Source of the DNA: Parachryseolinea silvisoli
GTDB taxonomy: Bacteria; Bacteroidota; Bacteroidia; Cytophagales; Cyclobacteriaceae
Reading direction: 5' to 3'
Length of the DNA stretch: 64,000 bases
Assembly (NCBI RefSeq): GCF_021190955.1
Contig: NZ_JAIOAO010000002.1
Span: 1,054,001-1,118,000, forward strand
The stretch's first letter is position 1. Every line of letters begins with the position of its first letter. The notes under the pieces were generated by a model. The model saw only the letters and a program-made list of their open reading frames with translations, ran no database searches and was not told the DNA's origin. Both the position numbers and the translations under genes were made by a program. This document shows, one piece after another, positions 1-64,000 of the stretch.

Positions 1-81
1 AATCTAAAAATCCGCAATGCAAAAAGCGAGGAAGAGCACCAGCAAAACCGCCGGACTACTGTAAAGATAATTCGTAACTGA
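1..81 (+). CDS. Possible 3' end of a gene entering from the left edge
   Basis: Frame 1 is open from the first base to a TGA at 79-81 and would encode 26 hydrophilic, Lys/Arg/Glu-rich residues ending KIIRN. That is compatible with the C-terminus of a larger protein starting outside the window, but an open frame this short occurs by chance. No family can be named. Bases 82-214 between this stop and the next gene show nothing recognisable. Confidence 0.2.
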   Translation, partial: NLKIRNAKSEEEHQQNRRTTVKIIRN

Positions 82-214
82 AGTTCTTGTTAACCCAGAA
101 GGAGCCGGCAAAAAATAGAGATGTTACTATGGGATGAGCACTGGTCGGATCTCCTGTTTATATCGTAATCATCCTTTTACTATCAGGCCGTCTTTGTGGG
201 ACTCGATATATCAT

Positions 215-679
215 TTAGTCCTGAATTACCCTCTTAAATAGTACACCATCTTTGTAGTAAACGATCATCGTTACACCTTGGCCGGTTCGTTCATAGTAAC
301 GGGGTTTGTCGGTTGTCTGCCAGTTTACCTTTCGGTGTTGTGTGATGGCTTCCGTCCAATGACGGCTGGCTGTATCGGCGGGTACCTCCGTCATTCCAGC
401 ACACCATTTGGACACGTCAGTGGTGTCTATTTTAACGACAAATTTATAGTCCCAGGAGGATGCGCCAGGAACGGACAGGGACCGACTGCTAAATCCGTTG
501 ACATTGAACAATTCAAATTCGGCGTCTTTAATGGCTGAAAAGGGCTTTATCGCATGGCTTAAAATTTCCACCCGCTCTGTGCTGTTCCTGTAATTGTCGC
601 TATCGAGCTTCGTTTCAGGATCGCATTGAGTGAGGCAGAATAGAAATCCGATGGATAAAAGATGATAGGTTTTCGTCAT
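215..679 (-). CDS. Hypothetical lipoprotein
   Basis: The 154-residue product begins with a short basic n-region and a hydrophobic stretch ending in the lipobox-like LTQC (Cys about residue 19), so it is probably exported and lipid-anchored. The rest is soluble and polar, with no motif I recognise. The start is set by the signal peptide. It stands alone, divergent from the AraC-type genes to its right. I do not recognise the family. Confidence 0.6.
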   Translation of the reverse strand: MTKTYHLLSIGFLFCLTQCDPETKLDSDNYRNSTERVEILSHAIKPFSAIKDAEFELFNVNGFSSRSLSVPGASSWDYKFVVKIDTTDVSKWCAGMTEVPADTASRHWTEAITQHRKVNWQTTDKPRYYERTGQGVTMIVYYKDGVLFKRVIQD

Positions 680-750
680 GTTATAGGCCTGTTAATGTAA
701 CAAAGTTTGGTAATCCGTTCAATAGATGGATATGTACGGTGCTCAGGTCG

Positions 751-780
751 ATCTTTGAAAGTCACAAGCGTCCCTTTGAT
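751..780 (+). promoter_or_regulatory. 30-bp conserved site, copy 1 (candidate AraC-type operator)
   Basis: This stretch matches 2504-2533 at 26 of 30 positions with no gaps. It contains CTTTGA twice (753-758 and 774-779), 21 bp apart in direct repeat, which is the two-helical-turn spacing often bound by AraC-family proteins. It lies 48 bp before the proposed ATG at 829. The regulator identity is inferred from the neighbouring AraC gene. Confidence 0.5.
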
Positions 781-828
781 AGGAATAAGCGGTGGTCGCG
801 CCTATTGATGTTTATTTGCGGGGGGCAA

Positions 829-1395
829 ATGCTGGAGACGCAATGTGTAGTGGGTCAGAAGAACATCATGGATATGTGGGCATTTAATATTTCGCTTCCG
901 GGCTGGGGATCGTATGCTTTCAAGGCGGATCATTTCATTATTAAGGACTGGAAACAACATGCGCTTGCCGCGTACCTGTCGGCAGCATGCGCACCTTTTT
1001 ATAAAGTTTTTCATGTGACCGCCGGAAAGGGACTTTTGATTGCCGGTGTGCATCACTATGTACTAGGACCGGGGAATGTCGCGTTCATTCGTCCGGATGA
1101 GTTCATTGCATGGAGAACACTCTCCGGTGACATCGACGGGCACTTCTGTTTTGTTCATCCCAGCTTCTTCAAGGGTGCCAGCCATGTACTCGACTCGTTC
1201 CTGACCTTTCCACACGCGCACCCCGCAACGGCCGTAGTGCCGTTAAATCAAATTCAGTCCGGGAACGTCCAACAATCGTTCGAACTGATGCGCCAGGAAG
1301 CGGCGGGGCATTTTGACGATAAAAAGCAGGCTATTTTACTACACCTGCAAATGATATTGCTAAAGGTTCGTCGGGCAGGCAGAGAATACTATTGA
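829..1395 (+). CDS. AraC-type sensory domain without DNA-binding domain (truncated paralogue)
   Basis: The product is a cupin-like AraC N-terminal domain that aligns along its whole length with the regulator encoded just downstream: FYKVFHVTAG against FYKIFHMTSG, then GPGNVAFIRPDE against GPGDIAFLHPDE, and DDKKQAILLHLQM against DDKKQALLLYLQM. It stops right after the shared RAG segment, so the linker and both helix-turn-helix motifs are missing. The frame is open back to 739, but the ATG at 829 leaves 56 residues before FYK, the same number as in the paralogue, and keeps the conserved upstream site non-coding. It may be a decayed duplicate, or a free sensory domain that modulates the full-length partner. 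Confidence 0.65.
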   Translation: MLETQCVVGQKNIMDMWAFNISLPGWGSYAFKADHFIIKDWKQHALAAYLSAACAPFYKVFHVTAGKGLLIAGVHHYVLGPGNVAFIRPDEFIAWRTLSGDIDGHFCFVHPSFFKGASHVLDSFLTFPHAHPATAVVPLNQIQSGNVQQSFELMRQEAAGHFDDKKQAILLHLQMILLKVRRAGREYY

Positions 1396-1443
1396 GGTTC
1401 TCGTCTATTTCATTATTAAAAAGGTTTTTATAATTTCGATTGT

Positions 1444-2388
1444 ATGGAAAAAACAGCTATTCCCCGTTTCGCGTTGGAACCTTTTGCTGTGGCAAGTTAC
1501 CAAGGTCCGGTGATGCAAGTACAACATTACCCGATCGACACCAGTTATTTCGTAATCGAGAATAGAGCAACTTATCCCATCATAGACTATATCTCTCCGA
1601 ACCGGAGGGATTTTTACAAGATTTTTCACATGACTTCCGGCACCGGTGTGCTCACGGTTGGCTTATATCGGTACGAAGTCGGACCTGGAGACATCGCCTT
1701 CCTACATCCCGACGAGATCATGTCGTGGCACACCACGTCGCCGGGAACCGGCGGTCATTTTTGTTTGATACATCCCCGCTATTTCGACCGCGACGCTGAG
1801 CACGTTCATCAACTCATGAAGAATTGCCCGTACTTCAAAGCGCCGAACGCCGTGGTGCGGTTAACTGCCGGACAGTCTACTGCGGTAAACCAGCATTTCG
1901 AAAACATCTTAAAAGAAGCGAGGAGCGACAACGACGACAAGAAACAAGCACTGCTTCTCTATCTGCAAATGATGCTGGTGGAGGTTCAGCGTGCGGGTAA
2001 AAACATGAAGAATGCAGCAGTGTCAGAGAGCTATGGCTATATCTATAATTTTCTTTCGTTACTCGAATCGTCGTTTCAGCTCAACGATCGCCAGACATCG
2101 GTGAAGATCAAGACGGCCACCGAATTCGCTGATCAACTGAATGTCCATCCTAATTATTTAAACGCCCTTGTGAAGCAGAACACCGGAAAGACGGTTCGCG
2201 AACATATCCAGGAACGGCTGTTGTACGAGGCTAAAACACTGCTTCTGCGGACGGACCTTACCATTCGTCACATCAGTCATGGGTTGGGATTCTCCGATCC
2301 CGCCGCATTCACCTCTTTCTTTAAAAAGAAAGAAAATGTGTCTCCCTCAACTTTCAGGAAAGACGGTTTGGCCCAGGCCAATACTTAA
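1444..2388 (+). CDS. AraC family transcriptional regulator
   Basis: A 314-residue regulator with an N-terminal cupin-like effector domain (about residues 20-190) and a C-terminal AraC/XylS double helix-turn-helix domain (about 215-305). Typical features are FADQLNVHPNYLNALVKQ followed by the second recognition unit with IRHISHGLGFSDPAAFTSFF. It lies 48 bp after the truncated paralogue and upstream of the DJ-1 and SDR genes, its likely targets given the shared 30-bp site. In Bacteroidota this type often controls a neighbouring oxidoreductase cluster. The inducer is unknown. Confidence 0.88.
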   Translation: MEKTAIPRFALEPFAVASYQGPVMQVQHYPIDTSYFVIENRATYPIIDYISPNRRDFYKIFHMTSGTGVLTVGLYRYEVGPGDIAFLHPDEIMSWHTTSPGTGGHFCLIHPRYFDRDAEHVHQLMKNCPYFKAPNAVVRLTAGQSTAVNQHFENILKEARSDNDDKKQALLLYLQMMLVEVQRAGKNMKNAAVSESYGYIYNFLSLLESSFQLNDRQTSVKIKTATEFADQLNVHPNYLNALVKQNTGKTVREHIQERLLYEAKTLLLRTDLTIRHISHGLGFSDPAAFTSFFKKKENVSPSTFRKDGLAQANT

Positions 2389-2503
2389 CAAACAACGTAA
2401 TTTCATAACGTCGATTTGTTACACAGGTGTTTCGACACTATGGAACGTGCAATAGTATTGCTTTTAGTTCCGTTGTCTGTATTCTTCCAGCCCGTGCCAT
2501 CCA

Positions 2504-2533
2504 ATCTTTGAAACTCACAAGTATCCCTCTGAT
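2504..2533 (+). promoter_or_regulatory. 30-bp conserved site, copy 2 (candidate AraC-type operator)
   Basis: Second copy of the site at 751-780, differing at four positions. The shared core starts ATCTTTGAAA and ends with TCCCT then TGAT. The half-sites CTTTGA and CTCTGA are again 21 bp apart. It lies 62 bp before the proposed start of the DJ-1-like gene at 2596, in an otherwise non-coding gap. Confidence 0.5.
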
Positions 2534-2595
2534 GTGCGTAAGGCCTGGCTACCCCCTGTAGCCGTTATTTGTATCATAATTCAATGCACAAAATT

Positions 2596-3411
2596 ATGAA
2601 TACAATGAAAGCTTCTATTTCAAAATTCCTGGCAGGCCTGTTGGTGTTGATAGCAACCCTGGCAACAAATACATGTACGTATGCTAACGGCAACAACTCA
2701 AATACACCACCCAGGAAGAAAATTCTGATCGTCCTTTCAGCCGCGAGCGAATGGACACGCGCTGATGGATCGAAATATCCTTCCGGATATTGGACGGAAG
2801 AGTTTGTCGATGTACATGAAAAATTTGTTGCAGCTGGCTTTGACGTTGACATTGCCACTCCGGGTGGAAAGAAACCAACGGCCGACCCGCATAGCCTCGA
2901 TCCCAAGTTTGCGGGAGCAAGAGTAGACGCGTTCAAAAAGTACCTGCAAGATCTTTCGGGTGAAATTTCTCATCCACTTGTACTCGGTAAGATAAATATG
3001 GCAAAGTATGATGCCGTAGTGATTCCCGGTGGCCATGGACCTGTGGAAGATCTTTATAAAGACAAAGACATGGGTCACGTGCTTTTCGAAGCCGAAAAGA
3101 CGAATAAGATCATCGGTGTCATTTGTCATGGTCAGGCTGCCCTTTTAAGTGCAGTCGACGAGAAAGGTAACTGGTTGTTCAAAGGTACAACGCTGACTTC
3201 CTTTAGCGATGAAGAAGAAATCGAGTTCGGGACGGCAAGCAATGCGCCCTGGCTCCTGGCGTCGCGGCTTAGACAATGTGGCGCAAACTACCAGCGTGGT
3301 GAAAAGAACTGGGAGGCGTTCGTGGTGACCGATGGCAACGTCATCAGCGGTCAGAATCCAGCATCGAGTATCCCAATGGCGGAGGCCATCATTGTGGCGC
3401 TAAACAAGTAA
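2596..3411 (+). CDS. DJ-1/PfpI superfamily protein, exported
   Basis: A class I glutamine amidotransferase-like (DJ-1/PfpI) domain. YDAVVIPGGHGPVEDL is the conserved oxyanion region and VICHGQAALLSA carries the nucleophilic Cys (about residue 177) followed by His. It resembles the large HchA/Hsp31-type subgroup, whose members are chaperones, deglycases or glyoxalase III-like enzymes; which activity applies cannot be told. A signal peptide (SKFLAGLLVLIATLATNTC, then TYANG) suggests export, unusual for HchA itself. The frame is open from a TTG at 2569. ATGs at 2584 and 2596 both leave an intact signal, and 2596 was chosen. It precedes an SDR gene and follows a candidate AraC site. Confidence 0.8.
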   Translation: MNTMKASISKFLAGLLVLIATLATNTCTYANGNNSNTPPRKKILIVLSAASEWTRADGSKYPSGYWTEEFVDVHEKFVAAGFDVDIATPGGKKPTADPHSLDPKFAGARVDAFKKYLQDLSGEISHPLVLGKINMAKYDAVVIPGGHGPVEDLYKDKDMGHVLFEAEKTNKIIGVICHGQAALLSAVDEKGNWLFKGTTLTSFSDEEEIEFGTASNAPWLLASRLRQCGANYQRGEKNWEAFVVTDGNVISGQNPASSIPMAEAIIVALNK

Positions 3412-3525
3412 CCCTTAACAATTAGAATTCAGGAGCGATAAGCATGCAGTATGTGTTGTGCTTATCCTCCGAATACACGGCTAGAAAACATCATTAATAA
3501 TTTGTCAACCCTAAAACAAACATGT

Positions 3526-4380
3526 ATGGAAACGAAAAAAGTATGGTACGTTACGGGCGCCTCAAAAGGTTTAGGCCTGGCTCTGATCAAAAAACTTATT
3601 CACGACGGATACCGCGTCGCGGCAACATCACGGAACGTAAGCGACCTGGACAAAGAAATCGGATCGAACGTTAACTTCCTGTCTCTTGGCGTGGACATCG
3701 CGAACGAAACGAGTGTTCGGGCGAGTATCGAAAAGACTTTACAGAAATTCGGAACGATCGACGTGGTGGTAAACAACGCCGGCTATGGACAACTCGGAAC
3801 CCTGGAAGAAACCAGCGATGAAGAAGCGCATGAAAATTTTAATGTCAACGTGTTTGGAACATTGAACGTTATTCGCGCGGTGATGTCGCATTTCCGTCAG
3901 AAAAAATCCGGTCGGATCATCAACATTTCATCTATCGCCGGCTTCCTGGGTGGCTTCCCTGGCTGGGGTATTTACAACGCCACGAAGTTTGCCGTGGCAG
4001 GCTTAACAGAAGCGCTCGCCGTGGAAGCGAAGTCGCATGGCGTCACCGCGACAATTGTTTATCCTGGTTATTTTAAGACAAACTTTTTAAAGCAAGGATC
4101 GCTTCGCCTCGCCAAGAATCGGATTGCAGATTACAAGGAAGCACGCGACCTGGAGGTAATTCACGATACACAAATAATCGGAAACCAACCGGGTGATCCT
4201 GAAAAAGCAGCCGCAGCGTTTGTAACCCTTGGCGAAAGTAAAAACCCTCCGCTGCATCTGTTCCTGGGGACCGATTCATTCAACATGGCGAATGGAAAGA
4301 TTGAGACCCTGCAACAGGAGTTACGTACAAATGAAGCACTGAGCAAGTCAACAGACTTTGTAGCACAGACAGTAGCATAA
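3526..4380 (+). CDS. Short-chain dehydrogenase/reductase (classical SDR)
   Basis: A 284-residue NAD(P)-dependent oxidoreductase of the classical SDR type. TGASKGLG at residues 10-17 is the cofactor-binding motif, NNAG follows at about 85, and the catalytic set is Ser136 with Tyr150 and Lys154 in YNATK. The frame runs back to 3451, but the ATG at 3526 puts the Rossmann motif in its usual place close to the N-terminus. It follows the DJ-1 gene by 114 bp on the same strand and may be co-regulated with it. The substrate is unknown; sequences of this kind are often annotated as oxidoreductases acting on small carbonyls. Confidence 0.85.
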   Translation: METKKVWYVTGASKGLGLALIKKLIHDGYRVAATSRNVSDLDKEIGSNVNFLSLGVDIANETSVRASIEKTLQKFGTIDVVVNNAGYGQLGTLEETSDEEAHENFNVNVFGTLNVIRAVMSHFRQKKSGRIINISSIAGFLGGFPGWGIYNATKFAVAGLTEALAVEAKSHGVTATIVYPGYFKTNFLKQGSLRLAKNRIADYKEARDLEVIHDTQIIGNQPGDPEKAAAAFVTLGESKNPPLHLFLGTDSFNMANGKIETLQQELRTNEALSKSTDFVAQTVA

Positions 4381-4506
4381 GAACATGCCTTCATAGGCTC
4401 CCGGTTACTGCTTCCTCTGTTGGGAGGGTTGAGCAGGAGGCGTGACCGGGCTATGGAGGTAATTTTCTTTTCGCAAGCTAGCGGATATGGCCAGGAAAAA
4501 ATAAGC

Positions 4507-4535
4507 TTAACGGTTGAGCGACCGTTAACGGGTTT
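4507..4535. terminator. Bidirectional hairpin terminator
   Basis: TTAACGGT (4507-4514) and ACCGTTAA (4521-4528) form a perfect 8-bp stem with a 6-base loop. A T-run follows on the plus strand, and an A-run precedes it, giving a T-run on the minus strand. It sits between the convergent SDR and RIC genes and overlaps the stop of the latter. Confidence 0.7.
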
Positions 4536-5253
4536 TTGCTTCGGTCAGTTTTTCTTCCAGCGCCAACGCTCGCGGAATCAAGACGTGATCTTCAATCAAG
4601 GCATGAACAGCGAGGTCTCTTTCAAACACGTGCAACTGCGTGAGTAAGATTCGGTATGGAGTCTCATTTGTGACTGGTGGTTGGTACTGCAAAATCGTGT
4701 TCCTTACATTTGATAGGTCCTCTTCGGTGTCATGGTGATTATCGACGAAGCTTTTCAATGAGAAGTTTTTGGATTGATGCGTGCTGTCTAACGGCAAGGT
4801 CTTTTCATGCTCTGACTTTAGAAGCATATCAATGTAAGGCAGTACATGAACTTCTTCTGCCTTGATGTGTTCAATTAAATCTTTCTTATAGTTGCTGTAA
4901 AACCTGTCCAGCACGGAAAGGAGCGGATGGTTGCCATCGTAATTCTTCAAGAGGATACCGATACTTTGCTCGATTTCAAGTAATTTTTTTGACAAGTAGT
5001 AGCGATGCGTCCTTCTGATATAATCTACTATTGTCTGAAGAGAAAACCGCTCGTATTGTGCTGGTGCGAAATCGTTGAGATTTTCAAAGGATTCAAGTAA
5101 TACGTAAATGAATTCACGGTCAATGTTTATGTCCTGTAATTCGTGATAAGAATGTAGAATATTGCTATTGAGCGGAATGGCATACCGTTGAACAATTTGA
5201 TCCACTTCAAAAGGCTGCTCCATGACTATCGTATTTTTGTAATAAACCGACAA
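4525..5253 (-). CDS. Hemerythrin-like di-iron protein of the RIC (YtfE/ScdA) type
   Basis: A 242-residue helical protein with well-spaced His and Glu residues typical of a hemerythrin domain: RRTHRYYL, HIKAEEVHVLPY, NHHDTEEDL and HALIEDHVLIPRAL. The overall plan matches repair-of-iron-centres proteins such as YtfE and ScdA, which protect or repair Fe-S clusters after nitrosative or oxidative stress. The N-terminal Cys-containing ScdA_N region is not evident. MSVYYK at 5253 is the upstream start; an internal ATG at 5223 is an alternative. The gene is convergent with the SDR gene and shares its terminator. Confidence 0.75.
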   Translation of the reverse strand: MSVYYKNTIVMEQPFEVDQIVQRYAIPLNSNILHSYHELQDINIDREFIYVLLESFENLNDFAPAQYERFSLQTIVDYIRRTHRYYLSKKLLEIEQSIGILLKNYDGNHPLLSVLDRFYSNYKKDLIEHIKAEEVHVLPYIDMLLKSEHEKTLPLDSTHQSKNFSLKSFVDNHHDTEEDLSNVRNTILQYQPPVTNETPYRILLTQLHVFERDLAVHALIEDHVLIPRALALEEKLTEAKTR

Positions 5254-5296
5254 TCTACCACCCGGCGTGATTTTAAAAAATGATAAAAATCATTCG

Positions 5297-5785
5297 TTAC
5301 TTAACTTTTAGATCTACTTCGGCTGTGAGCTCTTTTTCAGGTTTTATCTTATCCCATACCCGTATTTTTACATGATATGTTTCACCGGAGACCATGGGTT
5401 GCGCAACGGTAACAATGCTGCGCAGGGACGAAGCATCGGCAGGGGAATAGCCTTCCTTTCCTTCAGAAAACAAATCGGCTTCGCTGATCACGGCCACGCC
5501 AGCCTGATCCGTCACCGTCATCGCCATCCCCGGGAAAGCCTTTTCATTCTTCAATTCATAGTTGGAAAGGCCTTGTACCAGGATGGTAACCTGCGAATTC
5601 AGCACCACCTCGTTGCTGCTCATGGCCGCGTTGTCGGGACCGACAAGGACTACACGTTCGGCTCTGAATCCCCTATAGGAATAGGATAAACCCGTAACGA
5701 AGTCTGTGTTTGTGCCAGCGCTAAAATTACAAGCACTGCATAGTGATGCTACGACTACAAATAGTGCGTAAGGGCTCTTTTTCAT
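5297..5785 (-). CDS. Hypothetical lipoprotein
   Basis: The 162-residue product has a clear lipoprotein signal (basic MKK, hydrophobic core, then CSAC with the acceptor Cys at about residue 19). The mature part looks beta-rich, reminiscent of small Ig-like surface lipoproteins, but no family motif is recognised. It lies 43 bp upstream of the RIC gene on the same strand, so the two may share a transcript. Function unknown. Confidence 0.65.
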   Translation of the reverse strand: MKKSPYALFVVVASLCSACNFSAGTNTDFVTGLSYSYRGFRAERVVLVGPDNAAMSSNEVVLNSQVTILVQGLSNYELKNEKAFPGMAMTVTDQAGVAVISEADLFSEGKEGYSPADASSLRSIVTVAQPMVSGETYHVKIRVWDKIKPEKELTAEVDLKVK

Positions 5786-5964
5786 TTAGGTTTAAAGTTT
5801 TGAAGAGGGCAAAAAAAAGGAAAGCACATCCACCGCGCAATGCCCTATTTGGGTAGTAAACCGCTGTACCGTGGCCGGATAGTACCCGATGCATACGTCC
5901 TAATTGTAGCTAATTCGATCCGTTTCCACGATTTACTTATCATTTGCGTTGTTTCAGGTGAGTA

Positions 5965-5995
5965 GTTAAACAAAACGCTCGCTCAATTGTTTAAC
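5965..5995. promoter_or_regulatory. Inverted repeat upstream of the BLUF gene
   Basis: GTTAAACAA (5965-5973) and TTGTTTAAC (5987-5995) are perfect 9-bp arms separated by 13 bases. A second smaller pair, AACGCT (5974-5979) and AGCGTT (6005-6010), overlaps it. The element ends 35 bp before the BLUF start and has no T-run, so an operator is likelier than a terminator. Confidence 0.4.
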
Positions 5996-6030
5996 TCGCA
6001 TAAAAGCGTTCTAAATCAAGGAAATCATTT

Positions 6031-6447
6031 ATGCTATCACAACTTGTCTATGTCAGCAATCGGAAAGCGAATTGTACAGCCGAAGAAATTGAAAAAATTC
6101 TTGCGTCCTGTAAGCAAAATAACCCTTCGCTAAACATTACCGGGGTTCTGCTTTATTCCGAGGCTAAGTTTATTCAACTGGTGGAAGGAGAAGCCAAAGT
6201 TATTATGAGCTTATATGACAAAATCAAAAAAGATCCACGTCATTCGAATGTCATGATGATTTCGTACAATCCCATCAAGGAAAAGTCTTTTCCCAGCTGG
6301 CACATGGGTACGCGCGATATCTCGAAGACTGATGTTCAGTTCAAAACCGATATTTCGACTGAGGACAAGAAGGTATTTACTGAAATATTAGGAGGTAAGG
6401 AAGAAAACGGACAGAAAGTATTAAACCTATTGAAGCGATTTTTCTAG
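6031..6447 (+). CDS. BLUF domain blue-light photoreceptor
   Basis: A 138-residue single-domain BLUF protein (blue-light sensing using FAD). All photocycle residues are at canonical spacing: Tyr7, Asn31, Gln49 in FIQLVEG, Trp90 and Met92 in SFPSWHMG. These match the spacing of Tyr8, Asn32, Gln50 and Trp91 in cyanobacterial Slr1694/PixD. No output domain is fused; only a C-terminal tail of about 40 residues follows, so signalling would go through a protein partner, as for PixD. No obvious partner is adjacent. An inverted repeat lies upstream. The flanks are an unrelated lipoprotein and a VIT transporter. Confidence 0.93.
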   Translation: MLSQLVYVSNRKANCTAEEIEKILASCKQNNPSLNITGVLLYSEAKFIQLVEGEAKVIMSLYDKIKKDPRHSNVMMISYNPIKEKSFPSWHMGTRDISKTDVQFKTDISTEDKKVFTEILGGKEENGQKVLNLLKRFF

Positions 6448-6459
6448 CGAAGCATTGTG

Positions 6460-6483
6460 AGCGGAGGGCATACCATCTCCGCT
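6460..6483 (+). terminator. Hairpin after the BLUF gene (weak terminator)
   Basis: AGCGGAG (6460-6466) and CTCCGCT (6477-6483) are perfect 7-bp arms with a 10-base loop, 13 bp after the BLUF stop. There is no strong T-run, so termination is uncertain. Confidence 0.35.
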
Positions 6484-6615
6484 TCTATGAAGGATTTGTT
6501 TAGACGGGGCCGGGTTATCACATCAACCTAATGGACATTATGATATATCTTTCTGCTTCCTCTTCCATTGTTTTGGCATTCTGTTCCGTAATTTCGCAAT
6601 AGCGGGGACGGTCTC

Positions 6616-7338
6616 ATGCACACCCCTGATAACGCTATGCTAACCATCGATAACTACCTGGACAGCCATTTCATACATCGGAGTAACTGGCTGCGTGCCG
6701 CGGTGCTCGGGGCCAATGACGGAATCATCTCTGTTGCCAGCCTGGCCATCGGCGTGGCTACGGCCAGCAGCACCCGGGAACCGATCTTGCTGGCAACCGT
6801 CGCGGGACTGGTAGCAGGTGCCCTGTCGATGGCTGCGGGTGAGTATGTATCTGTTAGCTCACAGACCGACATAGAGGAAGCCGACATTAAACGAGAGGCC
6901 GAAGAACTTCACGCAATGCCCGAGGAAGAACTGCAAATCCTCGCGGAGATTTATGAACGGAGAGGTTTGAAGAAAGAAACGGCGTTGCTGGTGGCGCAGG
7001 AGTTGACCGCTAAAGATGCCCTGGCTGCTCACATCAGAGATGAGTTGGGAATCAATGAAATCAGCAAGGCTAACCCGATTCAAGCTGCTTTCGCTTCCGG
7101 AGCGGCCTTTACCGCCGGAGGAGTCTTGCCGTTGATCGTAACGCTCGTTGCTTCTGTGAGTAGCATGGAGTATTTTCTTTACGGATTTACCATTATATCG
7201 CTGGTTATCCTCGGGATTGTATCCGCTAAAACGGGTGGTTCCAGTATCGGCAAAGCGATTCTGAGAATAGTCGTTTGGGGTACCCTTGCAATGGGATTGT
7301 CGGCCCTGGTCGGTTATCTGTTTAATGTGAATGTGTAA
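6616..7338 (+). CDS. VIT1/CCC1 family Fe2+/Mn2+ transporter
   Basis: A 240-residue membrane protein of the VIT1/CCC1 family, which moves iron or manganese out of the cytoplasm in exchange for protons. The first segment, NWLRAAVLGANDGIISVAS, and GLVAGALSMAAGEYVSVSSQ are family signatures. A cytoplasmic Glu-rich metal-binding helical region (about residues 85-140, with EEADIKREAEEL) separates the first two membrane helices from the last three. A second ATG lies 7 codons in. It is a single gene, with no regulator next to it. Confidence 0.9.
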   Translation: MHTPDNAMLTIDNYLDSHFIHRSNWLRAAVLGANDGIISVASLAIGVATASSTREPILLATVAGLVAGALSMAAGEYVSVSSQTDIEEADIKREAEELHAMPEEELQILAEIYERRGLKKETALLVAQELTAKDALAAHIRDELGINEISKANPIQAAFASGAAFTAGGVLPLIVTLVASVSSMEYFLYGFTIISLVILGIVSAKTGGSSIGKAILRIVVWGTLAMGLSALVGYLFNVNV

Positions 7339-7414
7339 TGGTGCGCGCGCTCGAGGACTGCAATCGCTGGCTTTTGAAACACTACCATTGCGTTCGCGAT
7401 ACCCAACCAGCTGT

Positions 7415-8485
7415 TTAATCTATTACGGCATTTATTTTTTGCCAGAGGGCATCATCAAATCCGGAAAGCGCAAAATTCGGGTTTGATGGATCGGATGCAT
7501 CTCCCATTCGTACCACCACCATATTCTTGCTTGGAATCACATAAATCCTTTGATCTTCTGCGCCCATAGCGGCATACATATCACTCGGTGCGCTTGGAAC
7601 TAAGTGCCCCTGGTAGACAGTTTGACCACCTGGTACCCTATAGCTTGTCTTTCCATTTAACCACCATAGATATCCATACGCTGGATTTATGCTTTGGGAT
7701 GTGCTGATACTTTCGTTAAAAAATGCTTCGTCTATTATTTGCTCGTCTGCCCATTTCCCTTTGTTCAGGGCAAGGAGTCCAAACCTCGCCATACTACGAG
7801 TGTTGCTATGATAAATCTTATAGATAACACCATTATTCCAAAAGCCGTCCATTGCTATTTTGCTCTCTAATTTCGCGTTGAAATAGGATTCGAACTCCTG
7901 GTTACTTACCTCGGCCACCACATCCATCAATTTTTGAAAAACATTGTGATAAGACCATCTCAGACCGGCATCTTCCAGATATGTTAAGTTCGCTTTAATT
8001 ACCAAATCATTTTCATCATTTATCCCCGAAGTCATGGTTAGCAAATGCCTTGAGGTTATTAAGTTTTCTTTTGCTATGGATTCACTAGTCCACCCTGTAC
8101 CTAAATATTGAGATACTTTGTTATTAATATTTACGAGTCCCTCCTGTTGGGCTATTCCGGTTGTGGTAGCTACCAATGTTTTGCCAGCGCTATTCCAAGG
8201 CCAGGAAGAGGTTGATGTATGGCCGTTAAAATACTCTTCCAGAACAATCCTGCCGTTCACGAGAATCATGAACGATTTTGAGTTCTTTTCAATAAGATAA
8301 TCCTTTAAAGGCTGGACCGCACTTTCATTCCAGCCCAAACTGGAAAGTGATTTTGTTTCCCAATCAGCGGCCGTGTCTGAAGGATAATACATTGCTTCAT
8401 CAGGGGCGGGTTGTGGCTCCTCATCGTTGCCACAACCCGAAAAAAGCAATGCAGATGCTAAAAGGAGGTTCAAATACTTCATCAT
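7415..8485 (-). CDS. Serine hydrolase, beta-lactamase class C-like lipoprotein
   Basis: A 356-residue exported protein with a lipoprotein signal (LLFSGCG, Cys about residue 18). The serine beta-lactamase/DD-peptidase-like fold shows the SxxK motif as SAGK in WNSAGKTLVATTTG, then LLTMTSGI typical of class C-like esterases, and a candidate YxN as YHN. It is likely an esterase or peptidase acting outside the cytoplasm rather than a resistance enzyme. Substrate unknown. Confidence 0.82.
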   Translation of the reverse strand: MMKYLNLLLASALLFSGCGNDEEPQPAPDEAMYYPSDTAADWETKSLSSLGWNESAVQPLKDYLIEKNSKSFMILVNGRIVLEEYFNGHTSTSSWPWNSAGKTLVATTTGIAQQEGLVNINNKVSQYLGTGWTSESIAKENLITSRHLLTMTSGINDENDLVIKANLTYLEDAGLRWSYHNVFQKLMDVVAEVSNQEFESYFNAKLESKIAMDGFWNNGVIYKIYHSNTRSMARFGLLALNKGKWADEQIIDEAFFNESISTSQSINPAYGYLWWLNGKTSYRVPGGQTVYQGHLVPSAPSDMYAAMGAEDQRIYVIPSKNMVVVRMGDASDPSNPNFALSGFDDALWQKINAVID

Positions 8486-8573
8486 AGGTGTATTAGACTT
8501 CCAATTTCTCGAAAAGTTTAATCAACGCAATGACTTTTTTCGATGTTTCTGATCGCTTTTTCGGTCACGGGGG

Positions 8574-8975
8574 CTAGCCCTTCCTTTTCTCCTTTGCCCT
8601 TGCCTTCAGTTTTTCTTTCATTGCCTCTTTATTCCTGGTGTATAGCTCGTATTGGGTAGGTTCGAGCACTTTTTTTAATGCGCTATCCTTTTCGTCAGCC
8701 ACGCTCTTTAATTTTTTCAGGCGTTTAAATTTTCCGGTTTCGCCCTCGTAGGCAGCTTGCATTTTTTTTGAATAGGCCAGGTTAATTTCGCTCACCAGGG
8801 GCAGCTGCATCCCGGTAAGCGAAAGGTTCTCCTTCATGTATTCAGTCTGCATTTGAGCCCTTTCCTCGGGAGACGTTTGCGTCATAAATTCGTCGAGCTT
8901 TTCCTGCGCAAAGGATGCGCTGCAAACTGCTAACAGACTAAAAAGTAGTACGGTAACGAACGTTATCTTTTTCAT
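8574..8975 (-). CDS. Exported small basic helical protein
   Basis: A 133-residue protein with a cleavable signal peptide (VLLFSLLAVCSASFAQ). The mature part is helical and highly charged, with LSLTGMQLPLVSEIN, which resembles the LTxxQ repeats of Spy/CpxP-like periplasmic proteins, and a Lys/Arg-rich end. A Spy-like chaperone or stress role is only a suggestion. It lies 88 bp upstream of the serine hydrolase on the same strand. Confidence 0.6.
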   Translation of the reverse strand: MKKITFVTVLLFSLLAVCSASFAQEKLDEFMTQTSPEERAQMQTEYMKENLSLTGMQLPLVSEINLAYSKKMQAAYEGETGKFKRLKKLKSVADEKDSALKKVLEPTQYELYTRNKEAMKEKLKARAKEKRKG

Positions 8976-9102
8976 TCTTTGTGTGTTTTGTTTTGTACAA
9001 AAGAAAGCGATGGTGATGGACCATACGTAATAAGATAAGTGAAGCTGAAATATGGGTGGGTGAAGCCGCTGTGTACCTGGGCAAAATTTTGTGGACGTCT
9101 TC

Positions 9103-9876
9103 CTAGATCACAGTACCTTTTTTGATCCAGTCCTTAAATACCGGAACCCTGATTTTACTGATCAATACTTCTTCTTTGGACTCCGGCATGAGTCGGAGCA
9201 AAAGCCTGCCGTTGAAGTATAATTCCGCTTCTTTAATGGCCAGGCGGTTGACAATGTATTGACGGTTGGCGCGGAAAAATTGCTCCTCGTTTAGCTGGAG
9301 GCTAAGCTCCTCCACGGTCTGCTCCATAAGATAAACTTGATTTGTGGAGGTGCAGCCGTGAACCAGTCCATTGTTGATATAGAAATAGGCGAAGTCCTTT
9401 TCTGCTATCGGAATTAGTTTGTTTTTATGATGGATAAGAAAACTCGAAAAGGACTGGCGGGATCCCATTGTGCGCATGATTTTATCAATGATATTTCGAT
9501 CTATAGGGGTGCTGACCGACTTCCGGTACTTAGAGAGGCTAAATGTAAGAGCATCACTTGTAATGGGTTTCAGCAAGTAGTCAATGCTGTTCACCTTGAA
9601 AGCTTCGATGGCATACGAGTCGAAAGCGGTAGTAAAGATGATGGGGAAATCAACGTCGGCTTGCTTGAAAATTTCGAACGACACCCCATCCTCCAGTTGG
9701 ATGTCAAAAAATGCCAGGTCCGGCGCGGGGTTCGTGGAAAGCCATGACACGGTTTGTTCGATCCCCGGCAGAATCTCCACAATGGTAATATCAGGGGCAA
9801 TCTCGCCCAGCAACAGTCGAAGGTTCGTCGCTGCACCCGTTTCGTCCTCCACAATTATAGCATGAATGGTATTCAC
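9103..9876 (-). CDS. LytTR family response regulator
   Basis: A 257-residue regulator with an N-terminal receiver domain (acidic EDE near the start, phospho-acceptor Asp in FFDIQLEDG, Lys in LLKPITSD) and a C-terminal LytTR DNA-binding domain (about residues 150-255, with FFRANRQYIVN). The start overlaps the stop of the upstream sensor kinase by 4 bases (ATGA-type junction), so the two are translationally coupled and form one two-component system. Confidence 0.9.
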   Translation of the reverse strand: MNTIHAIIVEDETGAATNLRLLLGEIAPDITIVEILPGIEQTVSWLSTNPAPDLAFFDIQLEDGVSFEIFKQADVDFPIIFTTAFDSYAIEAFKVNSIDYLLKPITSDALTFSLSKYRKSVSTPIDRNIIDKIMRTMGSRQSFSSFLIHHKNKLIPIAEKDFAYFYINNGLVHGCTSTNQVYLMEQTVEELSLQLNEEQFFRANRQYIVNRLAIKEAELYFNGRLLLRLMPESKEEVLISKIRVPVFKDWIKKGTVI

Positions 9877-10913
9877 AGCAAGGGAAGTTTAATTTCAAAG
9901 GTATGTTCGTCTTTGGTGATGGTTATCTGATTTCCGCCGATAAGCTGGTATCGCTTGGAGAGATTTGCCAGCCCAATTCCATGGCCGGCCATGCGCTGTT
10001 TAGGCCTGCAATTATTTCGAATTACAATAGCATTGTCAGATGAAACGATCTCCAGGATCAGCGGATTTTTAATCGACACGACGTTGTGCGTAAGCGCATT
10101 TTCAACAGTGATCTGCATGGCAAATTGTGGAATATGTTTTACCAGGTCTGCGTCGACCAGGTTGATCGTAACCTGAAAGCCTTGGTCAAATCGTTGCTTC
10201 ATCATAAAGATGTACGACTCCAGGAAGTGCAATTCGTCGCGCACCGTGACCATCTTATATTCGCGTTTGTCCAGAATATAGCGAAACGTTTCCGCCAGGT
10301 GGTCTACAAATGTCAGGGCGTCTTTGCTGTTCGAACGAATGAGCCCGCTTAGCGAGGTGAGACAGTTGAATAGAAAATGAGGGTCAATTTGGGCACGCAA
10401 CGCTGCCAGCTCTGTTTCTGTGTTTTGGTTTTGCAGGGTAAGTATTTCGATGCGGTCTTTTTCGGATTTGTGGACAAGCTCGAGCACATAAGTAATCAGC
10501 ATGACCATTAGGCCGATGCCTGCATTTCGGTATACATAGAAAATTAGAAAGCCACGCCAGGCATTAATATTCAGCACACGTTGAGAGATAATCACTAGCG
10601 CTGCGCAGGTTACGAACAGGATCACACCGTTGTAAAAGAGATTGAGCAGGCGGTGAACAGCGCGGCTTTTGGTCGCGCGAAGGGGATGCTTCCAGAAGAA
10701 ATTGTATTGAAAAAACAGGACGCTGGTGGCAAACACGGAAAGGAAGAGATATGTAACCCGTGTCGCCACCACTGCGCCATCAGAAAAGATTCCATCCGAA
10801 GCACGTGATTGCTCATGAAGGGCTATCCACGGCAGCGTATAAAAGATCGCTAGCGCAAGGGAGAAACTTAAAATTACCTTGTATTTGCTACTCATTTGGC
10901 CCTCAAAGTTCAC
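9873..10913 (-). CDS. LytS-type sensor histidine kinase
   Basis: A 346-residue kinase with about four hydrophobic membrane segments (residues 10-160), a short coiled coil and a His_kinase domain of the LytS/YehU type. The phospho-accepting His is in IDPHFLFNCLTSLSG, and an ATP-binding region has GHGIGLANLSKRY. There is no periplasmic sensor domain, so the membrane part probably senses the stimulus. It partners the LytTR regulator encoded directly downstream. Confidence 0.88.
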   Translation of the reverse strand: MNFEGQMSSKYKVILSFSLALAIFYTLPWIALHEQSRASDGIFSDGAVVATRVTYLFLSVFATSVLFFQYNFFWKHPLRATKSRAVHRLLNLFYNGVILFVTCAALVIISQRVLNINAWRGFLIFYVYRNAGIGLMVMLITYVLELVHKSEKDRIEILTLQNQNTETELAALRAQIDPHFLFNCLTSLSGLIRSNSKDALTFVDHLAETFRYILDKREYKMVTVRDELHFLESYIFMMKQRFDQGFQVTINLVDADLVKHIPQFAMQITVENALTHNVVSIKNPLILEIVSSDNAIVIRNNCRPKQRMAGHGIGLANLSKRYQLIGGNQITITKDEHTFEIKLPLL

Positions 10914-11269
10914 ATTTTTTTTCTATCCATACGTCATTTCAAGGGTGCTGTGGGTCTGTTCACAGCCTGTTTCAGCCACTTTACGATCAATCGATATTTC
11001 CAATTGAGATCGTCAGGACAGTAATGATGGGCTTCTAGCAGCGGTAGATAGGGTAGTCGTTCAATCGGTTCAAGTCAGGCGTCGGAGAGGTCATGCTTCA
11101 TTTGAGATGCTTCGCTAATAAAGTTGAGATTTCCTGTCGGGCGCTGCTTAATCTTGTCCAGCGAATACGGATTGCCGGGCACGACTGCTGTGCCGGAAAG
11201 TGGTTCTGCCCTTCCGGTGGGCAACGGTCCGGACGGCCGTATTTAAATTTTTAAAAACCGTAGAATCAT
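10914..11269. other. Intergenic region without recognised gene
   Basis: About 356 bases between the divergent LytS-type kinase and the esterase gene. Several imperfect GC-rich inverted repeats lie around 11180-11235, built on CCGGAA/TTCCGG, but none is followed by a T-run. I see no RNA gene or coding frame here. Confidence 0.4.
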
Positions 11270-12199
11270 ATGACATCTTCTATGAGAAGTTTCCTTTTAT
11301 TGTTTTTCTTCTTCCCGTTTTCAAATTGTGACAGCAGCGATCCTGCCGTGGCGAATGAATATCGCTTCCATGCAACGCTAACGGTAGGGGGCATAACCAG
11401 AACGTACTTATTGGTGCTACCCTCCACTTACTACGGTAGCGACACGACGACGTTTCCATTGGTAGTAGGCATGCATGGGACCGGGGGTAGCGCCAGCCAG
11501 TTTGACCGCGATTACGGCGTTACAGAAAAGGCGAACAGCACGCATTTCATCGTCGCGTACCCCGAAGGCGTACAACGCGAGGGGAGGTTTAACGTGCGCA
11601 CCTGGAACGCGGGCACGTGCTGTGACTACGCCATGGAAAACAACATTGACGATGTGGGTTTTATCCGTGCCCTGATCGATTTAATGATTTCAGACTACCG
11701 GGCCAATGCCAGGCGCGTGTATATAACAGGAATGTCTAACGGCGGCATGCTGGCCTACCGCCTGGCGTGCGAAATGCCCGAGAAAATTGCCGCCATGGCA
11801 GCTGTAAGTTGTTCCATGATGGTGGACGAACCGTGCGATCCATCGCGAAGCGTACCCATATTGCACATGCACTCAAAGCTCGACACGAAAATTCCCAGCG
11901 ACGGGGGCATTGGTATTGGTGGTTACCATTACCCTCCAATTGATTCTGTTTTAGATGTATGGTCTCGGTTAAACGAGTGTGAATCGTTGCCACAGGTGGA
12001 GGTAGATAATGCGGCCTATAAACTTACAAAATGGTCTACGTGCGATTCAAATGTTACTATCCAATACTACCTTACGCAAGATGGAGGACATTCATGGCCA
12101 GGTGGGCTGAAACCACAACCACGGGCCGACGAACCCTCAACGGCCATTGATGCTACGGACCTTATGTGGACGTTCTTTGAACAGTACCAACTGCCGTAA
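11270..12199 (+). CDS. Exported PHB depolymerase/feruloyl esterase-like hydrolase
   Basis: A 309-residue alpha/beta hydrolase of the esterase_phb/LpqC type. It has an N-terminal lipoprotein-like signal (PFSNC), VVGMHGTGGSASQF for the oxyanion hole, GMSNGGM carrying the nucleophilic Ser (about residue 156), and GGHSWPGG with the catalytic His near the C-terminus. Relatives hydrolyse short polyesters, acetyl or feruloyl groups on plant polysaccharide; the substrate here is not decided. An alternative ATG is 4 codons in. It stands alone. Confidence 0.82.
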   Translation: MTSSMRSFLLLFFFFPFSNCDSSDPAVANEYRFHATLTVGGITRTYLLVLPSTYYGSDTTTFPLVVGMHGTGGSASQFDRDYGVTEKANSTHFIVAYPEGVQREGRFNVRTWNAGTCCDYAMENNIDDVGFIRALIDLMISDYRANARRVYITGMSNGGMLAYRLACEMPEKIAAMAAVSCSMMVDEPCDPSRSVPILHMHSKLDTKIPSDGGIGIGGYHYPPIDSVLDVWSRLNECESLPQVEVDNAAYKLTKWSTCDSNVTIQYYLTQDGGHSWPGGLKPQPRADEPSTAIDATDLMWTFFEQYQLP

Positions 12200-12297
12200 C
12201 TATTTAATCGTTGCACGTCGAGCATGGGCAACCTGATTTGCCGACAGGCTGGTTTCACTGCCCGGTTCAGGCATTCATGTTGTCATTCTATTTCATT

Positions 12298-13170
12298 TTA
12301 TAATCCATTTTGTTTCTTGTACTCACCGGGAGTGAGGCTGGTGACCTTTTTAAAAATTTTTGAAAAATGAGATAAAGTTTCAAACCCTACCTTCTCGGCA
12401 ATGTCCAGATAAGACAAATCTGTCGTAGCGATTAAATACTGGGCGCGTTCGATTCGTTTCTCGTGCACGTAGCTTAAAGGCCTTTGCCCTGCGTGTTTTA
12501 AGAATAGTCTTGAGAAATAATCCTGATGCAAGTTTGCTCTTTCGGCCAGGTAATGGACGGTTAGATTTTCCTTTAAGTTTACTTGAATATGTCGCATGGT
12601 TTCTAAGATCCTTGATGGTATAGGGTCTGGGGTCTTGCTTTTAAAGCTACGTGAATCTAAAAACCGGGACATTAATTGAAGTACTATGCCCTGCGTTTCA
12701 AAGTAAGTAGCATCACTCACTGTTTTGTTGAGTTCCTGATAGTGTTTGTAATAAACCTGTTTCTCATAGTCCTTCGGATTGTCTGAACGGTTTATGCCCC
12801 GTCCAGGGTTGATTTCGTGTAGGCGCTTGAAGTTTGCAATGTCTATGTTGCACGCTGGGACTTTGATCACTTTTCTGGTATTCTCAAACAGTGAAATGCC
12901 TTCTGCAGATTCTTCGAAAAAGTGAAGAAAATACTGGCTTACATACGCCTTGCAAAACAGGTGGCACAGGGTAAAGCTCGGGACAATATATAAATAGCCT
13001 TGTTCAAGCTTTATTTTATCCTGTTTACTGGTGATAAACCCTTCTCCGTCATCGATATAGTATATTCTAAAATATGGACTGATGACATTGGCGTAGTTCC
13101 ACTTTTTAGTCAGCTTAACATAGTCAACGTGTAAAAGTGAGAAATTATAACCCACTAAATTCTTTACCAT
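12298..13170 (-). CDS. AraC family transcriptional regulator
   Basis: A 290-residue regulator with an N-terminal cupin-like sensing domain (YFRIYYIDDGEGFI; EQGYLYIVPSFTLCHL) and a C-terminal AraC double helix-turn-helix (about 185-285, with YLAERANLHQDYFSRLF and IAEKVGFETLSHFSKIFKK). It is divergent from the dehydrogenase-fucosidase genes with 111 bp between start codons, which makes it their probable local regulator, presumably sensing a sugar. Confidence 0.87.
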   Translation of the reverse strand: MVKNLVGYNFSLLHVDYVKLTKKWNYANVISPYFRIYYIDDGEGFITSKQDKIKLEQGYLYIVPSFTLCHLFCKAYVSQYFLHFFEESAEGISLFENTRKVIKVPACNIDIANFKRLHEINPGRGINRSDNPKDYEKQVYYKHYQELNKTVSDATYFETQGIVLQLMSRFLDSRSFKSKTPDPIPSRILETMRHIQVNLKENLTVHYLAERANLHQDYFSRLFLKHAGQRPLSYVHEKRIERAQYLIATTDLSYLDIAEKVGFETLSHFSKIFKKVTSLTPGEYKKQNGL

Positions 13171-13281
13171 GCGATCCCTTTAAAGTTGGAAAAAGTCGGA
13201 TTTAAGCAAAATAATGTCTTTTTGGTGTTAACGGCAAGCTTGATGTTGATCCTAAATTGCCGGGATATCACCGGAAAGAGA

Positions 13282-14298
13282 ATGAGAACATTAGTTTGCA
13301 CGAAACCCGGCGAGTTCAACTACGCAACTGCGGAACGGCCGCAACTAGATACAGGCCATGCCATCATCAAGATCAGGAGAATTGGAATTTGCGGAACCGA
13401 TTTACATGCCTTTGAAGGAACACAGCCATTTTTTGAATATCCGCGCATTTTGGGTCATGAGCTTTCGGGTGAATTGATTGCCGTGGATGATGCTCCCGAT
13501 TTTGAGATTGGTGAAGCCGTCACGTTTGTTCCCTATTTCTCTTGCGGCAGGTGTATTGCGTGTCGCAATGGGAAAGAAAATGCTTGCGTCAACATAAGGG
13601 TGTGTGGCGTTCATCAGCATGGTGGCATGGCGGAGTATTATTCCGTACCATCTTATTCCTTAATTCATGGTAATGGCCTAAGCCTGGACGTCCTGGCCCT
13701 GGTTGAACCTTTTGCGATCGGCGCACATGCCGTGCGAAGGGCTGGAATAACAAAAGATGAGTTTGTTTTAGTGGTCGGCGCCGGGCCTATTGGATTGGGC
13801 ATTATGGAGCTTGTGCGTGTAGCGGGAGGGAAAGTGATTGCGCTCGATACTAATACTGACCGGTTAAGTTTCTGTAAAAACAGGCTGGGCGTTCAGCATT
13901 GCATTAACGCCATGGAGGGTGATGTTACAGCGCAATTAAATTCAATCACGAATGGTGATATGCCAACCGTTGTTATGGATGCAACGGGAAATTTAAAGGC
14001 CATCAATAATGCGTTTCAGTACATGTCACATGGAGCGAGGTATATTTTGATCGGCCTGCAGAGGGGTGAGATTTATTTCAGCCACCCCGAGTTTCATAAA
14101 AGAGAAGCGACACTGATGAGTAGCCGGAATGCAACAAGAGCTGATTTTGAGTTTGTGATTTCATTGATTAAACGAAAAGAAATAGATCCAACGACCTTTA
14201 TCACACATCGTGTTCGTTTTGACCAAGTCAAGGATGAATTCAAGGGATGGCTGGATCCAGCCAGCGGCGTCATAAAAGCGATGGTCGAGTTGAATTGA
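13282..14298 (+). CDS. Zinc-dependent medium-chain dehydrogenase (sugar-acid/polyol type)
   Basis: A 338-residue MDR enzyme. GICGTDLHAFEG and GHELSGE supply the catalytic zinc ligands, the four-Cys structural zinc loop is CGRCIACRNGKENAC, and GAGPIGLG is the Rossmann NAD-binding motif. The pattern resembles sorbitol dehydrogenase and L-galactonate/L-fuconate-type oxidoreductases. Sitting next to a fucosidase, it probably oxidises a fucose-derived intermediate (inference). The frame is open back to a TTG at 13186, but ATG 13282 places MRTLVCTKPG at the usual N-terminus. The upstream 32 codons happen to read like a lipoprotein signal. Confidence 0.85.
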   Translation: MRTLVCTKPGEFNYATAERPQLDTGHAIIKIRRIGICGTDLHAFEGTQPFFEYPRILGHELSGELIAVDDAPDFEIGEAVTFVPYFSCGRCIACRNGKENACVNIRVCGVHQHGGMAEYYSVPSYSLIHGNGLSLDVLALVEPFAIGAHAVRRAGITKDEFVLVVGAGPIGLGIMELVRVAGGKVIALDTNTDRLSFCKNRLGVQHCINAMEGDVTAQLNSITNGDMPTVVMDATGNLKAINNAFQYMSHGARYILIGLQRGEIYFSHPEFHKREATLMSSRNATRADFEFVISLIKRKEIDPTTFITHRVRFDQVKDEFKGWLDPASGVIKAMVELN

Positions 14299-14398
14299 TA
14301 AATTTATCCGGCTGACGCAATCAGATTAAAATCTTATTCCGGACGACTGAAAGACGAAGACGTCTTGATTCGTGTTAAGTAAATCCATTAATTTCCGT

Positions 14399-16483
14399 AT
14401 GAAAGAATCAAAGGATGTAATCGAATATTTTTTTTATGTAGTCGTCTTTTTTCTGTGTGTCAGCTGTAGCAAAACCCATGCCCCGGCACCTCTTTGCCCG
14501 GTTCCATCAGAGGACCAAATGCGGTGGCAGGAAATGGAATATTACGCTTTCGTACACTTCTCTTTGAATACGTATACGAATCAATCCTGGGGATATGGCA
14601 GTGAAGATGTAAACCTGTTTAATCCCGAAAAGCTCGATTGTCGTCAGTGGGCGCGAATTTGCAAAGAGGCAGGGATGAAAGGGATAATCCTGACGGCAAA
14701 GCATCACTCTGGTTTTTGTCTTTGGCCATCCGAATACACGGAATATTCAGTGAAGCATGCGCCCTGGAAAAATGGAAAGGGAGATGTAGTTCGTGAAATG
14801 AGCGAGGCCTGTAAAGAATACGGTTTGAAGTTGGGAATCTACGTGTCGCCGTGGGATCGGAATCACCCTGACTACGGCAAACCCGAATATATCACCTATT
14901 TTAGAAACCAGATTAAGGAATTACTGACTAATTACGGCCCCATTTTCGAGATCTGGTTTGATGGGGCCAACGGAGGAACCGGGTATTATGGGGGTGCCGA
15001 TGAAAACCGAAAGATAGACCGTACCACGTATTATGACTGGAAGAATACGTACAAGATGATTCGCGAATTGCAGCCCGATATCGTGATATGGAATGACGGA
15101 GGCGACAGGGGTGATCTTCGTTGGGTCGGAACTGAAGCTGGCCTGGTAGGCGAAACAAACTGGAGTTTGTTGAATGGCACTGGAGAAGTGGAATGGGCCA
15201 TGTTGCATTATGGTTTGGAATCGGGTGATTCATGGGTTCCTGCTGAAGTAAATACTTCCATCCGGCCGGAGTGGTTCTACCATCCTGATGAAGACAGTAA
15301 GGTGAAAACTGTGCCTCAGTTAATGGAAACGTATTATAACTCCATTGGCCGCAATGGTACATTACTTCTCAACTTTCCGATCATGCCCAATGGTCTGATT
15401 CATGAAAATGACGAAAAAGCAGTATTGGAGTTTGCAGCTACGGTGAAAGCTTCGTTTGCTAAAAACCTTGCGGAAAATCGGAAGGTAAGTGCTTCGAATG
15501 TGCGCGGTAATGCAAAACAATTTAGAGCAGAGTATGTAGTGGATAGCAATAAAGATACGTATTGGACATCTGATGATAGCGTGACAACACCCTCACTGAC
15601 GATAGATTTTGAAAAGCCAACCTTGTTCAACCGTTTCCTGGTCCAGGAATATATCCGCTCGGGACAGCGGGTGAAGTCTTTTATTGTGGAAGCGTTTATC
15701 GATGGGGCCTGGAATGAGGTAGCCAGGGGGACGACCATCGGATACAAACGCATCCTTCGTTTTCCGGGGGTAGAAACAACAAAGGTGCGTTTCAGTATTA
15801 CCGGTGCGAAAGGTAGTCCTGTAATTTCCAATATCGGAATTTACAATGCGCCGGTGTTTTTGAATGCTCCCAGTATTATGAGAAATAAATCCGGTGAAAT
15901 AACGATCAAGACAAATGACATCGGGCCTTATTTCTATTACACGTTGGATGGCAATGAACCTACGCAGCAATCGAAAAAGTATGAAGGCCCTGTTCCGACA
16001 GAGGGAAAAGTGAATGTAAAAGCAATTGCTTACGATCCTGCTACAGACAAGAGCAGCCCGGTGGCGATTGAAAGATTTGATATTTGCCGAAAGGATTGGA
16101 AGATCGTTGAAGCAGAAGATGAAAAAGTATATGCCATACTAGATGGAGATGTCTCCACCACCTGGAGTCAACGTAAGGAGAAATTGCCCGTGGATCTTGT
16201 GATTGATTTTGGAAGTGAGAAGAATTTAAATGGTTTCAAGTATCACCCCGATCCGGGCATGTGGAATCCTGGGATTACCCAGTACGAGCTTTACGTCTCG
16301 GGTGATGGCAAAAAGTGGAAACTGGCAGATCATGGAGAATTCGCGAATATCAAAAACAACCGTGTTTGGCAAATCAAGAAGTTCTCTGCTACAAAGGCTC
16401 GTTTCATTAATTTGCGCGCATTAAAAAACACCGAGGGCAACAATACGATAGGGTACGCTGAAATTGACGTGGTTACGGATTAA
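14399..16483 (+). CDS. GH29 alpha-L-fucosidase lipoprotein with C-terminal F5/8-type domains
   Basis: A 694-residue exported enzyme. It starts with a lipoprotein signal (FFLCVSC). The GH29 catalytic domain (about residues 35-360) includes HHSGFCLWPS and EIWFDGANGG, where Asp188 is the expected nucleophile. It is followed by an F5/8-type C/CBM32-like discoidin domain (about 370-480), a chitobiase-like C-terminal beta domain (FYYTLDGNEPT) and a second discoidin-like domain. It should release terminal L-fucose from glycans outside the inner membrane. The GTG at 14372 would add residues before the signal, so ATG 14399 is preferred. It follows the dehydrogenase by 100 bp. Confidence 0.9.
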   Translation: MKESKDVIEYFFYVVVFFLCVSCSKTHAPAPLCPVPSEDQMRWQEMEYYAFVHFSLNTYTNQSWGYGSEDVNLFNPEKLDCRQWARICKEAGMKGIILTAKHHSGFCLWPSEYTEYSVKHAPWKNGKGDVVREMSEACKEYGLKLGIYVSPWDRNHPDYGKPEYITYFRNQIKELLTNYGPIFEIWFDGANGGTGYYGGADENRKIDRTTYYDWKNTYKMIRELQPDIVIWNDGGDRGDLRWVGTEAGLVGETNWSLLNGTGEVEWAMLHYGLESGDSWVPAEVNTSIRPEWFYHPDEDSKVKTVPQLMETYYNSIGRNGTLLLNFPIMPNGLIHENDEKAVLEFAATVKASFAKNLAENRKVSASNVRGNAKQFRAEYVVDSNKDTYWTSDDSVTTPSLTIDFEKPTLFNRFLVQEYIRSGQRVKSFIVEAFIDGAWNEVARGTTIGYKRILRFPGVETTKVRFSITGAKGSPVISNIGIYNAPVFLNAPSIMRNKSGEITIKTNDIGPYFYYTLDGNEPTQQSKKYEGPVPTEGKVNVKAIAYDPATDKSSPVAIERFDICRKDWKIVEAEDEKVYAILDGDVSTTWSQRKEKLPVDLVIDFGSEKNLNGFKYHPDPGMWNPGITQYELYVSGDGKKWKLADHGEFANIKNNRVWQIKKFSATKARFINLRALKNTEGNNTIGYAEIDVVTD

Positions 16484-16650
16484 ATATGATGCTGAAATAG
16501 ATGAGTACGGTATATAGAAGAATATTCCAAATGATTGAATTTTTTAATTTATAGGTTCAATTTTTAATTAGTAAGTACTACAGAATGCGGGAAGTACGAA
16601 TGCTTTTTATGTGTTAAAGTGCATTATAGCGCACTTTGGAATGTGCTCAA

Positions 16651-17820
16651 TCACTTTATTTTTTCTTTTAACTCTGCTGAGCCGGGATCGAGCGTAGCGG
16701 CTTTCTGGTAATTACTCAGCGCTTTTTTCTTGTCTCCTTTTTTATCATAAACATCTCCTAGCGTGAGAAACGTTTTAGAAGAGGTGGGGTATACAGTCGT
16801 AAGCATTTCCAAAAGGCTGATGGCATTATCAAGGTAATCAGGTTTGCTCGCCAGCCACAATGCCCAATCGTAGATATTCTTCTCGTTTGGCAAAATGGTA
16901 TATCCGTACAATTCCGTCAGCTTGGTATAATGCTTTAAGATCCATTCACCACTCACATCTTTTTCGCTTATCGGTGGGAGAGCCCAGGTTTTAAAGATAA
17001 ATCGCAATGCATCGGCGTAAGCAAACAGGGGTTCGGACATGTGACTCTCCTCCGGATAGTAAACATATTTATAACGCAAGCCGGATAAAGATCGTGTGTT
17101 TATTAATGAATCAAATGTTAAAAGGTTTGAATGAAATGCGGATTTATCGGAAGCCCCTTCATTGCCATCGCTGTAAAAAAGAATTTTATTGAGCGCAGTG
17201 CCTTTCTTTAATTTTTGATCAGTAAGTTTCAATAAATTACCTCGGTCCCACCAAAAGGAAGGGCTTACGGCAACATATGCATTAAATAATGTTGGCCGCG
17301 TCAGTAGACAATTAACCACGGTGATCCCGCCAAAGGAATGCCCTGCAAATATTTTGAATGGCTGTGTTTTATAATGAGAATTAACATAGGGCATCAATTC
17401 ATTTTGTATGAACTGAAAAAACTTTTCGTTACCTCCGCTTGGTTTCAGCCACGACGTAGCACTCGTATCTGTTTTTCCAAAATAGTCGAGGATGGAATGC
17501 GTTGGCGTAAGGTCACGGACACGGTTTGTATTCACAATTCCCACAACGATCATTTCCGGCATGACATTAACATCCCAGCGACTCAAGTAAATACATTGCT
17601 GTGAAACGAGATCGAAATGACTTTCGCCATCCAGCAGATACAATACCGGATATGCCGCAGCCGGATTTTTTGGGTTCGGTTTTGGATATTGAATGTAAAT
17701 AGAACGATTCTCTTCAAGAATTTTGGACTCAAGCGTAATGCGATCAATGCTGACCTGGTCGTTACCTTGCGCGTGGAGGTAGGCTGGAAAGAGCAGGGAA
17801 ATAAAAAGGATATGCTTCAT
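16651..17820 (-). CDS. Exported esterase (enterochelin esterase-like) with TPR tail
   Basis: A 389-residue secreted alpha/beta hydrolase of the putative esterase D/enterochelin-esterase type. It has a signal peptide MKHILFISLLFPAYLHAQ, YPVLYLLDGESHFD, the nucleophile elbow GHSFGG (Ser about residue 161) and a His in PEESHMSEP. The last 100 or so residues contain tetratricopeptide-like helices (FLTLGDVYDKKGDKKKAL). The frame extends to 17862, but the ATG at 17820 starts the signal peptide. Convergent with the fucosidase; it may remove ester groups from the same glycans (inference). Confidence 0.82.
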   Translation of the reverse strand: MKHILFISLLFPAYLHAQGNDQVSIDRITLESKILEENRSIYIQYPKPNPKNPAAAYPVLYLLDGESHFDLVSQQCIYLSRWDVNVMPEMIVVGIVNTNRVRDLTPTHSILDYFGKTDTSATSWLKPSGGNEKFFQFIQNELMPYVNSHYKTQPFKIFAGHSFGGITVVNCLLTRPTLFNAYVAVSPSFWWDRGNLLKLTDQKLKKGTALNKILFYSDGNEGASDKSAFHSNLLTFDSLINTRSLSGLRYKYVYYPEESHMSEPLFAYADALRFIFKTWALPPISEKDVSGEWILKHYTKLTELYGYTILPNEKNIYDWALWLASKPDYLDNAISLLEMLTTVYPTSSKTFLTLGDVYDKKGDKKKALSNYQKAATLDPGSAELKEKIK

Positions 17821-18025
17821 GGTAACTAAAAATAACGAATTTTCCGGCACTGCCGCCGACACAAGTTCTGGTACATATTTCTGGCCCTGTCTTACACGCC
17901 GTGTGTAGTTCGGGTAAACAATACCAGGGCCGGGGTGCAGGTGCTCAAATGAGCGTAAGTACGAGCCGGAATGTGGCGGGTTGCGGATTTTGTAATAATT
18001 TGCATGTCTTAAATTTTACCCGACC

Positions 18026-18463
18026 ATGGCTGAGCGTATTTCCAAAAGACTCATGGAGATTGTTGATGCACTGCCTTTGAAAGAGGGAATGCGTGTCCTG
18101 GAAATCGGCTGCGGACCAGGCGCAGCGGCACGGGAAATTTGCAGGAGGACAAAGCGCAGCTATGTTCTGGCAATAGATCGTTCGGAGAAGGCGATTCGGC
18201 AAGCGATGGATGGATCAACGAGCGAATTAGAATCGGGGCGGATATACTTCCGTCACGTTGCTGTTGAAGATTTTGAATTAGACGCGAGGGACAAACGTTT
18301 TGATCTCGCTTTTGCCGTGCGAGTAGGTGCGCTGGATGGACGACGTCCGGAACTTGAGAAACAAGCGTTGGGAAAAATCGCGAAAGCACTTAAAAGCAAT
18401 GGCAGATTTTTTATCGATGGCGGTGATCCGTTACAGGAAATATCACTGGACGACTTCCGATAA
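18026..18463 (+). CDS. Class I SAM-dependent methyltransferase, short form
   Basis: A 145-residue protein with the SAM-binding motif LEIGCGPGAAAREI (about residues 26-39), an acidic second-strand end (AIDRSEKA) and FDLAFAVRVGAL as motif IV. It ends soon after strand 5 (NGRFFIDGG), whereas family members usually continue through strands 6 and 7, so it may be C-terminally shortened. The next 110 bp show no continuation in another frame. Substrate unknown. Confidence 0.65.
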   Translation: MAERISKRLMEIVDALPLKEGMRVLEIGCGPGAAAREICRRTKRSYVLAIDRSEKAIRQAMDGSTSELESGRIYFRHVAVEDFELDARDKRFDLAFAVRVGALDGRRPELEKQALGKIAKALKSNGRFFIDGGDPLQEISLDDFR

Positions 18464-18574
18464 TGCTCCGGGAAAAAAGTGCCATTCAAAGGGAAAAGCA
18501 TCCATGGATGGCCCTGTTAATTTACCCCACCTTTACATCATCAAATTATTCATAACAATTTAAACCTCACGAAG

Positions 18575-19396
18575 ATGAACAAATTCACAGTTAAAGACGG
18601 AACAGAAATCTACTACAAAGACTTAGGTTCAGGACAACCCATTTTCTTTCATCATGGCTGGCCTTTGTCATCCGACGATTGGGATGCCCAAATGATGTTT
18701 TTCCTTGAAAAGGGATATCGTGTCATTGCGCACGACAGACGCGGCCATGGACGCTCCACGCAAACGTATACGGGCAACGATATGGATACCTATGCGGCAG
18801 ACGTTGCCGAGCTTACAGCGCACTTAAACCTTAAAAATGCCATTCACGTGGGGCACTCCACGGGCGGTGGTGAAGCCATACGGTATGCGGCAAAATATGG
18901 TAAAGACCGCGTTGCGAAAGTCGTGTTGATCAGTGCCGTTACGCCGTACATGATCAAAGATGACAGAAATCCCGACGGCGTTCCGCTGGCTGTCTTCGAT
19001 GACATTCGGCACAATACCCGACACAACCGGGCGCAGTTTTATCAGGACATTACCGTGCCATTTTTTGGATACAACAGAGAAGGCGCTCGCGTTACAAAAG
19101 GAATACAGGATAATTGGTGGAGACAGGGCATGATGGGTGGCATCAAAGCTCACTACGACTGTGTTAAAGTGTTTTCCGAAACAGACTTTACCGAGGACCT
19201 GAAGAGCGTGGATATGCCCGTCCTGGTACTTCACGGTGAAGACGATCAAATTGTTCCGTATGCTACGACCGCGGTAAAAGCACACAAGCTGTTGAAGAAG
19301 GGCACGATCATTTTATACCCGGGATTTCCACATGGCATGCCGACTACAGAAGCAGAAACGATTAACAACGACATTCTGAAATTCATTAATTCATAG
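18575..19396 (+). CDS. Alpha/beta hydrolase, non-haem chloroperoxidase type
   Basis: A 273-residue cytoplasmic hydrolase matching the cofactor-free haloperoxidase/arylesterase family along its length. It has FFHHGWPLSSDDWD (oxyanion region), DRRGHGRS, nucleophile elbow GHSTGGGE, Asp in HGEDDQIVP and His in FPHGMP. Enzymes of this family are often perhydrolases or esterases in vivo. A strong terminator follows. Confidence 0.9.
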   Translation: MNKFTVKDGTEIYYKDLGSGQPIFFHHGWPLSSDDWDAQMMFFLEKGYRVIAHDRRGHGRSTQTYTGNDMDTYAADVAELTAHLNLKNAIHVGHSTGGGEAIRYAAKYGKDRVAKVVLISAVTPYMIKDDRNPDGVPLAVFDDIRHNTRHNRAQFYQDITVPFFGYNREGARVTKGIQDNWWRQGMMGGIKAHYDCVKVFSETDFTEDLKSVDMPVLVLHGEDDQIVPYATTAVKAHKLLKKGTIILYPGFPHGMPTTEAETINNDILKFINS

Positions 19397-19414
19397 AAAA
19401 TTGCAATTCAAGGG

Positions 19415-19457
19415 GGAGCGATGTGGAGTTACATTTCACATCGCTCCTTTATTTTTT
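19415..19457 (+). terminator. Rho-independent terminator
   Basis: GGAGCGATGTG (19415-19425) and CACATCGCTCC (19437-19447) form a perfect 11-bp stem with an 11-base loop, followed by TTTATTTTTT. It terminates the chloroperoxidase-like gene. Confidence 0.9.
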
Positions 19458-19605
19458 CTGATTTTAAGCGTTGCGCGTCATTTTACGGCACGATCCATCA
19501 TTCGTCAGGAAAGCCTATCCCACGGTCGGTGCCAAAAACCCCGAAACAAGGCTGCAATTAGTGTATGAGATGTTGTAAATTGAGTAAGGCTATTATAGAA
19601 CCCAA

Positions 19606-20958
19606 ATGACTACAGCAACGGACGGTTTTTTTGGAATCATGGTGTCGTGGTGGAAAAAGGGCCTGAGAATGGGGTACCACGCTACTACTCCCGGGCTGTT
19701 ACGGGGTCGTGTCATGTTGCTCAATGGACTGTCAATCATTGCTTCGCTTTCGGTGATTGTATTTTCAATTACCTATGCGCTGATTGGATATCAATATTAC
19801 TATGGTCCGCTTTATATTCTTCCGGTTGCTGTTTTGGTGCTGTGGTTAAATAATCGCGGCCTTTTTGGGGCAGCACGAAACAGTTATCTGATAGGATCAC
19901 TGATCGTCGTAAGCTATTGGTGCTATGAAGGTAGAGGAAATGGAAATGAGTTTACATTAATTGCCATTGCTACCATGGCAACCCTGATACTTGAAAAAAA
20001 GCACATGATCGTCATCAGTAATCTGTTGTGCTTTTTGATTTTTGTACTTTTCAAAGTCTACGACAGTCAAACGCCATTCATTCCAGATCCCCACATCAAT
20101 TACAACGTCGTACCCACTGTTATTTTGCTGTATACCGTGGGTATTATCTCCTTCCAGATTGCCTTCTTTCGTGACCTGGCGAAACACTATGACGAAAAGT
20201 TGACAATAAAGTACAACGAAGTGCAGGCAGTACAAGAGGAGCTAAAATCCAACAACGAGGAAATCAACTCCATTAATGAGAAGCTGCACGGATTGACAGG
20301 TCAGTTGGAAGTCATGGTAAAGGAGAAAACACTGGAGCTGCAAACCTACATCGATGCTATTGACGTAAATCTCTACTCTACGATAAGTGATCTCGAGGGC
20401 AACTTCGTTCAGGTGAATGATCAATTGGTTAAGGCTTCCGGATATACCCGGGAAGAATTAATAGGGAAACATTATACGCTGCTTGCCACACCGGCACACC
20501 AGGAGGCAAATGCCGATCAACGGAGAGCCAGCCTTCTTGCCGGCAAAGCCTGGCGGGGCGAAGTTGAGCATAAAAGCAAGCAAGGGGAGCTCTATTGGTT
20601 TGATTGTGTTGTAGTGCCCATTGTATATGAACACGGAAGGGCGAATGGGTTCCTTTCAATCGGCTTGCCTATCACCGAGCGGAAACTGCATGAGCAGCTT
20701 CGTGAGAAGACCCATCTGGTACTTGAGTCTATAGCCTTCAATGCGTCTCATAAAATTCGAGGCCCGATGGCTAGAATAAAGGGGTTATCCTATCTCATTC
20801 AAAAGGATTTTCTCAATAAGGAGGAATACAGCGCCATCGCCGAAAGGTTTACCGTCTGTGCAGATGAATTAAGCATGGCGACAAGCGAGCTTGTAGATTT
20901 TGTGTACAATCATCAGAAGCTGATGAACCATGAGGGTAGTTCTCCATCTACCTCCTGA
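19606..20958 (+). CDS. Membrane PAS protein with dimerisation/His region but no kinase ATPase domain
   Basis: A 450-residue protein with about six hydrophobic membrane segments (residues 30-190), a coiled coil (about 195-245), one PAS domain (about 245-365) and a short HisKA-like helix pair containing ASHKIRGPMARIKG, where the His resembles a phospho-acceptor. The protein ends about 60 residues later with no HATPase domain. It could be a phosphorelay scaffold needing a kinase in trans, or a truncated kinase. Its last codons lie in a sequence duplicated near 29.9 kb. Confidence 0.75.
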   Translation: MTTATDGFFGIMVSWWKKGLRMGYHATTPGLLRGRVMLLNGLSIIASLSVIVFSITYALIGYQYYYGPLYILPVAVLVLWLNNRGLFGAARNSYLIGSLIVVSYWCYEGRGNGNEFTLIAIATMATLILEKKHMIVISNLLCFLIFVLFKVYDSQTPFIPDPHINYNVVPTVILLYTVGIISFQIAFFRDLAKHYDEKLTIKYNEVQAVQEELKSNNEEINSINEKLHGLTGQLEVMVKEKTLELQTYIDAIDVNLYSTISDLEGNFVQVNDQLVKASGYTREELIGKHYTLLATPAHQEANADQRRASLLAGKAWRGEVEHKSKQGELYWFDCVVVPIVYEHGRANGFLSIGLPITERKLHEQLREKTHLVLESIAFNASHKIRGPMARIKGLSYLIQKDFLNKEEYSAIAERFTVCADELSMATSELVDFVYNHQKLMNHEGSSPSTS

Positions 20959-21025
20959 AGGCTCCAGCTCACAGTAGAAAACGGCAAAACGGTTAACTAG
21001 GTAATGAGTAACAGATCAATTTCAA
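20941..21025 (+). repeat. Duplicated gene-tail sequence, copy A
   Basis: Matches 29894-29980. It includes the last codons and TGA stop (20956-20958) of the PAS gene plus about 65 bases of 3' flank. The best-conserved part is 20972-20999, identical at 27 of 28 positions to 29926-29953. Confidence 0.75.
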
Positions 21026-21226
21026 CCCAGGGAAAGGCTCTTTCCATTCTCGGGAGACCTTTAATTTCATCGTTGCCTGTCATTTAACCTTGCCCATAAT
21101 GAAATAATAAGTGGTCCACCTGCACCAGGTCAATATAGTTTCCAATATTGCTGGAGGCTGATGGCAGTGAGATATTACTGACTTTCTATTTTTGTTCGGG
21201 CGATTGCGCTGTATCTCAAAATAATG

Positions 21227-21625
21227 CTATTTACTAATAGACAGCAGTGGTTTACTTTTATCGACGATATAGGTTGCAAGCTCAGAGGCCTGGTCAGTTC
21301 CAACGTTTTTCACTGTGTGAATGGCGCCAGCTGGGATGAAGTAAACATCTCCAGTGGTAAGTGTTACTGGAGCCCTTCCATCGATGGTATATTCCAATGA
21401 GCCCGTGATTACATATATGATCTCTTCGCCTGGATGAGAATGCCGAGGATACTTTGTATCAGGAGCAATGTCTACCCGTACCTGGACAACTTCTCGTCCA
21501 GGAATGCTAAGGTCCTCACGTATGAGTTCAGTACGGCCTAACTTAGGTGCTTGCGCATTTGCAAAATTTGAGAAGAGAAATGTCGATAGGCCAAATGTGG
21601 TAATCATACTAACCAGTAATTTCAT
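21227..21625 (-). CDS. Exported cupin-domain protein
   Basis: A 132-residue small beta-barrel cupin with an N-terminal signal peptide ending NFANAQA. Metal-binding-type motif 1 is HSHPGEEIIYVITGSLEY (two His and a Glu), and motif 2 includes GDVYFIPAGAIHTVKN. The fold binds small ligands or metals; no enzymatic role can be assigned. It lies 144 bp downstream of the start-distal end of the alpha/beta hydrolase gene on the same strand and may follow it in a transcript. Confidence 0.8.
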   Translation of the reverse strand: MKLLVSMITTFGLSTFLFSNFANAQAPKLGRTELIREDLSIPGREVVQVRVDIAPDTKYPRHSHPGEEIIYVITGSLEYTIDGRAPVTLTTGDVYFIPAGAIHTVKNVGTDQASELATYIVDKSKPLLSISK

Positions 21626-21773
21626 ATAGTTCTATAATATATCTTTTTACATTATCGCTTTCACCGCGAAAACCTTGCTTTTTTGATGTCTGTCTTATCG
21701 CGAGTGAGACTTACACATTGTAAGAATTGTTTAAAAGGGACTGTCACAGCTGCGACAGCCCCTGGGAAGTCCT

Positions 21774-22700
21774 TTACTTCTTATTAATGAAGCTAAGCAA
21801 CTCGGAATTAAATTTGTCTAATTCTTCGATAAATAGCGCATGTCCACTTTTTTCCAATGGGACCAGGATGGAACCTTTTACCAATGCATGCATTTGTTCT
21901 GCGAGATCATACGTGCAAATTTTATCTAGCTTACCATGAAGAATGAGTGTTGGAATCTTGATGCTCTTCAAATCTCCTCTAAGATCACTATCGCGCAAAG
22001 TCTTCATTGCCTCTGCCATAGCGTAAGGAGACGCCTGAGATTGGATTGTTCCCAACCATGCGCCATGGCCTGGAGAAACGCTCGTTTCGCTCGCAGGAAA
22101 TATCTTTCCAAAGTTTTCGAAAAGTTGAGGACGATTGGTGTTGTTCAGTTTGATTAGTCCATCAACATCTGCTTTTGTCCAAGCACCGAAATTAAAGTCA
22201 TCGCGTTTAGTCCAGATCGGAGCAGCCGCGCCGAACAATGCAAGCTTTGACACATGCGCTGCATTATATTTGGCAACATAATGAATGACAGTTGCTCCAC
22301 CCATGGAGAAACCACCGATTGTTGCATCCTGAATTTTCAACTTTTCGAGGACAATCTTGATGTCATCAGAGAATACGTCGTAATCATACTTGCCCGCTGG
22401 CTTATCAGACAAACCAAAGCCGCGCAACGTGATGCCGATTACGCGGAAACCATTTTCAACAAGTGCCGCGTACTGATATTCGTACATAGCATCGCTTAAA
22501 GGCCATCCATGGATGAGTACTACGGGAGGGCCTTGACCCAGGTCAGTAACATGAAGCTTCACATTTGGTTCAACTTCAATAAATTCTTGACGCCCGTAGC
22601 TTCCAGGCACCCGTTTGGTCTGACTAAGACCATCGATCGTCATTAGAAATTGACTGAATAATATCCCGGTCAGTGACATAAGGATCATTTTTGTTTTCAT
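21774..22700 (-). CDS. Exported alpha/beta hydrolase
   Basis: A 308-residue hydrolase with a signal peptide (MKTKMILMSLTGILFSQFL). Fold features are VVLIHGWPLSDAMY, nucleophile elbow GFSMGG, Asp in HGKLDKIC and His in KSGHALF. It is related to the chloroperoxidase-like enzyme at 18.6 kb (same HGWPLS motif) but is exported. The frame extends to 22748, and the ATG at 22700 begins the signal. It is divergent from the TPR kinase, with a palindrome between them. Confidence 0.85.
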   Translation of the reverse strand: MKTKMILMSLTGILFSQFLMTIDGLSQTKRVPGSYGRQEFIEVEPNVKLHVTDLGQGPPVVLIHGWPLSDAMYEYQYAALVENGFRVIGITLRGFGLSDKPAGKYDYDVFSDDIKIVLEKLKIQDATIGGFSMGGATVIHYVAKYNAAHVSKLALFGAAAPIWTKRDDFNFGAWTKADVDGLIKLNNTNRPQLFENFGKIFPASETSVSPGHGAWLGTIQSQASPYAMAEAMKTLRDSDLRGDLKSIKIPTLILHGKLDKICTYDLAEQMHALVKGSILVPLEKSGHALFIEELDKFNSELLSFINKK

Positions 22701-22902
22701 GTAAGTAAAAAATTTGTTTGTAAGGTGTATTCGAATACTTAATGGCACTTCCCATTACAATGCCAATAGTTCACGAAATAGAACTTGTTTAGCCCGAATT
22801 GCTCAAGAACGCATTCAATCGATTGCAGTTCCAGTAGAAAGCAGAAGCAAAAAGTTAAGGACCAAAATTTCTCCGAATAAGATGGAGCTGCTCGTAGTAA
22901 CA

Positions 22903-22917
22903 TCCGAACATTTCGGA
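22903..22917. promoter_or_regulatory. Palindrome TCCGAA-N3-TTCGGA, copy 1
   Basis: A perfect 6-bp inverted repeat around a 3-base centre, in the intergenic region between the divergent exported hydrolase (start 22700) and the TPR kinase (start 23015). On the minus strand it extends to a 20-base match with copy 2 (17 of 20 identical, beginning AAGTCCGAA). Confidence 0.5.
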
Positions 22918-23014
22918 CTTAGAAGCTAAATTCAAATAAATGGGATATCCGCTCTGTTTGACTTGCTCTCTCGCTTTGTAGTAATTTGCAAGAATTCTTA
23001 TTTTCTGTTAGAAC

Positions 23015-25294
23015 ATGTGCATTTTTTTAAAATACTTCTGTTCTGTCCTGGCGTTTACATTGCTTACAAGTGCCTTAACAATACAAGCCCAGACGTTTAA
23101 AATTCATACGCCGTTCCAAGAAGATAGTTTGCGCACAGTGCTTCGCCGCAGCGAACCAGATACGAATAAGATAAATACCTTGCTCGAATTAGGTAATCCG
23201 GCGATGAATATCACAGGAAAAGTAGTTACAGATCTTGATACTGCTTACAAATACATTAAACAGGCGGAGGCGCTTAGTAAACTAATACAATTTCCTAAAG
23301 GGGAAATTCTAGCCAGTTTCAGGTTAGGCTACATTTTTCTTCAACGAGGGGAAGAGGAGGCATCACGAGCCGTTGTGCAAAGGGCAATTGACTTGTCAGG
23401 AAAAAACAGCTACGTGAGATTAGAAGCTCAAGGATGGCACTTTCTGGGCGATTCTTACAACGGACTCGATGATAAGAACTTCTTCGAAAAAATTCGATGC
23501 TTTTATCAGTCCGTGCAGCTGTTTGAGAAATCTGGAGACATGTTGGGGGCTGCGGACATGATTGCGCAGATTGCTGAAATTGAAAATATGAAGGGCCTGA
23601 ATACGGCAGCAAAAGGCAATCTACTCCATGCGTTGGAAATATACCGTTCACTTGGTAAGGAGTCTCAGTATATAAATCAAGTGCTTTCACGCGTAGAGAG
23701 GTTTTTGGAAAATTATACCGAAGCATTGGACTACGGCCTATCCAGTTTGAGAATCGCTTTAAAAAACAGGGACAGCACAAACTTATCATTTATTCATCTT
23801 GGACTAGGCGTAATTTACGCTGATCTAAGGCTGGAATCTGAAGCTTTAAAACATTACGAGGAGGGGCTTTGGTATTCACGTAAGCAAAAAATTGACTATC
23901 TCGCTGCAAACGCTGTTGCGCTTATTTCCCAATCGTTCATCAGGGCACATAAGCCTTACCAAGCCCTTGACTATCTAAAAAAGATGGAGCGGGAATTGTC
24001 CAACAGTGATGAGGGATCAAAAAGACAATTTATCGAAGCTTATGCGGAATGCTATACCGCATTGAAAAGGTTCGAGCTCGCTGAAAAATTTATTATTCAG
24101 CTGATTGACTTTTGGGAGTCGGACCCAGATCAGAGCGTGAGAATGTTTGGCCACCAAACGGCAGGGAGATTATATGCAAATATGAAAATGTACGAGAAAT
24201 CGCGCGTGCATCTGGAGAAAGCAATAGCCTTAAATGCAAAAATACGATCCTCGTATGCTGCGCAACACCAACAATTATCACTATTTAAACTTGACTCCGC
24301 CCGTGGCAAGTATGTCAGCGCTATTGCACATTATCAGAATTACAAAAATCTAACAGATTCCATTTACAACGAGAAACTAAGCAATCAGATTGCTGATTTG
24401 CAAATCAAACATGAGACAGCCGAAAAAGAACAACGTATAGACTTGTTAATGAAAGAAAATCTCATTCAGCAAAGCATTTTAAGCGAGCAGAACTTTCGTC
24501 AATACGTTGGTGTGACCGGATTAGTATTGTTGCTTTGCCTCCTGGCGATAACTTTCAGCAGGTTTCAAATCAAGAAACGAGGCAACGCTCTTTTGCAAGA
24601 AAAACAAAATGAAATAAATCAGAAGAATGAATCACTCCAAAATATCCTACTTGAAAAGGAGAATTTGCTGGGCCAACAGCGTGTGTTACTGGAGGAGAAA
24701 GAGTGGTTACTTAAAGAGAATCACCACCGCGTTAAAAACAATCTTCAGATAGTAATGAGTTTACTCAACTCCCAGGCGGCGTATTTACAGGATGAACAAG
24801 CGCTTTCAGCAATACAAAACAGTCAACACCGCGTATATGCTATTTCACTAATTCATCAAAGACTGTATAAATCAAATCACGTGGCGACGATTGAGATGTC
24901 ATCGTACTTAAGAGAAATCGTTGACTATTTAACGGAGTGTTTTAATGAGCCACAAAAAGCGCGATTTGATTTGGATATAGCACCCTTTGAACTGGATGTC
25001 AGCGTAGCAGTTCCACTGGGATTAATTATTAATGAGGCTATCACGAACTGTCTAAAATATGCGTTCCCTGATGGGCGGACTGGTATTGTCACCATCAAGC
25101 TTTGTCATACGGTAGAAAAAAAATATCAGCTAACGATCGCCGACAATGGTGTTGGCGTTGGTCAGGGTGTCGATAACATAGGGAAACATTCACTTGGTAT
25201 GAGCCTGATGAATGGCCTCGCTAAACAGTTAGGTGGAGAATTACAAATAGAAAATAGAAACGGGCTGTCGGTTAATGTCGTGTTTCGCATGTGA
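23015..25294 (+). CDS. TPR-containing sensor histidine kinase (HisKA_2 type)
   Basis: A 759-residue kinase. A signal peptide is followed by an exported tetratricopeptide-repeat sensor region (about residues 40-460), one membrane helix (about 493-512, VGVTGLVLLLCLLAITF), a coiled coil, and a HisKA_2-type dimerisation domain with the phospho-His near 570 in ENHHRVKNNLQIVMS. The HATPase domain has NEAITNCLKYAFPDG, DNGVGVG and SLGMSLMNGLA. The next gene encodes an NtrC-type regulator, 316 bp downstream, its likely partner. Confidence 0.9.
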   Translation: MCIFLKYFCSVLAFTLLTSALTIQAQTFKIHTPFQEDSLRTVLRRSEPDTNKINTLLELGNPAMNITGKVVTDLDTAYKYIKQAEALSKLIQFPKGEILASFRLGYIFLQRGEEEASRAVVQRAIDLSGKNSYVRLEAQGWHFLGDSYNGLDDKNFFEKIRCFYQSVQLFEKSGDMLGAADMIAQIAEIENMKGLNTAAKGNLLHALEIYRSLGKESQYINQVLSRVERFLENYTEALDYGLSSLRIALKNRDSTNLSFIHLGLGVIYADLRLESEALKHYEEGLWYSRKQKIDYLAANAVALISQSFIRAHKPYQALDYLKKMERELSNSDEGSKRQFIEAYAECYTALKRFELAEKFIIQLIDFWESDPDQSVRMFGHQTAGRLYANMKMYEKSRVHLEKAIALNAKIRSSYAAQHQQLSLFKLDSARGKYVSAIAHYQNYKNLTDSIYNEKLSNQIADLQIKHETAEKEQRIDLLMKENLIQQSILSEQNFRQYVGVTGLVLLLCLLAITFSRFQIKKRGNALLQEKQNEINQKNESLQNILLEKENLLGQQRVLLEEKEWLLKENHHRVKNNLQIVMSLLNSQAAYLQDEQALSAIQNSQHRVYAISLIHQRLYKSNHVATIEMSSYLREIVDYLTECFNEPQKARFDLDIAPFELDVSVAVPLGLIINEAITNCLKYAFPDGRTGIVTIKLCHTVEKKYQLTIADNGVGVGQGVDNIGKHSLGMSLMNGLAKQLGGELQIENRNGLSVNVVFRM

Positions 25295-25380
25295 CACATC
25301 AATACAAAATGAGGTAGCATTTCTGGAAAGACTCCAATGAAAATGGATATGATCAAATGCATCCGATGCAAGTATTAAAG

Positions 25381-25395
25381 TCCGAATATTTCGGA
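25381..25395. promoter_or_regulatory. Palindrome TCCGAA-N3-TTCGGA, copy 2
   Basis: Same palindrome as at 22903-22917, here between the TPR kinase and the NtrC-type regulator, 216 bp before the regulator ATG. It is the only feature I see in the 316-base gap 25295-25610, apart from a generally AT-rich composition. Confidence 0.5.
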
Positions 25396-25610
25396 TATTT
25401 ATCCCAATAACTCGTAGGTCCTTCGCCTGGTTTTAGAAACATAACGAAAATCTATTGTGTTTACCCTTTTTTTGCCAGCCATTATGATTTTATGCTTCGA
25501 CTTTTTGGTAGAAAAATTGTCAATGTTACGAATTTGGATCGATGAGTTGATAAGCCAAATACTTCATATTATAATTGAACAGGATGTTAAAAAAACCTCT
25601 AAAAAAATAA

Positions 25611-27623
25611 ATGGCGTCTAACACTGAGACCGATGACAAGCAACGCGATCGAAAATCCGCGTTTCGGATATTAATTGTCGAAGATGAATTTGTTGTCGCC
25701 AATGACCTACGAATAATTCTTGAACGCGCAGGTTATGTCGTGGTTGGCATCGCTGCGTCTTTCGAAGAGGCGGATATCTCCGTCGGACAGGCGGCGCCCG
25801 ATATTGTACTCCTCGATATAATGCTACATGGGCATAAAACAGGTATTGATGTCGCGAATATCCTTAAAGCAAGAAATATTCCTTACGTCTATCTTACCGC
25901 CAATTCGAATGATACGGTTTTAACAGCAATGAAGGAGAGCAATCCGCAGTCAGTTATTTTAAAACCTTTTCGCGAAAAAGATGTATTGGTGACCTTTGAG
26001 ATGGCCTTGTACAAGCATGCCCATAGTGTTGAGTCTGCATTAAGACGACAACAGGATTTACAAATGGAACTTCTCGAGATCTTCACAGCGTCACGTACAT
26101 GGGAGCAGCAATTGCTATCGGCAGCAAAAACGTTTCAGGCGCATATTTCATTTGATTTCATTCTACTAGGTATAAGTAATGCGCCTGATTATCATAAGCT
26201 CTGCGGTTTCAACCGCATTGGAGCTGAAGAGTATCAGGCGATTAAAGTTTCAGATCTTCCAACAATGACATCGTTGCCCCTGAGTGAAATATTGACAGCC
26301 CTTGATAGCGAGATATTTAGGCAGGGCGTTTTTGTTTCGGAAGACTTCCAAATAATGAGCAGAGGCAAGCAATTCACTTTTGTACTTGCAAAAGTATTCA
26401 AATTTGAATCCGCACTGGTGTATGCATTCAAACTCACGCAAGGTGGTCAATTCGTGATGACATTCTATAGCAGGAATTCGTCTGGCTATGGTGCTTCTTC
26501 ACTGCAGCAGGTGAAGCGGCTTGAACAGCCTTTAGCCCTTGCGCTTGACAGGCTGTTAGCGTTTGATGAGATCGAAAAACTTAGTGAACAGCTCAAACAA
26601 GAGAATCGATACTTACAGGAAGAAGTAAAGACTGCCGCAAATTTTGATGAAATTATCGGAAAAAGCGCGCCGTTGAAAAAAGTTTTTGATATGGTAAGGC
26701 AAGTATCGAATACTGATACCTCGGTCATTATATTGGGTGAGAGTGGAACCGGAAAGGAACTTATTGCGAGGTCAATACACAACTCATCAGCGCGGAAAGG
26801 AAAAATTCTGGTAAAGGTGAATTGTGCCACGCTACCTGCTAATCTTATCGAGTCGGAATTATTCGGTCATGAGAAGGGCGCATTTACCGGTGCAATAGAT
26901 AGGCGCATTGGAAAGTTTGAACTTGCTCACGGTGGCAGTATTTTTCTTGATGAGATAGGCGAACTTCCAACAGATTTGCAGGCTAAGCTTTTACGCGTTC
27001 TCCAGGAGAAAGAATTTGAACGTCTTGGGGGAAAGACCACGCTAAAGGCCGATGTCAGGATAATTGCCGCGACCAATCGCGATTTAGAAAAGGAGGTCTC
27101 GGAAGGAAGATTCCGTCTTGATCTTTATTATCGGTTAAATGTATTTCCGATAAAATTGCCGCCGTTGCGGGAACGCATTGAAGACATTCCTCTTTTGGCG
27201 AATTTTTTCGCGAAAAAGTTCTGTACAAAAGTTGGCAAGCCCTTTACAAACATCGGCCAGGGTTCGATGGAGGAATTGTTGCGTTACGATTGGCCGGGAA
27301 ACATCCGGGAACTCGAGAACGTAGTGGAGCGCGCTGTCATTATCCATGATGGCCAAAGCACCTTAGCATGGGCACAGCCGCTCATAAACAGGTTTGCAGT
27401 TCCAGTAGTAAAAGAAGAGCATTTACGACCAGTCAAAACATTGCAAGAGGTTAAACAGAAACAGCATGACACGGAACGTGAATATTTAATTTCAGTGTTG
27501 CGTACGGCGAATGGAAGAATTCGCGGCAGGAACGGCGCCTCGGAATTGCTTGGACTCAAACCGACAACGCTTGAGTCAAGGATGAAGAAATTGAATATAA
27601 CAAAAGAAGATATTTTTGATTGA
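25611..27623 (+). CDS. Sigma-54-dependent response regulator (NtrC family)
   Basis: A 670-residue activator. Receiver domain about residues 18-135 (Asp in IVLLDIMLHG, Lys in VILKPF), a GAF-like middle region (about 150-330), then a sigma-54 AAA+ domain (about 350-580) with Walker A GESGTGKE, the sigma-54 contact loop GAFTGA near residue 424 and the R-finger region RYDWPGNIRELENV. A Fis-type HTH_8 follows at the C-terminus (GASELLGLKPTTLESRMKK). It should activate sigma-54 promoters when phosphorylated, presumably by the TPR kinase upstream. I found no convincing -24/-12 site by eye. Confidence 0.92.
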   Translation: MASNTETDDKQRDRKSAFRILIVEDEFVVANDLRIILERAGYVVVGIAASFEEADISVGQAAPDIVLLDIMLHGHKTGIDVANILKARNIPYVYLTANSNDTVLTAMKESNPQSVILKPFREKDVLVTFEMALYKHAHSVESALRRQQDLQMELLEIFTASRTWEQQLLSAAKTFQAHISFDFILLGISNAPDYHKLCGFNRIGAEEYQAIKVSDLPTMTSLPLSEILTALDSEIFRQGVFVSEDFQIMSRGKQFTFVLAKVFKFESALVYAFKLTQGGQFVMTFYSRNSSGYGASSLQQVKRLEQPLALALDRLLAFDEIEKLSEQLKQENRYLQEEVKTAANFDEIIGKSAPLKKVFDMVRQVSNTDTSVIILGESGTGKELIARSIHNSSARKGKILVKVNCATLPANLIESELFGHEKGAFTGAIDRRIGKFELAHGGSIFLDEIGELPTDLQAKLLRVLQEKEFERLGGKTTLKADVRIIAATNRDLEKEVSEGRFRLDLYYRLNVFPIKLPPLRERIEDIPLLANFFAKKFCTKVGKPFTNIGQGSMEELLRYDWPGNIRELENVVERAVIIHDGQSTLAWAQPLINRFAVPVVKEEHLRPVKTLQEVKQKQHDTEREYLISVLRTANGRIRGRNGASELLGLKPTTLESRMKKLNITKEDIFD

Positions 27624-27794
27624 CCAGAAAATATAATATGGAATTAAATATTGGACTTACTATAGCAAGTAGAAAACAAGTATGTGCAATGTTATGAACC
27701 TTGCTTCCAGATGAGCTTGTCCTTGCGCATAAGGCAAGGCATGCGCACCGGAATGTCACCGGACCGAACTGGCGTAAACTATAGATCAGACAAC

Positions 27795-28544
27795 ATGAAT
27801 AGAGACTTAAATTACGAATTAGTTAAACCCGACAAATCGATTGCCGAGTTCGTAGAAAGTTTTTGGTTGTTGCAAAACCTGTCTGAAAGCGATAAAAAAA
27901 TTATTGTATTACCTGATGGAAGAATTGACTTGATTTTTATAAAATCTGGAAACGGACCATTTCGGGCTATCCTTTTAGGAATTGAGACTTATCCCGATGA
28001 GGTAATTCTTAAAAGCAATACAATAATGTTAGTTATTAGTTTCAAGTTACTCGCCATAGAATATGTATTCAAAAATCCAATTTCTAACTTATTAAACAGC
28101 GCTCAAAATTTGCCATCCGACTACTGGGGTGTTAGTCTAACAGAATTGAACGATTTCGTCCTTTTCTATAAAAAAGCGACACGGATAATTCAATCACTTT
28201 TACCTTCAGAGATTGACAGTAGAAAAGAAAAACTGTTTGGCCTACTTTATTCTTCAAATGGAGAAATGACTGTAAAGGAACTCTCAGGGAAGGTTTTTTG
28301 GAGCAGCAGGCAAATCAATCGCTATTTCAATCAGCAATTTGGACTTTCATTAAAAGCATATTGCAACATCCTTCGCTTTCGAGCTTCTTTTAAGCATATA
28401 AAAAAGGGCAAGATATTTCCACAACAAAAATTTGCGGATCAATCTCATTTTATCAGAGAAGTGAAAAAACTTTCTGGTGCATTACCCAAAGAATTGAGGA
28501 AAAATCAAAACGACCGATTTATCCAATTTTCTACCCTACAATAG
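27795..28544 (+). CDS. AraC family regulator with DUF6597-like N-terminal domain
   Basis: A 249-residue regulator. The N-terminal domain has AEFVESFWLL and VLPDGRIDLIFI, typical of the DUF6597 sensing domain. The C-terminal AraC-type HTH includes SSRQINRYFNQQFGLSLKAY and FADQSHFIREVKKLSG. The frame runs back to 27684, but ATG 27795 begins at the conserved region. Base composition is visibly lower in GC than the 49-50 kb region (22 of 60 bases G/C in two sampled lines, against 30 of 60 at 49501). It precedes the amidohydrolase by 34 bp and probably forms a transferred pair with it. Confidence 0.85.
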   Translation: MNRDLNYELVKPDKSIAEFVESFWLLQNLSESDKKIIVLPDGRIDLIFIKSGNGPFRAILLGIETYPDEVILKSNTIMLVISFKLLAIEYVFKNPISNLLNSAQNLPSDYWGVSLTELNDFVLFYKKATRIIQSLLPSEIDSRKEKLFGLLYSSNGEMTVKELSGKVFWSSRQINRYFNQQFGLSLKAYCNILRFRASFKHIKKGKIFPQQKFADQSHFIREVKKLSGALPKELRKNQNDRFIQFSTLQ

Positions 28545-28578
28545 AAATAATCTTGCATCATAGATTTTGAATCCTAAA

Positions 28579-29889
28579 ATGATGCAAACTAAAAGAACAG
28601 CAATTGTCAACGTACATGTGTTTGACGGCACTAAAATGCTAGGGCAAAAGAACGTAGTCTTTCAGCATGGTAAAATTATTTCTATTTCAAATGAAGTACC
28701 AATTGGTGCTGAAGTTATAGACGGAAGAGGGTGCACATTACTTCCTGGATTAATAGATGCACATGTTCATACATCTGAGGACTCATTGAGAGATGCCATA
28801 CTGTTTGGAGTAACCACCGAATTAGAAATGCAAGGTGGCATGACGAAGAAAGGTCGTGAATTACAACTAAAGGACAAGTTTAATGTCGCCGATGTTCGTT
28901 CATCTGGCATGGCGTTAACAGCACCGGGTGGACATCCCGATGAATTAATTCCCAAAGAGGAGGGTATTCCAAGCTTCATCTTGAAGAAGATGGAGAAAAT
29001 GACTGAGGAAGAAAAGCAGGAATTCATTGCTTCATTCGAAGAAAGAAAAAGTGAAGATGGAAATAAATTGGATGTTACAACCAAAGATGGTGCTGTGAAG
29101 TTTGTAAGACAACAAATGGAAAACGGTGCGGACTACTTCAAAATAATGATTGAAGAAGGAACGGTTATGAATGCTCCAGGTTTACCAATGATACAGCCAG
29201 AAGTGATGAGAGCCGCAGTTGATGAAGCTCACAAATTAGGAAAAATAGTAATCGCCCATGTTTTAACAGCCGAAGCTGCAAAAACTGCTGTTGATGTCGG
29301 TGTTGATGGCCTGGCTCATTTATTTATCGACAGACCTGATTGGACTCCTGAGCTTATCAAAGCTATTGCAGATAAGGGAATTTTTGTAACACCTTGTTTA
29401 GTACTTAATTCATCAATAATAGGAACGTCGGCTTGTCATGTTGCAAAGGATAAACGTGTCGAACATAAACTAAATGAAGACTGGAAAATGACCATGTGTT
29501 CATGTTTCAATACGTTTCCCGCTGGCAATATGGAGGATAATTTCAATAACGTGAAGGATTTATTCGATGCAGGTGTTGACATTCTTGTGGGTACAGATGT
29601 ATCCGTTCCAATGCCACATTTAGGCGGACTTGCACACGGAGTAAGTGTTCATCATGAAATGCAATTATTAGTTGACGCCGGCTTAAGCCCTACGGATGCT
29701 TTAAGATCAGCCACCTCCGTAATAGCAAAAAGATTTAGCTTGACAGACAGAGGCCAAATTGCGGAAGGTTTGAGAGCTGATTTAGTATTAGTAAAAGGAA
29801 ATCCTTCTGAGAACATTTCTGATTCGCTTTCCATACTTAACGTATGGAAAGAAGGTGCCGAAATAAATTTGTGTGTTGATAAGAACTAA
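28579..29889 (+). CDS. Metal-dependent amidohydrolase (imidazolonepropionase/dipeptidase-like)
   Basis: A 436-residue amidohydrolase. IDAHVHT gives the HxH metal motif after a short N-terminal beta domain. DYFKIMIEEG holds the probable metal-bridging carboxylated Lys, VIAHVLTAEAA and GLAHLF supply further His ligands, and GTDVSVP the final Asp. Relatives include imidazolonepropionase-like and Xaa-Pro dipeptidase-like enzymes; the substrate is undecided. There is no signal peptide, so it is cytoplasmic. The TTG at 28567 is a weaker start than ATG 28579. It forms an AT-rich pair with the AraC gene upstream, and a repeated gene tail starts 4 bases after its stop. Confidence 0.87.
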   Translation: MMQTKRTAIVNVHVFDGTKMLGQKNVVFQHGKIISISNEVPIGAEVIDGRGCTLLPGLIDAHVHTSEDSLRDAILFGVTTELEMQGGMTKKGRELQLKDKFNVADVRSSGMALTAPGGHPDELIPKEEGIPSFILKKMEKMTEEEKQEFIASFEERKSEDGNKLDVTTKDGAVKFVRQQMENGADYFKIMIEEGTVMNAPGLPMIQPEVMRAAVDEAHKLGKIVIAHVLTAEAAKTAVDVGVDGLAHLFIDRPDWTPELIKAIADKGIFVTPCLVLNSSIIGTSACHVAKDKRVEHKLNEDWKMTMCSCFNTFPAGNMEDNFNNVKDLFDAGVDILVGTDVSVPMPHLGGLAHGVSVHHEMQLLVDAGLSPTDALRSATSVIAKRFSLTDRGQIAEGLRADLVLVKGNPSENISDSLSILNVWKEGAEINLCVDKN

Positions 29890-29893
29890 AATG

Positions 29894-29980
29894 TCTCCAT
29901 CTAGCTCCTGAACGTTTCCTGCTCGCAGTAGAAAACGGCAAGACGGTTAACTAAGGGATGGGCAACTGATCAAATTTCAA
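29894..29980 (+). repeat. Duplicated gene-tail sequence, copy B
   Basis: Homologous to 20941-21025 with one base of net gap. The reading frame is kept: copy A encodes SPSTS then stop, and copy B reads SPSSS then TGA at 29909-29911. Here the tail belongs to no gene, so it looks like the leftover 3' end of a lost paralogue. Confidence 0.7.
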
Positions 29981-30049
29981 TTTTTTGTTTTGTACCCTAT
30001 CCTCATTGAAGCGGGACGCGTCATCGATAATGGGATTGACTGAATGATG

Positions 30050-33000
30050 TCAGTGAGGGTCAACGGGGAGACGGGGGGACATTATCTGTAGTGCCCATTT
30101 TTCCAGGAGCTCTACCAGGTTTTCCAGCTTAATCGGTTTGCTGATATAATCATCCATGCCAGCTTGGAGGCAGATCTCGCGATCGCCTTGCATGGCATTG
30201 GCGGTCATGGCCACGATGAGGGGTTGTGAATCTGTTCGTAACCGGATCCGTCGTGTCGCTTCAAGGCCGTCCATAACGGGCATCTGAACATCCATCAGCA
30301 CCACGTCATAGATTTTTGCATCGAGCGCATTCAACGCTTCCTGGCCGTTCAGAGCCTGGTCGGGACTATAGCCTAGTTTGGTGAGTATCCGTTCTGCCAA
30401 TTTTTGATTCACCGGATTATCCTCGGTGACCAGTATGCGCAAAGGATACTGTCTGGCAAAGTCAGTCGATAATTTTTTCTTGCTCGTAGTTTCCTCTACC
30501 ATCGTTTTACCTTTCTGCGGATTGAGTTGTGCGACGATGTGTTTGAAAAGCATAGCTTGCTTAACAGGCTTGGTCAATACCGAAGCAAACAGTTCCGTAT
30601 ACTCTTTGGTCTTATCATCACCCACCGAGCTCAGGAGTATAATGGGAAGGCCTTTTTGTTTCCTCCGGATCTGCCTGGCCAGGTCTATGCCATCCATCTC
30701 CGGCATCTGCATATCCGAAAGCACAAGATCAAAATCTGCAACCTGCGAAAGGATCTCCAATGCTTCTGCACCGGAGACGGCCAACGTAGGTATCAATTTC
30801 CATTGCTCCAATTGATTTTTGAAAATACTCCGGTTGGTAAAGTTATCATCGACAACGAGAATCTTCCGGCCTTCGATATTCGCCAGGTGATGATGTACAT
30901 ACGTGCGGGAAGACTCCTGGCTTACAGTGGCCCGGATCGTGAACGTGAAGGTGGTGCCTTGGTCCGCCACGCTCTCGACCAGGATTTTCCCGCCCATCAG
31001 TCCAACCAGTTTTTCGCAAATGACCAGGCCTAAGCCTGTACCGCCGTATTTACGAGTTGTGGATGAGTCAACCTGGGAGAATGCTTTGAACAGCTGGTTG
31101 ATCTTATCTTTCGGAATACCTATACCCGTATCGCGAACCTCGAAGCCAAGCTCGATCGCATGGCCTTGTGCATGTAGCAAATGGACCCCCACAAAAACTT
31201 CTCCCTTATGGGTGAACTTGACGGCATTGCTAACCAGGTTAAGTATAATTTGCCGAAGCCTTACAACGTCGCCAATAATTTGGGACGGTACATTATAGTC
31301 GATTTCGTAGATAAGATCCAAACCGACCTTTACCGCTTTGGTGGCAAAAACATCCAACACCTCTTCAATGCAAGTCCGCAAGTCAAAGTCTTTTTCTTCA
31401 AGCTCCATTTTTCCGGACTCTATCTTTGAAAAATCGAGGATATCATTGATTACCGTAAGCAAGCTTTCTCCACAACTTTTAATGGTTTCTGTATACTCTT
31501 GCTGCTCGCTGGTCTGCGACGTCTCGGCCAGTAACGACGCCATGCCGATCACGCCATTCATAGGCGTTCGTATTTCATGACTCATGGTTGCGAGAAAAAC
31601 GCTTTTTGCTTTGTTTGCCTCCTCGGCTTCTTGCCGTGCTTTTTCTGCTTCTTGCCGTTGGCGTTGAAGCTCTTCGTTCTGTTTCGTGATCTCCGCCGTA
31701 CCTTGCCGTATTTTTTCTTCCAGTAGAACACGTTGCTGTTTGATCGTGTTGATCCGGTTCCTCACAAATGTATAGATACATCCGGTAATGCCGGCGACCA
31801 TCAGCATTCGGAACCACCACGTAGCCCAGTACGGAGGTGTAATGTAGATCTTGATGGATGTACCTTTTTCGTTCCATACCCCGTCGTTGTTCGTGGCTTT
31901 TACCCGGAAGGTATACTCACCCGGATCCAGGTTGGTGTAGGTGGCTTTCCGTTGCGTACCCACGTAATTCCACCCCTTATCAAAACCTTCTAAGATATAG
32001 GCATAACGGCTTTTTTCAGGGAGCGTATAATTCAACGCGGCGTAGTCTAAAGAAAATACAGATTGTTTATAGGAGAGCGTCAATTCCCGGGCGTCGTTGA
32101 TATGGCTTTTAAGCGGCGAATCTTTTTCCGAGGGTTTTACCGATTTGTTAAAGATCTGGAAGTCGGTTATAAAGACTGGCGGGATAAATGGATTGATGCG
32201 AATACTATCCGGATGAAAAATAGTAAATCCCCGGGAGCCGCCAAAGAGCATCTCTCCCTTCCGTGTTTTAAGGTATGCCCCGCGGTTGAAGTTGGGGCCC
32301 TGCAACCCATCATTTAATTCATAGTTCCGGAAGGTTTTAGCAACCGGGTTGAAACAGGAAATCCCGTTATTCGTGCCCATCCACAAATTTCCATGGCTGT
32401 CTTCCAAAATGCTCTGAATGACGTTGCTGGGCAAACCATCCTTCAGGAAGTAGTGCGTAAAGGTTTGGGTATCCGGATGGAAAAGGTTTAATCCATTATT
32501 GGTTCCTATCCATAAATTTTTCTTTTTATCCTTGTAGATGGCAAGGACCCTGTTATTGCTCAAGCTCCGGGGATCATTATCATCGTGTTTGTAATGCGTA
32601 AACCGGTAGGTGTCTTTGTTCCGGAGATCTAGTCCGCCGCCCATGGTTCCGATCCATAAATTTTCGTTCTCGTCCTGGAAAAGAGTACTGATGTTCATCG
32701 AACTGATACGCTGTGCGTCCTTGGGATCTGGCAGATAATGAATAAAGGTGCTGTTGCTTTTATCGTAATAGTTCAACCCGCCCAGGGACGTGCCCACCCA
32801 CCAATTTCCTTTCTTATCTTCCAGCAAGGCAAGGACATTGTCACCGGCGATGCCACTGTTACCGGCAGTATCCACAGGGAAAGTATAGAACTTTCCGCTT
32901 TCGGGATTTGTCAACCGGCTGAATCCACCCCCCCGGTACATCCCTATATAAAACGTTTTGTCGCGGCTTTGTCGGATCGTTAAGACTACATCGCTGGGGA

Positions 33001-34243
33001 GACTGGTGGGCGTTGATTGGTGGCGATAATGACGAAAGGTATTATTCTTCCGGTCGAACACCGTAATGCCGCCGCCATCGGTGCCGATCCAGAGCTGGCC
33101 TTTGTCGTCTTCCGTAAAAGTATTGACGTTGTTATGACTCAGGCTATTGCTGTTGTTGGGTTCTTTTTTGTAGCTGGCAAATTTAGCCGGTTCCTGATCC
33201 AGGAAATCGACGCCGCCGCCAAAGGTAGACAGCCATAGATTCCCTTTATTGTCCTTGTAAATATCCTCGAAGGAGTTGGCGCTGATACCCAACGGATCTT
33301 TGTCGTCTTGCATATACCGGTAAAACAGCTTCTTCTTTTTATTGTAAAGGTTCAGGCCGCCATTCTCTGTGCCTAGCCATAAATACCCCTTGTCATCTTC
33401 GTTAATACAAAGAATTGTATTATGCGACAAGCTATTGGGGTTATCGGGTTCGTGCTGGAAACGGGTAAAGGTATTCGTCTTCCGGTCCAGCAGGTTCAAG
33501 CCTTTAGAATCGGTTCCAACCCAGAGATTTTCTTCGCGATCTTCATAGATAGAAAGGACAGCGTTTTGACTGATGCTGTGTACATTGGCCGGATCGTTTT
33601 GAAAATGTATGAACCTGTTTCTTTTCCGGTCAAACTGATCCAGGCCTCCTTTTCCGGTTCCCACCCACAAATGGTCGGTCTTGTCTTCCAGCAGGGCGTA
33701 AACATCATTATGGGCCAGGCTACCTGGATCTCCGGAATGGTGTTGGTAGTGAATAAATTGATTCTTTTTTGTATCCAGCAGGTCCAATCCACCTTTGGTA
33801 CCGATCCATAGATTATCCTGCTTATCGACCAAAACGCTCTGGACTGAGTTATGGCTAAGGCTGTTGGGATTCTGGGGATTATTTACATAGCGAATGAATT
33901 TATCGCTCTTCCATTCGTATTTGCTCAGACCACCATCGTATGTACCGATCCATAAATTGCCTTGCTGGTCTTCTTTCACGGACAAGATAAAGTTTCCACC
34001 GATACTGGTAGAATCCTCATGATTGCGTCGGTATATTGTAAAGGTATACCCATCGTATTTATTCAATCCGTCGCGGGTACCAATCCAGATAAATCCTTTC
34101 CGGTCCTGTAAGACGCACGTAGCATTATTTACGGAAAGACCCTGTGTAGAAGACATGTTTTTATACTTGAAAACGAGCTTCTGGGCGTGGATGGCATGCA
34201 CGATCGACAGCCAGGCCACCCCAATCAGTAAATATTTTTTCAT
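30050..34243 (-). CDS. Hybrid sensor kinase with Reg_prop propellers, Y_Y_Y domain and two receivers
   Basis: A 1397-residue one-protein signalling system. Order: signal peptide; about 14 Reg_prop repeats of the LWIGT..GGL type (residues 40-690), enough for two seven-bladed propellers; a Y_Y_Y domain (about 720-795); one membrane helix (about 800-820); coiled coil; HisKA with His near 887 in TMSHEIRTPMNG; HATPase; receiver 1 (about 1125-1240, Asp in LSDMQMPEMDG); receiver 2 (about 1260-1385, Asp in LMDVQMPVMDG). The classical hybrid two-component systems of Bacteroides end in an AraC-type domain. None is present here, so output must pass to another protein. No polysaccharide-utilisation genes are adjacent. 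Confidence 0.92.
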   Translation of the reverse strand: MKKYLLIGVAWLSIVHAIHAQKLVFKYKNMSSTQGLSVNNATCVLQDRKGFIWIGTRDGLNKYDGYTFTIYRRNHEDSTSIGGNFILSVKEDQQGNLWIGTYDGGLSKYEWKSDKFIRYVNNPQNPNSLSHNSVQSVLVDKQDNLWIGTKGGLDLLDTKKNQFIHYQHHSGDPGSLAHNDVYALLEDKTDHLWVGTGKGGLDQFDRKRNRFIHFQNDPANVHSISQNAVLSIYEDREENLWVGTDSKGLNLLDRKTNTFTRFQHEPDNPNSLSHNTILCINEDDKGYLWLGTENGGLNLYNKKKKLFYRYMQDDKDPLGISANSFEDIYKDNKGNLWLSTFGGGVDFLDQEPAKFASYKKEPNNSNSLSHNNVNTFTEDDKGQLWIGTDGGGITVFDRKNNTFRHYRHQSTPTSLPSDVVLTIRQSRDKTFYIGMYRGGGFSRLTNPESGKFYTFPVDTAGNSGIAGDNVLALLEDKKGNWWVGTSLGGLNYYDKSNSTFIHYLPDPKDAQRISSMNISTLFQDENENLWIGTMGGGLDLRNKDTYRFTHYKHDDNDPRSLSNNRVLAIYKDKKKNLWIGTNNGLNLFHPDTQTFTHYFLKDGLPSNVIQSILEDSHGNLWMGTNNGISCFNPVAKTFRNYELNDGLQGPNFNRGAYLKTRKGEMLFGGSRGFTIFHPDSIRINPFIPPVFITDFQIFNKSVKPSEKDSPLKSHINDARELTLSYKQSVFSLDYAALNYTLPEKSRYAYILEGFDKGWNYVGTQRKATYTNLDPGEYTFRVKATNNDGVWNEKGTSIKIYITPPYWATWWFRMLMVAGITGCIYTFVRNRINTIKQQRVLLEEKIRQGTAEITKQNEELQRQRQEAEKARQEAEEANKAKSVFLATMSHEIRTPMNGVIGMASLLAETSQTSEQQEYTETIKSCGESLLTVINDILDFSKIESGKMELEEKDFDLRTCIEEVLDVFATKAVKVGLDLIYEIDYNVPSQIIGDVVRLRQIILNLVSNAVKFTHKGEVFVGVHLLHAQGHAIELGFEVRDTGIGIPKDKINQLFKAFSQVDSSTTRKYGGTGLGLVICEKLVGLMGGKILVESVADQGTTFTFTIRATVSQESSRTYVHHHLANIEGRKILVVDDNFTNRSIFKNQLEQWKLIPTLAVSGAEALEILSQVADFDLVLSDMQMPEMDGIDLARQIRRKQKGLPIILLSSVGDDKTKEYTELFASVLTKPVKQAMLFKHIVAQLNPQKGKTMVEETTSKKKLSTDFARQYPLRILVTEDNPVNQKLAERILTKLGYSPDQALNGQEALNALDAKIYDVVLMDVQMPVMDGLEATRRIRLRTDSQPLIVAMTANAMQGDREICLQAGMDDYISKPIKLENLVELLEKWALQIMSPRLPVDPH

Positions 34244-34522
34244 CTATGGAAATGAATTTACCTAACCTGTAAAGGTACAGCTCGGTGACTGGGGGAAAAT
34301 CAGGTGAATCCTGAATTTGAAAAAATCAGGAGTGGAGTGTATTGAGAATAAGCGAGGGCTTGCGTTCCATTTAGTGGGGTCTCATCGTCGCTGCGTGGCT
34401 ATTTTTCTTGGTTTTCTTGAAAAGTAGAAGTGCACTTCAAATCTGTTTTGATGATTTGCAGTCTTTTGAATGATTTGATATTGAATCTGGCAGAGGAAGA
34501 GAGATTATGAGACATGATCCCT

Positions 34523-34546
34523 TTGTTGAGGCAGCAGAGGAGGAGG
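34523..34546 (-). repeat. Copy of the tRNA-Ser 3' end and flank (candidate att site)
   Basis: Identical at 23 of 24 positions to 43104-43127, which covers the last 12 bases of tRNA-Ser and 12 bases of its 3' flank, in the same orientation. Weaker similarity continues for 11 more bases towards the tRNA T-loop, ending in AACCC. This is the geometry left by tRNA-targeted integration. Confidence 0.5.
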
Positions 34547-34702
34547 TTCTGTAACCCGTCCTGCAAACTGCTTATTACCAATGTTTTATTTCAAAGCCAG
34601 TAAATGACTCACCAATTTCCGCGGCGCATTTCGCGATGCCGCAAGTCTGATCTAAAGATACGTTTTTTGTCCAAGGTCAGAGCTTCGTAGGCCGAAATTC
34701 AG

Positions 34703-35063
34703 TACATGGAAATCTTATGGGCAGTGAAAAGGAAGGGTGGATCAAGGGCACCGCTTCATTTACTTTTGTCGTGGTCTTTCAGCGGGATCGCCCTTTTCCG
34801 CGCTTATGACGAATTTTGTCAAGTTCCACGATGTCCGATTGATCAATTTTTCGTTTACGGCCTGTACGTCACTGGCGATCATTTGCCAGAGGCGGTTTTT
34901 GGATTTTGGAAGCTTTACCAGTCCGATTCTTAAATGATTCATGGAAAATGTCCATGAGAGCCTGGGAAATGGCAAGCCTTTTTTCAGCCGGAACATTCGC
35001 AATAACAGCCTCGTCTATGGCTTGTTTTTCGGAATAGCTGTGATAAATGATCGGCTTAATCAT
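34703..35063 (-). pseudogene. Possible broken small gene
   Basis: A 64-codon frame (35063 to 34869) starts MIKPIIYHSYSEKQAIDEAV and continues as an amphipathic helical segment (ISQALMDIFHESF). An overlapping frame to 34760 continues with VNEKLINRTSWNLTKFVI. Together they look like one small protein interrupted by a frameshift, but I do not recognise a family and cannot exclude that the 64-residue frame is a complete small gene. Confidence 0.3.
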
Positions 35064-35455
35064 GACAATTAAATGATGAAAAGATATTTACAAGTTTCCT
35101 AGAATTGTTGTTTTTGCCTTAAATATCCAGCGCTAATTGCTTACGAAACTTAAAGTCGGTCGCTTACTCGTGCATTCAAATTCTAGATGGATTTAAGTTT
35201 CGAATCCTTGTATCCTTTGTTCCGAAGATCTGATAACAGTAGATGTTTTTCTTTTTTTCAATTTGCAATTAAGAGTTCAGCGGAATGCCGTCGGTCTCTT
35301 TTAAGCAACTAATTTCCGGCAAAATGCTTCTCTATCTTACATGACGGCACTGAGCATCGTTTGTTTATATTACCGAATATTCCGATGTTCGGCTTTGGGG
35401 CCTTCCAGGGGTGTATATAACCCCATTTCTCGGAAGACCTACACTACAGCCGGTC

Positions 35456-37576
35456 ATGAAATATTTCTATCGCACGCTCCTTCTATTTTTCGTAAGTGTT
35501 ACATCGCTAATTCTCCCTTCATGTGGCCCCAATCTTGGCTCGGGCGATAAAATCATTTTACATAACGACACCTCGTTCGGTACCTCCGTGGATCTTGCCC
35601 TCAGCCCGACGGGGAAAGAAGCTGCGCTAGCGAATGAAACAGCTATCCTCGTGTATCAGTTGTCGGATGGTATTGTAGCAGGCTCATTTCCGTATGAATA
35701 TCCGCACCAGGTAGATAAGTTTTCGTATCAGCGGCCCGCCAAAGTAATCCTGTTTGCCAACGATAGTCAAAATGTGCTTGTATTATCCAATTCCGGTGCC
35801 ATTGATGTTCGCGAAAAACGGACCGGCGATGTCATACAGGTAGTGAAGGTGCCGGATAGTAACATTACGGCGATGGAGTTCAGTCGCGATAGACAACAGC
35901 TGCTGCTCGGTACAGGCTGGGGCTCCCTGTATGTTCTGGACGCTAACGATTATACCATTCAAAAGCGCTTTGCGCTCCCGGCGGGCGCATCTGTTGTGAG
36001 CGTCGCCGCGAACAAAAACGTTCTGCTCGCCAGTACCCACGACTCGACCATTCACGTGCTGGATATTCATACCGGCACCGTACAGAAGACGTTGAAGGGC
36101 GCTTCGGCCAACATCTATTCGCTGGACATTTCGCAGGATAACCGCACCGTGGTAGGCGCTATGCCGCGCAACCGCGAGAAGTCTTTGTACGGCGAGGCTG
36201 TCTTTTGGAATCTGGAGACCGGAAATATTATCTACCGCTCGCACGATGATTACACGCAGGTTCTTCGGGCAAAATTTACAGCCAACGACAAACATGTGAT
36301 CGTCGGGTTTAGCGATGGTATTATGATATATAAGCCGGATGGAAGCATAGACCAGCATATCGGCCACTTCGTGGATCCCGAAGTGGTGTTCGATCTCCTA
36401 CCCGATCAGAACACGATTGCCACAATAGAATGCGATTACGGTACCGGAACAGACAACATAAAAAGCATCAACATCGATACCCGTACCATCGAGAACGTCG
36501 TGCAGGAGACACCTTCTGTATTGTGGGGCGCGGAGATGAGTCCTGACAATAAAAAGTTCATGTTTATACAAACCGGGTTTGTAAAGTCTTTCGATCTTGA
36601 AACAGACCAGCTTGAGCAGCCGTGGATGCCAGGGAGTCTGTCGAATGGCCGCTTCTCCTATCATAAAAAATGGATGATGGCCACTGCGCGCAATCCGGCA
36701 GACAATGTAGTCTACCGCTATGTGTTTAGCGTAGCAGATAATACCCGCCTACTCGAAACTGACGCCGCCGACGTCAGTCCTTTGCTGAAATACGCGGTCA
36801 CTGCTGTCTATGATCAAACCCTGGGGGGTCAGTATATCCGCGTATCGAGCATCAAAGAACCATCCACAACGGTTTGGGACAATATGGCCGAACGTTCATC
36901 AACCGGTTATCCAACTTACGAATTCACATCGGTAGATGATATCCTTCTCTACTCGTACGACCGCGGCCAGGACATTACGCTGCAATCGATTATCGATTCC
37001 TCGCGTCATATTACTTTTCCGGCCCAGCCACTGGTGTATACCGACGATGCCGTTATCCTATACCAACACAATCACTACCAGACCGAATATAAAAGCATCG
37101 TCGTCTTCAACCTCAAAACATTCAAGGTAGAGAACGAAATCCCCATCACCAGCGGCCGTCCCGAGAAAGCTGTGCTGGATAGCAAAAATCAACTCTATCT
37201 ATGGAGTGGTACCACCGTAGAAATATATGATCTCAACACGATGATGGCTGTCCGCCAGGTGACGTTTGTTCCGGAGTTTCTCAAGAGTGAGCAGGACTTC
37301 ATGGTATCTCCCAATGGAAAGACCTTCGTGGTTTGCAGCCGCTATGGCGTCATTGAATTCTTCGATGCTCAAACGGGCAAATCCAAAGCAGCACTATTTC
37401 CGAAACATTCTGAAAAGAACGACTATGTGTTGATCAACCGCGAATTTCAATGGACCGCCTCCGACCTGGGCATCCGGTACATGCTGCACATCAAAAACGG
37501 CGATGATATTGTGACACCCGAAGATCTCCAGGGCTATCGAAAGCCAGGTCTTCTCAAATCGCTGCTGGTAGACTAA
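35456..37576 (+). CDS. WD40/beta-propeller-like lipoprotein
   Basis: A 706-residue exported protein with a lipoprotein signal (LILPSC, Cys about residue 23). It contains repeated beta-propeller units resembling WD40 or quinoprotein-type blades, e.g. ITAMEFSRDRQQLLLGTGWG, IYSLDISQDNRTVVGA and VSPNGKTFVVCS. Such proteins are usually binding platforms. The frame starts at 35411, but ATG 35456 begins the signal. It stands alone inside the tRNA-bounded block. Confidence 0.75.
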   Translation: MKYFYRTLLLFFVSVTSLILPSCGPNLGSGDKIILHNDTSFGTSVDLALSPTGKEAALANETAILVYQLSDGIVAGSFPYEYPHQVDKFSYQRPAKVILFANDSQNVLVLSNSGAIDVREKRTGDVIQVVKVPDSNITAMEFSRDRQQLLLGTGWGSLYVLDANDYTIQKRFALPAGASVVSVAANKNVLLASTHDSTIHVLDIHTGTVQKTLKGASANIYSLDISQDNRTVVGAMPRNREKSLYGEAVFWNLETGNIIYRSHDDYTQVLRAKFTANDKHVIVGFSDGIMIYKPDGSIDQHIGHFVDPEVVFDLLPDQNTIATIECDYGTGTDNIKSINIDTRTIENVVQETPSVLWGAEMSPDNKKFMFIQTGFVKSFDLETDQLEQPWMPGSLSNGRFSYHKKWMMATARNPADNVVYRYVFSVADNTRLLETDAADVSPLLKYAVTAVYDQTLGGQYIRVSSIKEPSTTVWDNMAERSSTGYPTYEFTSVDDILLYSYDRGQDITLQSIIDSSRHITFPAQPLVYTDDAVILYQHNHYQTEYKSIVVFNLKTFKVENEIPITSGRPEKAVLDSKNQLYLWSGTTVEIYDLNTMMAVRQVTFVPEFLKSEQDFMVSPNGKTFVVCSRYGVIEFFDAQTGKSKAALFPKHSEKNDYVLINREFQWTASDLGIRYMLHIKNGDDIVTPEDLQGYRKPGLLKSLLVD

Positions 37577-37902
37577 GGAGACATTCGTGACGGGAAAATG
37601 GATAAATATACGCCAGGAACAACTGCCAGTCGATGCAAACTCTTTGATGCAATTTAAGCTACTGATGTATATGGGTAGGACCCGAGGCCGGTTCGGCCCT
37701 TTAATTTAAATCAATACGTAGAACCGTGAAAACGAATCAACAAACGTGAAAGTAATCGATTTGTTTCCTTTTGTAGGGGCAAGCATATTTGCGATATTAC
37801 ACCGTGGAAAGCCGAAAAAGGGAGGTTTTCGAGGTCGGGAGTTTAACACTATTGAAATAATAGAATGTTAGAAATTGGGCAACGTCTCATCTATCAGAGT
37901 TT
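37577..37902. other. Intergenic region with a candidate promoter
   Basis: The only structure seen in these 326 bases is TTTG (37760-37763), 20 bases, then CATATTTG (37784-37791), one base away from the Bacteroidota TAnnTTTG box. It would serve the YwqK-like gene at 37903 with a leader of about 100 bases. Confidence 0.35.
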
Positions 37903-39147
37903 ATGGCAAATATGTCAGGCCTAATCATATGTGCATTGCAGGCTATAATCGTATGGACAAGTCTTTTTTCCTGTAAACAAGCCGAAAGGAATAAGCCGGT
38001 AGCATTAGTGGAATGGAATGCGGGGCAATGCGATCAGACATATGATCCCTACCGGCTCATAAACCGCATCACAGAAAGCAAGGTGGGGGACGGAATAACG
38101 TCCCTGACAGTCAGCTTTCGGGAATCGTGCTGCGCCACCTACGGCTTTAGGCCACAAGTCGATTTTAAGGACAATAAGCTATTTCTATTGTCGTACACAG
38201 GCGAATCACCCGACTCGTGTGCATGCGATTGTTGTTTTTCCATTGAATATAGAATAGTCGGCCTTCCCGCCGCCGGATACGAAACCTACTTCCACGAAAA
38301 GAAAATTGAAATCTCGAACGATCATTACAAGGTTGTTAAGCCGACGAGCGAATTATACAATGGACAGGAAATCAATCGCACCAATCGTTACGGATTCAAA
38401 GAAGGTCGTTGGATGACTTTCTTTAAGGACGGAGGTATTGAGGCAATAGAGATGTACCGTGAACGCGAGCTTTATGAAGAAAAATCTCCCTTATGGCGAA
38501 AGGTTTTTTATTCGTCTGGGCGGCTTTCATACTTTTCCCGGAACGACACAACCGAATCCTGGTTTGCCGATGGCACGTTAAAGAGAAGAATGGCAACGTA
38601 CACGGTTGGAGATACGACGTATCAAAAAGTATTTGCACTTCACGATAATCGACGCCTTTATAAAAGATCCCTGGAAAGAAGTTACCCGTCCCTATCCCGC
38701 AGTGAAAGCAAGCCAAAAAATGAAGAGGAGTCGATTACCCAGGTTTTATATGACGAAGAATATAATACAAATGGACAACTACAACGCCGGGTTACGAAAG
38801 ACACAACCTACACCTGGCATGGCAATGGCCGAATTGCTTCGCTCGAATTTGGCAACGGTAGTATAGACTATGATGAAGGCGGAATTGTGATCGAACGAGC
38901 GTTTTACTGGACTATTGAGGGACCGGTACAATGGCCTGCACTACACCATTCGCTATACGCTGATATTGGTCGTAGCGGAAAAGTATTAAAGGTGCACTAT
39001 GTACGAGAAGAACTGATCCAGGATGGAATAGTGCCGGGCGAACATTACTACTGGACATGGAATAAAGCGGGGAAGCTGATCGAATCGCCGGAGAACTGGG
39101 AGGAGCCGCTACCCTGGAAGGGATTTAATCAGCTTACCATTCCATAA
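37903..39147 (+). CDS. YwqK/MORN-like repeat lipoprotein
   Basis: A 414-residue exported protein with a lipoprotein signal ending LFSC (Cys about residue 24). The central part has repeats of the YwqK/MORN-variant kind, with G.W..F...G.... pattern: FKEGRWMTFFKDGGIEAIEMY, FYSSGRLSYF, SWFADGTLKRRM and YTWHGNGRIASLEFG. YwqK-type proteins were named as putative antitoxins, but these repeats also occur in many surface proteins of unknown role. A Cys-rich N-terminal region (SCCATYGF, CACDCCF) precedes them. No toxin gene is adjacent. Confidence 0.68.
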   Translation: MANMSGLIICALQAIIVWTSLFSCKQAERNKPVALVEWNAGQCDQTYDPYRLINRITESKVGDGITSLTVSFRESCCATYGFRPQVDFKDNKLFLLSYTGESPDSCACDCCFSIEYRIVGLPAAGYETYFHEKKIEISNDHYKVVKPTSELYNGQEINRTNRYGFKEGRWMTFFKDGGIEAIEMYRERELYEEKSPLWRKVFYSSGRLSYFSRNDTTESWFADGTLKRRMATYTVGDTTYQKVFALHDNRRLYKRSLERSYPSLSRSESKPKNEEESITQVLYDEEYNTNGQLQRRVTKDTTYTWHGNGRIASLEFGNGSIDYDEGGIVIERAFYWTIEGPVQWPALHHSLYADIGRSGKVLKVHYVREELIQDGIVPGEHYYWTWNKAGKLIESPENWEEPLPWKGFNQLTIP

Positions 39148-39431
39148 CTTAACCCTCGCTAAAGTCCCTGCGGCTTTGCAGCTTAGCCAAAATTGTATAC
39201 GGTAGTTCTAACTCCTGCCATAGTTAATCCCATGCTCGACACGTCGTTGATCCAAACCAAAAAATAATCAACAATTCGTTAAAACGGGCGCGTTTTACTC
39301 TCCGCCTGGCAGGTACAGAAGCAATATATTGTACTGGATGGGCTGTTTTCAGGTGGCTCGCTGCCGCGATGCACGCGCAAATTGCCGTGGCATGATAATT
39401 TCCGGTTTCAGTAGTGATCAATCATGTGAAA

Positions 39432-39728
39432 ATGAAAATTGAATTCCATACAGAGAAAAGTGCCAATGGAGGCAAGAAATCCGCTGATTCTTATATCTAT
39501 AAGATTGAGTCGGCACTGGAACCGTTCCGCGAGGTTATTACACATCTCGATGCGCATCTTTCAGATGAAGACCCTGCCCATACCGGTGTCAACACTAAAA
39601 AATGCAAACTGGAAATTAGGCTGGAAAATAGAAAACCGATTGCTGTTACTGACCAGTCCGACACCTATGAAAAGGCTATCGATAACGCGCTGATTAAATT
39701 AACGGCATCGCTGAACGATTTTGGATAA
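39432..39728 (+). CDS. HPF/RaiA-like ribosome-associated protein
   Basis: A 98-residue protein with the size and pattern of the short ribosome hibernation factors: an N-terminal strand (MKIEFHTE), a helix (SYIYKIESALEPFREVITHLD), strands with CKLEIRLENRKPIAVTD, and a C-terminal helix YEKAIDNALIKLTASL. Such proteins bind the 30S decoding region in stationary phase. This is a divergent member; homology is inferred from pattern. ATG 39432 was chosen over GTG 39414. It lies 17 bp before the next gene and is probably co-transcribed with it. Confidence 0.7.
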   Translation: MKIEFHTEKSANGGKKSADSYIYKIESALEPFREVITHLDAHLSDEDPAHTGVNTKKCKLEIRLENRKPIAVTDQSDTYEKAIDNALIKLTASLNDFG

Positions 39729-39745
39729 CCCGTTATCGATTCGCT

Positions 39746-40183
39746 ATGAAAAAACAAGATTATCAACATCATGTGCGCTATTATACGCCGCATCACTTCG
39801 TTTTTTATCCACTGAGTTTTTTTGTCTGTCTGACCTGCGGCTGGTTTATTTTTATTGACCCCGAGCATGCGTTGCTATGGTCCGGATTAACGGCAATTTG
39901 CGCGCTGATGATCATGGTAGCATTTATGCTTCGCCAGCATTACGCGCTGACGAACCAGAATCGTATCGTGCGACTGGAACTTCGATTCCGGTATTACCTG
40001 CTTACCCACGAGCGGCTAGAACCATTGGAAGATAGACTTTCGCTAAGCCAGTTGTTTGCACTACGCTTTGCTTCAGATGCCGAACTACCAGCGCTTGTCA
40101 ATCGCGCACTGAGCGAAAATCTCTCCCCAGATGCCATCAAACGGGCTATACAGCATTGGAGACCAGATCATCTGCGTGTATAG
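39746..40183 (+). CDS. DUF6526-like two-helix membrane protein
   Basis: A 145-residue protein starting MKKQDYQHHVRYYTPHHFVF, typical of the DUF6526 group (QNY..H.R..P.YH pattern), with two membrane helices (about residues 20-38 and 44-62) and a cytoplasmic helical C-terminal part. No function is known. It follows the HPF-like gene by 17 bp. Confidence 0.7.
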   Translation: MKKQDYQHHVRYYTPHHFVFYPLSFFVCLTCGWFIFIDPEHALLWSGLTAICALMIMVAFMLRQHYALTNQNRIVRLELRFRYYLLTHERLEPLEDRLSLSQLFALRFASDAELPALVNRALSENLSPDAIKRAIQHWRPDHLRV

Positions 40184-40205
40184 TGTGACAGAAAAACCGG
40201 TTGAT

Positions 40206-40294
40206 CTACTGTGCAGCCAACACCAGCCGCATCGACGCCTTTCCGCTACTGATCACTTCAATGGCGTTGTTCACGTCGGAGAATGCTACATAAA
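40206..40294 (-). pseudogene. C-terminal remnant of a zinc-type alcohol dehydrogenase
   Basis: The minus strand encodes AFSDVNNAIEVISSGKASMR then LVLAAQ and stop, matching the C-terminal end of MDR/alcohol dehydrogenases (pattern: L.dvN.A...l.sGKa..R.VL). Upstream of this segment no dehydrogenase core, zinc ligands or Rossmann motif can be read in any frame. It is best seen as a leftover fragment. Confidence 0.5.
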
Positions 40295-40531
40295 AAATTG
40301 CCTTGATCGAAACAAATTCACTGACAGAATCCCGTATCAAGTCAATTACTGAAACATGCCGATTGAAACTATGTCGCGGGGTTGTAGTCCAGTAAAGCAA
40401 ATTGGGCATTGTTTCATGGCTAAATTCTTCTAATTCATTTCCCGGTAGTAGGGGCCTCAAAAAACTCAAAATGATCGGCAACAAAAAAGCTTCGCCCTAC
40501 AGTCAGGACTTTTAGATTTTTACTCTCAGGC

Positions 40532-41071
40532 TCATAGCTTGCTCCATTCCATTTTTGTTGGTGCTCTATCCAATACAAAATTGGTAATTATACCAGGCGT
40601 TGTTAAAACACGAGCATAGGCCTCCAAAATATCTTTAGGCCCCTGCGCGAGCAACCCGTTTCTAGACGACAATAATTTTACTAAGTCCAATCCTCCGTTA
40701 AAGTAACAACCAAACCGAATCCAGTCCCCGTATTTTTTCCCATGAATTCTGTAGAGTTTGTGAAAAATCACCTCCGGATTTGCAGCGTCACCTTCAAAAT
40801 ACAAACTGGACTGAAGTTGATTAAATTCAGAAAGTAAACAATGCGATTCTTCAAGCGTAATCGATCCGCCCCAATCCATATTGATTTCTGATTTTCGTAA
40901 GTTCTTTGTGGTGATAGTCCAGCTCCGGTTGGCAATGCTGGGACTTCCCGTATCGACACAGACCTCAAAAATTAGCTCTTCACCCTCCCGTCGAAGGGAA
41001 TTTATATACAAGCCTATGTCTCCCTGGATTTCAACGGTTTCGATGAAGTCAATAATTTCTGACGGGATCAT
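40532..41071 (-). CDS. Hypothetical protein, cytoplasmic
   Basis: A 179-residue protein, acidic, without signal peptide or membrane segment. It contains a beta-rich N-terminal half (DIGLYINSLRREGEELIFEV) and a helical C-terminal part. The gene carries no motif I recognise; it resembles single-copy accessory or immunity-like genes only in its context. A start at MIPSEI is the only reasonable ATG. Confidence 0.6.
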   Translation of the reverse strand: MIPSEIIDFIETVEIQGDIGLYINSLRREGEELIFEVCVDTGSPSIANRSWTITTKNLRKSEINMDWGGSITLEESHCLLSEFNQLQSSLYFEGDAANPEVIFHKLYRIHGKKYGDWIRFGCYFNGGLDLVKLLSSRNGLLAQGPKDILEAYARVLTTPGIITNFVLDRAPTKMEWSKL

Positions 41072-41330
41072 TCTGTATTCTGGGTTTCTAAACTAATTAA
41101 TACGTTTTAAATCTTCTTCGCGGGATCGCTGCTAGGGCGGTCAGTTGGAGGCAGTATAAGAACGAGTTTCAAATTTATGCACCCTGAGGACGAATAGCAA
41201 TGAACCTGGGATATCCTGAATAACTAAATCCTTAAGGAGAATGACCTGGACCTGCCGTGAGCAGGGTCGTTGATCAGCGCGGAAAGCTTTACGCAGCAAT
41301 GTGCGCAAATAGGTTGCGGCTGAAGTGATT

Positions 41331-41360
41331 TTTGGCGATGGTGTCAGACTAGTATATTTG
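41331..41360 (+). promoter_or_regulatory. Bacteroidota-type promoter of the macrodomain gene
   Basis: TTTG (41331-41334), 18 bases, then TATATTTG (41353-41360), an exact TAnnTTTG box. The ATG of the macrodomain gene is 28 bases downstream of the box. Confidence 0.6.
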
Positions 41361-41387
41361 CGTACACAGATAAAGCTTTGATCGAAA

Positions 41388-41858
41388 ATGGAAATAAAGT
41401 ACATAACTGGCGATGCGACCGAGCCGATTGGCGATGGTAATAAGATCATTGTACATGTATGCAACGACGTTGGAGGTTGGGGGAAGGGCTTTGTCATGGC
41501 TATTTCAGAGAGATGGAAAGATCCGGAGAACAAGTACCGTGCGTGGGCCAGCAGTAAGGAAAATTTTGAACTGGGAGAAGTCCAGTTTGTGCAGGTAGAA
41601 TCCACGATTTGGGTTGCCAACCTGGTTGGTCAACGCGATGTTAAGCGAGGGAAGGATGGCACGCCGCCTGTCCGGTACGAGGCTATTAGAAGGGGGCTGG
41701 AAAAGGTCAGTGTTTTTGCCAGGCAAATAAATGCCTCTGTGCACATGCCCCGGATAGGCTGTGGGCTGGCCGGAGGAACCTGGGACCAGATAGAGCCTGG
41801 TATTACAGTTGAATTGACCGGTGAAGGCGTGGCGACCATCGTGTACGATTTCAGTTGA
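41388..41858 (+). CDS. Macrodomain (ADP-ribose-binding) protein
   Basis: A 156-residue stand-alone macrodomain of the Poa1p/TARG1-like kind: YITGDATEPIGDGNKIIVHV at the N-terminus, CNDVGGWGKGFVMAIS (the Asn and Gly-rich loop that surrounds ADP-ribose) and MPRIGCGLAGGTWDQIEPGI as the second ligand loop. Family members hydrolyse ADP-ribose 1''-phosphate or remove ADP-ribose from proteins or DNA. An exact TAnnTTTG promoter lies upstream. No DarT-like toxin is encoded next to it, so a DarTG pair is not supported. Confidence 0.88.
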   Translation: MEIKYITGDATEPIGDGNKIIVHVCNDVGGWGKGFVMAISERWKDPENKYRAWASSKENFELGEVQFVQVESTIWVANLVGQRDVKRGKDGTPPVRYEAIRRGLEKVSVFARQINASVHMPRIGCGLAGGTWDQIEPGITVELTGEGVATIVYDFS

Positions 41859-41934
41859 CGGTTTGTTTACTGCTGGTCGCTTGATTCAATGCCATGACTA
41901 CTTCGTATACTTGTGCGACGAACGATACACTGCC

Positions 41935-42267
41935 ATGGACGGATTATACCCGGATCTTGAGGATTATATTTACGAATACTGCGGCGATTTTAAGACTTCT
42001 CACGAGCAGTTGGCCTCGAAGACGCTTATTTACAACCCTGACGCTGAGTCGCTGCGTGCCATGATGTTAAGATATGGGTGGATAAGCAACGACCCCGCTG
42101 TTCTGGAGTTGATCGCAGACGGTTATGAAGCCTTCAAAAGCAGAACAACAACTCCTCTGGATTACCGCTCCTCCCACCCAAAAAAAATCGTCTCATTGGA
42201 TTTTAGTGCAAACAAACAATACCAATCGCTAAGTGACGGAGCTACATTTATCAGCCGCCAGCAGTAA
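41935..42267 (+). CDS. Hypothetical protein downstream of the macrodomain gene
   Basis: A 110-residue acidic, helical protein (MDGLYPDLEDYIYEYCGDF; LRAMMLRYGWISNDPAVLEL; GYEAFKSRTTTPLDY). I do not recognise a function. The frame is open back to a GTG at 41821, which would overlap the macrodomain gene by 38 bases. ATG 41935 avoids the overlap and starts at a compact acidic N-terminus. It is likely co-transcribed with the macrodomain gene. Confidence 0.55.
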   Translation: MDGLYPDLEDYIYEYCGDFKTSHEQLASKTLIYNPDAESLRAMMLRYGWISNDPAVLELIADGYEAFKSRTTTPLDYRSSHPKKIVSLDFSANKQYQSLSDGATFISRQQ

Positions 42268-42414
42268 TCGATTTCTTTTTCATGGATTCTCCAATGGCGG
42301 AGGTCGCGTATTGCGATAGTTCCTGATTTCAGAGAAGAGATATTCAGTTTAGCTAGAAGGAAATCCTCGACTTTTTGATGCAGGAGATTTGGACGTACCT
42401 ACTATTTTCTTGCA

Positions 42415-42876
42415 TTACGTTCCATGTTGCTCAACACGAACAACGATTCCATCTCTGAATTCAACTATTAACACATCGGGATCTATTTTCAGCAACTGCG
42501 GGCGAAAACCCAGGTAATAGCTCCAGTGGTTACCTTGACCTGTATTTCCTTCATCCCCAAGCAAGCGCCGAATTTCGGGCTTCGTCTTGCCTAGCAAGAC
42601 TTCGCTCTCGATTAAATCTTTTGAGAGTTCGAAGCGCTTTTCCTGATCGTTTAGCCACTGTTGGCGGTTGAATTCTCGCGATGGATAATAGCTGATGCTA
42701 AGTATCCAGATTATTCCGATTGAAATGTAGAGTAATGGTGTGAGGAGTATCGTTGCGATCCATGTGATTTGTATTCGGCGGTGATCGACTTCTATAAATC
42801 GCTTGAGGAGCCAGCGCAAAAAGAAATAGACCGGGGTGCCGAGTGCGAGATTGATGAAATAGACTTCGATGCTCAT
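42415..42876 (-). CDS. Two-helix membrane protein with SmpA/BamE-like C-terminal domain
   Basis: A 153-residue protein with two hydrophobic helices (about residues 6-22 and 38-60). The soluble tail has LLGKTKPEIRRLLGDEG then WSYYLGF and VLIVEFRDGIVVRVEQ, a pattern like the small SmpA/BamE fold that often tracks signal anchors in uncharacterised Bacteroidota proteins. Function unknown. It is the last gene before the tRNA on this side. Confidence 0.6.
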   Translation of the reverse strand: MSIEVYFINLALGTPVYFFLRWLLKRFIEVDHRRIQITWIATILLTPLLYISIGIIWILSISYYPSREFNRQQWLNDQEKRFELSKDLIESEVLLGKTKPEIRRLLGDEGNTGQGNHWSYYLGFRPQLLKIDPDVLIVEFRDGIVVRVEQHGT

Positions 42877-42983
42877 TGGAAGCTTCGGGAGTAGCGTATA
42901 GGGGGATTAAACGGGGCGTTGCAGATTCTGTTGCGGGCTTTTTACCACGAGCGCTTTGTGTGGCGGGGGGCGAGGGAACGTGT

Positions 42984-43115
42984 CAGTCTCAACAACTCAA
43001 AGTTCGCTGACGCTCATTTTTTGTTTTATCGGCTGTCCTCATTGAAATGAGGCGCTTACGGCCAGCCGATAAACAAAAACCCCAGCGGAGCTGGGGCTTT
43101 GAGTTGTTGAGGCTG
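42984..43115. repeat. Nested multi-hairpin palindrome next to tRNA-Ser
   Basis: Outer arms 42984-43002 and 43097-43115 pair at 18 of 19 positions, including a perfect 15-bp part (CTCAACAACTCAAAG with its complement). Inside lie TTTATCGGCTG (43025-43035) with CAGCCGATAAA (43063-43073), CCTCATT (43037-43043) with AATGAGG (43046-43052), and CCCCAGC (43080-43086) with GCTGGGG (43090-43096). The tRNA 3' end starts at the next base, so it may act as terminator as well as being a structured repeat. Confidence 0.8.
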
Positions 43116-43200
43116 CAGAGGAGGAGGGATTCGAACCCCCGGACCTGTTACGGTCTCCGGTTTTCAAGACCGGTGCAATAAACCGCTCTACCACTCCTCT
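43116..43200 (-). tRNA. tRNA-Ser (anticodon UGA)
   Basis: Read on the minus strand from 43200. The acceptor stem AGAGGAG pairs with CTCCTCT, the anticodon stem is CCGGT/ACCGG with loop CTTGAAA giving anticodon TGA, the long variable arm (GAGACCGTAACAGGTC) is typical of class II serine tRNAs, and the T-arm has GGTTCGAATCC. The discriminator is G. CCA is not encoded (GCA follows). Length 85. Confidence 0.95.
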
Positions 43201-43225
43201 GTGTACCGGTTTATTTTAAGGATGG

Positions 43226-43256
43226 CAAAGGTAGCAGTTTCTGCCTTTTTGGCAAA
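43226..43256 (-). promoter_or_regulatory. tRNA-Ser promoter
   Basis: On the minus strand TTTG (43256-43253), exactly 19 bases, then TACCTTTG (43233-43226): a perfect match to the Bacteroidota housekeeping promoter TTTG-N19-TAnnTTTG. The tRNA 5' end is 25 bases further. Confidence 0.8.
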
Positions 43257-43292
43257 AAAGCTGCCTTTTTTCTTTTTCTGTACTAAACAGCC

Positions 43293-44831
43293 CTATTTCT
43301 CCTCGTCCGCGAAGTCGACAAACGTCTTTTTGATGTCACGATCGTCGACCTTGGCTACGTTCTTGTGATATGCGTCCAGTTCCAGCAGCACAATGCGCTG
43401 GTCGTTCAAAATGGCGCGTAGTTTTTCGATCTCCTTATCAAAATCCGGTTTCCGACGCTCCGATTTCAGCGAATAACGGCGCGCAAACTCGTCGCCCGAA
43501 GACTGAATGCGGTTCCGGATATCGATGCTGATCTTAATCTTCTCCAGGATGGCGTCTTTCGAACGGCCGATTACTTCAGTGGCCTCCAGCGTACCCATGG
43601 TCAACACCGTCGTCCCGCCCACAGCCGACACAATCTTCGACTGATCTGCATTGTCTACCATCGCCGGTGTAAAACCCGTCACGGCACCCAGTGAGGCATT
43701 GACGATAGAGCGGTGCTTTTTGCCTTTTTTGGCAGACTTGTAGTCGGCGTTCAGTTTCTTTTGATTGGCATCCAGCTGTTGGATCAGAATCATGGCGTCT
43801 ACCAGGTTGGTGCGGTATTTCTGGAACAGGTGGGCATCCTTCTTAATCAGGTTTTCGGTATCGGCGATTTTGATGCGAATCCTTCTTTGCGTCCGGTTGT
43901 TGGACTTGTCGAGCACGAAGAATACCAGCTCTATTGTGCGCGATACCTGGGCGTCGTCTACGAAATCGTAGCCCGGTGTCCAGGTAAACTCGGACTGCAG
44001 GGCAGTGTTTTCTTTCAATGCCGACGCGGGCACGCGCTTGTCGCTGGAGACGAAGCCTACGTTGCGTACGTTATCGTCGCCGTTGGGATCGGAGATATAA
44101 ATCTTCAGGTTGAGGGTTTCGTCTTCTTTAATGGAGAACAGTGTATCGACGGGTACCACCAAAATATCCGGGGGCAGGTCTTGTTGGGTCTGGGCTACTT
44201 TGATGCGGCCCTTCGTTTCTGCTTTGTCGGGTTGATCCTGGACGACAAACTCCAGCGTGAGCGGATTGCCGCGAAGGCCGGCGAACTGGCTGCGCGAGGG
44301 TGTCCAGGTCAGCTGGCCAAGCGATGACAACGAAGAACCTTCCGGCATCTGTGATTGAATGGAACGAAACACCAGCGGGTCGCCGTCGGGGTCGTATACA
44401 TACTCGCCGGCCACCTGGAAGGTGTTGGGGCTGGCCTGCTTGACGTAGAAGACAGGCAACTCTTCCACTACTGGCGGGCGGTTGATGTGGCGGACGGTGA
44501 ATGTTATCGTTCTTCGGTCGCGCTTGCCGTCGCTGTAGGCGCATTGGAAGATTACGGAGAAATCTTTTTGAAGGCTCACACGATCTACGAGGTCGTAGGA
44601 GGGTCTCCAATAGAAATTGCCAAGCGAGTCGAACTGGATGCCGAGACCATCGGCGCCGTCGAGGGTGAAATATTTTGTGGCAGTGGCGTGAGATTTTACC
44701 TGGAAGCGCAGCTCGCGGTTTTCGTCCAGCACATTCCAGCCAGTCGAGTCAGGAAAGATCAAATGCGAAGACTGTCCAAACGCAGCAGCACAGCACAGAG
44801 ACAGAAAAAGAACAAGAGCGGATTGCTTCAC
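43293..44831 (-). CDS. Exported protein with cadherin/Ig-like repeats
   Basis: A 512-residue secreted protein with signal peptide (LFLSLCCAAAFGQ). Three beta-sandwich repeats of the putative-Ig/cadherin-like kind (about residues 20-340) carry the repeated markers VYDPDGDPLVF, ISDPNGDDN and GQLTWTPS. The C-terminal 170 residues are helical (YRTNLVDAMILIQQLDANQ; FDKEIEKLRAILNDQRI). It probably acts at the cell surface in protein or carbohydrate binding. No sorting domain is evident at the end. Confidence 0.7.
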   Translation of the reverse strand: MKQSALVLFLSLCCAAAFGQSSHLIFPDSTGWNVLDENRELRFQVKSHATATKYFTLDGADGLGIQFDSLGNFYWRPSYDLVDRVSLQKDFSVIFQCAYSDGKRDRRTITFTVRHINRPPVVEELPVFYVKQASPNTFQVAGEYVYDPDGDPLVFRSIQSQMPEGSSLSSLGQLTWTPSRSQFAGLRGNPLTLEFVVQDQPDKAETKGRIKVAQTQQDLPPDILVVPVDTLFSIKEDETLNLKIYISDPNGDDNVRNVGFVSSDKRVPASALKENTALQSEFTWTPGYDFVDDAQVSRTIELVFFVLDKSNNRTQRRIRIKIADTENLIKKDAHLFQKYRTNLVDAMILIQQLDANQKKLNADYKSAKKGKKHRSIVNASLGAVTGFTPAMVDNADQSKIVSAVGGTTVLTMGTLEATEVIGRSKDAILEKIKISIDIRNRIQSSGDEFARRYSLKSERRKPDFDKEIEKLRAILNDQRIVLLELDAYHKNVAKVDDRDIKKTFVDFADEEK

Positions 44832-44889
44832 AAGAATCTAGTTTGCTTATTTAAAGGTCGTAAAGTTAATAAGATCGAGTTTTTGTGAC

Positions 44890-45276
44890 ATGCCAGGTAT
44901 GAAAAAGACGCAATCTGCATCCAATTTCTTCGACGATGTGTATGAAGTATGCCGTCTGATACCGCCTGGGCGGGTGACCAGCTACGGGTCAATCGCACAC
45001 TATTTAGGAGCGAAATCGGGTGCGAGGATGGTCGGATGGGCCATGCACGGCTGTCCAAAAGACGTTCCTGCCCACCGCGTGGTGAATAGCAGCGGGCTGT
45101 TGACAGGTAAGGTTCACTTTAAACCGCCCACCGCCATGGCGTCGCGACTCAAAAAAGAGGGCGTGAAGGTGGTGAACGACAAAATTCAGCACTTCAACGA
45201 CGTATTCTGGGACCCATCGACCGAACTCACCCTCGATAAACCCAAAGCAAGAAAACGCGCTCCCAAAAAGGGATAA
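44890..45276 (+). CDS. Alkyltransferase-like protein (ATL, inactive MGMT homologue)
   Basis: A 128-residue protein with the DNA-binding domain of O6-methylguanine methyltransferases: FDDVYEVCRLIPPGRVTSYG, GARMVGWAMHGCP and VPAHRVVNSSG. The reactive Cys of the PCHR motif is replaced by Ala (about residue 61), as in ATL proteins, which bind O6-alkylguanine and recruit nucleotide excision repair instead of removing the alkyl group. A second ATG is three codons in. It is divergent from the surface protein gene. Confidence 0.87.
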   Translation: MPGMKKTQSASNFFDDVYEVCRLIPPGRVTSYGSIAHYLGAKSGARMVGWAMHGCPKDVPAHRVVNSSGLLTGKVHFKPPTAMASRLKKEGVKVVNDKIQHFNDVFWDPSTELTLDKPKARKRAPKKG

Positions 45277-45309
45277 AATTTTCAGGCCAACCCGCTATTT
45301 ACGCTGATT

Positions 45310-45325
45310 TGCGCCAATTGGCGCA
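45310..45325. promoter_or_regulatory. Perfect 16-bp palindrome
   Basis: TGCGCCAATTGGCGCA is a perfect palindrome, 33 bp after the stop of the ATL gene and 41 bp before the next start (45367). No T-run follows, so an operator is the likelier reading. Confidence 0.4.
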
Positions 45326-45366
45326 TGGCACAGCGTTCGCATTACCGTTGTCAAAAGACACTAACT

Positions 45367-45681
45367 ATGAAACCCCTCATCAGAGTTTTTGTTGTCGGCC
45401 TTCTCTTCTTCGCTGCCCCCGTGCAGCGTTCACATGCGAAAGATGCTGTGGTGCCTGCGCCTCCTGCGGCCCGTGAAAGCAGCCTCTTTATTCTCAAAGC
45501 AGAGAAAGATTTTGTCGGCGCAACGGTGGAGATATTCCATGTCAGCGGTGATCTGCTGGCTTCTCAGCAACTGCAGAAACGTAAGGTTGTGATTGATTTC
45601 GGAAGTGTTCAGTATGGTACTTACATCATACGCCTGACGAAAGGGGATAAGATACAGGAGTATCAGTATACTAAGAAATAA
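45367..45681 (+). CDS. Small secreted protein resembling a stand-alone T9SS sorting-domain fold
   Basis: A 104-residue protein: signal peptide (VFVVGLLFFAAPVQRSHA), a Pro-rich linker, then SSLFILKAEKDFVGATVEIF followed by HVSGDLLASQQL, YGTYIIRLTKG and a basic end. This reproduces the type A C-terminal sorting domain pattern (V.IF...G......l..G.Y...l..G). Normally that domain sits at the end of a large cargo; here there is no cargo. The frame is open back to 45325, and ATG 45367 starts the signal. Confidence 0.6.
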   Translation: MKPLIRVFVVGLLFFAAPVQRSHAKDAVVPAPPAARESSLFILKAEKDFVGATVEIFHVSGDLLASQQLQKRKVVIDFGSVQYGTYIIRLTKGDKIQEYQYTKK

Positions 45682-45785
45682 TACCATGCAAGTTCCGCTT
45701 ACCTGAGCGGGCTCATGTCAAGAAATAGTGGGGTTGGTTTTAATCGGGTTTAGGCTGCTTCGTCCAAGAGGTAGCCTTTTCCTTT

Positions 45786-47249
45786 TTACACCGTTATGCG
45801 GGCTTCTTTGGGTTGTGAGATTAGCAGTAGGCCCAGGAACGTCAGTGTTCCATTCAATAGAATTACTTCTAATCCGAATTTGTAGCCGCCGAGCCAGGTT
45901 TCTGAGGTTGTGGCAATGGCGTATGTTACGGCGGGTGAGAGTACGCAGATTATCGGCACCAGTTTGCCGCGGACTTGCAGCTTGGTGAGCAGTCCAAAGG
46001 AGAACAATCCTAGTAAGGGGCCATAGGTATAGCCGGCGATCTTCAGCACGGCGTCGATTACGGATTGTTTGTTGATTTCATTGAATACAATGATGATCAA
46101 CAGAAAGAGTAACGAGAAGCCCAAGTGCACAATGAACTTCTGCCGGCGCTTTTGTTTTTCGTCTTTGTTCTTGAAATTCAGGAAGTCGATGCAGAACGAT
46201 GTGGTCAAGCCTGCGAGTGCGGAGTCGGCGCTGGCGTATGATGATGCCGTTATGCCCAAGAGGAAAAATACGCTTACGGCCAGGCCCAGTTTGTCGAGGG
46301 CGAGCATGGGGAAGAGGTGGTCGCTGGAGGTGGGCACCGCGATGTCGGGGTTGGCGGCCATATAGAGGTATAGCAACGCACCCAGGGTAAGGAAGAGCAG
46401 GTTCATGGCGACCGACATGAGGCTGAACCAGAACATGTTTTTCTGTGCACCGCCCAGTGTTTTTACTGTCAGATTTTTTTGCATCAGTTCCTGGTCCATG
46501 CCGGTCATGGTAAGGGTGATAAAGACGCCGCCCAAAAATTCTTTGAAGAAAAAGCTGGGTGCTTTCGGATCGTCGAGGTAAAACATTTTGGAGTAGTTGC
46601 TGTTCTTAATCGTCTCGATCAGGCTGCCGGGAGAGAGGCCGAGTTGTGAAGAAATCTGCCACACAGCGATGCATACGGCCGAGACGAGGAACAGTGTTTG
46701 AAAGCTGTCTGTCCACACGATAGTCTTCACGCCGCCCTTGAAAGTATATACCCAAATGAGCAGGATGGTGATGGCGACTGTTACGTAGAACGGTACGTGC
46801 CACTCGTCGAACAGAAAGAGCTGAAGCACGGTGGCCGCCAGGTAGAGGCGCAGCGACGAGCCAATGGTGCGTGATACGACGAAGAAGAAAGCGCCGGTTT
46901 TGTACGCGGCAGTGCCGAGGCGTTGCTCCAGGTAGGTGTAGATCGAGACGAGGTTGAGTCGATAGTAGAGCGGCATGAGTACGCCGAGGATGAGCCAGTA
47001 GCCGACGAGGTTGCCCATGATCACCTGGAAATAGCCATACCCGTAAATGCCCACCTTGCCGGGCACGGAAATGAAGGTAAGACCGGAGAGGGACGAGCCG
47101 ATCATGCCGAAGGCCACCAGATACCACGGGCTTTGGCGGTTGCCCGTGAAGAAGGTGTTGGTGTCGGCGCCGCGTGATGTGAGGTAGGCGATCAGGATCA
47201 GCATGCCAAAATAGACAGCCATGATGGTGGCAACCAGGGTGGGGGTCAT
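45786..47249 (-). CDS. Sodium:solute symporter (SSS family)
   Basis: A 487-residue membrane protein with about 13 helices. Family features are TFISVPGKVGIYGYGYFQVI after helix 1, SRTIGSSLRLYLAATVLQLF, VYTFKGGVKTIVWTDSFQTL (the central SSS signature) and GMDQELMQKNLT. It imports a solute with Na+; the substrate (often sialic acid, sugar or carboxylate in this group) is not determined. It ends with PKEARITV near a weak stem followed by T-rich sequence. Confidence 0.9.
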   Translation of the reverse strand: MTPTLVATIMAVYFGMLILIAYLTSRGADTNTFFTGNRQSPWYLVAFGMIGSSLSGLTFISVPGKVGIYGYGYFQVIMGNLVGYWLILGVLMPLYYRLNLVSIYTYLEQRLGTAAYKTGAFFFVVSRTIGSSLRLYLAATVLQLFLFDEWHVPFYVTVAITILLIWVYTFKGGVKTIVWTDSFQTLFLVSAVCIAVWQISSQLGLSPGSLIETIKNSNYSKMFYLDDPKAPSFFFKEFLGGVFITLTMTGMDQELMQKNLTVKTLGGAQKNMFWFSLMSVAMNLLFLTLGALLYLYMAANPDIAVPTSSDHLFPMLALDKLGLAVSVFFLLGITASSYASADSALAGLTTSFCIDFLNFKNKDEKQKRRQKFIVHLGFSLLFLLIIIVFNEINKQSVIDAVLKIAGYTYGPLLGLFSFGLLTKLQVRGKLVPIICVLSPAVTYAIATTSETWLGGYKFGLEVILLNGTLTFLGLLLISQPKEARITV

Positions 47250-47339
47250 AGATTTTCGGTCAATTCGGGAACAAAATCAGCAAATTCCTGTTAAAACCAA
47301 ATCGGCGGAGCGCTGCTCGCACTTCCGCCGGGAAATCAT

Positions 47340-47347
47340 TACCTTTG
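47340..47347 (+). promoter_or_regulatory. Probable -7 box upstream of clpS
   Basis: TACCTTTG is an exact TAnnTTTG box, identical to that of tRNA-Ser, 22 bases before the clpS ATG. No TTTG is present at the matching upstream spacing, so the call rests on the box alone. Confidence 0.4.
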
Positions 47348-47369
47348 TAATAAAACTTTAGAGTCATAC

Positions 47370-47651
47370 ATGATCCCCGAATACCAGGAAGAAACGTTAA
47401 CCGATGTACTGGAAGCCGTCGAGACGACCGACCTCATGGACCTGGTCGTGTTCAATGACGATTTCAATACGTTTGAGCACGTGATCCAAACGCTGATCCG
47501 TGTGTGTAAGCATACCAACGAGCAGGCAGAGCAGTGCACGTATCTTATTCATTATAAAGGCAAGTGCACCGTGAAACACGGGACTTTCGATTTTCTGCGC
47601 CCCATGCGTGAGGCGATCTGTGAAGAGGGCATTGACGCCCGCATTATGTAA
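47370..47651 (+). CDS. clpS: ClpS, ClpAP/ClpCP adaptor for N-end rule substrates
   Basis: A 93-residue adaptor. LMDLVVFNDDFNTFEHVIQT is the conserved N-terminal core (NDD.NTF..V), and CKHTNEQAEQCTYLIHYKGK contains the EQA..C..IH..G motif that contacts Clp. A Thr/Asp-rich flexible N-terminal extension precedes it. It recognises N-degrons and delivers them to a Clp protease. It lies 53 bp before recR. Confidence 0.9.
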   Translation: MIPEYQEETLTDVLEAVETTDLMDLVVFNDDFNTFEHVIQTLIRVCKHTNEQAEQCTYLIHYKGKCTVKHGTFDFLRPMREAICEEGIDARIM

Positions 47652-47704
47652 GCAGGCACCGTCCTGCCTGTAGACCAACTTGATTAAACCGTTCCGTAAG
47701 CGCC

Positions 47705-48319
47705 GTGGAGTACCCGTCGAGATTGATAGAAGAGGCTGTTAACCAAATCGCGAAACTACCCGGGATAGGCAAAAAAACGGCCCTGCGCCTCGTACTGCAT
47801 CTTATCAAAGGCAAGGAAATTCACACGTACGCCCTAACCGACGCCCTCAATAACCTGCGTGCGAATATTAAATTCTGTGGCCGTTGCCACACCATCTGCG
47901 ATGGCGAAACGTGCTCCATTTGCGCCAGCCATCGCCGCGACCGCGGTATGATCTGCGTCGTAGAAGATGTGAAGGATGTGATGGCGATTGAAAATACCGC
48001 TCAATACACGGGCTTGTACCATGTGCTGGGGGGCATTATTTCTCCCGTAAACGGCATTGGTCCGGCGGATCTTAAAATCGAATCACTGGTGCAGCGGTTG
48101 AGCCCCGGGCAGGGCTCCGAGCCGGTGCGGGAAGTCATCCTCGCCCTGAGCCCGACGATGGAAGGTGATACCACGGCCTTTTACATCAACCGCCGGATCA
48201 AAGACCTTGATTTGCGCATCAGCGTCATAGCCCGTGGGGTTCCTGTCGGCGGAGATCTGGAGTATGCCGATGAAATCACCCTCGGACGGAGCATCACCGG
48301 CCGCACCCTCTTCAACTAG
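47705..48319 (+). CDS. recR: Recombination mediator RecR
   Basis: A 204-residue protein: N-terminal helix-hairpin-helix (IAKLPGIGKKTALRLVLHL), a C4 zinc finger (CGRCHTICDGETCSIC), a Toprim domain beginning VVEDVKDVMAIE, and a Walker B-like end. It acts with RecO/RecF to load RecA on gaps. The start is GTG at 47705, the only start that leaves the conserved EYPSRLIEEAV in place. It forms an operon-like pair with clpS. Confidence 0.95.
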   Translation: MEYPSRLIEEAVNQIAKLPGIGKKTALRLVLHLIKGKEIHTYALTDALNNLRANIKFCGRCHTICDGETCSICASHRRDRGMICVVEDVKDVMAIENTAQYTGLYHVLGGIISPVNGIGPADLKIESLVQRLSPGQGSEPVREVILALSPTMEGDTTAFYINRRIKDLDLRISVIARGVPVGGDLEYADEITLGRSITGRTLFN

Positions 48320-48341
48320 CCAACCTTAGGGCATACTTATC

Positions 48342-48385
48342 ACCATAGCTATGGCATACCTATACCATAGCTATGGATACCTTAT
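48342..48385 (+). repeat. 22-bp tandem repeat containing the palindrome CCATAGCTATGG
   Basis: The palindrome CCATAGCTATGG occurs at 48343-48354 and 48365-48376, exactly 22 bp apart, each preceded by A. The units differ by few bases (ATACCTAT in unit 1, TACCTTAT in unit 2 after the palindrome). It lies 23 bp after recR in the otherwise empty 353-base gap 48320-48672, where no other feature was seen. Confidence 0.6.
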
Positions 48386-48672
48386 TGTAAGCTTATAGTG
48401 AGTATGGTACAATGCACCCGAGCTCACCCCGAACCCAAGCCTGACAGTGTGGCACGAGTAGCACGTTTTTAGCGAGGTTTTTTCGCAATTGTTACTCCAT
48501 AGTAAAGCCGTACTAAAGCCCTGTCGAAGTGCTATCAATCCGGCCGACCTGAGAAAGCGGAAATTTTGGCAGACACTAAGCTGTAGCATATAAGAATTAC
48601 TGCGAACGCTAAGCTTTTAGATTGTGATTTCTGGCATCGGCCTTGCAGGCAGGGACTATATAATCCCACCCT

Positions 48673-49236
48673 ATGAAACCCTGGATAGTGATTACCTGCC
48701 TCTCACTGATCGGCTGCACCACCGTCGCCCAGCAGCCGCAACCGACAATAACAACGTACGGTCATTTTAAACTCGACGGTCAGGAGCTGATCTGGCAGCA
48801 CGTCATCGATACGACACTCCGCCCGGAAGATGTTCGTACGTTTTACAATCACCTTTCGCGCATGTCGGACATAACCTTGGAAGATAACACGCTGCTCGCG
48901 TCGTTCGACATGCTCACGTTCGACGGCAACCGGTATGGCGGCATCGCCTTTGGCCATTGGGCGCTGGTAAGCTCAACGCCGCTCCTCTCAGGCAGGCTGA
49001 AAATAGATCTGAAAAACGACCGCTACCGCATCACAGTGTACGACCTGCGCTTCATCGACTATCCGGAAGACAAGTCATGCGCCCCCAGATACCAATCTGC
49101 CTCCCACGCCTTACTGATGCGTGAGGCACGATCCATCAAACCAACAGCCGCTGTACCGGATGTGCTGGGCGTATACGACCGCTTCTTCCAGGAATACTTT
49201 CCGGTGCACGCCTCTGCCCGGGAGGACGATTTTTAG
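48673..49236 (+). CDS. Hypothetical lipoprotein
   Basis: A 187-residue exported protein with lipoprotein signal (LSLIGC, Cys about residue 15). The mature part looks like a compact alpha/beta domain with FDGNRYGGIAFGHWALVSST and LKNDRYRITVYDLRFIDYP, vaguely like DUF4468/TBP-like proteins of this phylum. Function unknown. It stands alone between the repeat-bearing gap and the aminotransferase. Confidence 0.6.
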   Translation: MKPWIVITCLSLIGCTTVAQQPQPTITTYGHFKLDGQELIWQHVIDTTLRPEDVRTFYNHLSRMSDITLEDNTLLASFDMLTFDGNRYGGIAFGHWALVSSTPLLSGRLKIDLKNDRYRITVYDLRFIDYPEDKSCAPRYQSASHALLMREARSIKPTAAVPDVLGVYDRFFQEYFPVHASAREDDF

Positions 49237-49383
49237 TCGGCCGGGACCGCTGCGCCGGCTAATTTTTGCACGAAAAACAACGTCTAACCCCCTCTAATAC
49301 GAATTTTTCAATTCTGCGGCCTGCGGTTCCATGTTCGGGCATTAATGCTTTTCTTTGCTCGCTTTTTTGAAAACTGCGTAACC

Positions 49384-50580
49384 ATGAACAAACTTTCCAA
49401 TCGCATTGAAGCCATTCAGGAATCCGCCACACTGGCGATGGCTGCCAAGGCTCGTGAGCTGAAGACAAAAGGATTCGACGTTATCGGCCTGAGCCTCGGC
49501 GAACCCGATTTCAAAACCCCTGCGCACATCTGTGATGCTGCCAAGAAAGCGATTGATGACGGTAAGTACTTTGCCTATCCTCCCGTAGCCGGCTACCAGG
49601 ACCTGCGCGAAGCACTGGCCGCCAAATACCAGAAAGAAAACAACGTGCCCTACAAGGCCGAACATATTGTCGTTTCCAACGGCGCCAAGCAGTCTATTGC
49701 CAACGCCATGCTGGCCCTGCTGAACCCGGAGGACGAAGCCGTCATCTTCTCGCCCTACTGGGTGAGCTACGACGCCCTCGTACGCCTGACCGAAGCCACG
49801 CCGGTACTCGTTAAAGGTACCATCGAAAACGATTTTAAAGTGACAGCCGCGCAATTAGAGGCTGCGATCACGCCGAAAACCCGCATCGTGATCTTCTCGT
49901 CGCCTTGTAACCCGACAGGCTCCGTATTCTCGCGCAAAGAACTTGAAGCTATTGCACAAGTAGTGCTGAAGCACGAACGCGTTATTGTGATAGCTGACGA
50001 GATCTACGAACACATCAACTATACGGGCGAGCAAGTGAGCATCGCGTCACTGCCTGGCATGTTCGACAAGACTATTACGGTAAACGGCTTTGCAAAAGGC
50101 TACGCCATGACAGGCTGGCGCGTGGGCTACATCGCCGCTCCCAAGTGGATTGCCGATGGCTGTAACAAAGTACAAGGCCAGATCACTTCGGCCAACTGCT
50201 CGATCGCACAACGCGCTGCACTGGCAGCCGTGACCGGCGACATCACCCCAACCAACAAAATGGTGGAGGAATACCGCCGCCGTCGCGACGTGGTATACGA
50301 GCTGTTGAAAGAAATTCCAGGCATCAAAGCGAACTACCCCGAAGGTGCATTCTACTTCTTCCCCGACGTAAGCTATTACTACGGCAAGAGCGACGGCACG
50401 CGTACCATTCAGACCGGCGATGACTTCTGCATGTATATGCTGGAGAAAGCACATGTGTCGCTGGTAACAGGCGACGCCTTTGGTGAGCCGAACTGCATTC
50501 GCCTGTCGTATGCCGCATCGGAAAAAGACCTGCGCGAAGCGCTGAAGCGTATCAAAGAAGCGCTGGCGCAATTGAAATAA
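49384..50580 (+). CDS. Aspartate/aromatic-type aminotransferase (class I, PLP-dependent)
   Basis: A 398-residue fold-type I aminotransferase of the bacterial AspB (Ib) kind. GLSLGEPDFKTPAHI at the N-terminus, SPYWVSYDALVRLTEAT, SSPCNPTGSVFSRKEL with the PLP-binding Asn, ADEIYEHINYTG with the cofactor Asp, and the Schiff-base Lys in NGFAKGYAMTGWR. It transfers amino groups between aspartate and 2-oxoglutarate. The frame extends to 49345; ATG 49384 places the start at MNKLSNRIEAI, the usual N-terminus. Confidence 0.93.
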   Translation: MNKLSNRIEAIQESATLAMAAKARELKTKGFDVIGLSLGEPDFKTPAHICDAAKKAIDDGKYFAYPPVAGYQDLREALAAKYQKENNVPYKAEHIVVSNGAKQSIANAMLALLNPEDEAVIFSPYWVSYDALVRLTEATPVLVKGTIENDFKVTAAQLEAAITPKTRIVIFSSPCNPTGSVFSRKELEAIAQVVLKHERVIVIADEIYEHINYTGEQVSIASLPGMFDKTITVNGFAKGYAMTGWRVGYIAAPKWIADGCNKVQGQITSANCSIAQRAALAAVTGDITPTNKMVEEYRRRRDVVYELLKEIPGIKANYPEGAFYFFPDVSYYYGKSDGTRTIQTGDDFCMYMLEKAHVSLVTGDAFGEPNCIRLSYAASEKDLREALKRIKEALAQLK

Positions 50581-50609
50581 AATTGTATTTATACCTATGC
50601 TACAAAGAG

Positions 50610-50634
50610 AGGCCACCAAAAGTGGCCTTTTTTT
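50610..50634 (+). terminator. Rho-independent terminator
   Basis: AGGCCAC (50610-50616) and GTGGCCT (50622-50628) form a 7-bp stem with a 5-base loop, followed by a run of T. It ends the aminotransferase transcript and lies in front of the convergent receiver gene. Confidence 0.85.
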
Positions 50635-51034
50635 ACTTCCGCACCAGCTGCAGGAAATTATCCATCATTTTCAGGTATCCCTCTTCCGTTATAGGCTTCA
50701 CCGCGACCATCCCTGCACCCAGCTTTTTGCACTCGATGATCAGGTTGCTGTCGGCATAGGTGGAATAAATCACCGCCACGATGTTGGCAAACCGCTCGTT
50801 TGCTTTTAAAAAGGCCAGCGTTTGCCGTCCGTTCATCATCGGCATGTTCTGGTCAAGTATGATGAGGTCGGGCAGTGCCTCGTCGGCACCGAGGTTTTGC
50901 AGATACTCCACCAGCTCCACACCGTTTGCCATGGCGGGCAGCAGTTTCAGGTGTTTGCGGGAGGAGAAAAAAGAATAGAACATATCCCGATCGTCGGGAT
51001 CGTCCTCCACCAATACTACACGCGTGATGGTCAT
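50633..51034 (-). CDS. Stand-alone receiver (REC) protein
   Basis: A 133-residue receiver with no output domain. Acidic pocket VEDDPDD, phospho-acceptor Asp in IILDQNMPMMNG, Thr/Ser in YSTYAD and Lys in AVKPIT. It resembles Rcp1-type receivers that pass phosphate in phytochrome or KaiC-associated systems. The start overlaps the kinase stop by 4 bases, so it is translationally coupled as the last gene of the Kai operon. Confidence 0.9.
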   Translation of the reverse strand: MTITRVVLVEDDPDDRDMFYSFFSSRKHLKLLPAMANGVELVEYLQNLGADEALPDLIILDQNMPMMNGRQTLAFLKANERFANIVAVIYSTYADSNLIIECKKLGAGMVAVKPITEEGYLKMMDNFLQLVRK

Positions 51035-52335
51035 CTCAGGTTGGTCTGCTTCAGCGGTAAAATAATACTAAACTCCGATCCTTTGCCTGGTGCACTTTTG
51101 GCAATGATCAGTCCGTGGTGTTTGTCGATGATCTTTTTGGCAATGGCCAGTCCGATGCCCGACCCTTCAAAGGTAGATTTATGGTGCAGCTTTTCAAACA
51201 GGCTGAAAATGGCATACGCAAATTTTTCATCGAAGCCGATGCCATTGTCGCGTATGCTGATGTGACAATATTCCTCTTCGTTCAGTAAGGCAACGCCCAG
51301 CTCTACGGCCTTCACAGGCTTGGCGGTTACAGAAATATAGGGTTTGCTGCCGGGGGTAGAAAATTTGAGCGCATTGCTCAGCAGGTTATAAAACACTTGC
51401 CGAAGTTGACCCCGGTTTCCTTCTACAACGGGCAGCTCGCCCACATCGATGACAGCATGCTGTTCAACGATCTTCAGGTCAAAATCTTCCAGGATTTCAT
51501 CTACCAGCCGCTGTAAGTTTACTACTCCGGGCTGTGCGTCATTCGCCGACAGCCGGGAATAGGTGAGGATGTCGACGATAAGCGTCTTCATTCGGTTTGA
51601 GGCCGAAATGATTTTATCGATATACTGTTTGGAGGAATCAGTCAGCGCGTGGTAGCTGCGCTCCATTAGAAAATTGGAGAATACCTGGATCTTCCGCAGC
51701 GGTTCCTGCAGGTCGTGCGAAGCGACCGAGGCGAATTGCTGCAGGTCGTGATTGCTGCTCAGTAAGGCATTGTTCAGCGCTTCCAGCTGCTCATTTTTAT
51801 GTTTCAGCTCTTCCTCCGTTTTTTTCTGTTGCGTCAGGTCGGTGATGATCATGCTCAGCGTTTTGTCGCCATCAAAATCCAGCACCTTCAACGACAGCTG
51901 TACCGGCAGCGACTCCATGTCGCCTAACAAAACCTCTTCGCGTTTGGCAGAGTCCTGCCAGGCCGCCGATAGTACCTGCTCAAATAGTGGGCGGTCGGCC
52001 GCAGCAACAAATTGTATAAAGGGGCAGCCTAGCACCTTTGACAACGGTTGCCGTACCATGGCGGCAAACTGCGCATTACTAAACAGAATGATGCCGGCGG
52101 CGTTCAACGTCACCGCGCCTTCTGTCATTTCCTCGACAAAGATCCGGTAGGTGTGATCTGCCGACCGCAGTGTATACAGCGCATGTCCATCGTCGCCCTT
52201 CACTACCAGTGCATCGATCTGGCCGGTGCGGATCGCGTCGAGCGTATCGTTGGCTTCTTCCAGTTGCGTCTTCAGTGCATCGATTTCGGCCTGCAGTGTA
52301 TGGATGGAGGATTGTGGTTCCATGACGTTACCCAT
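51031..52335 (-). CDS. PAS sensor histidine kinase of the Kai operon
   Basis: A 434-residue soluble kinase: N-terminal coiled coil, PAS domain (about residues 65-185), HisKA with the phospho-His in ASHDLQEPLRKI (about 222), and HATPase with RDNGIGFDEK and GSGIGLAIAKKIID. It has no membrane segment and no KaiB-like N-terminal domain such as SasA has. The start overlaps the upstream kaiB by 8 bases (an internal ATG at 52323 would not overlap). Operon position suggests it links the KaiC state to the receiver (inference). Confidence 0.88.
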   Translation of the reverse strand: MGNVMEPQSSIHTLQAEIDALKTQLEEANDTLDAIRTGQIDALVVKGDDGHALYTLRSADHTYRIFVEEMTEGAVTLNAAGIILFSNAQFAAMVRQPLSKVLGCPFIQFVAAADRPLFEQVLSAAWQDSAKREEVLLGDMESLPVQLSLKVLDFDGDKTLSMIITDLTQQKKTEEELKHKNEQLEALNNALLSSNHDLQQFASVASHDLQEPLRKIQVFSNFLMERSYHALTDSSKQYIDKIISASNRMKTLIVDILTYSRLSANDAQPGVVNLQRLVDEILEDFDLKIVEQHAVIDVGELPVVEGNRGQLRQVFYNLLSNALKFSTPGSKPYISVTAKPVKAVELGVALLNEEEYCHISIRDNGIGFDEKFAYAIFSLFEKLHHKSTFEGSGIGLAIAKKIIDKHHGLIIAKSAPGKGSEFSIILPLKQTNLR

Positions 52336-52621
52336 TTATGCCTAAGCCGTTTAGAACTTTGCGAAGGTCAGACATGTCTCCGATGAGCCTTCGTGCCGGT
52401 AGGGGACTGTCTTTGATCAGCATCGGTAGCGCGATGATCTGTTGCTGTTCCGCTACGGCGGCATCCTGGCGCACGTCGATGATCGTGAGGTGATAGCGAC
52501 CCGCGAGGTGGGTTTCCAGTATATGCTGTAGATTATCGATGGCTCGCAGGGAATTGGGAGACGCGCCCGAAACATATAATTTCAGGACGTATTCGTGGGC
52601 AGAATGTGCAGGTGCTCCCAT
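52328..52621 (-). CDS. KaiB-like protein, divergent copy
   Basis: A 97-residue thioredoxin-like KaiB family protein. LKLYVSGASPNSLRAIDNL, IIALPMLIKDSPLPARRLIG and GDMSDLRKVLNGLGI match KaiB, but key positions differ from the canonical copy, so it may have changed partner. It lies 22 bp downstream of the first kaiB and overlaps the kinase gene. Confidence 0.88.
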   Translation of the reverse strand: MGAPAHSAHEYVLKLYVSGASPNSLRAIDNLQHILETHLAGRYHLTIIDVRQDAAVAEQQQIIALPMLIKDSPLPARRLIGDMSDLRKVLNGLGING

Positions 52622-52643
52622 AGCGCGTTGGTACGTTAACGTA

Positions 52644-52937
52644 TTACTGGCGGGCTGGACGAATGTCGAGGCCTACCAGTACCTTCTCTTCGTTGGAAAG
52701 GTCGCCGATGATCTTGCGTACGGGTTCCGGCACTTTTTTTACAAGCGTGGGGATGGCCAGGATCTGATCGCCTTCGGCCAGCTGGGGGTTCACCAGCAGA
52801 TCGATCACTTCGATCTCATAAATACCTTTCAGATGCTCTTCACAATATCGCTTGAGATTGTTCAGGGCGGTAACAGATCGTGGTGTATTGCCGGCAATGT
52901 ATAGCCGCAGCTCGTATTTTTTACTTGCTTTTGCCAT
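52644..52937 (-). CDS. kaiB: KaiB circadian-clock-type protein, canonical copy
   Basis: A 97-residue Kai[53 protein letters not shown] and VGLD follow cyanobacterial KaiB closely, including the C-terminal GDLS...KVL.GLD region where fold-switching occurs. In the cyanobacterial clock KaiB binds the KaiC CI ring. An upstream ATG at 52967 would add 10 residues. With 52937 the gene overlaps kaiC by 17 bases. Confidence 0.92.
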
Positions 52938-54678
52938 TGCCTTTTCCGCTTTTTGATGCGTTTTCATTTAAGTACCGCTTTTTGACCAATTCCATCCTGT
53001 TCTTTTCCAGGATCTCCTGCCGCAGCTGCTCTTCCTGTTGGGTACGGTATAGCTCATCTTTCAACGACTCGAATTCCTCCTGAAGGCTGGCGATCTTGGC
53101 TTCGAGCACGGTCTTCTTGCGCTGAATCTCGCGGTCGCGGCGAGTGTGCCCATGTGATTTCAATGCCTGGCCTGTTACTTCTTCCAACTGCTGCGCTTCG
53201 CGCGCCGAGCCGATGAGTATGCCATTAGGCCCCAGGTAGACATCCACCAGCTCCAGCCCTTTACGGGTAATGATGAACTCACGCACCTGGTTGGAGTGTT
53301 TCATGCCCCGGGACTTCATGATGTATAGGCCGCGGTTGCGCTCGCCGTTCGACTCGAGATCCCGCACGGTAATCCAACTATCTACTAGCGATGACACGCC
53401 TTCATCCGTTTGCTCTGTTACAGAACTGTTTAAGGTCAGCGCTGTAAACAGCACCGTTATCTGCTTCCTCTGCAGAAAGTCAATAAGCCGTATCAGCATC
53501 GCCTTGACCTCGCTGACCGTTCCGATCGTGACCAGGTTGGTAATCGGGTCGAGTATGATGACGCGGGGATTAAACTGTTGGATCTTTTTGTGGATCTCTA
53601 CCAGGTGCATTTCCAGGCCGTGCACGGTAGGCCGTGAAGAATGGAACTGTAGCAGGCCGTTTTCGACGTGCGCCTCGAGGTTCATGCCAATGGACCGCAT
53701 GTTGCGCACGATTTGCTGGGGAGATTCCTCAAAGGCAAAGAACAGGCACCGCTCTTTGCGCAGGCATGCCGCGTTGGCGAAAGACGCCGCAATGCTGGTT
53801 TTGCCGGTGCCGGCCGTTCCCGAAATCAGGATACTGGACCCGCGGAAAAATCCCCTGCCCTCGTCCAGCATCTGGTCGAGCGATGGTATACCCGACGCGA
53901 TTTTATCCCGGGATACAGGATATTTCAGCTCCAGCGAAGTGATCGGCAATACTGAAATGCCATCTTCATCAATCAAGAAAGGATATTCATTTGTGCCGTG
54001 CACCGTGCCCCGGTATTTCACCACCCGTAGCAGGCGGGTTGACACCTGGTTCCGCACGCGATGCTCCAACAAGATCACACAGTCCGATACGTACTCTTCC
54101 AACCCCTGCCGTGTCAGGGTATTGATGCCCCGTTCGCCGGTAATGATCGTGGTAACACCTTTGTCTTTTAGCCACTGGAACAACCGTCGTATTTCCGAGC
54201 GCAGGATGCCGTCGTTTGACAAACCACCGAATAAGTTCTCGATCGTATCCAGCACAACGCGCTTTGCACCGATGCTCGTGATGGCATGTTCCAGGCGGAT
54301 AAACAGGCCCGAAAGATCATACTCGCCGGTTTCTTCGATCTCGGTCTTATCGACGTGTACATAATCGATCTTGATCTTTTTATCCCGCTGCAGCTTGCTG
54401 AGATCGAACCCGAGCGAGGCCACGTTTGTAGCAAGCTCATCGCTCTTCTCCTCAAACGCAACGATCACGCCGGGTTCTTTGAACTTCAATGCGCCGTTCA
54501 CGATGAATTCGATCCCCAATAAGGTTTTGCCAGAGCCGGGACCCCCACAAATAAGTGTCGGTCGTCCCTGGGGCAAGCCCCCATGGGTAATCTCGTCAAG
54601 GCCAGTGATGCCAGTGGGGGATTTTTTTAATTGTTTGTCCGTCAAAACGGGTTGTAGACTCCTTTTGCTTTTTGCCAT
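52921..54678 (-). CDS. kaiC: KaiC-like double-ATPase
   Basis: A 585-residue KaiC with two RecA-type domains. CI: Walker A GGPGSGKT (residues 45-52), catalytic EE in [11 protein letters not shown]: Walker [11 protein letters not shown] (about 290), EE in AFEESPQQ, R-finger region [10 protein letters not shown]. The CII phosphorylation pair that is Ser-Thr in Synechococcus is Ser-Ser here (about residues 426-428, in [10 protein letters not shown]). A C-terminal coiled coil (last 85 or so residues) replaces the KaiA-binding tail, in line with the absence of kaiA. The frame runs to 54714, but ATG 54678 begins [11 protein letters not shown]. Confidence 0.93.
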
Positions 54679-54889
54679 GCGCAATAAATTGAAACGACAA
54701 TAACGGATCAGCAAAATATAAACGAGACAAGCTGATGCGTACCGCGGAAGGAAGATTTCTGATAGAATGCTAAAAGTAGTGAAACTCCCGAAAATAACTA
54801 GGGCTAATCAGCGAACGGGAAAATTATAGTAATTAAAGACACTTTTGCAAACGTCCCTCGGGCAGTCGGTACGGGTTTATCCGGAACTG

Positions 54890-56104
54890 TTATTCGTCTG
54901 CAAACTGCTGCTCCAACGGCGCGATCTTCTCCAGGTCTTCCCGGATTTTTGCGTCCAGCGTCGTTTCCTTTAGTACGTTATAGCTCGCCCAAAACTCTTT
55001 GTTGTACGGATAGTCCTGGTATTGCAGCCCATAGCTGCGCATCTTCTCCGTAGCGCCGATGCGGCTTTTGGTATCGGCGTGAATCTCGTTGATTACTAAA
55101 TGCTGTACTAATTCAGTTTCAAACTTCGGCTCGTCTGTCCGTTCATCGTGCCAGCGTTCGCGGGAGTTGACAGTGATGTAGTTCAGGTACATCTTGCCCT
55201 GGTAGCGGCGGAAGTCGATGGCTTTGGTATACTTGAGGTATTTGCTGACCATGCCCTTTCGGATCGCCAGGTTGTCGCCGGCAGTCTCCATTTCAAATTC
55301 CAGGTGGACGATGGAGTAATCGGTCTTGTCGATATATACTTTCAGGAAGAACTGGTCGGTGGTGCTGACGACGAAAATGTCGTGTCCGTTGTAATGCGAG
55401 TCGGGCTCGCGGGTCATGCTGGCGAGGAACTCTTCGTCGGCCTCGATCTGGCGGTAACGGATGTTGTTGTGCAGCAGTAAGTCTTCGAGGAGGTTGGTCT
55501 GGCCAAAGTAAGAGGTAAATTTGTTGTCGTAGCCAATGCTCTTGCGTACCTCTACCAGCTTGACACGTTCGCGCAATTTGTTTTTGTTACGGGGCTCGGC
55601 GTAGTTGTCGTCGTATATCTTGACAGCAGCTTCCAGTAGGGCGATGCTGGTGCCGCCGATCTTTTTTACGTCGCGGTAAAAGCCGTCCATCAGGAACGGC
55701 TGCATGGGGAAGTTCTGGTCGATGCGCGACAGCGCTATACGGAAGATTTCGCCGCCTTTATCCAGCGAGTCGGTTACGACCACTTCCTCGAGCATCGTGA
55801 TCGACTTGGTAAGCCGGATCTGAAGGGGTTGTTCGGCCAGGAGCGACCAGACGGGGGCTTCGTAGTTGAGGTACCCCAGCATACTAATGACCAGGATGTC
55901 ATTGCGATAGGCAGCCTCAAAGTAGAAATCAAATTCACCCTGCAGGTTGGCAATGGTGCCCACGGGCTTGCCTTTAATCGCCATAGAGGCATAGGGCAGG
56001 GGTTCACCCGTGTCGGTATCGGAAACCTTTCCGGTTAAGGCTATTTTCTGCGTCCAACCCGGTAAAATGACGCAGAAGAGGCCAATAATGAGGATAAACC
56101 GCAT
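54890..56104 (-). CDS. Exported carboxypeptidase-regulatory-like domain protein
   Basis: A 404-residue secreted protein: signal peptide (ILIIGLFCVILPGWTQ), a CarboxypepD_reg-like beta-sandwich (about residues 20-110, KVSDTDTGEPLPYASMAIKG), then a larger beta domain resembling the DUF5686/outer-membrane-receptor-type proteins of this phylum. The N-terminal domain is common in TonB-dependent receptors but there is no barrel here. Divergent from the LytS-type kinase. Confidence 0.75.
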   Translation of the reverse strand: MRFILIIGLFCVILPGWTQKIALTGKVSDTDTGEPLPYASMAIKGKPVGTIANLQGEFDFYFEAAYRNDILVISMLGYLNYEAPVWSLLAEQPLQIRLTKSITMLEEVVVTDSLDKGGEIFRIALSRIDQNFPMQPFLMDGFYRDVKKIGGTSIALLEAAVKIYDDNYAEPRNKNKLRERVKLVEVRKSIGYDNKFTSYFGQTNLLEDLLLHNNIRYRQIEADEEFLASMTREPDSHYNGHDIFVVSTTDQFFLKVYIDKTDYSIVHLEFEMETAGDNLAIRKGMVSKYLKYTKAIDFRRYQGKMYLNYITVNSRERWHDERTDEPKFETELVQHLVINEIHADTKSRIGATEKMRSYGLQYQDYPYNKEFWASYNVLKETTLDAKIREDLEKIAPLEQQFADE

Positions 56105-56243
56105 GCAGAGAGTAGCAATAAGCGGTCAAGTTGACCATTAAACCGTTTCTTTCAAATACTTTGTAGGATAATCCCTCATTTTGCAGATTTAACGCCAATA
56201 ATTCAGCCTAAACGTATTTGCATTTCATTGCTTACTTTTAATC

Positions 56244-57362
56244 ATGAATTTGCCGGGCTTGAAGTCATTAGAAGAAATACCCCGTATCTGGAAAAGAGCC
56301 TACCTGGTGCTTTGCTTCTGGTTTGCCGCCAATTACGGCGTGGGCACCTTTATGAAGTGGAAGCTTGAAAACCAGCCGACCTATATCTTCTGGAATGCCC
56401 TGCAGTTGTTTGAGGCGCTCTGTATTTTTATCATCATCATCTTTTTCTATACCAACTGGCTGTTTCGTTTTAATATCTATGTGCAAATAGCCGGTCACGC
56501 AGTGGGAGCCATGTTCCACTTCCTGGCAATGGGTACCCTGTCTTATTACCTGGAAACCTATGTTGAGGGCTATACTGGCTGGGACTACTGGCGCGAGCAC
56601 ATCATCGGGCTGCTGAAATGGGAGGGGCTCCACTTCCACGACCAGTATATCATTACCATTGGCGTGTACTACGTCATTCGCTATTTCCAGGGCGTGCAGC
56701 ACCAGGAGCAAGAGAAAAGCGAACTAGCCCTCAAGAACCGGGAAATGCAGATTTCACTGCTCAAATCGCAGATCAACCCGCACTTTCTGTTTAATACCCT
56801 TAACTCCATTAATACCCTGATCGGGTCCAGTAAAGAGCAGGCCCGCAAGGTGATCACCCAACTGTCCGATATCTTCCGTTATGCGCTCGACTCGCATGGC
56901 GACCAGATGGTCAAGCTCATACACGAGCTGGACTTTATCGACAACTATATTCGCATTCAGCAGGTACGTTTTGGCGACCGTCTGAAGTTCGTCAAGCAGG
57001 TCGATTTCTCATGCCTGAGTGTGGAAATCCCGCCGATGATCCTTCAGCCGCTGGTGGAGAACTCGGTAAAATATGGTATCGCCCCCAAGGATGATGGCGG
57101 TACGATTATTTTAACCGTGAAGCGTTTTAACAATATGATATTTTTCGAGGTCAAAGATGACGGTCTTGGCTCTAATGCCAAGAAGGTAATGGACGGCAGC
57201 TCCAGTGGGGTAGGTATGAAGAACACGGACGAGCGCCTGAAAAGTATCTTTGGTCCCGGTTCGGGCTTGCGGATACACTCCAATGAATGGGGGTATTCTG
57301 TCAGCTTCTTCATACCGTTTGAGGAGCCCGCCGTCGCGGAGCTCAATAGTAAAGCCGTGTAG
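56244..57362 (+). CDS. LytS-type sensor histidine kinase
   Basis: A 372-residue kinase with about four membrane helices (residues 15-150), a coiled coil and a His_kinase domain with the phospho-His in INPHFLFNTLNSINT. The ATPase region has PLVENSVKYGI and GSSSGVGMKNTDERLKSIFG. It is followed by a LytTR regulator 54 bp downstream, its partner. The second such pair in the window. Confidence 0.9.
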   Translation: MNLPGLKSLEEIPRIWKRAYLVLCFWFAANYGVGTFMKWKLENQPTYIFWNALQLFEALCIFIIIIFFYTNWLFRFNIYVQIAGHAVGAMFHFLAMGTLSYYLETYVEGYTGWDYWREHIIGLLKWEGLHFHDQYIITIGVYYVIRYFQGVQHQEQEKSELALKNREMQISLLKSQINPHFLFNTLNSINTLIGSSKEQARKVITQLSDIFRYALDSHGDQMVKLIHELDFIDNYIRIQQVRFGDRLKFVKQVDFSCLSVEIPPMILQPLVENSVKYGIAPKDDGGTIILTVKRFNNMIFFEVKDDGLGSNAKKVMDGSSSGVGMKNTDERLKSIFGPGSGLRIHSNEWGYSVSFFIPFEEPAVAELNSKAV

Positions 57363-57416
57363 ACCCCTCTATGAAAACAGAATATATCAACCTCACCATA
57401 ACTAAATTGTAGTTTC

Positions 57417-58160
57417 ATGAATATAACCTGTGTTATCGTAGACGATGAAAAACTGGCCCGTGACCTGCTTCAGGAATATATACAGCAGATCCCGAACATC
57501 CAGATCATTGGTGAAGCTTCCAAAGGGAAGGAAGCCGTAGAGTTGATCGACAAAGAAAAACCCGACCTGGTGTTTCTCGACGTACAGATGCCTGGCATGA
57601 CCGGCTTTGATGTGCTGGACGAGATCACCCACGACCCCTATGTTATATTTTGCACGGCCTACGACCAGTATGCCATCAAGGCCTTTGAGAAAAACGCCGT
57701 AGATTATATCCTCAAGCCACTGGACCAGGAACGGTTCAAACAGGGTGTTGAGCGCGCCATTGCCCGCATGAAGATGGAGCAAAATAATGTGGGCGAGCTG
57801 CTGCGCAACATGAAGACAGAAAACAAGACTTCGTACGACTCACACATCTTCGTACAAAAGTCTGAAAAGCTGCTCAACCTGCCGGTAGATGAAATTGTAT
57901 ACCTCGAAGCCTCCGGCGATTATACCATCCTCACGACCAAAAACGATCAATTCGTAAGCTCGTCGGGTATTGGTAAACTGGAAGAAATTCTGAACCCGGA
58001 AATTTTTATCCGTGTGCACCGCAGTACGATCATCAACATCAACAGCCTGAAAGAAATCGAAAAGCATTTCAACGGCGGCATGGTGGTAAAGATGCAGAAC
58101 GGCAAAAGCTTCCCGGTAAGCCGCACGTATGCGAAGCTGATCCGGAAAAAGGTTGTTTAA
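57417..58160 (+). CDS. LytTR family response regulator
   Basis: A 247-residue regulator: receiver with VDDEKLAR, Asp in FLDVQMPGMTG and Lys in ILKPLDQE, followed by a LytTR DNA-binding domain (about residues 140-245, with FIRVHRSTIININSLKEIEK). Downstream of, and presumably phosphorylated by, the LytS-type kinase. A strong terminator follows. Confidence 0.92.
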   Translation: MNITCVIVDDEKLARDLLQEYIQQIPNIQIIGEASKGKEAVELIDKEKPDLVFLDVQMPGMTGFDVLDEITHDPYVIFCTAYDQYAIKAFEKNAVDYILKPLDQERFKQGVERAIARMKMEQNNVGELLRNMKTENKTSYDSHIFVQKSEKLLNLPVDEIVYLEASGDYTILTTKNDQFVSSSGIGKLEEILNPEIFIRVHRSTIININSLKEIEKHFNGGMVVKMQNGKSFPVSRTYAKLIRKKVV

Positions 58161-58189
58161 ATTGTCCTGTAATAACCAGACGGGATGTA

Positions 58190-58215
58190 AGCCACTCTAC
58201 GGAGTGGCTTTTTTT
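58190..58215 (+). terminator. Rho-independent terminator
   Basis: AGCCACTC (58190-58197) and GAGTGGCT (58202-58209) make an 8-bp stem with loop TACG, followed by seven T. It ends the LytS/LytTR operon. Confidence 0.9.
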
Positions 58216-58218
58216 ATG

Positions 58219-58869
58219 TCAGCGCCGCTCGATTGTTTCGGTGGATGTATAGCGGATCACGGCATGCTTGTCGTGTTGTTTCAGGATTTCACGTATGCGA
58301 ACCTCAAATGCCTTTTGCGCGTCGGCGACAAAGGGCGCCTGTTCGGCATACCGCCGGGCATCGGCCGAATACGCATTCATGGCCGCGGAGCGGTCAGCGG
58401 CATCGACCCAGTTCCAAATACCATTTTCGTCACGGAAGGTAACGTCGGGCTGCGATTCGAGCGACAGCAACTGCGGCGCGGGCAGGGTTACCGTGGCCAC
58501 GGTGTCGTCTATGGAAATGGCGAATTTTTTCTGCAGATCAAACCCAGCCTTGGCTTCGAATGTACCCGTGATCTCGATCTTTTTTGTGCTCTTCATCCAC
58601 GTGTTGCGCCACTCGTACCGGTGTTGAAACTTCTGCGACAGCGTAGCCAGCTCCAGAATAGGGATTTGTTGCTGCAGTACGACTGTGTTGTTGACCGTCA
58701 CCTCGGGTGTAAAATGAAACGCCTCACGAAAGTCTTGTCCCAATTGTCGCGCGCCGGCGTAGGCCTTCTCGGCCAGGCGTGCCGGGATGACGACAATCAA
58801 TACATAGGCCGTGATGCTGAGCGTGATCAGCAGGATGATGACGAGGACGATCTTGCGGTTTGAAAACAT
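58219..58869 (-). CDS. DUF4230 membrane-anchored protein
   Basis: A 216-residue protein with one N-terminal membrane helix (VLVIILLITLSITAYVLIVV) and an exported domain with the DUF4230 pattern: LATLSQKF, ITGTFEAKAGFDL and VTLPAPQLLSLE. Function unknown. It is 4 bp downstream of the hexapeptide-repeat gene and the last gene of a three-gene minus-strand operon. Confidence 0.85.
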   Translation of the reverse strand: MFSNRKIVLVIILLITLSITAYVLIVVIPARLAEKAYAGARQLGQDFREAFHFTPEVTVNNTVVLQQQIPILELATLSQKFQHRYEWRNTWMKSTKKIEITGTFEAKAGFDLQKKFAISIDDTVATVTLPAPQLLSLESQPDVTFRDENGIWNWVDAADRSAAMNAYSADARRYAEQAPFVADAQKAFEVRIREILKQHDKHAVIRYTSTETIERR

Positions 58870-58873
58870 GCCG

Positions 58874-59500
58874 TTATGCCGGGTAGGTTACTTGTTCCAC
58901 CAGCTCCAACCGGCGTACAATGCTGCGGGGTGTAAGAATGGTGCCAGGTGAAAGTACGGCGTTGGCACCGATTCTGGTATTGTCGCCTACCAACGCGCCG
59001 AACTTGGTAATGCCGGTGGCATAGCGATGGCCCTGGAGCATGACGTCGATAAGTTTGTCCGTGCGTTCGTTGTAGTGGTTGGCAATGATGGAGCCGGCCT
59101 CCATGTTGACGCCGGTACCGATAATAGAGTCGCCGGCAAAGTTGAAGTGCGCGAGTGCAGCACCCGGCATAATAAAACTGGACTTTACTTCGCAGCCCGG
59201 GCCGATGCTGGTCTTCTCACCAATATACACGCCGTTGCGTATGTACGCATGCGCGCCGATAAAACAGCCCGCGGAGATGATGACGGGTCCTTTGAGAATA
59301 ACATGCTCTTCCACCCGGGCATCTTTATGAATAGCCACCAATCCCTGCACGGCATAGTCGTCGGGCAACATTTTGATCTTGTCACTCAGGATTTCCGACG
59401 CGGCAGCGACGACCTGCCAGGGCAGCAGGTGCGACAGGTCGGGAAATAACGTATTGAACCGGGCGACGTAGTCGCTGAGGCGAAGCATTTCAGGACTCAT
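58874..59500 (-). CDS. Left-handed beta-helix acyl/nucleotidyl-transferase-like protein
   Basis: A 208-residue protein with a run of hexapeptide repeats (VILKGPVIISAGCFIGAHAY; NGVYIGEKTSIGPGCEV; GALVGDNTRIGANAVLSPG). It resembles the C-terminal acetyltransferase half of GlmU, without the N-terminal nucleotidyltransferase. The substrate is unknown. Its start overlaps the end of the VOC gene by 11 bases. Confidence 0.82.
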   Translation of the reverse strand: MSPEMLRLSDYVARFNTLFPDLSHLLPWQVVAAASEILSDKIKMLPDDYAVQGLVAIHKDARVEEHVILKGPVIISAGCFIGAHAYIRNGVYIGEKTSIGPGCEVKSSFIMPGAALAHFNFAGDSIIGTGVNMEAGSIIANHYNERTDKLIDVMLQGHRYATGITKFGALVGDNTRIGANAVLSPGTILTPRSIVRRLELVEQVTYPA

Positions 59501-59885
59501 AAAGCTCCAGGGGTAAATTGTCAGGATCGCGAAAGAATGTAAACTGCTTGCCGGTATATTCGTCGATGCGTATGGGCTCGGGCGTTATGCCATTCTTCTG
59601 CAGCGTGGCTACGGCGGCCTCGATGTCGGTTACGGCAAAGGCCAGGTGGCGCAGGCCACAGGCCTCGGGGCCCGAGGGCCGCGGGGGCGGGTTCGGGAAA
59701 GAAAACAACTCCAGTGTATAGGTGTCGTTCAGCGCCAGGTCGAGCTTATACGAGTTGCGCTCGGCGCGGTAATACTCGCCCACGACGGTAAAGCCCAGGA
59801 TTTCTGTATAAAACCGTTTGGAGGCTTCGTACGATGAGCAGATGATGGCGATGTGATGAACGTGGCGCAACGAAAGCATAAACAA
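59490..59885 (-). CDS. VOC family protein (glyoxalase-like, YaeR type)
   Basis: A 131-residue vicinal-oxygen-chelate protein: VHHIAIICSSYEASKRFYTE, LRHLAFAVTDIEAAVATL and LPLELYES. The two betaalphabetabetabeta units carry His and Glu positions for a metal. The pattern is that of E. coli YaeR, of unclear substrate. First gene of the operon with the beta-helix protein and DUF4230. A second ATG lies two codons in. Confidence 0.85.
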   Translation of the reverse strand: MFMLSLRHVHHIAIICSSYEASKRFYTEILGFTVVGEYYRAERNSYKLDLALNDTYTLELFSFPNPPPRPSGPEACGLRHLAFAVTDIEAAVATLQKNGITPEPIRIDEYTGKQFTFFRDPDNLPLELYES

Positions 59886-59950
59886 GCAAAGGTTTACCTG
59901 CTAAAGTTCTATAAAATAATGTTCCCAAAATAGTACCTTGACCACTGTTA

Positions 59951-60418
59951 ATGTCGATACATCCCATGGAAAAATTTATCCTGCCCATACAGATCCGCTG
60001 GTCTGACATCGATCAGAATCGCCACATGCGCCACTCGGTGTACTACGACTACGGCGCCATGATGCGCATGGCCTTGCTGTCGTCGGAAGGCCTGACTACC
60101 GCCAAGCTCGAAGAATTAAAGATCGGCCCCATTCTTTTTCGCGAGGAGGCCGTCTTTCGTCGTGAGATCAAGCTCGAAGATAAGATCACGATAGACGCCG
60201 AAGTAATCAAGGCGACACGCGATTACGGCCGTTGGAGCCTGCGTCATAACATTACGCGTGAAGATGGTGCGGTGTGCGCGATCCTTACCGTAGACGGCGC
60301 CTGGATCGATATGGAAAAACGCAAGCTGACGATTCCGAGCGAGTTTGTTCACGGGGCCTTTGCCAAGTTTCCGCAGGCCCCCGACTTTCAATGGGTAGAA
60401 GCCAAACAGCCGCAGTAG
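59951..60418 (+). CDS. Acyl-CoA thioesterase (4HBT hotdog fold)
   Basis: A 155-residue hotdog thioesterase. ILPIQIRWSDIDQNRHMRHS is the 4HBT signature, with the catalytic Asp in SDID and N.HM after it; a second motif is YGRWSLRHNI. It likely hydrolyses acyl-CoA or acyl-ACP. ATG 59966 (MEKFILP) is an alternative start. It is divergent from the VOC gene. Confidence 0.85.
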   Translation: MSIHPMEKFILPIQIRWSDIDQNRHMRHSVYYDYGAMMRMALLSSEGLTTAKLEELKIGPILFREEAVFRREIKLEDKITIDAEVIKATRDYGRWSLRHNITREDGAVCAILTVDGAWIDMEKRKLTIPSEFVHGAFAKFPQAPDFQWVEAKQPQ

Positions 60419-60424
60419 ACGCGC

Positions 60425-62428
60425 CTATCCGTTTGCCATACTCTGGCGTATAGCCAGGTCGCTTTCCGGCAGCGAGAAGAAGAATGTGGTGCCTTTGCCT
60501 TCCGCGGTCTCAAACCAAATGCGGCCGCCGTTCTTTTCAACGAACTCGCGGCATAGCAGCAGGCCGAGGCCGGTACCTTTTTCTTTGCTGGTGCCCGGCG
60601 TAGTAATGCTGTTGAGCGTAAACAGCCGGTTGCGATGTGACGCCGGTATCCCTACACCCGTGTCGGCCACAGAGATAATCACCTGGCGGTCTGTGCGGAG
60701 GAAAGAAAGTGTAATCATGCCATCCTCACCGGTAAACTTAATGGCATTGGTAAACAGGTTGCGCAGCACTGACCGGACCATGTTCAGGTCGGCATACGCT
60801 TGTAGCTTATAGCTATGGAGATTGTTGCGTACGGTAATGTTCTTGCGCTTGATCTCGGTAGTCAGCAGAGACACGGTTTCGTCGGCAATGTCGGACAGGT
60901 TGATTTGTGACGGTTCGTACGACTCGCCCTTCAGCTGGAGCGTAGCCCACTGCAATAAGTTTTCGATGAACTCCGTGGTGTGGCTGAAGCGCTCCTCCAG
61001 GGAGTTGGAGAGCTGTTGGAATTCTTTGGCGCTTACGTCGCCGGCACGCAGTAACGAGAGTGCCAGTTGCAATGAGCTGAGCGGTCCTTTGATATCGTGT
61101 GATACAACGGAGAACAACTTGTCTTTTACCCGGTTTACCTCTTCGAGGCGCTCGCTCTTGTTTTGGATCTCTTCGGTGCGTAACAACACTTCTTTTTCCA
61201 GGCGCTCGTTCTCGTCCTGATTGCGTTTTAGCTCCAGTTCTTTGGCACGACGATTTTCCTTCTCCAGAATATTCCAGCGGTCGCCGAGCGCAAAGGAGAT
61301 GAACAGCATCTGCAAGATGCAGCCGATCATCAGGCCGCTGTAGTTTGTGCTCATATACCCGGGCACAAATCCCAGGTTGCTCATGGTAAAGACAGACGTG
61401 GCGGTGAGGATGGTGATCCAGGCCATCAGGTAATAGCGGGCCGACCGGTATTTTTTATAGAAGCAATACCCTGCGCTGATCAGGGACAACATGCAGTGGA
61501 TCAGGATAAAGTAATGATGGTACTGGTACGAGATCTTGCGGAAGAAAATAAACATCAGAATGCCCGCCAGAACATTCAGCGACATATTCAGCAACATGAG
61601 ACGGTCCAGTAAGCGGCTGAATTTGGGCAGGTTCAGGAACGACCGTGTCAACATGGTGGAGGCTGTGACAAATGCCGGCCCCGAGAACATGGCAAAGACG
61701 TCGTTTAAAACAGGCGTCTGGGGAAAGATGTACAGGAAGGTATATCCTTGAAAGTACGCGACGATATTGATCATCGTCAGCAGCGTGCAGACATAGTAGA
61801 ATGTGATCTTATCCCGTACGGAAAAGAACAGGAACAGCTGGTAAAGCATCATCAGGATCATGCCTCCATAGAAGAGGCCGTTTATCAACTGAATGTTATA
61901 AATACCGTTGAGGAATGCCCGGCGATGCCAGAAGGTTACGGGCAACTGCACCGACGACACGGTATGCACGCGCAAATAAATGGACTTCGACTCGCCTGGC
62001 TGCAGGCTGAACGTAAACACGGGGTGGCGATGGCGCAGGGTGCGGGAGGAGATCGGCAGGGTGTCACCACAAATCTTGTGCACCCATGTCAGCGACGAGT
62101 CCGAAGCCATGTAAAAGTCGATGTGGTCGAGCGGTGCGTAGTTCACCTCCATCATCCAGTCCTTTTCGTGCGAGTCGTTTGTTACATCAAACCGGAACCA
62201 ATGCACCGCCCGGTCGAACCCAAAGTTGGGTGCGTCAGCCGGCGGTAGCGAGTCGAGCTGCATCTCGCGGATACGATCGATGGTCAGCTCGCCGGTGGCG
62301 TCGCGCCAATGCATCATGTTTCCTTTTACCACCACCCAGCCGCTGTCAGACAGCCGCAATCCCTGCGGCAGCGCCGTCAGTGACAGGAGGAGAAGAAGCA
62401 AAACAAGAAGAGGGGTCTTGCGGCGCAT
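60425..62428 (-). CDS. 7TMR-DISM sensor histidine kinase
   Basis: A 667-residue kinase: signal peptide (LLVLLLLLLSLTALPQG), an exported 7TMR-DISMED2-type domain (about residues 25-160), seven membrane helices (about 180-385), coiled coil, HisKA with the phospho-His in FSVVSHDIKGPLSS (about 440), and HATPase with NLFTNAIKFTGEDG, DTGVGIP and GTGLGLLLCREFVE. DISM proteins sense small molecules outside the cell, often carbohydrates. It follows hemB by 16 bp, suggesting one transcript. Confidence 0.9.
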   Translation of the reverse strand: MRRKTPLLVLLLLLLSLTALPQGLRLSDSGWVVVKGNMMHWRDATGELTIDRIREMQLDSLPPADAPNFGFDRAVHWFRFDVTNDSHEKDWMMEVNYAPLDHIDFYMASDSSLTWVHKICGDTLPISSRTLRHRHPVFTFSLQPGESKSIYLRVHTVSSVQLPVTFWHRRAFLNGIYNIQLINGLFYGGMILMMLYQLFLFFSVRDKITFYYVCTLLTMINIVAYFQGYTFLYIFPQTPVLNDVFAMFSGPAFVTASTMLTRSFLNLPKFSRLLDRLMLLNMSLNVLAGILMFIFFRKISYQYHHYFILIHCMLSLISAGYCFYKKYRSARYYLMAWITILTATSVFTMSNLGFVPGYMSTNYSGLMIGCILQMLFISFALGDRWNILEKENRRAKELELKRNQDENERLEKEVLLRTEEIQNKSERLEEVNRVKDKLFSVVSHDIKGPLSSLQLALSLLRAGDVSAKEFQQLSNSLEERFSHTTEFIENLLQWATLQLKGESYEPSQINLSDIADETVSLLTTEIKRKNITVRNNLHSYKLQAYADLNMVRSVLRNLFTNAIKFTGEDGMITLSFLRTDRQVIISVADTGVGIPASHRNRLFTLNSITTPGTSKEKGTGLGLLLCREFVEKNGGRIWFETAEGKGTTFFFSLPESDLAIRQSMANG

Positions 62429-62444
62429 AAAAGGGGGATAGGGA

Positions 62445-63428
62445 CTATTGACGCTTCACGGCCTGCGCAAACTCTTTGGCAAAATAGGTCAGAATAATAT
62501 CTGCCCCGGCACGCTTCATGCTCAGCAGCATTTCCTTCGCCACACGCTCGCCGTCGAGCCATCCCTTCTGTGCCGCCGCCTTCACCATCGAATATTCACC
62601 GCTGACGTTGTAGGCAGCGATAGGTAAGTCGGAGTTGTCTTTCAATAATTTAATAATGTCCAGGTATGCCAGCGCCGGTTTCACCATCAGGAAGTCGGCT
62701 CCCTCTTCGGTGTCCAGCGCGGCCTCGATCATGGCCTCACGGCTATTGGCCGGGTTCATCTGGTAGGTTTTTTTGTCGCCGAACTTTGGTGCCGAATCCA
62801 GGGCATCGCGGAACGGATTATAAAAGCCGCTGGCATACTTGGCGGTATAGCTCATGATCGACACGTCGGTAAAACCATTGTTGTCGAGCACTTCGCGCAG
62901 GTAGCCTACACGTCCGTCCATCATGTCGGACGGGCCGAGTATATCGATGCCGGTTTCGGCTTGTGCCAGGGCCATCTTGCCTAGGATCTCCAGCGTCTCG
63001 TCGTTCAGGATATTACCGTCCTCTACCAGGCCATCGTGGCCGTCCGAGCTGTAGGGGTCCATGGCCACGTCCGTCATGATACAAGCTTCGGGAAATTGTT
63101 TCTTTACCTCGCGCAATGCCCGCAGGTAAAAGAAGTTTGAATCATAGCTTTTGGTGGCCGTTTTATCTTTCAGCGACTCTTCCACTACCGGGAAGATGTC
63201 GAACGCCCGGATGCCTAAGTTCAGACATTCTTCGACTTCTTTCAATACCAAGTCGGTCGACAGCCGGAAAATGCCGGGCATTGACGCGACTTCCACCTTT
63301 TGGTTCTTACCGTCCAGCAGGAAGATCGGGAAGATCAGGTCGTCGGTTGTTACTTTGGTCTCTTCCACCAGGGCCCGTATAGCTGCACTTTTTCGGTTCC
63401 GTCGGGGTCTGTGTGATAGTTGTATCAT
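62445..63428 (-). CDS. hemB: Delta-aminolevulinic acid dehydratase (porphobilinogen synthase)
   Basis: A 327-residue enzyme condensing two 5-aminolevulinates to porphobilinogen. The Schiff-base lysines lie in MSYTAKYASGFYNPFRDA and DFLMVKPALAYLDI. The metal region DVAMDPYSSDGHDG lacks the Cys triplet of Zn-dependent enzymes, so it is of the Mg/K-dependent type. It lies between the DUF3667 gene (22 bp upstream) and the DISM kinase (16 bp downstream). Confidence 0.95.
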   Translation of the reverse strand: MIQLSHRPRRNRKSAAIRALVEETKVTTDDLIFPIFLLDGKNQKVEVASMPGIFRLSTDLVLKEVEECLNLGIRAFDIFPVVEESLKDKTATKSYDSNFFYLRALREVKKQFPEACIMTDVAMDPYSSDGHDGLVEDGNILNDETLEILGKMALAQAETGIDILGPSDMMDGRVGYLREVLDNNGFTDVSIMSYTAKYASGFYNPFRDALDSAPKFGDKKTYQMNPANSREAMIEAALDTEEGADFLMVKPALAYLDIIKLLKDNSDLPIAAYNVSGEYSMVKAAAQKGWLDGERVAKEMLLSMKRAGADIILTYFAKEFAQAVKRQ

Positions 63429-63450
63429 GGTCTGCGAACAATATGTTATG

Positions 63451-64000
63451 CTATAAAATTCCTCGGGTGACGATGTAGCCGGTGAACACTACTGCCGTTA
63501 TAAACAGGCATAGCATCACGGCAAAGATGCCCTTCAGAATACTCTTCCACCAGGACTGTTCATGCACGTGCCGCAGCGATATTGCCACGTATACGCATAC
63601 AACGCCTATGAGCGGCCCGCCAGTATAGCCGCGCCACGCCGGTGTCACCCACAGCAGGAGGGCCAGCAACAGCGAGATCAGAATGTACACAAACGATTGG
63701 AGGTGCATGGTATAAATCAGGTGGTCAACGTAATACGTCTTGCGGCGTATGTAAAAGAGCTTAAAGATCAGGGCATAAACCGGTAGCAGGAAGAACGAAA
63801 TGTACTTGATGTTGTGAAAGAACTCCGCGAGGCCGGCCCGCGCATCCTGCATCATTTGCTCAGGTGTTTTCGCGCCGTCTTTACCATCGTCCCGGGTGGT
63901 GATGCTGACCCCGAACTGTTTTTTCCGGGGTGAAGCTTGGGTCGAGTCGGCAGAGGATACCTTTTCCTGTGTGATGATCTCCTGGCGAATAACCTCTTCG
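63451..64000 (-). CDS. DUF3667 membrane protein, 5' end outside the window
   Basis: The frame is open from the stop at 63451 to the right edge with no stop, so the gene starts outside the window. The visible part has a soluble Lys-rich segment followed by at least four membrane helices (SFFLLPVYALIFKLFYIRR; YVDHLIYTMHLQSFVYILI), with the YxDHL..S.H...F pattern of DUF3667. An internal ATG pair at 63855 is not the true start. Function unknown. Confidence 0.85.
   Translation of the reverse strand, partial: EEVIRQEIITQEKVSSADSTQASPRKKQFGVSITTRDDGKDGAKTPEQMMQDARAGLAEFFHNIKYISFFLLPVYALIFKLFYIRRKTYYVDHLIYTMHLQSFVYILISLLLALLLWVTPAWRGYTGGPLIGVVCVYVAISLRHVHEQSWWKSILKGIFAVMLCLFITAVVFTGYIVTRGIL

Follow-up and report, generated by a model that had tools for sequence, protein, structure and literature searches.

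A KaiA-less KaiBC gene cluster in Parachryseolinea silvisoli and a kinase N-terminal module linked to kaiB

The five-gene kai cluster of Parachryseolinea silvisoli described here probably encodes a KaiBC system of the Rhodobacter (Cereibacter) sphaeroides type that acts as a timer or an energy-state sensor, works without KaiA and has a dedicated signalling partner (probability roughly 0.6). The partner is a histidine kinase that begins with an N-module, made up of a coiled coil and an AIRxGxVDALVV hairpin and followed by a PAS domain. The gene order is conserved, the N-module is linked to kaiB, the outputs fused behind the module are swapped between loci and the KaiBs fall into two classes.

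Results

The window, i.e. the whole 64,000-nucleotide stretch of DNA analyzed, carries the cluster on its minus strand in the order kaiC-kaiB1-kaiB2-histidine kinase-receiver, with the following features:

52921..54678, minus strand: kaiC, 585 aa, Pfam ATPase/KaiC in two stretches (E 4.3e-110)
52644..52937, minus strand: kaiB1 ('first' class), 97 aa, Pfam KaiB (1.3e-27)
52328..52621, minus strand: kaiB2 ('second' class), 97 aa, Pfam KaiB (6.7e-20)
51031..52335, minus strand: histidine kinase, 434 aa, N-module, PAS, HisKA and HATPase_c
52129..52314, minus strand: kinase N-module, comprising a coiled-coil helix, AIRTGQIDALVV and a beta-hairpin, placed by alignment
50633..51034, minus strand: receiver-only response regulator, 133 aa, Pfam Response_reg
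50610..50628, minus strand: terminator-like hairpin directly 3' of the receiver stop, a consensus match only

Coordinates and Pfam families agree with the kaiC-kaiB-kaiB-kinase-receiver cluster proposed in an earlier note, including overlaps at three of its four junctions: 17 bases between kaiC and kaiB1, 8 between kaiB2 and the kinase and 4 between the kinase and the receiver. The sole non-overlapping junction is a 22-base gap separating kaiB1 from kaiB2. The kaiC start at ATG 54678 agrees with its relatives (an alternative TTG lies upstream at 54714), and starting kaiB1 at ATG 52967 would lengthen the kaiC overlap from 17 to 47 bases. The family E-values, together with the recurrence of the gene order across many other genomes, rule out chance. 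The genome, which is 98.3% complete, has these two KaiB matches only and no match to KaiA in a search whose S. elongatus control was positive, so the proposal of a KaiBC unit without KaiA stands. Calling that unit 'complete' does not, since no DNA-binding output is encoded within the cluster.

KaiC consists of the CI and CII ATPase domains followed by a C-terminal tail that has the character of a coiled coil over roughly residues 495-565. The two Walker A motifs and two catalytic EE pairs that had been claimed for it were located at residues 45 and 287 and at residues 76-77 and 317-318, respectively, and the phosphosite pair falls at Ser429-Ser430 by motif position. Judged by its sequence, the protein is of the R. 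sphaeroides type, with two RecA-like domains, EE pairs, two adjacent serine phosphosites and the C-terminal tail. Its best solved match is R. sphaeroides KaiC 8dba (E 2.1e-184; 289 of 550 aligned residues identical, 52.5%), and its C-terminal extension aligns in part with the 8dba tail. Among 150 distinct KaiCs, which are related to one another and hence non-independent, the tail extends at least 90 aa beyond the VREF motif in 141, and the Ser-Ser pair is present in 142. Identical KaiCs recur across the named and order loci (L037/L093, L048/L114 and L065/L142), the two sets having some genomes in common. The KaiCs of L032, L188 and L189 are tail-less; in L032, the 155 bases after kaiC, inspected by eye, show an immediate stop and no reading of a tail. 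A candidate KaiC-KaiB fusion in L153 proved to be a long open frame merely overlapping kaiC.

The arrangement is widespread, occurring in Bacteroidota, Methanoperedens archaea, Planctomycetota, Nitrospira and Geomonas. The earlier note placed related clusters in other Cytophagales, and the neighbourhood comparison finds them in that order and far beyond. In a quick KaiC tree the window protein nests among Chitinophagaceae, with a top identity of 72% to any tree row, and the window copy looks horizontally acquired from that family.

The two KaiB copies are present as first noted but are not interchangeable; the tree and the residue counts place them in two position-conserved sequence classes. 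In the window, kaiB2 and kaiB1 are identical at 39 of 91 residues, while kaiB1 is identical to R. sphaeroides KaiB at 50 of 81 and groups with it in a KaiB tree. In this tree, which has few alignment columns and represents the window twice, all sampled first KaiBs lie within one group and all second ones outside it, across distant phyla. Exactly two KaiBs occur in 76 of 80 named loci, which were found by KaiC. Loci with the N-module and a single KaiB mostly carry the first class (Cereibacter, Falsirhodobacter, Rhizobium, Sinorhizobium, the f37 group and others), and L144 carries the second class alone.

The mutations I68R, V83D and N84R flip R. sphaeroides KaiB to its KaiC-bound fold, according to extracts of PMC10808063. 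At these positions hydrophobic residues are found in 128 and 127 of the 129 distinct first-class KaiBs, and polar or charged ones in 73 and 95 of the 129 distinct second-class KaiBs (129 distinct pairs after duplicate removal, non-independent through relatedness). Window KaiB1 keeps P58, P65 and P67 together with the hydrophobic V68 and V83, the sequence signature of a fold-switcher. All three prolines are also kept in 108 of the 129 second-class proteins, window KaiB2 included, and the latter has Ala68, Asn83 and Gly84, with no charges. The second class is often polar at the fold-locking positions, less clearly so in the window's own copy. An AF2 model of window KaiB2 (39-row second-class alignment; pLDDT 82) has the fold-switched, thioredoxin-like topology; it best matches Legionella KaiB 4kun and KaiC-bound KaiBs, resembles the SasA N-domain 1t4y also, and reaches a TM of only 0.41 against ground-state KaiB 1wwj. 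This is a single model, with no KaiB1 counterpart among those compared, and default ColabFold predicts the switched conformation for an established fold-switcher as well (PMC10808063, in extract). The KaiB2 class evolves faster and appears to be biased toward the KaiC-binding fold.

The kinase matches HisKA, with His207 at the motif position, and HATPase_c in Pfam, the PAS match being below the cut-off, and its residues 1-205 are predicted to form a helix, a hairpin and a PAS domain. Neither Pfam nor this model shows a KaiB-like (thioredoxin-fold) N-domain. When 16 N-modules were scanned, Pfam returned two weak coiled-coil matches only (HALZ and TolA_bind_tri) and NCBIfam returned none; a PDB profile search gave seven weak matches (best E 0.0085). 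Behind the module, partner C-termini are HisKA, HisKA_2, HisKA_3, HWE, a sigma-54 activator or nothing catalytic. Operons of the kaiC-kaiB-kinase kind as such are already published, and no description of the N-module or of two KaiB classes in Bacteroidota was found in literature drawn mostly from outside subscription journals.

Association with kaiB was surveyed in several samples. In the order sample, a module-only search was positive in 56 of 291 genomes, all of them KaiB-positive. Among the order loci retrieved, a KaiB domain precedes 53 of 54 module ORFs by 8-174 nt, and the 54th (G248) is 27 nt from a KaiB broken by TAA; the remaining two modules are those of the window (20 nt) and of the broken G082 (45 nt). 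The phylum sample, with five module genomes in common with the order sample, contained the module in 29 of 395 genomes, 28 of the 29 lying 22-277 nt from KaiB. In the phylum of G672, 8 of 229 genomes have the module; seven adjoin KaiB, and the eighth match is a partial module beside a 78-aa KaiB remnant. Candidates scored per genome numbered at most 21, 15 and 27 in these three surveys, respectively, so weak paralogues may be missed. N-module plus PAS was found in 11 of 72,556 plasmid records, every one of which belongs to the 16 with kaiC (gene neighbourhood inspected in three); they include R. sphaeroides KD131, the origin of the solved KaiBC. An N-module ORF follows in 79 of the 80 named loci, always 8-127 nt after the KaiB domain, and the contig of the 80th (L115) ends; because these loci were drawn by KaiC, they show architecture and not co-occurrence. 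KaiB is found without the module in 26 of 33 KaiB-positive genomes of the G672 set, and L198 and L199 are tailed KaiC-KaiB loci without it.

The receiver, which has Asp61 and Lys113 at the motif positions and consists of a receiver domain only, is an accessory. It was rejected as a general core part, since just 21 of the 74 scorable named loci have a receiver-only gene as a neighbour (downstream in 16 and upstream in 5; six further loci not scorable). A longer regulator (239-240 aa) follows in its place in L157 and L159. Within the window's KaiC cluster, a receiver lies downstream in 10 of 11 fellow tree rows (L094, L097, L100, L102, L122, L126, L132, L135, L137 and L203), and the eleventh, L104, belongs to the loci not scorable. 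The suggestion that kinase and receiver take the place of SasA and RpaA survives in part: the kinase is tied to the Kai genes, with its N-module almost only beside kaiB, but it has no KaiB-like N-domain, and the non-core receiver, with no DNA-binding domain, is no equivalent of RpaA.

Comparison with known systems

R. sphaeroides KaiBC (KaiC 8dba, complex 8fwj) also has a tailed Ser-Ser KaiC, and in its operon a kinase with an N-module directly follows kaiB, as in the window. That operon differs in having one KaiB, an HWE rather than a HisKA kinase and no adjoining receiver gene, and it is plasmid-borne in the strain examined. Extracts of PMC8069551 describe kaiC1-kaiB2-kaiB1-kaiR1 in Methylobacterium (Methylorubrum) extorquens AM1, which like the window combines kaiC, two kaiBs and a regulator gene, with two serine phosphosites in KaiC1. 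The five-gene order with a downstream receiver is shared with Chitinophagaceae (Chitinophaga, Niastella, Segetibacter and Cnuella; L126, L137, L132, L135, L094 and L097), a likeness of sequence only. Cyanobacterial SasA has a KaiB-like N-domain, and RpaA is a DNA-binding response regulator. The window shares the KaiC and KaiB families and a histidine kinase partner with the cyanobacterial KaiABC-SasA-RpaA system, but has no KaiA, a kinase without the KaiB-like N-domain, an extra KaiB class and, unlike RpaA, a receiver without a DNA-binding domain. Ramlibacter-type kaiC-Nt_HK, as described in extracts of PMC3164672, likewise joins KaiC to a dedicated kinase defined by its N-terminal region, but there the region is SasA/KaiB-like and the genome has no kaiB.

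Discussion

The scheme of KaiC phosphorylation and KaiB reset is one reported for the R. sphaeroides proteins (PMC10076222, in extract) and applied here by homology. All binding, phosphotransfer, timing and signalling direction in the window system are inferred. KaiC hexamers, possibly joined via the tail, would autophosphorylate on Ser429/Ser430 at high ATP and lose the phosphate as ADP rises. KaiB1 would switch fold, bind the post-hydrolysis CI ring and speed the reset, and KaiB2 most likely tunes the timing of CI-ring occupancy, either via competition or as a co-adaptor. The N-module would read the state of the Kai complex and pass it to the fused output, which in the window is a HisKA kinase; the probable target of this kinase is the receiver encoded by the adjacent gene. 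Its near-exclusive occurrence beside such timers suggests that the N-module is a plug converting timer state into a cell response, though it could carry input to KaiC instead of output from KaiC. Docking of the module on the KaiC tail was weakened as a candidate; the module need not dock there, since the three tail-less KaiCs occur with it.

Four other readings were weighed against the R. sphaeroides-type timer with a dedicated partner. A stress-response switch, in which KaiC integrates energy state with temperature or UV stress and measures no day length, is possible if somewhat unlikely: M. extorquens AM1 becomes more UV-sensitive without kaiC1 (PMC8069551, in extracts that do not deal with timing), whereas available portions of PMC10076222 describe the R. 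sphaeroides proteins as an in vitro hourglass timer. Rather unlikely is simple competition, with both KaiBs switching fold and vying for CI sites to give a dose-dependent delay while the kinase contacts KaiC only. Both window KaiBs are full KaiB domains that keep the three prolines, but the classes stay apart in a constant gene order across phyla, which a division of labour fits better.

It is decidedly doubtful that SasA has been split, such that the thioredoxin-fold KaiB2 is a detachable equivalent of its sensory domain, fold-switched KaiB1 displaces KaiB2 from CI and the signal passes via the N-module to the kinase. The fold-switched KaiB2 model and its likeness to 1t4y point this way, yet it is a lone model subject to the ColabFold bias noted above. 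The polar or charged residues frequent in the second class also agree, but the retained prolines and the uncharged residues of the window's copy do not. In 50 of 53 order loci the final KaiB ORF either overlaps the partner ORF (37 loci) or leaves a gap of 0-25 nt before it (13 loci), taking the first possible ORF starts, and kinases with a KaiB-like N-terminal region beside KaiC are published (PMC3164672, in extract); against this, single-KaiB module loci are mostly first-class, so KaiB2 is not required for the module. Across 116 loci, a comparison of linked genes, N-module distances are more closely tied to those of KaiB2 (partial r 0.38) than to those of KaiB1 (0.25) and PAS distances show no such bias (0.25 for KaiB2 versus 0.31 for KaiB1), but all four partial correlations have permutation p 0.002 and differ in size only. 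A KaiB-kinase fusion, which would serve as a Rosetta stone, was not found among the ORFs collected, and the candidate ORF of G116 (L200) is not KaiB-like. Unlikely too, and offered tentatively, is the general form, in which bacterial and archaeal KaiBC timers share a plug-in reader module wired to several kinase classes or directly to a sigma-54 activator, with KaiB2 and the module, in most sampled clusters, as the split SasA, a fold-locked KaiB2 and a displacing KaiB1. Least probable is that common operon descent alone explains the N-module, as an ordinary PAS lead-in, lying beside kaiB: its shortness and the chance matches of its coiled-coil part elsewhere (L187 and L201) speak for this, but the module stays constant while unrelated outputs replace the rest of the protein, and away from kai genes the surveys gave weak partial matches only.

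To our knowledge, how KaiA-less KaiBC timers output their state is unsettled even in R. sphaeroides, where the core mechanism is solved. By term counts, 'SasA' and 'histidine kinase' are absent from the main text of PMC10076222. The N-module, shared with the R. sphaeroides operon, offers a tangible candidate for the coupling element that can be purified, and the class split predicts that the second KaiB favours the KaiC-bound fold. The swapped C-termini are natural experiments, among which the sigma-54 activator would bypass a phosphorelay.

The kai operon

The earlier note described a kaiC-kaiB-kaiB-kinase-receiver operon without KaiA, and its five genes, together with their overlaps of 17, 8 and 4 bases, are reproduced as follows:

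54678-52921, minus strand, kaiC
52937-52644, minus strand, kaiB1
52621-52328, minus strand, kaiB2
52335-51031, minus strand, histidine kinase (the partner gene)
51034-50633, minus strand, receiver

A Pfam search of the five proteins confirms the family calls: KaiC shows two ATPase stretches, both KaiBs are recognised, the kinase has HisKA and HATPase domains, and the last protein is a receiver. The motifs are intact. The P. silvisoli genome holds no KaiA match, as had been claimed, and no KaiB match besides the operon's two. Promoter-like and terminator-like matches flank the operon, the first upstream of kaiC and the second, a hairpin, 3' of the receiver, but they prove nothing because such matches are also common in shuffled sequence (9 and 11 in the scanned stretch versus 5.4 and 6.5). 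Nearby on the other strand (56244-58160, plus) lies what we take, by sequence features, to be a LytS-like sensor kinase with a LytTR-type response regulator.

The solved chain closest to the window KaiC is R. sphaeroides KaiC (8dba, E 2.1e-184; 52.5% identity over 550 aligned residues), far ahead of the next chain (8zn5, 2.2e-109) and of the cyanobacterial chains. The two proteins share a Ser-Ser phosphosite and a C-terminal extension, which in R. sphaeroides is reported to join two hexamers (PMC10076222). Among 150 distinct KaiCs from the fetched loci, 142 have the Ser-Ser pair, and in 141 the tail extends 90 residues or more beyond the VREF motif. Ala-Ser replaces the pair in otherwise complete clusters of the Fibrella/Fibrivirga group (loci L098, L151, L056 and L084, the last two possibly from the same genomes as L151 and L098). 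A 475-aa KaiC without the tail (L032 2912-4339, genome G265, same family as the window) still accompanies two KaiBs and a partner kinase with the N-terminal module described below.

Distribution of the gene order

Of 291 genomes from the order Cytophagales, 62 have KaiB matches (60 above the family cut-off); in the phylum sample the figure is 39 of 395 (37 above it). Two neighbouring matches are present in 55 of the 62, one pair (G082) being broken. The fetched order loci read kaiC-kaiB-kaiB-kinase nearly throughout, some KaiBs masked by overlapping ORFs having been recovered in a separate scan, in agreement with the earlier note's mention of related clusters in other Cytophagales. The operon is a real, conserved KaiBC operon.

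Named genomes were scanned with a KaiC alignment and the best 80 loci kept. These are mostly from Bacteroidota, with others from Methanoperedens archaea, Planctomycetota, Nitrospira, Geomonas and Proteobacteria. Exactly two KaiBs are found in 76 of the 80; three are present in L152, four KaiB-like matches in L162, and a single one in each of L144 and L153. At L144 (Arcticibacter) the single KaiB is of the kaiB2-position (second) class and the partner kinase seems to be divided between two ORFs of 312 and 257 aa. Another two-KaiB arrangement, with the pair about 1.2-2.2 kb apart and no match to the partner's N-terminal segment in the genome, is seen in G795, G771, G720, G875, G827, G847 and G843.

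The N-module of the partner gene

The N-terminal segment of the partner protein, here the N-module, runs from a coiled coil through AIRxGxVDALVV and a second strand to a PAS domain (alignment A2, with 65 columns and 63 model positions). Neither Pfam nor NCBIfam has a family covering the N-module. A structure model of window kinase residues 1-205 (overall pLDDT 88.9) places a helix at 8-36, a hairpin at 42-47/50-55 with lower confidence (block means 63-79), and then the PAS domain; Foldseek with this model finds PAS proteins. The ORF carrying the N-module starts 8-127 nt after a KaiB domain in 79 of the 80 named loci, the remaining one meeting a contig end. The domains that follow PAS vary.

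Domains after PAS in partner proteins (Pfam run on seven proteins; HWE from plasmid annotations)
L033, L162: HisKA
L157: HisKA_2
L169: HisKA_3 and receiver
L164: GAF and HATPase
L163 3008-5359: sigma-54 AAA+ with HTH_8
L167 6109-6816: nothing further (235-aa protein)
Alphaproteobacterial plasmids: HWE kinase

Similar proteins of about 235 aa without a kinase domain are indicated by length and profile match at L168 8483-9190 and L192; at all three loci, which are of Bacteroidales type, the short protein follows two KaiBs. The L163 fusion is a candidate Kai-linked direct transcription factor, and its sigma-54 activator and DNA-binding domain behind the N-module speak for output as a possible direction of signalling.

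Linkage of the N-module to kai genes

Because KaiC was the query that selected the named loci, a fair test of linkage is a search with the N-module alone. Across the order, 56 of 291 genomes match in this search, all of them KaiB-positive; each has a single copy, which in G082 is in two pieces. In the fetched order loci, 53 of 54 N-module ORFs lie 8-174 nt after a KaiB domain; for the 54th (G248, Dyadobacter group) the distance is 27 nt, and the neighbouring KaiB (C14:572285-572665) is interrupted by a stop codon, a natural loss. The other two genomes are the window's (20 nt) and G082 (45 nt).

The phylum sample gives 29 of 395 genomes, five of which belong to the order sample as well, and 28 of the 29 N-modules lie within 277 nt of a KaiB match; the 29th (G613, L187; E 5.9e-4, 32 positions) looks unrelated. 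In the phylum set of G672, eight of 229 genomes match: seven N-modules sit 23-58 nt from KaiB, and the eighth (G802), partial at 33 positions, adjoins a sub-threshold KaiB-like remnant of 78 aa. All 24 genomes behind the named loci match, 20 of them once. Of the additional matches, one is a further copy next to KaiB where a contig ends (G685, L186) and one a further piece within the ORF already matched in G672; the match in G675 is weak and partial, and that in G683 (L201) is weak and looks unrelated. Among 72,556 plasmid records the N-module occurs in 11 (three read in detail; nine from Cereibacter sphaeroides), all among the 16 that bear kaiC. The converse fails: among KaiB genomes, the N-module is missing from 26 of 33 in the phylum set of G672 and from 11 of 39 in the phylum sample.

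Two KaiB classes

The earlier note's observation stands, and its interpretation in part: the KaiBC unit without KaiA is upheld, and the two KaiB copies belong to two position-conserved classes. A tree built on 117 KaiB rows, with few columns and an arbitrary root, places all 42 sampled first KaiBs (41 distinct pairs, the window being entered twice) in one 63-row group (support 96/95). Some single KaiBs, among them those of R. sphaeroides, share this group, and none of the 42 second KaiBs does. The labels 'first' and 'second' change 5 and 6 times because single KaiBs are interspersed.

Second-class KaiBs may lean towards the switched, KaiC-binding fold. Mutation of R. sphaeroides KaiB at positions 68, 83 and N84 is reported to raise the switched fold from 11% to 86% (PMC10808063). 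Among 129 distinct, non-independent pairs, positions 68 and 83 are hydrophobic in 128 and 127 first-class KaiBs and polar or charged in 73 and 95 second-class ones, and both are polar or charged in 63 second-class versus 1 first-class KaiB. A single AF2 model, covering window KaiB2, has the switched topology and best matches Legionella KaiB and KaiC-bound KaiBs. However, the three prolines tied to fold switching in PMC11551320 are all kept in 108 of 129 second-class KaiBs, including the window's, which has Ala at 68 and Asn at 83. A split SasA, in which KaiB2 would take the place of SasA's KaiB-like sensory domain and pass the signal on through the N-module, is an attractive but unlikely reading: single-KaiB loci combine the N-module with a first-class KaiB, and KaiB2 is therefore not required for it. 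L144 is the reverse case, with only a second-class KaiB.

Origin of the window's copy

In a quick tree, the window KaiC nests in an eight-row group, six rows of which are Chitinophagaceae (SH-aLRT 95), and does not join the rows of Spirosoma and Dyadobacter, which belong to its own order. The surrounding 12-row group has support 90, below the star, and the 10 assessable rows among the window's 11 fellow rows in it all show the same five-gene order. In the window's own family, only one other searched genome (G265) is KaiB-positive, its KaiC grouping elsewhere, and at least 20 members have no KaiB match. Operon G+C is 52.3% versus a mean of 46.9% for equal-sized windows, higher than 105 of 120. 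The KaiC tree, shared gene order, scarcity in the family and G+C fit a putative horizontal acquisition from Chitinophagaceae. A Chitinophagaceae-type kai cluster also appears in an actinomycete-named bin (L122, MAG: Williamsia sp. isolate E01), a record probably mis-binned or misnamed.

Relation to known Kai systems

Neighbourhoods of kaiC, kaiB and a kinase are already published. Outside cyanobacteria, the gene directly downstream of nearly all kaiC-kaiB clusters is reported to encode a histidine kinase or a GGDEF/EAL protein (PMC3164672), and a kaiC-B-PAS/HK operon is named in PMC4794148. PMC5520375 states that some Bacteroidetes encode only KaiB2/KaiC2-like proteins and that the R. sphaeroides kinase shares an operon with kaiBC; M. 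extorquens kaiC1-kaiB2-kaiB1-kaiR1 is described with a UV phenotype (PMC8069551). No description of the N-module or of two KaiB classes was found in the literature searched, which covered few subscription journals. By analogy with R. sphaeroides, the window operon would act as a stepwise timer. New here are a candidate coupler, the N-module, and the split of KaiB into two classes; the kai-linked N-module is the most valuable lead.
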